A program made the translations under genes and the position numbers. From IMG/VR virus record IMGVR_UViG_3300031758_000549, positions 1-24,627 of that record: a DNA stretch of 24,627 nt; one strand, given 5' to 3'. The notes below the pieces were generated by a model that saw nothing but the letters and a program-made list of their open reading frames with translations, searched no databases and was not told where the DNA came from. This stretch comes from a virus. Of the stretch, positions 1 through 24,627 are shown one piece after another (the first letter of the stretch is position 1; each line of letters opens with the position of its first letter).

Positions 1-96
1 ATGGAATGGGCATTTCATAGAACGCCACCCTCTACCTGATGGTACACTACTTGCGCCGTAAGACACAAGTACCTTAGCAATTGGCGAATCAGACAT
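1..96 (-). CDS. DNA primase, CHC2 zinc-finger N-terminus (partial)
   Basis: The first 32 codons of a gene that runs off the left edge. ATG at 96 overlaps the stop (89-91) of the upstream nuclease-like gene, as usual in this operon. The peptide reads MSDSPIAKVLVSYG, then SGRGW, then MKCPFH. The arrangement 'YGA...GRGW.S..CPFH' matches the start of the CHC2 zinc finger of DnaG-like phage primases, where CPFH supplies the first Cys and the His. Such primases make RNA primers at the replication fork. The next gene upstream but two is a RecA/DnaB-like ATPase, so a primase fits. The zinc ligands downstream and the TOPRIM domain lie outside the window, so a primase-helicase or primase-polymerase fusion cannot be excluded. 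Confidence 0.75.
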   Translation of the reverse strand, partial: MSDSPIAKVLVSYGASSVPSGRGWRSMKCPFH

Positions 97-424
97 CAAG
101 TTCCCTTATTAAAGATAAGAACATATAAAATGGCATAGTTGCATACCATTCGCCAACATCTGTTGTTCCTTTTCTTTTGTGAACTACAGCACCTGTTACG
201 GCATTTGCGTTATCTACTTCAACTACTAACTCTTTAACCCAACCAGATAGTTCCATCTTTTTATGGTCTTTGACTTCAAAAACAACATCATCAATACCTG
301 AGATGTCACCCTTATCTAGACTTCCTTGTAAAGCACGGCGTTCTGCTTTAGGAAATCCATTGGCTTTAAGGTATTTAACTACAGCAGTTTCTGCAGCAGT
401 ACCTTTCTGTTTAGATTTACTCAT
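89..424 (-). CDS. Probable PD-(D/E)XK nuclease / Holliday junction resolvase-like protein
   Basis: 111 aa from the ATG at 424. An upstream in-frame GTG at 430 is possible, but the AGGTGA just before the ATG reads better as a ribosome site. The order of motifs suggests a small resolvase-type fold: GTAAETAVVKYL near residue 10 (helix with the conserved Glu), RALQGSLDKGDISGI in the middle (Asp of the PD motif), and VVFEVKDHK near residue 50 (E-x-K). This E...D...ExK order is the core of PD-(D/E)XK nucleases such as archaeal Hjc and many phage junction resolvases. It would cut branched or recombination DNA during replication. It lies between the ATPase and the primase in one operon. The exact substrate is inference; a structure-specific or VRR-NUC-like nuclease is an alternative. 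Confidence 0.6.
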   Translation of the reverse strand: MSKSKQKGTAAETAVVKYLKANGFPKAERRALQGSLDKGDISGIDDVVFEVKDHKKMELSGWVKELVVEVDNANAVTGAVVHKRKGTTDVGEWYATMPFYMFLSLIRELDV

Positions 425-509
425 CTTCACCTATATTCGATTCGTTATTGCAAGTGCAATACCACGTCTTAAGACATATATAACATTTGCCATCATTATC
501 CTTAGACAT
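417..509 (-). CDS. Tiny zinc-knuckle-like protein, 30 aa
   Basis: A hand-found ORF filling the apparent gap between the ATPase and nuclease genes. ATG at 509 overlaps the ATPase stop (502-504) by eight bases (ATGTCTAA), and its own stop (417-419) overlaps the next start (424). The peptide contains KCYICLKTWYCTC, that is CxxC then CxC, a plausible single metal site, followed by an acidic tail NIGEDE. One copy of the GTCTTAAGAC palindrome lies inside the gene and encodes part of ICLKT. Overlap at both ends and the four cysteines favour a real gene; function is unknown. Confidence 0.55.
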   Translation of the reverse strand: MSKDNDGKCYICLKTWYCTCNNESNIGEDE

Positions 510-1296
510 TAATCTCTCGGTCAATATCATCAAGGTTCATATATTCAGGATTAAACTTTAGATACACAGCATCAGTACCACTAGCATTTGCAGCACCATA
601 TCTATTCTTAACAGGTGATACAGCCATATCTCCTGCTGGTGTTATTGCCATTGTACAAATCAATGCTGGCATCTGTGAAACTTTACCTTGAATACTTGAA
701 CGTGGTGGACAAGGGTTTCCATCAAATGCTTCAGAGGTATGATGTAGTAAAAGAATTGCAGCGTTAGTATCTCTTGCTAAGAATTTGATTTCTTTCATAG
801 TAGAGCGCATCGCTGACCACTCTTCTCCACCACCATCTGAAATATCTACAAGGTTATCTAAAACAATTAGATGTGGATTCTGTCCGTGCACTTCTTCAAA
901 TGCTAAAACTTCTTCATCTAAATCTGTTAATGATGGGGCTGCTTCAAATGACCAAAAGATATGTTTAGCGTTCTTATTAATAATATCTTTAGCCCAAGAT
1001 TGTTCTTCTGAAAGTATTCTTTCTGCTTCATCTTGTGTCTTACTTGTAACCATAGAAAACAAACGCATACTCATTGTGTGTGCGCCAGTATCTGCTGAAA
1101 CATAAAGTGTTGGAACATTAGAACGAAGAGCAATAGCGAGGGCAAGAGTTGACTTGCCCACGCCTGGTGCTCCAGCAAACATTGAAACTTCAGAACGTCT
1201 AAGAATTATTTTCTTCTTCTCAAATGCTCTGAAGACAGGACGAAGAGGTTCCCCTCCTGCTTCAGTCTTGCCAATTGTTCTGCTGAGAGTTCTCAT
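502..1296 (-). CDS. RecA/DnaB-like ATPase (RepA-type replicative helicase or AAA_25 protein)
   Basis: 264 aa. A Walker A P-loop, AGAPGVGKST, is at residues 41-50, and a Walker B strand, HLIVLDN, at 142-148. LLLHHTSEA at 183-191 follows as the sensor-like strand with His-His, the pattern seen in RepA, RadA and DnaB-type RecA-fold ATPases. 'YVSADTGAHTMSMRL' at 65-79 resembles the strand and helix after Walker A in replicative helicases of phages. The protein likely unwinds or loads onto DNA at the phage fork and pairs with the primase two genes downstream. There is no DnaB N-terminal domain; the length suits the single-domain ATPases common in small actinophages. The start is three bases after the previous stop and has no strong ribosome site, so it is probably coupled to the upstream gene. 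A recombination mediator role is an alternative. Confidence 0.75.
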   Translation of the reverse strand: MRTLSRTIGKTEAGGEPLRPVFRAFEKKKIILRRSEVSMFAGAPGVGKSTLALAIALRSNVPTLYVSADTGAHTMSMRLFSMVTSKTQDEAERILSEEQSWAKDIINKNAKHIFWSFEAAPSLTDLDEEVLAFEEVHGQNPHLIVLDNLVDISDGGGEEWSAMRSTMKEIKFLARDTNAAILLLHHTSEAFDGNPCPPRSSIQGKVSQMPALICTMAITPAGDMAVSPVKNRYGAANASGTDAVYLKFNPEYMNLDDIDREINV

Positions 1297-1299
1297 TGT

Positions 1300-1686
1300 T
1301 TAGACCCAGCCTGGCTCTCCACGCTTAATCCAAATTGGTTCGCATTGGTCTGAAGTTCCTTTAGCAGATGGACACATCCACGCTTGCCAAGGTCCTTTAC
1401 CACTTGCTCCTGCTTTGTGTTTGCGTGTTCCGTGTTTGCAACTTGGTGATGGTGTACTTGGTGCAGCAACATTAATTGCTGTAACAGTTCCACCAACAGC
1501 ACTTGCAATTTCAGAAATAGACATTGGACTCATTACTTCTTCCAATGCACCAATAACTGATTCAACTTTTCCAGCAACAGCATCACTTACGTTTTTGCTG
1601 AAGGCTGACCAATCATCACCACGAACGGTAAGGATTGTTCCTTTCGGTGTCTTTACGTTTGCTACAAACGTTGACTCACTTGACAT
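1300..1686 (-). CDS. Unknown replication-operon protein with C-terminal Cys/His cluster
   Basis: 128 aa, not assigned to a family by name. The N-terminal half (STFVANVKTPKGTILTVRGDDWSAF) looks like two beta strands and a turn; a Ser/Ala/Val-rich middle follows. The C-terminal part has CKHGTRKHKAG, then QAWMCPSAKG, then QCEPIWIKRG: a C..H....C....C pattern likely to bind zinc. Start ATG 1686 overlaps the stop of the upstream nuclease fragment (1676-1678) by eleven bases and has AGGAGA in front. The place between nuclease and ATPase suggests a DNA-binding accessory, perhaps single-strand binding or helicase loading; that is inference only. Confidence 0.7.
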   Translation of the reverse strand: MSSESTFVANVKTPKGTILTVRGDDWSAFSKNVSDAVAGKVESVIGALEEVMSPMSISEIASAVGGTVTAINVAAPSTPSPSCKHGTRKHKAGASGKGPWQAWMCPSAKGTSDQCEPIWIKRGEPGWV

Positions 1687-2365
1687 TGATTACTTCTCCT
1701 AACGGAAGATGGTTCTTACCATCTACCCAATAGCAGTGCTCCTGATAGGAACACAGTTTACATCCCTCGAAGTTAGGCAGATATAAATTATTCTCTCTCG
1801 CTTTTTGAAAGAGACTAACCATTTCATCTAACTTTCTTAATGTAAATTTATCTAGGCTAGTAGGAATACTTGTGCTTCCTTGTCTAGCCATCCAGTATAC
1901 GCCGTAAGACGGACGTATTCCCAATGCACGTTCCATCATACAAGCATAAACTTGTAATTGTAAATCTGATTGTGGTGTTCTTATTCCTGTCTTAAGGTCT
2001 AAGATTACTAATTCACCTTCAGGTGTAACGAATACTCGGTCAATGGCACCTTTCATAAAGATGTCACCAATTTTAATTTCAATCATTAATTCAATGGCAG
2101 GTCTACCTTCAGGTGTTGTCCATAGTTTCCAACCTGAACCTTTACGCCACTCAACCCAGTTGTTTAAGAACGTTTTTCCATTCTCAAACCACCAATCATA
2201 GTTCTCACCATTAGGGTTAGCCTTAGTTGTTCTTGTTGATTGTCTAAATGAATCTTTAGGTATTAAGTCATAACTTCTGTCTTTAGATTCAAATGTCCAA
2301 GCGTCTGACCAAATCTTATTAATATCCAATTTGATTAAGCCTTTCTCTTGGAATAATTTTACCAT
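1676..2365 (-). CDS. Cas4/RecB-type PD-(D/E)XK nuclease, C-terminal fragment
   Basis: 229 aa carrying the catalytic half of a Cas4-like exonuclease: MKGAIDRVF at 104-112 (motif with the metal-binding Asp109), LVILDLKTG at 119-127 (Asp123-x-Lys125), QLQVYACMME at 136-145 (the QxxxY motif), then GCKLCSYQEHC at 201-211 with three cysteines that in this family join one N-terminal Cys to hold a 4Fe-4S cluster. The usual N-terminal segment with that Cys and the conserved His is absent here but is encoded at 2782-2991. Start ATG at 2365 lies inside the end of the intervening ORF, preceded by a weak AAGAAAG. Expected role: 5' or 3' end processing of DNA in recombination or replication. Whether the two pieces rejoin non-covalently is unknown. 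Confidence 0.8.
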   Translation of the reverse strand: MVKLFQEKGLIKLDINKIWSDAWTFESKDRSYDLIPKDSFRQSTRTTKANPNGENYDWWFENGKTFLNNWVEWRKGSGWKLWTTPEGRPAIELMIEIKIGDIFMKGAIDRVFVTPEGELVILDLKTGIRTPQSDLQLQVYACMMERALGIRPSYGVYWMARQGSTSIPTSLDKFTLRKLDEMVSLFQKARENNLYLPNFEGCKLCSYQEHCYWVDGKNHLPLGEVINVK

Positions 2366-2792
2366 AACTTTCTTGTATTCCTATGTTCCAACCGTCCTCG
2401 GCGCGTATCCAACCAAGCACTTCAACTTCTTTAAACTCTGGCGCAATAGCAATAGCACCAACAATTATTAAATCTCTGTTTAAATCTTTATGTCTTACGG
2501 CAGGACCAGATTTAGTTCTGACTCTTCTAACTTCAATGTTAGTTCCAACATCAGGAATAAATTTATTATTTTCGTGTTTACTTTCATCCCAAATAGATGC
2601 TGTCCAATATTGATTCATCGCTTTAGCAACTGCTAATTCGCATATAGCACTAGCAACTTGTGCTGTTCTATCATCTTCCATACGAGACCTATCGTAATAA
2701 GATGCATCAGATTTATCCCAGTTCGCTGTAAATCTTCTGATACCTATATAACTTGCGTATTCATATTCCCAAGGTTCAAGTTTAATTAACAT
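2319..2792 (-). CDS. ORF inserted between the two nuclease fragments; PD-(D/E)XK-like
   Basis: 157 aa in a third reading frame. It starts inside the end of the N-terminal nuclease fragment (ATGTTAATTAA overlap at 2782-2792, with GGGAGA in front) and ends 47 bases inside the C-terminal fragment. Visible features: MEDDRTAQVASAICELAVAKAM around 38-59 resembles the GExA helix of small nucleases; FIPDVGTNIEVRRVRTK at 78-94 gives D...E-x-R, a degenerate form of D-(E)xK; a strand-rich part with VEVLGWIRAEDG follows. I know similar stand-alone proteins in phages but no proven function. Its position, exactly where an intact nuclease gene should continue, suggests a mobile or homing-type insertion, though Arg replaces the catalytic Lys. 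An ordinary neighbour gene captured by rearrangement is the alternative. Confidence 0.7.
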   Translation of the reverse strand: MLIKLEPWEYEYASYIGIRRFTANWDKSDASYYDRSRMEDDRTAQVASAICELAVAKAMNQYWTASIWDESKHENNKFIPDVGTNIEVRRVRTKSGPAVRHKDLNRDLIIVGAIAIAPEFKEVEVLGWIRAEDGWNIGIQESYGKIIPRERLNQIGY

Positions 2793-2991
2793 TATTTTCT
2801 GTCTCCCATAATTCTAAATCATAGATTTCTGTTGCCTTGTGTACTGCTGAACCACCAAGATTCCAGATTGCTGGTTGCTCATCAACTTTTGCTATGCGTC
2901 CAAGATAGTACTGCCATCCACAGTTTAACCAAGTTGTTAATGATGAATATGAAACGTGTTCTGGTACTTGATGACCATTAATTTCTAACAT
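2782..2991 (-). CDS. Cas4/RecB-type nuclease, N-terminal fragment
   Basis: 69 aa from ATG 2991, which has GGAG at the proper distance (ggagataaaATG); a longer in-frame ORF reaching 3096 lacks such a site and would run through a hairpin. The peptide contains HVSYSSLTTWLNCGWQYYL, where Cys24 corresponds to the first ligand of the Cas4/AddB iron-sulfur cluster, and GGSAVHKATEIYD, where His51 corresponds to the conserved motif I His. The text then stops after LWETENNVN, just where the family continues into the segment found at the start of the 1676-2365 ORF (WSDAWTFE). It is the first gene of the leftward operon after the control region. Confidence 0.75.
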   Translation of the reverse strand: MLEINGHQVPEHVSYSSLTTWLNCGWQYYLGRIAKVDEQPAIWNLGGSAVHKATEIYDLELWETENNVN

Positions 2992-3022
2992 TTTATCTCC
3001 TGTCTCTTTGTCTCTAAGGATA

Positions 3023-3053
3023 GTCAGGGAGGGGGAGACAACCCTTCCCTGAC
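3023..3053 (-). promoter_or_regulatory. Long hairpin in the leader of the split-nuclease operon
   Basis: GTCAGGGA (3023-3030) pairs with TCCCTGAC (3046-3053), and one G:T and three G:C pairs extend the stem to about 12 bp with a seven-base loop. It sits about 30 bases upstream of the nuclease start on the minus strand. No T-run follows on either strand, so a leader structure or operator is likelier than a terminator. Confidence 0.5.
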
Positions 3054-3061
3054 CAAAGGAG

Positions 3062-3212
3062 GAAGTGCAAAACACTTCTAAGTAAAACAATACCAAAGGT
3101 TTATCATTTATGCAAACGCATAAATGATATTAATATAATTACTACTATAGTAGTTATATTATATTATATATATTAATACTATAGTATTTAATACTATAGT
3201 ATTTAATAATAT
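3062..3212. promoter_or_regulatory. Divergent AT-rich control region with stacked palindromes
   Basis: This stretch separates the leftward nuclease operon from the rightward lysozyme-like gene. It contains a hairpin GAAGTG/CACTTC (3062-3078), a near-perfect 12-bp stem with a four-base loop at 3102-3129 (arms ATCATTTATGC and GCATAAATGAT), the 14-bp palindrome ACTACTATAGTAGT (3141-3154), and two copies of AATACTATAGTATT (3175-3188 and 3190-3203) spaced by 15 bp. The shared core ACTATAGT suggests binding sites for a dimeric regulator. Many TATAAT-like strings allow promoters both ways, but I cannot pick one. An origin of replication is another possibility. Confidence 0.55.
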
Positions 3213-3312
3213 ATATCCCCACCCTGCCACCCTCTAGTTTAGTACTAGAACTTTAGGTTTGTCAAATCCCTAATGCTTGTGGTAAGGTGGTCCGTACGAA
3301 CAAAGGAGATAA

Positions 3313-3657
3313 ATGTTCATACCAATAATTCTTTTAAGTTTCCCTCCTGCTGTAATGTCGGAGCAAATAAAAGAATCTCCTGTCTTAAGTCGTGCTTATG
3401 TACGAGGTCAAGCAGAAGTTAAAGGTTGGACAGGTAATCAATGGAGTTGCCTTGATGAATTAGTTTGGCGTGAATCTAAGTGGAAGATAGACGCAGACAA
3501 TCCTAAATCATCTGCTTTTGGTTTATTCCAGATGTTAAAGACTCCCGAAGATACCGAAATCGAGGAGCAAACAAAACGAGGTTTAAGATATATCGAACAT
3601 AGATATAAAGAACCTTGTTCTGCCTTAAGACATCACGATAGAAGAAATTGGTACTAA
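3313..3657 (+). CDS. Lysozyme-like / lytic transglycosylase-type protein
   Basis: 114 aa, the only rightward gene in the early arm. The start has an ideal ribosome site (AAAGGAG, six bases, ATG). A short hydrophobic start (MFIPIILLSFPPAV) could be a signal or anchor segment. The body contains QWSCLDELVWRESKW (43-57), with Glu54 in the WRESKW context that holds the catalytic acid in transglycosylase-SLT folds, and SSAFGLFQML (66-75), the typical 'A-x-GLFQ' motif. RGLRYIEHRY near 89-98 matches the later 'G..YI..RY' helix. It would cleave peptidoglycan, either as an endolysin or during entry. It is short for an SLT domain, so it may be a minimal actinophage type. It ends convergently, overlapping the stop of the next leftward gene by four bases. 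Two variants of the CTTAAG palindrome lie inside it. Confidence 0.7.
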   Translation: MFIPIILLSFPPAVMSEQIKESPVLSRAYVRGQAEVKGWTGNQWSCLDELVWRESKWKIDADNPKSSAFGLFQMLKTPEDTEIEEQTKRGLRYIEHRYKEPCSALRHHDRRNWY

Positions 3658-3878
3658 TCCTCTAATTCTAATTTAGAATCTATTGGTATAGGTGGTGTTA
3701 CTGTTGCTCCACAAGACCAGCAATAAGCCCCTTGTAAGCCATATGCGTCTATTTCGTATGTCTCTGTATCAAAATGTACAGGAATCATAATCCACTCGCC
3801 ATCACACCTAGTGCATCGCGCACTAGGTATGTTGGTGAAATCTTCTTTATTCTTTTCCTTCTTCTTCTTCCACTTCAT
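3654..3878 (-). CDS. Small zinc-ribbon protein
   Basis: 74 aa from ATG 3878 (an in-frame TTG at 3881 is possible). After a basic start (MKWKKKKEKNKED) come ARCTRCDGEW and YCWSCGATVTP, two CxxC pairs about 28 residues apart, which is a classic zinc ribbon. The gene overlaps the end of the upstream gene by about 32 bases and its stop overlaps the convergent lysozyme-like gene. Function unknown; nucleic-acid binding is a reasonable guess from the ribbon and the basic tail. Confidence 0.65.
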   Translation of the reverse strand: MKWKKKKEKNKEDFTNIPSARCTRCDGEWIMIPVHFDTETYEIDAYGLQGAYCWSCGATVTPPIPIDSKLELED

Positions 3879-4131
3879 CAAGATTTAGCATATCCTCGTC
3901 TATTAAAATTGTTGTGGCATCAGCAAATTTCATAGCCAATGCACCAATAGTACCTATAATTAAAAGTCTAGTGTTATGACTGGTACTAGCATCTTGCCAA
4001 GTATCGTCATCTCTCACAAGTCCGTTAATTATATCTACAACATTTTCACTTTCTTCAACTGCTTCAACTACTTCTTTTTTAAATGCGCTGTTGATGAGTT
4101 CTTCAATACGATACTCGTTATTATCAGGCAA
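3847..4131 (-). CDS. Hypothetical acidic protein downstream of WhiB
   Basis: 94 aa. I chose TTG at 4131 because GAGGAG lies six bases before it and it overlaps the WhiB stop (4124-4126) by eight bases; the longer open frame to 4200 would cross 77 bases of WhiB without a ribosome site. The protein begins (M)PDNNEYRIEELINSAF, is mostly helical, has a hydrophobic stretch LLIIGTIGALAMKFADATTIL in the second half, and ends in DEVEEEEGKE. I do not recognise a family. Co-transcription with WhiB suggests an early accessory protein. Confidence 0.6.
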   Translation of the reverse strand: MPDNNEYRIEELINSAFKKEVVEAVEESENVVDIINGLVRDDDTWQDASTSHNTRLLIIGTIGALAMKFADATTILIDEDMLNLDEVEEEEGKE

Positions 4132-4459
4132 CCTCGTCTCCTCTCTTATCCCAAGAACCAAACGCATCTCGTTGCGCTGTATCAAATATCTCTGCAACAA
4201 TACCTAATTCTTTGCGTGCTCGTCTTCTCTCTGTATAGGTAGTTCCTCCCCATACTCCACGAACATCAACGTGTAAAGCGTATTCATAACATTGTCTTAA
4301 GACAGGACAATCTTGACAGTACGCCTTTTGCTCTGGCGCTATCTCTTCTCTTCTCCTATTTGAACCATAATTAAAGAACCAATCAGGGTCAGGGTGAGAT
4401 AAGCACTTCGCTGTTTCAAAGTATGGTGTTATATAGCGAGTACTGATTGGCTTTGCCAC
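4124..4459 (-). CDS. whiB: WhiB-family iron-sulfur transcription factor
   Basis: 111 aa, GTG start with GAGGAG eleven bases upstream. The four cluster cysteines are present: C19 (AKCLSHPDPDWFF), then C48 and C51 (AYCQDCPV), and C57 (LRQC), giving C-x28-C-x2-C-x5-C. The turn motif GVWGG is at 68-72 and is followed by the basic segment TERRRARKELG, the DNA-contacting part. WhiB proteins bind a 4Fe-4S cluster and the housekeeping sigma factor and change host or phage transcription; phage copies such as WhiBTM4 inhibit the host WhiB2 and septation. The gene overlaps its upstream neighbour by 31 bases. A perfect TGTCTTAAGACA palindrome lies at the VLRQ codons beside C51. This gene is the best evidence for an actinobacterial host. 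Confidence 0.95.
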   Translation of the reverse strand: MAKPISTRYITPYFETAKCLSHPDPDWFFNYGSNRRREEIAPEQKAYCQDCPVLRQCYEYALHVDVRGVWGGTTYTERRRARKELGIVAEIFDTAQRDAFGSWDKRGDEVA

Positions 4460-4923
4460 GATTTTGTAATCTCCTCTTCGATAGTGGTTTCGCCATTTCG
4501 TACTCGATAAATAATTGCGCCAAGGTCAATGATGTCACTCTTAACCCAGCGTTGTCTCTCATCATCACGACTTAAGACATAAAGAGATTTACTTGATGGG
4601 TCAAATATGTATGCGTATTCGGTACACATAACATCTTTGGATTCCCAAGTAATCCACAGTTCTTGTTTGTGTTGGCTAGGTATGCCATAGCCAGCGATAT
4701 GGTCGTCTTCTTCTTTAAGATAGTCAGGTCTTTCAAAACTAAGCGATGACCAACTAGGTTGCTCAAAGACTAGCGTTGATACGACATCATTTAAGTTATG
4801 TCTTAAGACTAACTCAATTAGAGTTGGAACCATATTGCTTGGGTATCCGTCCCAATGTACATATTTACCAATCCAAATATCTTCATCTCCAACTGTTCTT
4901 CCTACTACTGACCTTGTTGCCAT
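4429..4923 (-). CDS. Conserved actinophage protein of unknown function (HWDGYPS motif)
   Basis: 164 aa. The start has a strong site (AAGGAGG, eight bases, ATG). The N-terminal half has YVHWDGYPSNMVPTLIELV at 21-39; the string HWDGYPS followed by a helix is a recurring signature in phage and actinobacterial proteins of unknown role. The second half is rich in aromatic beta strands: ELWITWESKD, YAYIFDPSSKSLYVLSRDD. No catalytic motif is obvious. It directly precedes WhiB and overlaps it, so the two are translated together. Two palindrome variants occur, at VLRHN and VLSRDD. Confidence 0.75.
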   Translation of the reverse strand: MATRSVVGRTVGDEDIWIGKYVHWDGYPSNMVPTLIELVLRHNLNDVVSTLVFEQPSWSSLSFERPDYLKEEDDHIAGYGIPSQHKQELWITWESKDVMCTEYAYIFDPSSKSLYVLSRDDERQRWVKSDIIDLGAIIYRVRNGETTIEEEITKSWQSQSVLAI

Positions 4924-4924
4924 T

Positions 4925-5080
4925 TTATTTGCCTCCTTGTATTAAGTCAAACGATACCTTACCGATTGACTTTTCTTGCTCTAACTCTTCTTCTGTTGGC
5001 ACATAAGATAACTCTCTGATTATGTGCCTTAACATAGTTTCAATGCGTTCTAATCTTTGTTCAATCGTCATTGTCATCAT
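4925..5080 (-). CDS. Small coiled-coil protein
   Basis: About 51 aa if ATG 5080 is used; ATG 5077 or 5071 are equally possible, and the open frame upstream is the overlapping neighbour. The core TIEQRLERIETMLRHIIREL is an amphipathic helix suited to dimerisation, followed by an acidic segment (TEEELEQEKS). The stop is one base before the strong ribosome site and start of the next gene. Function unknown. Confidence 0.55.
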   Translation of the reverse strand: MMTMTIEQRLERIETMLRHIIRELSYVPTEEELEQEKSIGKVSFDLIQGGK

Positions 5081-5213
5081 CTCTGTCTGTGTCCCAATCC
5101 CACTCGTCAATCATTTGTTGTTTGTAATCTCGGTATGCTTCTGCTTCGCATATCTCGCAAAAGTTTCCCCAACTCCTACCGTGACAGGTGATTGCATTAT
5201 CTAAACTACTCAT
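5061..5213 (-). CDS. Tiny Cys/His protein with acidic tail, 50 aa
   Basis: Found by hand. ATG 5213 overlaps the stop of the 22-aa membrane peptide as ATGA, and the end overlaps the next gene. The sequence includes ITCHGRSWGNFCEICEAEA, so C..H...C..C, a possible zinc site, and ends in DEWDWDTDRDDDNDD, an extremely acidic tail. Acidic tails of this kind occur in DNA-mimic or protein-binding phage products, but no function can be assigned. Confidence 0.6.
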   Translation of the reverse strand: MSSLDNAITCHGRSWGNFCEICEAEAYRDYKQQMIDEWDWDTDRDDDNDD

Positions 5214-5278
5214 CGTTGCCCCCATACTAAATACATTAGCACAACGAATCCGATAGATATGATAAGTTCAACAATCAT
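5210..5278 (-). CDS. 22-aa single-span membrane peptide
   Basis: Found by hand. ATG 5278 overlaps the previous stop as ATGA, and its stop overlaps the next ATG as ATGA. The whole peptide MIVELIISIGFVVLMYLVWG is one transmembrane-length hydrophobic helix ending QR. The double ATGA coupling and the absence of any gap support translation. Possible roles are membrane regulator or host-envelope modifier; none is shown. Confidence 0.5.
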   Translation of the reverse strand: MIVELIISIGFVVLMYLVWGQR

Positions 5279-5370
5279 TTGTCGTCCTCACTTGTCTTGA
5301 AATCATCACGACAATCATCGCAATACTTACCACCAGTTTTTTCTTGATGTTCACATATCTCGCATAGCAT
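5275..5370 (-). CDS. 31-aa double-CxxC protein
   Basis: Found by hand. It starts one base after the stop of the upstream CxxC protein, with GGAG ten bases before the ATG (within that gene's last codons). The peptide has LCEICEHQEKTGGKYCDDC: two CxxC pairs separated by eleven residues, enough for one zinc site, then an acidic tail. It ends in ATGA overlap with the membrane peptide. Function unknown. Confidence 0.55.
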   Translation of the reverse strand: MLCEICEHQEKTGGKYCDDCRDDFKTSEDDK

Positions 5371-5371
5371 A

Positions 5372-5539
5372 TTATTTATCTCCTTCACAGTTAGAACATA
5401 TTGTAACTCCATTGTAAATATGTCCACCCTCTTCGTCAAGGTCTACAACATTAGAACAAGAACCACATTTAGTTATTGAATCTATATGTCTTAAGACATC
5501 AAGAGTTTCTGGCTTAAGTAGTTCTGCAATTGTTGGCAT
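5372..5539 (-). CDS. Small zinc-ribbon protein, 55 aa
   Basis: Start ATG 5539 forms a TAATG junction with the upstream stop; a TTG at 5554 is less likely. A helical start (MPTIAELLKPETLDVLRHID) is followed by KCGSCSNVVDL and ICSNCEGDK: two CxxC pairs 19 residues apart. A perfect 14-bp palindrome ATGTCTTAAGACAT at 5486-5499 encodes DVLRH. Function unknown. Confidence 0.65.
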   Translation of the reverse strand: MPTIAELLKPETLDVLRHIDSITKCGSCSNVVDLDEEGGHIYNGVTICSNCEGDK

Positions 5540-5814
5540 TAGTATGTTCCCCAATCTAATCCAGATACTTCTTCACCAAACTCATTTTCAAAGGTGAGTT
5601 CTTTCAATGGCACATTGAACTCCATTGAAATCTCATCTGTTAACCACGCGACCACATCATCTAGGTCTGGGTCTTCAATGTCCCACTCTTTCATACTTGC
5701 TACTGCTTTATCTACATCAAAGGTAACTAATCTAGTTACGATTAGTTTCTTTGGTAGTTTTATTTCAGCGTCAAGCGCAGGACTTGTTGTCATATCTTCT
5801 GACTTAAGACTCAT
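5539..5814 (-). CDS. Hypothetical early protein
   Basis: 91 aa from ATG 5814, which has GGAGG and AGGA in front; the open frame continues to TTG 5829 but that would skip the ribosome site. Sequence is mixed strands and helices, acidic: KLIVTRLVTFDVDKAVASM then WDIEDPDLDDVVAWLTDEI, then LTFENEFGEEVSG. No cysteine or catalytic motif. The N-terminus carries a palindrome variant (SLKS codons). Family not recognised. Confidence 0.65.
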   Translation of the reverse strand: MSLKSEDMTTSPALDAEIKLPKKLIVTRLVTFDVDKAVASMKEWDIEDPDLDDVVAWLTDEISMEFNVPLKELTFENEFGEEVSGLDWGTY

Positions 5815-5954
5815 ATTCCTATCCTCCAATCATTAGAATTTTTATGTCTTACGCAATCACAATAAAGACACATATCGTAATCTGTTTCGTCATTAGCATA
5901 AACATAATCGTGTTCTTCTTTGATATGTATTTCTATATATTCTTCAATCTTCAT
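5811..5954 (-). CDS. Small CxxCxC protein, 47 aa
   Basis: Found by hand in what looks like a gap. ATG 5954 has the recurrent leader GGAGACAAG and overlaps the previous stop as ATGA; its own stop overlaps the next ATG as ATGA. The peptide is acidic and aromatic (MKIEEYIEIHIKEEHDYVYA) with MCLYCDCVRHKN near the end: CxxCxC plus His, a possible metal site. Function unknown. Confidence 0.6.
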   Translation of the reverse strand: MKIEEYIEIHIKEEHDYVYANDETDYDMCLYCDCVRHKNSNDWRIGI

Positions 5955-6172
5955 CTTGTCTCCTTATTGAGTTGACCAATCATTAGGGAAACTTTAGCGC
6001 ATAATTCCTCTTCGTTATCTATAAACACGCCGTCTCCTTCGTATGCATACTGCCACATTTCTTCTCTTGGATTGTACACAGTTCCGTCATTGAAAACAGT
6101 GCCTTCAGTTTCGGTGTCGTGTATCCACTCGTTTGTTACATCATCAAACATAATTACATAATGATGTTGCAT
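5951..6172 (-). CDS. Hypothetical early protein, 73 aa
   Basis: Begins with a TAATG junction to the upstream gene and ends with ATGA overlap into the next. The N-terminal part MQHHYVIMFDDVTNEWIHD looks like two strands; WQYAYEGDGVFIDNEEEL follows, then a short helix. Many Asp, Glu and Tyr. No known motif seen. Confidence 0.65.
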   Translation of the reverse strand: MQHHYVIMFDDVTNEWIHDTETEGTVFNDGTVYNPREEMWQYAYEGDGVFIDNEEELCAKVSLMIGQLNKETR

Positions 6173-6399
6173 TATTCGCTCACCTCGTATTCTCTCAACA
6201 CATTAAGTATTTCTTCACTAATAACTTGTGATGAGAAATCGAGATGGTTGTCATCGACTTCTTTAGTAACCTTAGACCAAACATCATCGGTTATAGGACT
6301 CTCTTCAGTATCGAAGATGTCCTTGCTCCACCAAAGGATTACAACTTCTTCTTCGGGGTTTAGTTCTTTCATATTTTTAATTACATCTTTTGCTTTCAT
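6172..6399 (-). CDS. Hypothetical early protein, 75 aa
   Basis: ATG 6399 follows GGAGACAAG, the shared leader of this arm. The protein begins MKAKDVIKNMKELNPEEEVV then ILWWSKDIFD; the combination 'I..L....P...VV.LWW' is seen in many small phage proteins that follow a helix-strand pattern, none with a proven role. It ends in a helix, SEEILNVLREYEVSE. Translationally coupled to the next gene. Confidence 0.65.
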   Translation of the reverse strand: MKAKDVIKNMKELNPEEEVVILWWSKDIFDTEESPITDDVWSKVTKEVDDNHLDFSSQVISEEILNVLREYEVSE

Positions 6400-6428
6400 C
6401 TTGTCTCCTTGTCTCCGTGTCTTATGTC

Positions 6429-6665
6429 TTAAGACAGGTTTTCTATCGTTCCTACTGATACTGCAACTAACAACATAATCAAAGTTGCAAGCGCTGTCAA
6501 GACTCGCTCGCCTCTTTTTGTTAGTTTCATACCACCTATATACATAGGTGAATCTTTATCTGGTTGTGTAGCGAAAGCGAAACCTCGTACGCTCTCTTCA
6601 CATATGCACAAGTGCCAATCTGCATAGCACTCGTAGCAATACTTATGTCTTAAGTCTTGATTCAT
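6429..6665 (-). CDS. Small membrane protein with N-terminal Cys cluster
   Basis: 78 aa, ATG with the leader GGAGACGAA. N-terminus: KYCYECYADWHLCICEES, four cysteines as CxxC and CxC, a likely metal site. C-terminus: RVLTALATLIMLLVAVSVGTI, one membrane span. So a membrane-anchored, probably cytosol-facing metal-binding domain. The stop codon lies inside a perfect TGTCTTAAGACA palindrome (6425-6436), and a second copy spans the start codons. Function unknown. Confidence 0.65.
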   Translation of the reverse strand: MNQDLRHKYCYECYADWHLCICEESVRGFAFATQPDKDSPMYIGGMKLTKRGERVLTALATLIMLLVAVSVGTIENLS

Positions 6666-6673
6666 TTCGTCTC

Positions 6674-7069
6674 CTAATCCATTTCTTCTATGATTACATT
6701 TGCTTGTTTCATATCTTCTTTACATATATTACACAATCCAACTACATTTGTAGTGATTCCTTCGGGCGTGTTCCAAGATAGAAGAAACTTTCCGATACTT
6801 CTTCCTGCCATCTTCTTTGATTTAATTTCTGGGCAATCTCCCATATCGCATAGGTCTAATGTTGGGACATTGTTTCTCTTAAACAATCTATGAATAAAAT
6901 CAAAAGCCTCAGACTTGTTCTTAAAATTCTGTCTTAAGACTTGATTTATACTTTTCAATGATTGTGTATTTCTTGTACCAAATCTTAAATCCCACGCTAG
7001 ACTTTGATACACACCTATAAGTGCTACGTGTTGCATAGCGCTTAGGCTAATCATTTCTTCTTTCTGCAT
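6674..7069 (-). CDS. Hypothetical protein with Cys pairs, 131 aa
   Basis: ATG 7069 is chosen because GGAGACGAA precedes it, as in the neighbours; the frame is open seven codons further. Mostly helical: LSAMQHVALIGVYQSLAWDL, then SINQVLRQNF and KNKSEAFDFIHRLFKR. Then come LDLCDMGDCPEIK and GLCNICKEDM, two Cys pairs about 45 residues apart that could form a treble-clef or HNH-like zinc knuckle. No HNH catalytic His is evident. Unknown function. Confidence 0.65.
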   Translation of the reverse strand: MQKEEMISLSAMQHVALIGVYQSLAWDLRFGTRNTQSLKSINQVLRQNFKNKSEAFDFIHRLFKRNNVPTLDLCDMGDCPEIKSKKMAGRSIGKFLLSWNTPEGITTNVVGLCNICKEDMKQANVIIEEMD

Positions 7070-7094
7070 TTCGTCTCCTTTGTTTTTCATAATT

Positions 7095-7181
7095 CTAATT
7101 TATAGCCTCGTACTCTTTCCTGTCAAGGATATTTAGATAACGATTTGATAACGATTTTATAGCCTCGTATTCTCTTATCAT
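7095..7181 (-). CDS. Possible 28-aa peptide with internal duplication
   Basis: ATG 7181 has GAGGAG and the GGAGACGGCGAA leader of this region. The peptide begins MIREYEAIKSL and ends RKEYEAIN; the two EYEAI segments come from a 17-bp direct repeat (7101-7117 and 7158-7174), with a tandem 11-bp repeat GATAACGATTT (7136-7157) between. The leader favours a gene; the repeats could instead mean a regulatory element. Confidence 0.4.
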   Translation of the reverse strand: MIREYEAIKSLSNRYLNILDRKEYEAIN

Positions 7182-7242
7182 TTCGCCGTCTCCTCTCCTC
7201 TAGTTTGTTTGTGTCGGCTCTGGCTTTTTAGTTCCAGAAGAA

Positions 7243-7270
7243 AGGGCTTACGTCCTAAGACATAAGCCCT
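7243..7270 (-). terminator. Hairpin after the 56-aa gene, likely terminator or processing site
   Basis: AGGGCTTA (7243-7250) pairs with TAAGCCCT (7263-7270); after one mismatch GTC/GAC extends the stem around a CTAA loop. On the minus strand it lies 12 bases after the stop and is followed by TTTCTTCT, a weak U tract. The loop end is a variant of the TGTCTTAAGACA palindrome. Confidence 0.5.
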
Positions 7271-7281
7271 AACTTCCGTAT

Positions 7282-7452
7282 CTAACTAGCAACCTCTTCT
7301 AATTTGCCTAAGTAATCTAAGCAAATTCGAATCGCGTCATCTGGTCCCTCGCAGGAATTTACCTCTTTAGTAAATTCGTCTGCGCTCTTTCCTGCTCTTC
7401 TGTACTGCTTGTATACCTCAGCCATAAAATAGCGTGGGTCATCTGTAAACAT
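7282..7452 (-). CDS. Small hypothetical protein, 56 aa
   Basis: Found by hand. ATG 7452 has GGAGACAAGAA in front. Sequence starts MFTDDPRYFMAEVYKQYRRA, continues SADEFTKEVNSCEGPDDAIR and ends with a helix (ICLDYLGKLEEVAS). Mainly helical. It is framed on both sides by intergenic hairpins of the same design. Unknown function. Confidence 0.6.
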   Translation of the reverse strand: MFTDDPRYFMAEVYKQYRRAGKSADEFTKEVNSCEGPDDAIRICLDYLGKLEEVAS

Positions 7453-7494
7453 TTCTTGTCTCCTTCTCCTTTGGCTAACCTTTAGCCTCAGGGT

Positions 7495-7524
7495 CAGGAC
7501 TTATGCCTTAAGACATAAACCCTG
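7495..7524 (-). repeat. Intergenic palindromic hairpin (second of three)
   Basis: CAGG...CTTATG pairs with CATAA...CCTG around CCTTAAG, with two mismatches, and is centred on TGCCTTAAGACA. It lies ten bases after the stop of the 66-aa gene on the minus strand. A separate small hairpin GGCTAA/TTAGCC follows at 7473-7487. No T-run, so not a standard terminator. Confidence 0.5.
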
Positions 7525-7533
7525 CCTCCGATT

Positions 7534-7734
7534 CTAAATTTTTGCTTTGAGTGATTCCTCTTTTTCTCTAATTGCTTTTTCGAATCTGAATATATCGAAT
7601 CTAGGATTATCTATTAGTGCTTGTTCTTCGAACAGGCGTACAGTTTCCCAAATTGCCTGCTCTCCTGCTCCTAGATTATTTACTAACGCTTTGCCAAATA
7701 TGTCGGCAATTAGTTGGTAATCTTTTCTGCTCAT
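7534..7734 (-). CDS. Small helical hypothetical protein, 66 aa
   Basis: ATG 7734 has the leader GGAGACGAA. The sequence is helical throughout (MSRKDYQLIADIFGKALVNN, then AIWETVRLFEEQALI, RFEKAIREKEESLKAKI). The opening 'DY..IA.....' resembles small phage proteins near SprT-like genes, but I cannot name a function. Confidence 0.7.
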   Translation of the reverse strand: MSRKDYQLIADIFGKALVNNLGAGEQAIWETVRLFEEQALIDNPRFDIFRFEKAIREKEESLKAKI

Positions 7735-7761
7735 TTCGTCTCCTTGTCTCTTCCTGAGATT

Positions 7762-7803
7762 AGCCTCAGGGTGAGGCTCTTAAGTCTTAAGACCTAAGAA
7801 CCT
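7762..7803 (-). repeat. Two overlapping, mutually exclusive hairpins after the SprT gene
   Basis: Hairpin A: a 30-base near-perfect palindrome at 7774-7803 centred on AGTCTTAAGACC. Hairpin B: AGCCTCA (7762-7768), GGG loop, TGAGGCT (7772-7778). They share 7774-7778, so a transcript can form only one fully. They sit just after the SprT stop and before the next ribosome site, which suggests attenuation, processing or protein binding. Confidence 0.55.
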
Positions 7804-7813
7804 CCCTCCGATT

Positions 7814-8464
7814 CTATTCTGCGTTTTCTTCTGCGATAAATTCACTATCACAATTTTGGCACATTGGACGGCAATTGTCTAGCACCTTTTGAGATAATCT
7901 TATGATTTCTCCACAGTTGCAGACGGCTTTGATTCCGTTTTTATTTCTTGATTTCTTTTGCCCTTTTTCTACCTGTAAAGCCGTAACTGATAGGGCTTTT
8001 TCTATTTTCTCGATTTCTTTTTTCCACCTTTTCAATGCGTGTTCTGGCATTGATGTTTTGGATAGTCCAATGCTTTTCTTCTCGCTTTTTTCTATCTTAA
8101 GACTGAAGATTTCTTGAGCCGTATTTTGGAATTTCTTATTATGATACCCCTCTTTTGTCACGTCTTGAATTTCATTTTTGAAATTATAGGCGTGTGCTAA
8201 CTCGTGGAGCAGAGTTCCCATAGTATCTACGGCACCTCTGCTCAAGGATTCAGCAGATAGGAAAATCTCATTTGCTAATTTCTCGCCTTTTTTCCAAGGT
8301 GTGAAATGTGTGAAATGACCGTGAACTTTCCCCTTTTCTTCACGAGCCAATGAAACCACAATTTCTGGAAATTCGATTCCGATTTCTTGGATAACTGAGT
8401 TCTTTACATCTTCAAGAACTGAGAGCAATCCTGATAGTTCCTGAGTCTTTTCTTTTGTCTTCAT
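7814..8464 (-). CDS. SprT-like zinc metalloprotease
   Basis: 216 aa, ATG with GGAGACAAAA in front. TLLHELAHAYN at 84-94 gives the HExxH site (His87, Glu88, His91); GYHNKKF at 107-113 supplies the usual third His of SprT/Spartan proteins. A basic linker (KKSRNKN) leads to a C-terminal zinc ribbon with Cys 182, 184, 198, 202 and 205. SprT-like domains in Spartan cut DNA-protein crosslinks; in phages they are common in actinophage early regions, with unproven targets. The gene is the first one in the leftward operon, so it may be transcribed early. The N-terminal 40 residues form a helix then a strand, as expected. Confidence 0.85.
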   Translation of the reverse strand: MKTKEKTQELSGLLSVLEDVKNSVIQEIGIEFPEIVVSLAREEKGKVHGHFTHFTPWKKGEKLANEIFLSAESLSRGAVDTMGTLLHELAHAYNFKNEIQDVTKEGYHNKKFQNTAQEIFSLKIEKSEKKSIGLSKTSMPEHALKRWKKEIEKIEKALSVTALQVEKGQKKSRNKNGIKAVCNCGEIIRLSQKVLDNCRPMCQNCDSEFIAEENAE

Positions 8465-8477
8465 TTTTTGTCTCCTG

Positions 8478-8503
8478 TGTCTTAAGTCGGAACTATTTCC
8501 GAC
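8478..8503. promoter_or_regulatory. Palindrome plus hairpin upstream of the SprT gene
   Basis: TGTCTTAAGTCG (8478-8489), a variant of the dispersed palindrome, overlaps a perfect 7-bp inverted repeat GTCGGAA/TTCCGAC with a CTAT loop (8486-8503). It is directly before the ribosome site of the first leftward gene, a natural operator position for the early operon. Confidence 0.45.
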
Positions 8504-8550
8504 CTACTAGAAAAATGTATCATATGCCAATCGTGAGGGGTCAAGGGGAA

Positions 8551-8614
8551 AATCGGACATTTTCAAACTATTTTTGTGAAGTACGTCACACAGACAAATC
8601 GGACAAATCGGACA
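8551..8614 (+). repeat. AATCGGACA direct repeats
   Basis: Three exact copies of a nine-base string: 8551-8559, 8597-8605 and 8606-8614, the last two in tandem. They resemble short iterons or regulator sites. Three copies is few, so the functional claim is weak. Confidence 0.5.
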
Positions 8615-8776
8615 TCTGTGAGGGGATTCGTGAGGTCGTGGGGAATCGTGGGAGAATCCTCAACCCTCAAGGATAGGTCGAGGGTTTGCCTATGGATTAG
8701 ATTCTGCCCTTAACTTTCAAGACTTAAGGCTTAAGAGTTGACTATCCAATCTATTTATGCTAAAAGATTACAACTA

Positions 8777-8806
8777 GGGGGAGGGGAGGGGAATAAATAA
8801 GAGGGG
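8777..8806 (+). other. G-run tract, possible G-quadruplex
   Basis: GGGGGAGGGGAGGGG at 8777-8791, then a fourth GGGG at 8803-8806 after an 11-base AT spacer. Three runs with one-base loops plus a fourth run could fold into a quadruplex on the plus strand. It stands out in AT-rich DNA. Confidence 0.45.
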
Positions 8807-9026
8807 AGATAGTCTTCTCTCACATAATCTATATATACCAACACAAACCAAAACTAGGGCTAGAAATGCTCTTCCAATCCATAAACTAGCCACTAAAAAC
8901 ACTACCCCCCATTGTTAATTTTTGGTGTGCGTGTATGCGCTAGCATCCCATCTAAAATTTTCCTGGGTTATTACACCCCTTCTGACCTGCGATAATACAA
9001 TCTGTAAAAAAAACTTTATAAAATGC

Positions 9027-9112
9027 TGTTACCAAACCTCTCGGTAACACCTTATATATAGTAGAGGACAAAATAATTTTATAATACTGTTGCCTTAACC
9101 CATCGGCAACAG
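9027..9112 (+). promoter_or_regulatory. Pair of related hairpins in the late leader
   Basis: Hairpin 1: TGTTACC (9027-9033) with GGTAACA (9043-9049). Hairpin 2: CTGTTGCC (9087-9094) with GGCAACAG (9105-9112). Both follow a TTTATAA/TTTATAAT-like string and have 9-10 base loops containing AACC. The stems differ by compensating changes (A:T to G:C at the same position), which suggests conserved pairing after duplication. Confidence 0.55.
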
Positions 9113-9124
9113 GGTAGTATTTAC

Positions 9125-9150
9125 GCAAGTCATCTTTGTTGATGACTTGC
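9125..9150 (+). terminator. Perfect 10-bp hairpin before the late operon
   Basis: GCAAGTCATC (9125-9134), six-base loop TTTGTT, GATGACTTGC (9141-9150), then TTTAATATAAT. It could end transcription entering from upstream or act as an operator overlapping the late promoter. Confidence 0.5.
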
Positions 9151-9166
9151 TTTAATATAATATAAT
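9139..9166 (+). promoter_or_regulatory. Candidate late promoter
   Basis: TTGATG (9139-9144), a 16-base spacer, then TATAAT (9161-9166), about 40 bases before the terminase start. It overlaps the right arm of the preceding hairpin. AT-rich context gives many chance matches, so this is tentative. Confidence 0.35.
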
Positions 9167-9208
9167 ATTATATATAATACTATCCCTGGAGCAAAAGGAC
9201 AAATTCCA

Positions 9209-11113
9209 ATGGCAGCAAAAGCAGGATTATCGCACCACCTTAAGGCTGAGTCAGCCAAGAAAAAAGAGGATTACCTTAAGGGTATAGCCTCGGGGATGAC
9301 TAACGATGCCGCCTCTAAGTTGGCTGGCATCAAACCTGATACGGTCAAGTATTGGATTAAATCTGATAAGGCTTTCCGCGCTGACCTTGATAACGCCAGA
9401 ACTGATAGGGATGACGTTCGGGCTAAAACCAAGGACGCAGACAAGAACAACATAGGCTTTGAAGCCTTCTCTGAGGAATACCTAGAGATGAAGGTTTTCC
9501 CCCACCAGCGCAATTTCATATCCCTTCTAGAAAAGGGTGAGCCTGAGTGGATTCATCCTGCGATGACATATGAGCCTTCTGTAAAAAATCGCGTTTTAAT
9601 AAACATACCTCCTGAGCACGCTAAGTCAACCACAATTACGGTTAACTACTCAACCTATAGAATTGCCCTAGACCCTAATGTTCGTATCATTATCGTTTCT
9701 AAGACTTTGGCTAAGGCACGCGAATTTGTGTATGCCATTAAACAACGCCTTAGCCATCCTCGCTGGCAGAAGATGCAGCAAATGTATGGACCTGAAGGTG
9801 GCTGGAAAGAAGACTCAGAGACCTGGCGAACCGACACAGTTTACCTAGGTACTGAAACTAGAGACTCTGGCGAAAAAGACCCAACACTTCAAGCCCTTGG
9901 TATGGGTGGACAAATCTACGGTGCTCGCGCCGACTTGATTATCCTTGATGACGTTATAACTGGTGCCAATGCCCACGAGTGGGAAAAACAAATTAACTGG
10001 TTACAAAAAGAAGTTATAACTCGTCTTGGTAAAAATGGTAAACTTTTAGTTGTAGGTACACGCATAGGTTCTATAGACCTATATCGAGAACTTCGAAACC
10101 CTGAGCACTGGTCTGGAAATAAAACTCCATTCACATATCTGGCTATGCCAGCAGTACTAGAGTTCAACGAAGACCCAGAGAAGTGGGTAACACTATGGGC
10201 GAGGTCAGACAGACCTTGGGATGGCGATGAGGACACGACACCTGACGTAGATGGATTTTTCCCTAAATGGGATGGTCCTACGTTATTCCAGAGACGCTCC
10301 GAAGTTACCCCTTCTACTTGGGCTATGGTTTATCAACAACAAGACGTTGAAGACGATTCTATTTTTTCACCAGTATGTGTACAAGGTTCTATCCAAGGTA
10401 TGCGTAAAATTGGGGTATTGCATTTTGGCGCACCAGGTTATCCTAAAGACCCTGGTAACTATCGCGTAGTTATGGGTATTGACCCTGCTATGTCTGGAGC
10501 AACTGCAGCAGTAGTAGTGGCTGTAGATGTTGATAACAAGAAGAGATATGTTCTTGATGTCTGTAATATGACAGACCCAACTCCAGAAAAAATTAAAAAC
10601 CTAATCCAAGAGTGGGCTGTTAAATATCAGCCTAACGTGGTAGTAGCGGAGAAAAATGCCTTCCAACTCTTCCTCACCAAAGACGAGGGAATACGTGACT
10701 TTCTATCTTCGCGCGGAATCGTATTCCGTGAGCATTTCACTGGCAACAACAAATGGGACGTTGATTTCGGTGTTGCGTCTCTGGCTCCACTCTTTGGAAC
10801 GACTACAAACGAAAAATTCGTAAAGAACTCAAATATGATTGAATTGCCTTCAACTGAGAAGTCTGAAGGTGTTAAGGCTTTAGTAACCCAGTTAATAACT
10901 TGGAAACCAGAAGCGCGTAAACGTCAACCTACTGACTGTGTTATGGCTTTATGGTTTACCGAAATTGTTATACGTGAGTGGTTAGAACGTGGAAACCATC
11001 TTACCCAGTTTACTAATAGTAGATGGCACTCCAGAAGACAACTTAATGCAAGATATGTAATTGATTTAGATGAGGCATTTGCCGAACAACAAGCAGAAGT
11101 ATTTTACCAATAA
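9209..11113 (+). CDS. terL: Terminase large subunit with N-terminal HTH
   Basis: 634 aa, the packaging motor that cuts concatemers and pumps DNA through the portal. The ATPase domain shows INIPPEHAKSTT (131-142, Walker A type used by phage terminases), ADLIILDDVITG (241-252, Walker B), and LLVVGTRIGS (279-288, coupling motif). The nuclease domain shows VMGIDPAMSG (421-430, first metal Asp425), VVVAEKNAF (477-485, Glu481) and PTDCVMALWF (575-584, Asp576-type acid). Residues 20-65 (YLKGIASGMTNDAASKLAG, then DTVKYWIKSD) look like a helix-turn-helix of the kind found in small terminases, and no separate small subunit gene is seen. AAAAGGAC precedes the ATG. First gene of the late operon. Confidence 0.95.
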   Translation: MAAKAGLSHHLKAESAKKKEDYLKGIASGMTNDAASKLAGIKPDTVKYWIKSDKAFRADLDNARTDRDDVRAKTKDADKNNIGFEAFSEEYLEMKVFPHQRNFISLLEKGEPEWIHPAMTYEPSVKNRVLINIPPEHAKSTTITVNYSTYRIALDPNVRIIIVSKTLAKAREFVYAIKQRLSHPRWQKMQQMYGPEGGWKEDSETWRTDTVYLGTETRDSGEKDPTLQALGMGGQIYGARADLIILDDVITGANAHEWEKQINWLQKEVITRLGKNGKLLVVGTRIGSIDLYRELRNPEHWSGNKTPFTYLAMPAVLEFNEDPEKWVTLWARSDRPWDGDEDTTPDVDGFFPKWDGPTLFQRRSEVTPSTWAMVYQQQDVEDDSIFSPVCVQGSIQGMRKIGVLHFGAPGYPKDPGNYRVVMGIDPAMSGATAAVVVAVDVDNKKRYVLDVCNMTDPTPEKIKNLIQEWAVKYQPNVVVAEKNAFQLFLTKDEGIRDFLSSRGIVFREHFTGNNKWDVDFGVASLAPLFGTTTNEKFVKNSNMIELPSTEKSEGVKALVTQLITWKPEARKRQPTDCVMALWFTEIVIREWLERGNHLTQFTNSRWHSRRQLNARYVIDLDEAFAEQQAEVFYQ

Positions 11114-11121
11114 GGAAATTA

Positions 11122-12867
11122 GTGGCTCTTAATATAACACAAATAGCAACAAAGGTAGAAGCGCTTAAACGCCGCAACGCTGCACGCGATGCTCGTATGG
11201 GTGACGTTCTAGAAGTACGCAGGGGAAACCTTGTTAACGTATTTCCAGAAATGTTTCCTGAAGGTGCAACTAAGGCTATGATTGCAAACTTCGTAGACGT
11301 AGCAGCAAGAGACGTTTCCGAAGTACTAGCACCACTACCTTCTTTTAACTGTACAACAACTAACACTAATTCTGACCGTGCTAAAAAATCAGCAGATACC
11401 AGAACCCTTATTGTTAATAACTATGTTCAACACTCACGTCTACAAACTCAAATGTACACAGGCGCTGATTGGTACGGTACCTATGGTTTCTTACCTGTTG
11501 TTATTGAAGCAGACTTTGAAAACAATCTTCCACGTATACGTGTAGAAAACCCTATTGGTTCATATCCTGAATTTGATAGATATGGCAAAGTTGTTTCATT
11601 TACTAAACGTTATGTTAAAACTATTGCAGAACTCATTACAGAGTTTCCAGAATTTGAAAGAGAGATTCTTAACGGATACAAGATGGATGAGGTTGACCTT
11701 TATTCCGAATTAGAAATGATTCGTTATGAAGATAAAGATGTTATCCTTTTGTATTTACCTACTAGAAGTAATTTAGTTTTAACCAGTACTGATAACCCAA
11801 TGGGTGAAGTAATGGTTCGCGTTGCTATGCGCCCAGGAATTGACAATGAACCAAGAGGTCAATTTGATGATGTTCTTTGGGTTCAAATAGCACGCGCCAG
11901 ATTTGCACAGTTAGCGATGGATGCAGCAGAGAAATCTATTAATGCTCCATTAGCAGTTCCAAATGACGTACAAGAATTTGCCTTTGGTCCAGACGCTGTG
12001 TTAAGAACTGCTCAACCGCAGAACATTCGCCGTGTAGGCTTAGAGGTTCCACCTGCTGCGTTTACTGAAGCAGAATTATTACAAAGAGAAATGCGTCTTG
12101 GCGCACGTTATCCTGAAGGACGTTCTGGTGTTATTAACGCTAGCGTTGTAACAGGACAAGGTGTACAAGCCTTATTAGGCGCATTTGATACCCAGGTTAA
12201 AACTGGTCAACAAATTTTGGCAGATGTATTTGAAGACGTAATTGCATTATGTCTTAAGATGGACGAAAGACTATTTGCAGGTGAAAAGAAAATTGCAGCC
12301 ACATCTGGTGGTGCAAGATTTGAATTAAGTTATGACCCAAGTAGAGACATTCGTGGGGACTACACAGTTCAAGTTCGTTATGGTTTGATGTCAGGACTTG
12401 ACCCAAGTAGAGCATTAATCTTCTCATTACAAGCACTAGGTGCAGATTTAATATCAAGAGACTTCGTAATGCGCGAACTTCCTTGGTCAATGAACGTAGG
12501 CGGAGAACAACAACAAATAGATGTTCAACGTATGCGTGATAACTTAAACGCATCAGTTGCTTCACTAGCACAAGCAATTCCACAATTAGCAGCACAGGGA
12601 CAAGACCCAAGTCAACTTGTTAATAACATCGCTGAGGTTATAAAGGAAAGACAAAAAGGTACAAACATCGAAGATGCTGTACAAAAAGTCTTTGCCCCAG
12701 AACCAGCCCCTCAAGTTCCCCCTGCTGAGATGACTGCTCCTGGCGAGCAACCTGTCCCTGTTGCTCCAGTTGAAGCGCCTCCAGGGGGTCCTTCTCCAAC
12801 AGCACCAGAGCAAGCGTTACAAATGCAAGGACAAATGGATATTCAAGCATTACTAGGACAATTATAA
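11122..12867 (+). CDS. Portal protein
   Basis: 581 aa, GTG start with AAGGAA in front, nine bases after the terminase stop. The size, place after the large terminase and sequence layout fit a portal: a helical N-terminus (IATKVEALKRRNAARDAR), a helix-rich stem (TRTLIVNNYVQHSRLQTQMY, then GADWYGTYGFLPVVIEAD), a strand-rich wing with NPIGSYPEFDRYGKVV, and a Pro/Gln-rich C-terminal tail (APEPAPQVPP, then GPSPTAPEQ). The portal forms the dodecameric ring at the capsid vertex through which DNA passes. The final 90 residues are low complexity and could face the capsid interior. Confidence 0.85.
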   Translation: MALNITQIATKVEALKRRNAARDARMGDVLEVRRGNLVNVFPEMFPEGATKAMIANFVDVAARDVSEVLAPLPSFNCTTTNTNSDRAKKSADTRTLIVNNYVQHSRLQTQMYTGADWYGTYGFLPVVIEADFENNLPRIRVENPIGSYPEFDRYGKVVSFTKRYVKTIAELITEFPEFEREILNGYKMDEVDLYSELEMIRYEDKDVILLYLPTRSNLVLTSTDNPMGEVMVRVAMRPGIDNEPRGQFDDVLWVQIARARFAQLAMDAAEKSINAPLAVPNDVQEFAFGPDAVLRTAQPQNIRRVGLEVPPAAFTEAELLQREMRLGARYPEGRSGVINASVVTGQGVQALLGAFDTQVKTGQQILADVFEDVIALCLKMDERLFAGEKKIAATSGGARFELSYDPSRDIRGDYTVQVRYGLMSGLDPSRALIFSLQALGADLISRDFVMRELPWSMNVGGEQQQIDVQRMRDNLNASVASLAQAIPQLAAQGQDPSQLVNNIAEVIKERQKGTNIEDAVQKVFAPEPAPQVPPAEMTAPGEQPVPVAPVEAPPGGPSPTAPEQALQMQGQMDIQALLGQL

Positions 12868-12882
12868 ATTTAAGGAATTTAA

Positions 12883-13299
12883 ATGGCTAACGAAGTAGTC
12901 TCAGGCGTAGGTAGAAACGCCAAACGTACTGATAGAAATATTTCTAGCCGTACAACTCAGCCTATTCGTGAAATGAAATCACAAAAGTACGGCGAAGGTA
13001 AAGCATTACTAGAACAACAAAGAATAAGCCCTATGGCTGGAAGTGTTAAAACACCTAAGATTGAAACAGCAACTGCTGCTCCTAAAACTCCTGTTGTTCC
13101 ACTAACTGCTGAAACGCAATATCCTGACCAACCTGCTGAAGTAGGTTTACCATTTGGTGAAGGACCAGGACCAGAAATCTTTGGCAACCTTAATCCAGAA
13201 CCAGAAACATTAACAGATATTTTAGGACGTATGGTTAACGCTGATGCTTCAGGAGAAGTAAAAGCAATTTACGAAAACGCCTTATTACAAGGACAGTAA
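12883..13299 (+). CDS. Small conserved protein downstream of portal
   Basis: 138 aa, ATG with AAGGAA. A basic N-terminus (RNAKRTDRNISSRTTQPIRE) is followed by MKSQKYGEGKALLEQQRISPM, a recurring segment (YGE...LLEQQ...PM) in proteins next to actinophage portals. The middle is Pro/Thr-rich; the C-terminus is a helix. Probably a head-associated accessory protein; no enzymatic motif. Its stop and the next start overlap as TAATG. Confidence 0.65.
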   Translation: MANEVVSGVGRNAKRTDRNISSRTTQPIREMKSQKYGEGKALLEQQRISPMAGSVKTPKIETATAAPKTPVVPLTAETQYPDQPAEVGLPFGEGPGPEIFGNLNPEPETLTDILGRMVNADASGEVKAIYENALLQGQ

Positions 13300-16200
13300 T
13301 GGCTGATAATAAAGAAATACAAGATTATTCAGCAGAACTGTATAAAACTGTAACTAAGTTTAGCCCTACCCCTGCTCAAACTGCTGAACTTAATGGTTGG
13401 GCTGGTATTCAAAATGTTAATCAACGTTTATACAGTTTCAACGACCCTATCTTAGCAAATAAAGAATTTAACAAACTTGATAAGAATATTCAAGACATTA
13501 TTGCTCAACAGAATCCTAATGCACCTTTTTTACCTCAACCAGAAAAAAAAGGTTTCATTAAGCAATCATTAGAAGGTTTAAGAAGTTACGCTAACTTAAT
13601 TACTGGCGTATATCGTGGTGCTAAGTTTGCACAACAAGAAAAGATTTCATTCTCTAAAGCCTGGGATATGACAAAAGGCAACGGAGAAGCATTTTTTGAT
13701 AGGGACCGTGTACAAAAAGTTGATGCTTTTTATGCACCTGCAGTTGCTAAAGTTGCCAAGATGGCATCTATGGGTAAAAGTTCTGGAGAAATACTAGCCA
13801 ACATTAATATGGCTAACGCTGCAGAAGTACAAGCATATCAAGATTACCTTGATGTTGAAAATAATAAAACAATGCAACAGGCTCTTGGCGATTACAATAT
13901 GGCTAAGATTTCTCTTGGTAGAGATATTGCTTATGACATCTTTGGTCTTAGAGTTAAACCAGGCGAATACGGAACTGCTAAACGTACAGCCTTTGGCGTT
14001 GTATCTGCTGTTGGTGATTTAGCAAACAATATTATATTTGACCCACTAACTTATGTTGCTCTTCCTTTTCAAGTAGCAAAGATTGGTGCACTGGGAGTAA
14101 CTCGTGCAGCAACACTTGGTGGTTTAGGAAGAACCATTACTGGTGAAGCAGCCTTAAGTGCAAAGATTTCAGATGCTTTTACTCATCCATTATTTGGAAA
14201 AGCAGTAACTAGATTTTATGATAACATTGGTGCTCAAGTAGAGCGTCTTGCTAAGGGAACAGAAGAAGAAGCAAACCAGGCTTTTGGTATTATCAATAGA
14301 CAATTTGGCAAAGACATAAGACCTGATGTAGTTCAGGCTATGGTTAAAGCAAAAGTATTCAATGCTGATGCTGCTAAGAAATTTTTTCAAGATGCAGAAA
14401 ACTTTAGTTTACTTACTAACGGTAAAAAAGTATTAGGTAAAGACGTTATTCCTACCTATAGCATTTTTCGTGGGTATAAAAACGAAATTAAAAATGCTAT
14501 GCTTAGAACAACAGGGATTAGCACAACTAAAAAAGGTGCTACTGCTGCAGGGATAACTAGCGAAACATTATTAAAAACTATTGCTAGACCAGATTTTCTT
14601 CAAGATAAAGTAGCGCAAGAACAATTAACTGCAGCAATTAAAGATTCTGCTAGCAAAGCAAGTAGATTTGCACGCTTTATTGAGATAGCCCCTAGTGCAA
14701 AGACTATTAAAATTGCTAGATATATTGGTCCAGACGGTAAAGAAGTAGACGAAGGCTTAAAATCCCTTAAGGATGTTATATCTTTAGGTCGTATTGCTGG
14801 TATGTCTCGTCCAGATGCTGATGAACTAGGTAGATTATGGACAACTGCTAGTGTTGCTCAACGTAGAAACATTCATAAAGGTTTAGTATTTGCAATATCT
14901 GATGAACTTGGATTATTCCAAGGTATGGATAGTGCCAGAATAATGAATAAACTTGACAAAATTGCAGGAACTCAAGAATACGCATTAGAACAAAACATAG
15001 ATGCTGCATTGTATAAATCAATGCCAGAAGATATGCGTAAATTTCTTGATAATGCTTATAGGTCTACTGGTGGCGTATTAAAAACTATTAAAAGCACAGG
15101 AAGACCAATTACTTTTAACCCTGGAAAGTTAGGTTCTGATAGGGCTGCTGCAGCGATGGAGCATCAATTATCTTTTGAACTAAACACTCCAGACCTTCGT
15201 GCTATTCGTTCTGAGGTTTATAGTGCTAGAGGGGCTAAGATTCGTTCTCTTGGTCAAGTGTTTAATAATAAATACGCTGATGCAGTTGTAAGTACTTGGG
15301 CTTTTTTAACACTTGTCCCACGTTTAGGTATTCGTTCTGCTATTGAAGAAATAGGTGTATTTGGTTTAGTTACCACACCTAAAACATTAGTTAACTTAAT
15401 ACGTTATGGTTATCCAACTAGCCGCGCTGGAAGAATAGTTAAAGATTCTGATGCTAAGTTTTTTGATAGTAAAGGCGTTGGTGGTCCTACTCGTGTTTAC
15501 TATGCTATGTTTAAACCAAATCTTACTAAAGAGATTAAAGAAAGCATTGACAAAGATTCAAGCATAGAAAACGTAGCCCTTCAAACCAATGTTGCTATAC
15601 AAAAAGGTAGATTTGGATTTAATCGTTCTTTAGACCAACAATTTACTAAAGATACTGAAGATTTAGTTAGATTTGGATATGATTCAACTGGCTATAAAGA
15701 AGCAACTATGTCAGTTACAGCATCAACAGATATTAGTGGTGCTGCTGCCAAGGGATATGGCGCTGGAGCAGTTGTAATACCAGAACAAGGTCCTTCTTTA
15801 GCCTTTAGTATGAATAGAAAAAAGTTTGAGAAAGAATTTACTTCAGAAGGTCCTGCTGTAGAAATTAAACTACAAGACCAACCAGATGCTTACTATATGG
15901 CTCTTGGTGTTGAAATGTTTAAACGTGCAGGAGTAGCAGGTAATACATCTAAACTTGCAATTAAATATATTGATAACCCTAAAAAGGCTATCGAGGAAAT
16001 ACGTAAAGAATTAGATAAGAATACAACTTTAGCAAGCGCATTTACTAATAACGTAGATGCTAACGTTACTAATAGTCAATTAGCATCATCTATTTACTTT
16101 GCTACTCGTCAAACCTTTACTAATGCAAAAGGTGAAGTTAACCCTGATTTAGTTAAACTTGTTTACACTAGAGGTAAAGACAAAAACGGTAAGATAGTTG

Positions 16201-18125
16201 ACAAGTGGACTCCAGATATTGATATGGAAAAACTGCGTCTAATGAAAGGCAAAGACCTTCCTGTTACTGTCTTAAGTCAAAAGTGGATTCCTATTGCTGA
16301 AAATCAAGGTGGATTGATTGATGCTATAAATAGAAAAGGCTATGCCTGGATGGACCGTCAAATATCCACAATGACCAGGGAACCTATCTTTACTGCTAAC
16401 TATCATACTTATCGTAAAGAGTACAGAAACTTAGAAAACATAAAGCGTAATACCTTAATTAAAAATGGTATGAGTCCAGAGGCTGCAGATAAAATTGCTA
16501 GAAAGTATGCTAGTGATTTAGCAACAGATGCAGCAGGTAAGCGTACATTAGACTTTGTTGATAATCCATTAATTAGAACTAATCTTGCATTTGGATTACG
16601 TAACTTTGCTCGTTTTTATCGTGCAACAGAAGACTTCTGGAGACGTGCCTATAGAATAGGTACTCAGCAAACAGATGCGATTATTCGTTTAAGATTAGCA
16701 ACTCAAGGTTTAGAACACTCAGGCTTTATTTATGAAGACGACCAAGGCGAATTATACTTTGTATTTCCTGGTGATGATATAATTTATAATGCTATATCCA
16801 TAGCACATAGATTTATTGATGGTAAATCAAATCTTAAATTACCACAATCATTACAATTTAGTGGTAAAGTTAAGTTCTTATCACCATCATTAGACCCACA
16901 ATCAGCAATACCTACATTCTCAGGTCCACTTGCTGGTATCTCAATGGTTGTTTTACAACAACACGCACCTAATTTTTGGGGCATTAGAGATAGATTACTT
17001 GGTGTAACTCTTGGCGAAATGAGCAAGAACGCAACATATAAAGATGTTATTCTTCCTCCAGTTGCCAAACGTATTATGTCATTTATGTCTCCTAACGATG
17101 TTAACGGTGAAATGGCTTCTGCTCAAAGACAAGCCTATGCTTACCTTGTTGCAAATGGTGAAGGTTTAGACATAGGTGCTACACCTGAAGAAAAACTAGA
17201 ATTTCAACAAAACTTAGAAGCACTAGCATCTAACATATTAACTACAAGATTTGTATTAGGTTTAGTATCTCCAGTTGCATTAAGTGCGTCTGCAGGTAAA
17301 GACGTTAGCGCTACACTAAAAGATTTAGGTAACGTTAACTTTAAATCTGAATTTTATAAAACAGTAGAAGAACTAACCCTTCAAGGTTCAACAGACCCTT
17401 GGGGTGAAGCCAATATGAAATGGGCTAAGGCTAAGCCAGGTGTACTTGCTTACACAATAGCCCAGACTGAAAGAAATACTATTGTTGGTCTTCGTCAAAC
17501 TACAGATGCTATTGCTTGGTTACGTAAGAATGAAGCATTAGTTAATAAATATCCAGAGGGTTCTGCTTTCTTTGTACCTAATACAGGTACATTTGCTATT
17601 GATGAATCTAGATTCTTCCAAAGAGAAGGATTTATTGACAAGATTCCAGTAGAAGAATTTATGACTAAAGTAACTGCTCAAGAACAATTGAATGAATACT
17701 ACGCTAAACGCGATGAATGGGATTCAAAGATTGAAAATGCACCAGAAAGTATACGTGCAGTTATCCGTCAGCAAAAGACTTTAGATATGCAAGAGTTTAC
17801 TAAAGGTAAATACTACTTGCAAAAAGCACTAGAGAATTATGGAAGCGCTGCAGATACAACTGCTGCTTGGGAAGAACTTGTCAGAATGATTGACAATGGT
17901 GATGTTCCTAAGACTCCAAATTCACAAAAAGTTGTAGATATAGTTAATCTTGTACAACAAGCAAATAACGCTACAGCGATGATGTTTGATGGAACTGTAG
18001 ATGCTTCTCAACGTAGAAGTTTAATACGTAATAACGCTATGCAACAAGCATTAGAGATTGCTGCAAATGATGCAGGTCTTATAAGAATCATTAATACTGT
18101 TGTTAAGAAACAATTAGGAGTTTAA
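13299..18125 (+). CDS. Giant probable internal virion / ejection protein, 1608 aa
   Basis: By far the largest gene, filling 4.8 kb between portal-linked and scaffold genes. It is mostly helical with hydrophobic stretches: about residues 215-275 (AFGVVSAVGDLANNIIFDP, YVALPFQVAKIGALGVTRA) and about 665-710 (TWAFLTLVPRLGIRSAIEEIG, VFGLVTTPKTLVNLI). A segment rich in aromatic and basic residues (LRNFARFYRATEDFWRRAYR) lies in the later half. I found no polymerase DxDGD motif, no SLT motif and no tape-measure-style repeats. Large helical proteins at this place in podoviruses are packaged in the head and ejected to cross the envelope. That role is inference from size, position and membrane-like segments. 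Arginine codons here use AGA and CGT, unlike the capsid gene. Confidence 0.65.
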   Translation: MADNKEIQDYSAELYKTVTKFSPTPAQTAELNGWAGIQNVNQRLYSFNDPILANKEFNKLDKNIQDIIAQQNPNAPFLPQPEKKGFIKQSLEGLRSYANLITGVYRGAKFAQQEKISFSKAWDMTKGNGEAFFDRDRVQKVDAFYAPAVAKVAKMASMGKSSGEILANINMANAAEVQAYQDYLDVENNKTMQQALGDYNMAKISLGRDIAYDIFGLRVKPGEYGTAKRTAFGVVSAVGDLANNIIFDPLTYVALPFQVAKIGALGVTRAATLGGLGRTITGEAALSAKISDAFTHPLFGKAVTRFYDNIGAQVERLAKGTEEEANQAFGIINRQFGKDIRPDVVQAMVKAKVFNADAAKKFFQDAENFSLLTNGKKVLGKDVIPTYSIFRGYKNEIKNAMLRTTGISTTKKGATAAGITSETLLKTIARPDFLQDKVAQEQLTAAIKDSASKASRFARFIEIAPSAKTIKIARYIGPDGKEVDEGLKSLKDVISLGRIAGMSRPDADELGRLWTTASVAQRRNIHKGLVFAISDELGLFQGMDSARIMNKLDKIAGTQEYALEQNIDAALYKSMPEDMRKFLDNAYRSTGGVLKTIKSTGRPITFNPGKLGSDRAAAAMEHQLSFELNTPDLRAIRSEVYSARGAKIRSLGQVFNNKYADAVVSTWAFLTLVPRLGIRSAIEEIGVFGLVTTPKTLVNLIRYGYPTSRAGRIVKDSDAKFFDSKGVGGPTRVYYAMFKPNLTKEIKESIDKDSSIENVALQTNVAIQKGRFGFNRSLDQQFTKDTEDLVRFGYDSTGYKEATMSVTASTDISGAAAKGYGAGAVVIPEQGPSLAFSMNRKKFEKEFTSEGPAVEIKLQDQPDAYYMALGVEMFKRAGVAGNTSKLAIKYIDNPKKAIEEIRKELDKNTTLASAFTNNVDANVTNSQLASSIYFATRQTFTNAKGEVNPDLVKLVYTRGKDKNGKIVDKWTPDIDMEKLRLMKGKDLPVTVLSQKWIPIAENQGGLIDAINRKGYAWMDRQISTMTREPIFTANYHTYRKEYRNLENIKRNTLIKNGMSPEAADKIARKYASDLATDAAGKRTLDFVDNPLIRTNLAFGLRNFARFYRATEDFWRRAYRIGTQQTDAIIRLRLATQGLEHSGFIYEDDQGELYFVFPGDDIIYNAISIAHRFIDGKSNLKLPQSLQFSGKVKFLSPSLDPQSAIPTFSGPLAGISMVVLQQHAPNFWGIRDRLLGVTLGEMSKNATYKDVILPPVAKRIMSFMSPNDVNGEMASAQRQAYAYLVANGEGLDIGATPEEKLEFQQNLEALASNILTTRFVLGLVSPVALSASAGKDVSATLKDLGNVNFKSEFYKTVEELTLQGSTDPWGEANMKWAKAKPGVLAYTIAQTERNTIVGLRQTTDAIAWLRKNEALVNKYPEGSAFFVPNTGTFAIDESRFFQREGFIDKIPVEEFMTKVTAQEQLNEYYAKRDEWDSKIENAPESIRAVIRQQKTLDMQEFTKGKYYLQKALENYGSAADTTAAWEELVRMIDNGDVPKTPNSQKVVDIVNLVQQANNATAMMFDGTVDASQRRSLIRNNAMQQALEIAANDAGLIRIINTVVKKQLGV

Positions 18126-18128
18126 TAA

Positions 18129-19208
18129 GTGGCATATGACGCACCTTTAGGTGAGGAAACCGTACAGGAATCTGCAGGTAATGCAGGTCAATTTTATAGG
18201 TCAAATGACCCTACTAATGCTTACTATAAAGTATATGATTCTACATCAGGTCAATATGTTTGGCAGAAAACAGATGATTTTTTAAGAAGTTTATATGCTA
18301 ACCCAAATGCTGTTAAAGCAATTAAACAACAACTTGGCTATGACATTATTGATGCTTCTATTAACCCTGATTTCTTAAAAGATGTTGAAAAGGTTCAGGG
18401 TAGTTTATCATCTGTAAACAATAGATTAGAAAAAATTGGTGAAGGTGGTTGGAGTTTATTTTCATATCTTGGTCAAACAAAGACTAAAGGTGGAGCAACT
18501 TCCACTGCAACAGTTACTGATAAAAATAGGGCTGCTCAAGAACTATTAGATACTGCTAAAGATTATCTTGGTTCTGGTATTGCTATAAATAAAGCAGACA
18601 TTAAAGCATATGTTAATGAACTTAATTCTTTAGAACGTAAGCGTCCAACAATATCTAGAACTGGCGAAACTATTGCTGGTGGATTAACTGCTGATGAGAA
18701 AGAACAACTAGCACTTAAGTATATTGGTAAGTATGTTACTGCTGAAGGTATTAAAAATGTTGGTGGCGCTTTAGGAAGTAACTATAGAACTATTAATGCT
18801 CTTGCAAGTAACTATGGTATTCAACTTGATAAAGCAGGATTACGTAGTTTAGTTCTTGATAGTGTTAGTTCTAAAAATGGTTTAGAAAACGTACAAACTA
18901 AAATCAATAACCTTGCTAAAGTTAAATACAGAGCATTAACTCCATATTTAGAACAAGGATTAACTGTTAAAGATATTGCTAATGAATATGTTGCTAAGAA
19001 AGCACAGTTATTAGAACTTAATCCTGCTGGAATTAGAATAGATAATGACCCAGATATTCAAGGTGCTTTAACTGGAGACGCTTTAGTTCCTTTATATCAG
19101 TTTGAAAAATCATTACGTAATAACCCACAATGGCAATATACTAACAATGCGAGAGAAGAAGCATCTAACTATGCTCTTACTATTTTGCAAGATTTTGGAT
19201 TGATGTAA
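18129..19208 (+). CDS. Virion-associated protein of unknown function, 359 aa
   Basis: GTG start with TAGGAG before it, three bases after the previous stop. Soluble, helix-rich, with FYRSNDPTNAYYKVYDSTSG near the start and YQFEKSLRNNPQWQYTNNAR near the end. The N-terminus (YDSTSGQYVWQKTDDFLRS) resembles internal or connector proteins of phages. The stop is directly followed by the next ATG. Likely internal virion or connector component; not recognised by family. Confidence 0.6.
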   Translation: MAYDAPLGEETVQESAGNAGQFYRSNDPTNAYYKVYDSTSGQYVWQKTDDFLRSLYANPNAVKAIKQQLGYDIIDASINPDFLKDVEKVQGSLSSVNNRLEKIGEGGWSLFSYLGQTKTKGGATSTATVTDKNRAAQELLDTAKDYLGSGIAINKADIKAYVNELNSLERKRPTISRTGETIAGGLTADEKEQLALKYIGKYVTAEGIKNVGGALGSNYRTINALASNYGIQLDKAGLRSLVLDSVSSKNGLENVQTKINNLAKVKYRALTPYLEQGLTVKDIANEYVAKKAQLLELNPAGIRIDNDPDIQGALTGDALVPLYQFEKSLRNNPQWQYTNNAREEASNYALTILQDFGLM

Positions 19209-20402
19209 ATGGCACCTAAAAAAGTTCCTGGTCCAGCATTACCTACTCCTCCTAAACCACCTGCTCCTAAAGCCGTTCAACAATACGCAACACCTGCTGG
19301 TCCAAAGGTTCCTACAACTCAACCAGGTGTAATGGGTTCATCTTACGTTCCTGGTAGAACTACCACTACTGCAACAACTACTGCACCTAAACCAGTTACT
19401 AAAACTACAACTCCTAAAACAGATAAATCTAAAACTGGTTTAACTCCTGACCAACAAAGAATTGCAGATTTAGAAAGACAACTCAGCGAAAGACAAGTTG
19501 CTGCTGTAGAGGACCCAACGCTTCAGTATCAAAGAGATATAGAAGTAGCAAATCGTAAATCTGCATTTCAGATACTTGCTGATGAATTTACCCAACGTGG
19601 TTTACCAACACTTGCTGCTGAAGTAGAAAGATTTATGAAAGAGGGATTAACCCCTGCTGAAGCCAGAATTTCTATACGTAATACTCAAGCGTATAAAGAA
19701 AGATTTAAAGGTAACGAAGGACGTATTAAAAAAGGTTTAGGAGTTTACCAGCCTGACGAATATCTTGCAGCAGAGGAAACATATCGTAATCTTTTACTAG
19801 CAAATAATCTTCAAGACCTTGTTAGCAAAAATACAACTGATGCTTTTATTGCTGGTGCAGTATCTGCACAAGAAGTACAAGACAGAATCCAAAACGTATT
19901 CAATAAGATTGATAATGCTGACCCTACATTAAAAGCACAAGTAAACCAATACTTTAGTAACTTTGGTGTTGCAGACCCTAACTTACAACGTACACAATTA
20001 GCATCTGCTTTACTAACTGGTGAGACTTCATCAATGGCATTAGAACGTCAATTAAAGAAAGCACAATTACGCGCTGGTGCTGCACTTGCTGATGTAACAA
20101 TTGCTGAAACTGGCGTTGAATCACTACAGAAGCAATTAGAAGCACAAAATGTATCTGATGTTTATGGTGTTGCTAAGACAGGATTTAGTACACTTGCTCA
20201 AACCCAAAGAGAAGCCGAAAGACTTGGTGGAATATACGGTACTGAACAAGCACCGATGGCAGAAGAACTTCAACAAGAAGCCTTTTTTGGTTTACAATCA
20301 CAAAGACGTAAAAAATTACAAGAGAGAGAAAGAGCCACATTTGGTGGACAAGCAGGTATTTCAACTGCTGGTCTAGCCAAAGGTACATCAGGTTCGTTCT
20401 AA
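19209..20402 (+). CDS. Proline-rich and coiled-coil virion-type protein, 397 aa
   Basis: Starts immediately after the preceding stop. Residues 1-75 are Pro/Thr/Lys-rich and disordered (PGPALPTPPKPPAPKAVQ, TTTTATTTAPKPVTKTTT). The rest is helical with coiled-coil stretches (DQQRIADLERQLSERQ, ALERQLKKAQLRAGAALAD) and ends RRKKLQERERATFGGQAG. Together with its two upstream neighbours it probably forms a set of internal or connector proteins. No known family recognised. Confidence 0.6.
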   Translation: MAPKKVPGPALPTPPKPPAPKAVQQYATPAGPKVPTTQPGVMGSSYVPGRTTTTATTTAPKPVTKTTTPKTDKSKTGLTPDQQRIADLERQLSERQVAAVEDPTLQYQRDIEVANRKSAFQILADEFTQRGLPTLAAEVERFMKEGLTPAEARISIRNTQAYKERFKGNEGRIKKGLGVYQPDEYLAAEETYRNLLLANNLQDLVSKNTTDAFIAGAVSAQEVQDRIQNVFNKIDNADPTLKAQVNQYFSNFGVADPNLQRTQLASALLTGETSSMALERQLKKAQLRAGAALADVTIAETGVESLQKQLEAQNVSDVYGVAKTGFSTLAQTQREAERLGGIYGTEQAPMAEELQQEAFFGLQSQRRKKLQERERATFGGQAGISTAGLAKGTSGSF

Positions 20403-20529
20403 CAATAGACCCTCAGTAGGACCCACCAGCCCCTACGAGAGTAACAAGACTGGCAGCAAGAGCCACAGAGAATTACCCCAAATTTAACGTGAGGCTTGCG
20501 ACTAACAACAAAAGAATGGGAGCGTTGCG
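20403..20529 (+). other. Gap before scaffold, richer in G+C, no clear gene
   Basis: 127 bases with a base composition unlike its neighbours. Two overlapping short open stretches are seen: one continues the upstream gene in the +1 frame for about 30 codons to a TAA near 20487, the other is open from 20420 to the TGA overlapping the scaffold ATG. Neither has a good start codon. GGGAG at 20519 serves the scaffold gene. Confidence 0.4.
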
Positions 20530-21006
20530 ATGAGCAACAACTATCAAGACTGGGAAGATGACGAAGAAGATGTTATCCCTAGTCAACAATCAGAAAGCGA
20601 TTTATTAAAACAACTTCGTAAGGAGTTAAAGAATAAATCAAAGATGCTTTCCGAAATGGAAGGACAACTTTCTTCGATTAAGACTGAGCAACGTCAAAAC
20701 GTTATTAAGTCAGTTCTTGAAAGTAAGGGCGTTAGCCCAAAGATAGCCAAATTTATTCCAGCCGATATTGATGCTTCACCTGAAGCAGTAGATAATTGGA
20801 TTTCGGATAATGCTGATGTCTTTGGTTTAACAGTACAAACGCCCGCTGATGTGAAGCCAGATTTGGCAACACTTAGACAAATTGATGCTGTTACATCTAA
20901 TGCCCAGTCTCCTGCTGGTGTGGATGATTTATTTTTGAGATTACAAAATGCAGAATCTGCTGATGAAATCACAAATATGATTTTCCAACAAGGCGGAGAG
21001 ATTTAG
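20530..21006 (+). CDS. Capsid scaffolding protein
   Basis: 158 aa directly before the major capsid gene. An acidic start (YQDWEDDEEDVIPSQQSESD) is followed by a charged coiled coil (LLKQLRKELKNKSKMLSEME, then GQLSSIKTEQRQ) and a compact C-terminal part (DEITNMIFQQGGEI). This order and composition fit phage scaffolds, which guide shell assembly and then leave. GGGAG lies eight bases before the ATG. Confidence 0.75.
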   Translation: MSNNYQDWEDDEEDVIPSQQSESDLLKQLRKELKNKSKMLSEMEGQLSSIKTEQRQNVIKSVLESKGVSPKIAKFIPADIDASPEAVDNWISDNADVFGLTVQTPADVKPDLATLRQIDAVTSNAQSPAGVDDLFLRLQNAESADEITNMIFQQGGEI

Positions 21007-21037
21007 GCTTAACTACTAACTAAGGAAATAAACCGAA

Positions 21038-22063
21038 ATGCCTAACGTATATACAGCGTTATCTGGCGGAACAGCAACAACAAACGGTGGTCTTGGTGGC
21101 GGTCAATATACAAGTGCTGACAACGTAGGTACCTTTACACCATCTAATGGTGCAGGTCTCGTACAAAAAGCATATGACCGTCTAGTTGAGTTCGCACTTC
21201 GCTCTCAACCATTACTACGTTCAGTCGCTGACAAACGTCCAGCACGCCAATCAATGCCAGGTTCATCTGTAGTATTCCAAATCTACAGCGACCTAAGCAA
21301 GGCAACAACTGCCTTGTCAGAACAAGTTGACCCAGATTCAGTAGCAATTGGTACACCAACTGCAGTAACTGTTGTTCTTAACGAATACGGTAACGCAGTT
21401 CTAACCACACGCAAACTGCAATTAATGTCACTTGCTGAAGTTGACCCAGCGATTGCAAATATCGTTGCGTTCAATATGGCAGATTCCATTGACGAAATTG
21501 TTCAAACAGAACTTCGCGCTGGAACAAACGTAATCTACGCAAGCAACGCTTCAGGAACTCGTGCAACAGCAACAACTAACGTTACTGGCGCACATACCTT
21601 GAAAGCAGCAGACATCCGTCTAGCAGTTGCTAAATTGCGTGCAGGAAAAGCAGTTGCTCGTAAAGGCAGCCTATACTGGTGTGCAATACACCCAGAAGTT
21701 TCACACGACCTTCGTGCTGAAACAGGTTCTGCTTCTTGGAGATTGCCACACGAATACCAATCAAATGCCGAAATTTGGGCAGGAGAAATTGGAACATTCG
21801 AAGGTGCATACTTCATCGAATCACCACGTATGTACAACGCCACCGATGGTGGTTCAAGTGCACGCGTGTTCCGTACAATCCTTGCTGGTCAACAAGCACT
21901 TGCTGAAGCAGTTGCTGAAGAACCACACGTAGTGATTGGAAACGTAACTGACAAATTGATGCGCTTGCGCCCAATTGGTTGGTACGGAGTATTAGGATTC
22001 AAGCGTTATCGCGAAGAAGCCTTATACAGAATTGAATCTTCATCCAGCATTAACGCTGCATAG
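21038..22063 (+). CDS. Major capsid protein, N4-gp56-like
   Basis: 341 aa. The block AYDRLVEFALRSQPLLRSVA, then PGSSVVFQIYSDLSKATTAL, SEQVDP and EYGNAVLTTRKLQLMS follows the layout of the N4-gp56 family (HK97-fold) coat proteins, which have 'LR...L.....KRP.P...G.....F.......A...L.EG..P'. A Gly/Thr-rich N-terminus precedes it. The C-terminal half has an HPEVSHDLRAETG motif and ends in a Ser-rich tail. GGAA lies before the start. Codons look optimised (many CGT/CGC, AAC, TTC) compared with the AT-rich neighbours, as expected for the most abundant phage protein. A terminator follows. Confidence 0.88.
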   Translation: MPNVYTALSGGTATTNGGLGGGQYTSADNVGTFTPSNGAGLVQKAYDRLVEFALRSQPLLRSVADKRPARQSMPGSSVVFQIYSDLSKATTALSEQVDPDSVAIGTPTAVTVVLNEYGNAVLTTRKLQLMSLAEVDPAIANIVAFNMADSIDEIVQTELRAGTNVIYASNASGTRATATTNVTGAHTLKAADIRLAVAKLRAGKAVARKGSLYWCAIHPEVSHDLRAETGSASWRLPHEYQSNAEIWAGEIGTFEGAYFIESPRMYNATDGGSSARVFRTILAGQQALAEAVAEEPHVVIGNVTDKLMRLRPIGWYGVLGFKRYREEALYRIESSSSINAA

Positions 22064-22079
22064 TTAGATTCATTTAACG

Positions 22080-22112
22080 GTAGCCCTCGCGTCAAGTGGG
22101 GGCTACTCTTAT
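22080..22112 (+). terminator. Terminator after the major capsid gene
   Basis: GTAGCCC (22080-22086) pairs with GGGCTAC (22100-22106), followed by TCTTATT. It lies 16 bases after the capsid stop. The T run is interrupted, so partial read-through to the next genes is likely, which would set high capsid and lower downstream expression. Confidence 0.65.
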
Positions 22113-22127
22113 TCAAAGGATTTTAAA

Positions 22128-22385
22128 TTGCCAATATTTTTTCCACCCACAGTTGAAGAAGGACCAGCAGGTTTTGGTCTATTCTATCGTTACAAGTTAA
22201 CTCGTGGTATTAGTGTATTAAAAATTGGTAATAAGTATTACAAGTTAAGAGTTCCATCAACAGACCAAATAGATTCTGCTAGTGAGTACTATGCAGGAGG
22301 GCACGAATATGATGTCACACAAGCACAAAAGACTGCACTTATTAACGCTGGCATCGGCATTACTGAAAGTAACTTTGAAGGATGA
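22128..22385 (+). CDS. Small hypothetical virion-arm protein, 85 aa
   Basis: TTG start with AAAGGA seven bases upstream and no ATG alternative near. Begins (M)PIFFPPTVEEGPAGFGLFYR, then strands ISVLKIGNKYYKLRVPS and a helix DVTQAQKTALINAG. Possibly a head-decoration or neck protein by position. Its TGA overlaps the next ATG. Confidence 0.6.
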   Translation: MPIFFPPTVEEGPAGFGLFYRYKLTRGISVLKIGNKYYKLRVPSTDQIDSASEYYAGGHEYDVTQAQKTALINAGIGITESNFEG

Positions 22386-22675
22386 TAAACAATATTCTAG
22401 TCGCAGGTGCGACTGCAAGTGCGCTTGCTTCTGTATATTTTGTGATTGCCCCTTCTCTGAGAAAGATTCGTTCTATGATGGAATGGTTGGAAAAATTTCG
22501 CCGCGATTGGGAAGGCGAGCCTGGTGGTCCAGGTAGAGACCCTGTTCCAAGTGTAATGGAAAGATTAAATAGACTTGACGGTGAATTAAGTCATAATGGT
22601 GGTTCATCTTTAAAGGATGCCATTGATAGAATTGAGAAAGTGTTAGGGACCAAGAATGAGTTTACACAGAATTAG
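22382..22675 (+). CDS. Single-span membrane protein, DUF2746-like, holin candidate
   Basis: 97 aa. N-terminal span NNILVAGATASALASVYFVI, then a basic/aromatic helix (RKIRSMMEWLEKFRRDWEG), a Gly/Pro segment (EPGGPGRDPVPSVMERLNRL) and a C-terminal coiled coil (SSLKDAIDRIEKVLG). The 'DW.GEPG.PGR...PSVMERL' then 'N.GSSLKDA' pattern is common in actinophage membrane proteins annotated as DUF2746 or holin-like. Whether it makes lysis holes or sits in the virion is not known. Confidence 0.6.
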   Translation: MINNILVAGATASALASVYFVIAPSLRKIRSMMEWLEKFRRDWEGEPGGPGRDPVPSVMERLNRLDGELSHNGGSSLKDAIDRIEKVLGTKNEFTQN

Positions 22676-22907
22676 AAAACATCCAGAGTTCATTGAAGGA
22701 TGTTTTGGTTGCAAGGCTTCTACTGTTGATTTGAACGCTGGAGAAGCATCCACTAGATTGACAATGTCAGCAAAGAAGTGGGATAACGAACTTGCGTTGT
22801 ATCGTTCGGCTAGGGCACAGGGTATTCAACCTGATACCACTAAGACGAAAGATATTCGTAAGGCAATAGATATATCAAACAAAACTGGAAGAGCATACGG
22901 AGCATAA
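22656..22907 (+). CDS. Conserved small protein with CFGCK motif
   Basis: 83 aa, overlapping the preceding gene by 20 bases. The N-terminus RIRKHPEFIEGCFGCKASTV carries one CxxC pair in a context (HP.F..GCFGCK.ST) that recurs in actinophage virion operons. The remainder is helical and basic (KKWDNELALYRSARAQGIQP). Function unknown. Confidence 0.65.
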   Translation: MSLHRIRKHPEFIEGCFGCKASTVDLNAGEASTRLTMSAKKWDNELALYRSARAQGIQPDTTKTKDIRKAIDISNKTGRAYGA

Positions 22908-22908
22908 T

Positions 22909-23019
22909 ATGATGTACGGTAAAAAAATGCCTAAAGGCAAAAAAATGATGGATATGAAAAAAGCCGATATGAAAAAGAAGAATATGGCTAAGATGAAAAA
23001 AATGGGTAAGAAGAAATAA
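22909..23019 (+). CDS. 36-aa Lys/Met peptide
   Basis: Found by hand. 26 of the 36 residues are Met (10) or Lys (16), for example MDMKKADMKKKNMAKMKKMG. ATG directly follows the previous stop by one base and the stop overlaps the next ATG as TAATG. Position within a coupled run supports translation. It may bind DNA or RNA in the particle; that is inference. Confidence 0.6.
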   Translation: MMYGKKMPKGKKMMDMKKADMKKKNMAKMKKMGKKK

Positions 23020-23195
23020 TGAAGGCTAAAAAAGGTATGGGTTTTAAGGCTGCCCAAAAGGGTATTGCTAAGAAACAAGGTGTGAGTATGAAATCTGCTG
23101 GCGCAATTCTTGCTGCTGGTGCACGTAAGGCTTCACCTGCTGCTAAGAAAGCAAATCCTAATTTAAAAAAAGTTAAAGGAAAGAAGAAAAGATAA
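23019..23195 (+). CDS. 58-aa lysine/alanine-rich basic protein
   Basis: Found by hand. Begins MKAKKGMGFKAAQKGIAKKQ, then a hydrophobic SAGAILAAGARKASPAAKK, and ends NLKKVKGKKKR. TAATG junctions at both ends. Histone-like or condensing composition. The segment 'GFKAAQKGIAKKQG.S...A.AILA' recurs in phage and cyanophage proteins of unknown function. Confidence 0.65.
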   Translation: MKAKKGMGFKAAQKGIAKKQGVSMKSAGAILAAGARKASPAAKKANPNLKKVKGKKKR

Positions 23196-23338
23196 TGTGC
23201 GCAACTTGTGGATGTAACTATCCTAATCTAGAACACGCTATGGCTAACGCTAAAGGTAATAACCCAATGGGTATGCCAATTGCACCAAAGCCATCAAGCA
23301 TTGAAAAAGCAGTTCCAAAAAAACCAAAGGGTAAATAA
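23195..23338 (+). CDS. 47-aa protein starting MCATCGCNYP
   Basis: Found by hand. Three cysteines lie at residues 2, 5 and 7 (CATCGC), possibly a metal site, then an Asn/Pro/Met-rich centre and a basic tail (KAVPKKPKGK). TAATG overlap with the preceding gene. The same CATCGC opening occurs in other phage small proteins; function unknown. Confidence 0.6.
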   Translation: MCATCGCNYPNLEHAMANAKGNNPMGMPIAPKPSSIEKAVPKKPKGK

Positions 23339-23340
23339 CT

Positions 23341-23781
23341 ATGGCAAAGATTAAAGTTAAACAATCAACAATTGATGAAATTAAAAAAATGGGTATGAAT
23401 AAGGCTCTTAGTGCTGCAAAAACTCGTAAGAGTGCAGAATACCAAGAAGCAGTAAAACGTATGTACGGAGCAAAAAGAGTAGCCAAGGCTACTGCTGGTG
23501 CTTCTCGTTCAACCCAACCTGTTGGTGGAGTTATGGGAACCAAAAGGGCTAGAGTTATGGCTGGTCCTGTAAAATCAACTGTAAAGAAAGTTGCTGCTAA
23601 ACGTTCTACTGGTGCTGTTCAACAAGCATTAGCAGCAAGAGCACCTAAAAGTAAAATGTTTAGTAACTTGGGTGCAGGAGTTTCTGTTCCAAGAAATATG
23701 CAACCAAAACGTGCAAAGAGTGGTAAAACTTTTAAACAAAAGTTTAACACAAAGACTAAGAAATTCGGAACACCTAACTAA
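23341..23781 (+). CDS. Basic protein, 146 aa
   Basis: Lys/Arg/Ala-rich: MAKIKVKQSTIDEIKKMGMN, then SAAKTRKSAEYQEAVKRMYG, then a low-complexity part (STVKKVAAKRSTGAVQQALA) and KTFKQKFNTKTKKFGTPN. Only the first 50 residues look folded. The stop abuts the next ATG. Member of the basic cassette between head and tail genes; perhaps a nucleic-acid-binding virion protein. Confidence 0.7.
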   Translation: MAKIKVKQSTIDEIKKMGMNKALSAAKTRKSAEYQEAVKRMYGAKRVAKATAGASRSTQPVGGVMGTKRARVMAGPVKSTVKKVAAKRSTGAVQQALAARAPKSKMFSNLGAGVSVPRNMQPKRAKSGKTFKQKFNTKTKKFGTPN

Positions 23782-24063
23782 ATGGCTAAATCACCTGCTT
23801 GGACACGTAAAGAAGGAAAGAACCCTAAAGGCGGACTAAACGCCAAAGGTCGTGCTTCATACAATAAAACAACTGGTGGGAATCTTAAACCTCCTGTCAA
23901 AGCAGGTCAAGCCAAAAAATCACCTAAATCTGCAGCAAGACGTAAGTCTTTTTGTAGTCGTATGTGTGGTATGAAGTCTAAACGTACTTCTTCTAAAACG
24001 GCGCGTGACCCTAATTCACGTATAAACAAATCTTTAAGAGCGTGGGACTGTAACTGCAGATGA
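23782..24063 (+). CDS. Conserved basic protein, DUF6321-like
   Basis: 93 aa. PAWTRKEGKNPKGGLNAKGR then SYNKTTGGNLKPPVK, RRKSFCSRMCGMKSKRTSSK, and TARDPNSRINKSLRAWDCNC. This order closely matches a short phage and marine-bacteria family seen in cyanophages (I recall it as DUF6321), whose role is unknown. Conserved Cys and Asp-Pro-Asn-Ser motifs suggest a compact fold despite the basic composition. Its TGA overlaps the next ATG. Confidence 0.75.
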   Translation: MAKSPAWTRKEGKNPKGGLNAKGRASYNKTTGGNLKPPVKAGQAKKSPKSAARRKSFCSRMCGMKSKRTSSKTARDPNSRINKSLRAWDCNCR

Positions 24064-24218
24064 AAAAGAAAGCATTTTGGGATAAAAAGAACCCTAAGAA
24101 AACTTCTAAGAAACTAACTCCAACACAAATTAAAAGTGCTAAGGCTCGCGCTAAGGCTGCTGGTAGAAAGTATCCAAACCTAGTAGATAATGCTGCTGTG
24201 GCAAGAAAGAAGAAATAA
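24060..24218 (+). CDS. 52-aa basic protein
   Basis: Found by hand. MKKKAFWDKKNPKKTSKKLT, then TQIKSAKARAKAAGRKYPNL and VDNAAVARKKK. The 'ARAKAAGRKYPNLVDN.A' ending is a recurring element in phage small proteins. ATGA with the gene before and TAATG with the gene after. Confidence 0.65.
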   Translation: MKKKAFWDKKNPKKTSKKLTPTQIKSAKARAKAAGRKYPNLVDNAAVARKKK

Positions 24219-24565
24219 TGTCAGGTAGATACAATATGGTCTGTGACCAAGGTTCTACTTTCAGTTTAACTTTCACAATTAAAACTGATGGTACTCCTTG
24301 GAACTTAGTTGGCAACTATACAGGTAAAATGCAAGTTCGTTCTTTTCTTAACGCTAGCACTGTTCTTATTGAATTAACTACTGCTAATAGTAGAATATCT
24401 TTTTCTTCAAATGGTACTGTAACTTTATCTTTAACAGCAGCGAACACTACTGATTTACCTGCTGGTCGTCATACTTATGATTTAGAATTAACTGAAACTG
24501 CTAACAGTGTTGTCACTAGGGTTCTTGAAGGAAAATTTGTTGTCAGAGGAGAGGTCACTCGCTAA
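24218..24565 (+). CDS. Beta-rich virion protein, probable tail/baseplate or fibre-linked
   Basis: 115 aa. Alternating strands: DQGSTFSLTFTIKTDGTPWN, NYTGKMQVRSFLNAS, NGTVTLSLTAANTTDLPAG, RHTYDLELTETANSVVTRVL, EGKFVVRGEVTR. The 'QGSTF....F...DGTP..L.GY....QVR ... LPAG.Y.YDLE......V.R.LEG...V..EVTR' layout is common beside tail-fibre genes in cyanophages and other phages and looks like a beta sandwich. The precise place in the particle is unknown. The next gene starts directly after the stop. Confidence 0.65.
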   Translation: MSGRYNMVCDQGSTFSLTFTIKTDGTPWNLVGNYTGKMQVRSFLNASTVLIELTTANSRISFSSNGTVTLSLTAANTTDLPAGRHTYDLELTETANSVVTRVLEGKFVVRGEVTR

Positions 24566-24627
24566 ATGGCAACTGAGATTACAATACAAGAAACTATTAG
24601 TGAGGTCAGTGTTACTGACCCTAATAA
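24566..24627 (+). CDS. Start of next late gene (partial)
   Basis: ATG directly after the preceding stop; 20 codons are seen (MATEITIQETISEVSVTDPN) before the window ends. This Thr/Ile/Glu/Val pattern is a frequent N-terminus of phage tail-fibre proteins, but the fragment is too short for a firm call. Confidence 0.5.
   Translation, partial: MATEITIQETISEVSVTDPN

Follow-up and report, generated by a model that had tools for sequence, protein, structure and literature searches.

Two neighbouring open reading frames (ORFs) of a viral genome most probably encode the two chains of one obligate exonuclease of the Cas4/RecB family, whose active site and cysteine staple would be completed in trans; judging from the sequences, we give this reading a probability of about 0.85. 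The window, i.e. the whole stretch of DNA analyzed, comprises 24,627 nucleotides of the IMG/VR record IMGVR_UViG_3300031758_000549. An earlier, sequence-only reading had suggested that a split nuclease may work here in trans, and with active site and cysteine set divided between the chains, this is still the best explanation. The finding is more general than was supposed at that time: the two-chain Cas4-type nuclease is a fixed trait of a phage group.

Gene layout and division of the nuclease motifs

On the minus strand between 2991 and 1676, the window sequence and its ORF translations contain three ORFs that overlap one another. As previously described, the middle one (157 aa) lies in a third frame and overlaps both others. 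The features are as follows:

2991-2782, minus strand: N-chain gene, 69 aa, ATG start, AGGAG just upstream; carries C24 and the motif-I H51.
2782..2815, minus strand: junction as delimited from the sequence, with GGGAG and the overlap between the insert's start and the 3' end of the N gene.
2792-2319, minus strand: middle insert gene, 157 aa, ATG start, GGGAG upstream; PHROG 18407 (function unknown), PD-(D/E)XK-like.
2329-1676, minus strand: C-chain gene, 217 aa from TTG 2329 (229 aa if ATG 2365 is used); residues counted from the TTG are D97, D111-x-K113, Q124xxxY128 and C190/C193/C199.
1300..1686, minus strand: downstream gene, 128 aa, a conserved neighbour whose start overlaps the stop of the C-chain gene.

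The C ORF had been correctly located (1676-2365), but its start is more likely TTG 2329 than ATG 2365, because close relatives start at the same TTG; AAAGG is found about 10 nt upstream of it. The insert has its own ribosome site, as had been noted, and this GGGAG lies inside the end of the N gene. Start and stop codons bound the insert, with no extra sequence. The downstream 128-aa gene has a variable N-terminus and a C-terminal part with a weak match to mycobacteriophage gp49 / PHROG 364; the label of PHROG 364, ribonucleoside reductase class II, probably concerns a small shared domain. Directly upstream of the split nuclease, on the opposite strand, lies a small transglycosylase-like gene (3313-3657, plus strand). 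The AT-rich intergenic segment between this gene and the divergent N gene (3097-3240) contains repeated palindromic TACTATAGTA units and is possibly a regulatory region or an origin. Elsewhere in the window, an ORF of 1608 aa (13299-18125, plus strand) is flanked by portal-side genes and head genes; it has no PHROG match.

The N ORF matches positions 11-69 of the PHROG 1870 exonuclease (E=1.9e-10), and the C ORF matches positions 98-298 (E=1.2e-50). Because distinct parts of the same family are matched, the two ORFs represent two pieces of one protein, in agreement with the sequence-only reading. The C ORF scores above the Pfam cut-offs of both PDDEXK_1 and Cas_Cas4, and the N ORF matches the N-terminus of PDDEXK_1 with an E-value (0.00033) that narrowly fails the cut-off; the profiles PHROG 1870, PDDEXK_1 and Cas_Cas4 jointly span the two ORFs and place them in the family by sequence. 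The full motif set, i.e. motif-I His, Asp, Asp-x-Lys, QxxxY and four cysteines, is present across the pair and distributed as first reported. All ten key residues are retained in each of the 159 fully covered pairs of relatives (159/159), two on the N chain (C24, H51) and eight on the C chain (D97, D111, K113, Q124, Y128, C190, C193, C199). Single-chain homologues align across the break, and the identical residues are invariant in them; this alignment, which the sequence-only reading had called for, places the break in a variable segment that follows the motif-I helix.

The C chain as modelled with AlphaFold2 has a confident core, whose fold matches include the Cas4-family ACE1, AdnA, EXO5, Dna2, MGME1 and SSO0001 (E 4e-7 to 1e-3). 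Modelled alone, the C chain is thus predicted to adopt the RecB/Cas4 nuclease fold. Its last 32 residues (186-217), which contain the three cysteines, have a pLDDT below 50. This low confidence would fit a tail that needs the N chain for its cysteines to be held, although the shallow alignment behind the model (21 rows) could also explain it.

We propose that the N chain supplies the motif-I helix, including H51, together with the first of the cysteines, while the C chain would contribute the remaining three cysteines, the QxxxY motif and the catalytic residues D97, D111 and K113. Both chains would be translated separately from neighbouring genes, the C start overlapping the N stop in the plain form, and would then assemble, presumably on a metal cluster to which both contribute cysteines. 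The break lies in a loop connecting two helices, and in this phage group it is old and stable. Complex formation, the Fe-S cluster and nuclease activity are predictions of this model, as is a presumed role in phage recombination or DNA processing.

At first sight the reading frame is broken, and the pieces might be remnants of a decaying pseudogene. Between the window type, which carries the insert of family I, and the nearest relative with another insert (L010, family J), dN/dS is 0.085 for the N chain and 0.16 for the C chain. Purifying selection acts on both chains, and this holds for relatives that differ in their inserts as well. Selection, the intact key residues, the retained start codons and the size and diversity of the group all contradict decay, which we regard as practically negligible.

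Spread of the two-gene form

IMG/VR was searched with the C piece and with the N piece, and every locus was scored mechanically. The searches yielded 162 distinct protein pairs, each split at the same place. Since such searches rank by similarity to the query, these counts describe the present phage group and not all phages. Relatives with one intact gene, which had been expected under the sequence-only reading, were looked for; no fused form was found among the environmental relatives that could be scored (162 distinct pairs), and only distant homologues are fused. Except at contig ends, none of the scored loci contains one chain without the other; because neighbouring phage genes tend to be inherited together, this co-occurrence alone proves little.

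Seven actinophage records, read in detail, contain single-chain homologues, as does one Streptomyces genome. The latter has the best match of a genome scan (31%), in which no close cellular relative was detected. All fused relatives are distant from the split group, and the tree topology requires only a single change from fused to split, with a weakly supported root. The separate N part annotated in Cutibacterium phage YG1 was dismissed as a matter of annotation only: the frame is open throughout.

Among the phage-collection records, the closest are OX376640 and OX376641, i.e. the phages LanE43-AprE7 and LanE43-AprF5 ('Ca. Planktophila'), which possess the two-gene form with no insert. In the searched passages of PMC10202952 they are reported as the first isolated phages of 'Ca. 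Nanopelagicales', and a split nuclease gene is not mentioned there. A sequencing error, by which the sequence-only reading might have fallen, is rejected: three more IMG/VR contigs from other samples are 99-100% identical to the window, and the split occurs at the same place in many independent relatives and in the two cultured isolates.

No gene separates the halves in 119 of the 162 pairs. In these insert-free pairs the C gene starts with ATG in 112/119 and overlaps the N stop in 111/119 (ATGA and similar). GGAG-type sites precede the C start in 47/119, against 10.7% in the surrounding coding sequence, and about 60% of the insert-free junctions have no strong Shine-Dalgarno site in the span tested. 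The frame of C relative to N varies by lineage (69 versus 50 of the 119).

These data bear on the question whether a continuous protein might nevertheless be produced, through ribosomal frameshifting in insert-free loci, or through splicing of an intron or a split intein where an insert is present. That N and C match different parts of one protein family would agree with this, as would the overlap of only a few bases at insert-free junctions. However, a conserved frameshift is not the explanation, because the frame relation differs between lineages; moreover, the C start is a real start codon. For splicing, no ribozyme or intron family was found in the window (Rfam), and the insert is delimited by its own codons. 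With about 10 aa in the N tails and a few aa in the C leaders, there is too little sequence for split-intein halves; an intein had already been discounted by the sequence-only reading on account of the differing frames, and we concur. The N tails are also variable, and in one locus (L128, see below) the tail is even borrowed from a deleted insert. A continuous product therefore appears very improbable.

Gene exchange at the junction

Something lies between the halves in 43 of the 162 pairs, one of which (L222) is counted only owing to unread bases in its sequence. At least ten kinds of gene, small nuclease-like proteins among them, occur at this same junction across relatives, sometimes two in a row, whereas in other relatives the C gene directly overlaps N. 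The inserts include the I family (the 157-aa type of the window), the J family, part of which matches PHROG 18407, the B family (about 130 aa, conserved ELK motif), DUF7004, an SLT transglycosylase (L137, L142, L148, L173), ORFs of 58, 71 and 41 aa, and further ORFs in L384, L400 and L412. I and B families are also common in other gene neighbourhoods. The B-type family (L417-L496) has the conserved motif YIELKxRxTHY and is widespread in phages outside the junction; it has no Pfam or PHROG match. In the window a transglycosylase-like gene stands beside the nuclease, on the other strand; in the four relatives a transglycosylase gene is instead placed inside the junction.

Unrelated small genes swap in and out of the N/C junction between close relatives. 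L012 and L013 are 100% identical in N and C, and only one of them has a B gene. L126, with the 41-aa ORF, and L128, with no insert, share 98-100% identity, and the window type and L010, whose inserts differ, share 91-95%. On the tree, the I, B and J inserts need three to four changes each. We rejected L128 as an ancestral empty site: its N-chain tail, NKMEQL, equals the C-terminus of the J-type insert found in L127 (L128:1-160). L128 represents a secondary loss, because its N tail retains the terminal codons of a J gene that was deleted; hence inserts also get lost. Nuclease genes are often found where phages exchange DNA (PMC10448857).

The 157-aa family has 441 relatives in IMG/VR, and of the 80 kept most reside in other gene neighbourhoods, where the sequence-only reading had proposed to look for them. 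E52, K57, D81 and E87-x-R89 are invariant in the family, so that the D...ExR residues singled out before (D81, E87-x-R89) are indeed conserved. The AlphaFold2 model (mean pLDDT 90) has the order alpha-beta-beta-beta-alpha-beta, which fits a PD-(D/E)XK core. This fold is a plausible assignment and no firmer, because the best PDB match, the restriction enzyme NaeI, reaches only E=0.39, which is not significant; no Pfam match was obtained. The protein may act in homing, in defence or in counter-defence, or its gene may be a passenger.

What is more difficult to sustain is the view that this protein, as a free-standing homing endonuclease, split an intact nuclease gene in the way mobE split nrdA in phage Aeh1, as the sequence-only reading had it. 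The PD-(D/E)XK-like character of the insert, the presence of its family in many unrelated places and its position exactly at the junction speak for such an event, and split enzymes of this origin are known (PMC2988022). Nevertheless, the insert-free majority (119/162) is split as well, which contradicts the present insert as cause; unrelated genes, the transglycosylase included, occupy this site in other relatives; about four changes on the tree are required to account for the I-type insert; and none of the fused relatives is close, a single fused-to-split change being enough. We consider this origin unlikely. The deletion in L128 left two overlapping ORFs, and because of this precedent an earlier insertion, since lost, could have made the original split.

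Under the preferred reading of a two-chain nuclease, the 157-aa insert is a later occupant of the junction between two genes. The junction tolerates and exchanges small genes, the nuclease-like gene being the occupant in the window. A fuller proposal, to which we attach roughly even odds, would be an obligate heterodimeric Cas4-type nuclease with a predicted Fe-S cluster bridging both chains and an activity dependent on assembly, whose junction serves as a protected exchange site for small nuclease or accessory genes.

Relation to known nucleases and split genes

The split phage enzymes known so far are mostly isolated cases attributed to a homing endonuclease, and in the open-licence papers searched we found no description of a two-chain nuclease of this group. 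Here, the two-chain form is maintained by a large and diverse phage group, to which two cultured phages of an abundant freshwater bacterial order belong. The group is a natural test case for the assembly of an Fe-S nuclease from two pieces, and for the question why an existing split persists and attracts other genes. In annotation, the N chain (about 60-70 aa) can easily be overlooked or labelled hypothetical.

The single-chain Cas4-family exonucleases of PHROG 1870 (mycobacteriophage, Rhodococcus, Gordonia and Cutibacterium phages) belong to the same family and share the catalytic residues and the four cysteines; a further likeness is that in several records the gene lies near a DnaB-like helicase gene. 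They consist of one polypeptide, whereas here the sequence is divided between two genes, with the break in the loop that follows the motif-I helix. Cas4 and AddB bind their cluster through one N-terminal and three C-terminal cysteines (PMC3466216). These Fe-S nucleases (e.g. SSO0001) have the same 1+3 cysteine layout and a RecB-type nuclease core, but all four cysteines reside in one chain; in the present case the first is on a separate protein and the cluster is predicted.

Split T4-type genes (nrdA/mobE of Aeh1, gene 60/mobA of T4, 43A/43B of phages 25 and 44RR; PMC2988022) likewise encode an enzyme as two separate pieces, between which lies a nuclease gene or other sequence; for nrdA and for the 43A/43B pair of phage 25, functional reassembly has been shown (PMC2988022). 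In contrast to these, the split described here is common to a large group and mostly insert-free, and its inserts are diverse and swapped. Fractured genes with split inteins (Dassa et al. 2009, as cited in PMC10448857) also carry a nuclease gene between the halves, but there is no room for intein halves here. The nearest parallel is phage 25, in which an endonuclease possibly invaded an already split gene (PMC2988022). Split phage enzymes are thus already known as a kind, and the present case is a variant that is fixed across a freshwater phage group.
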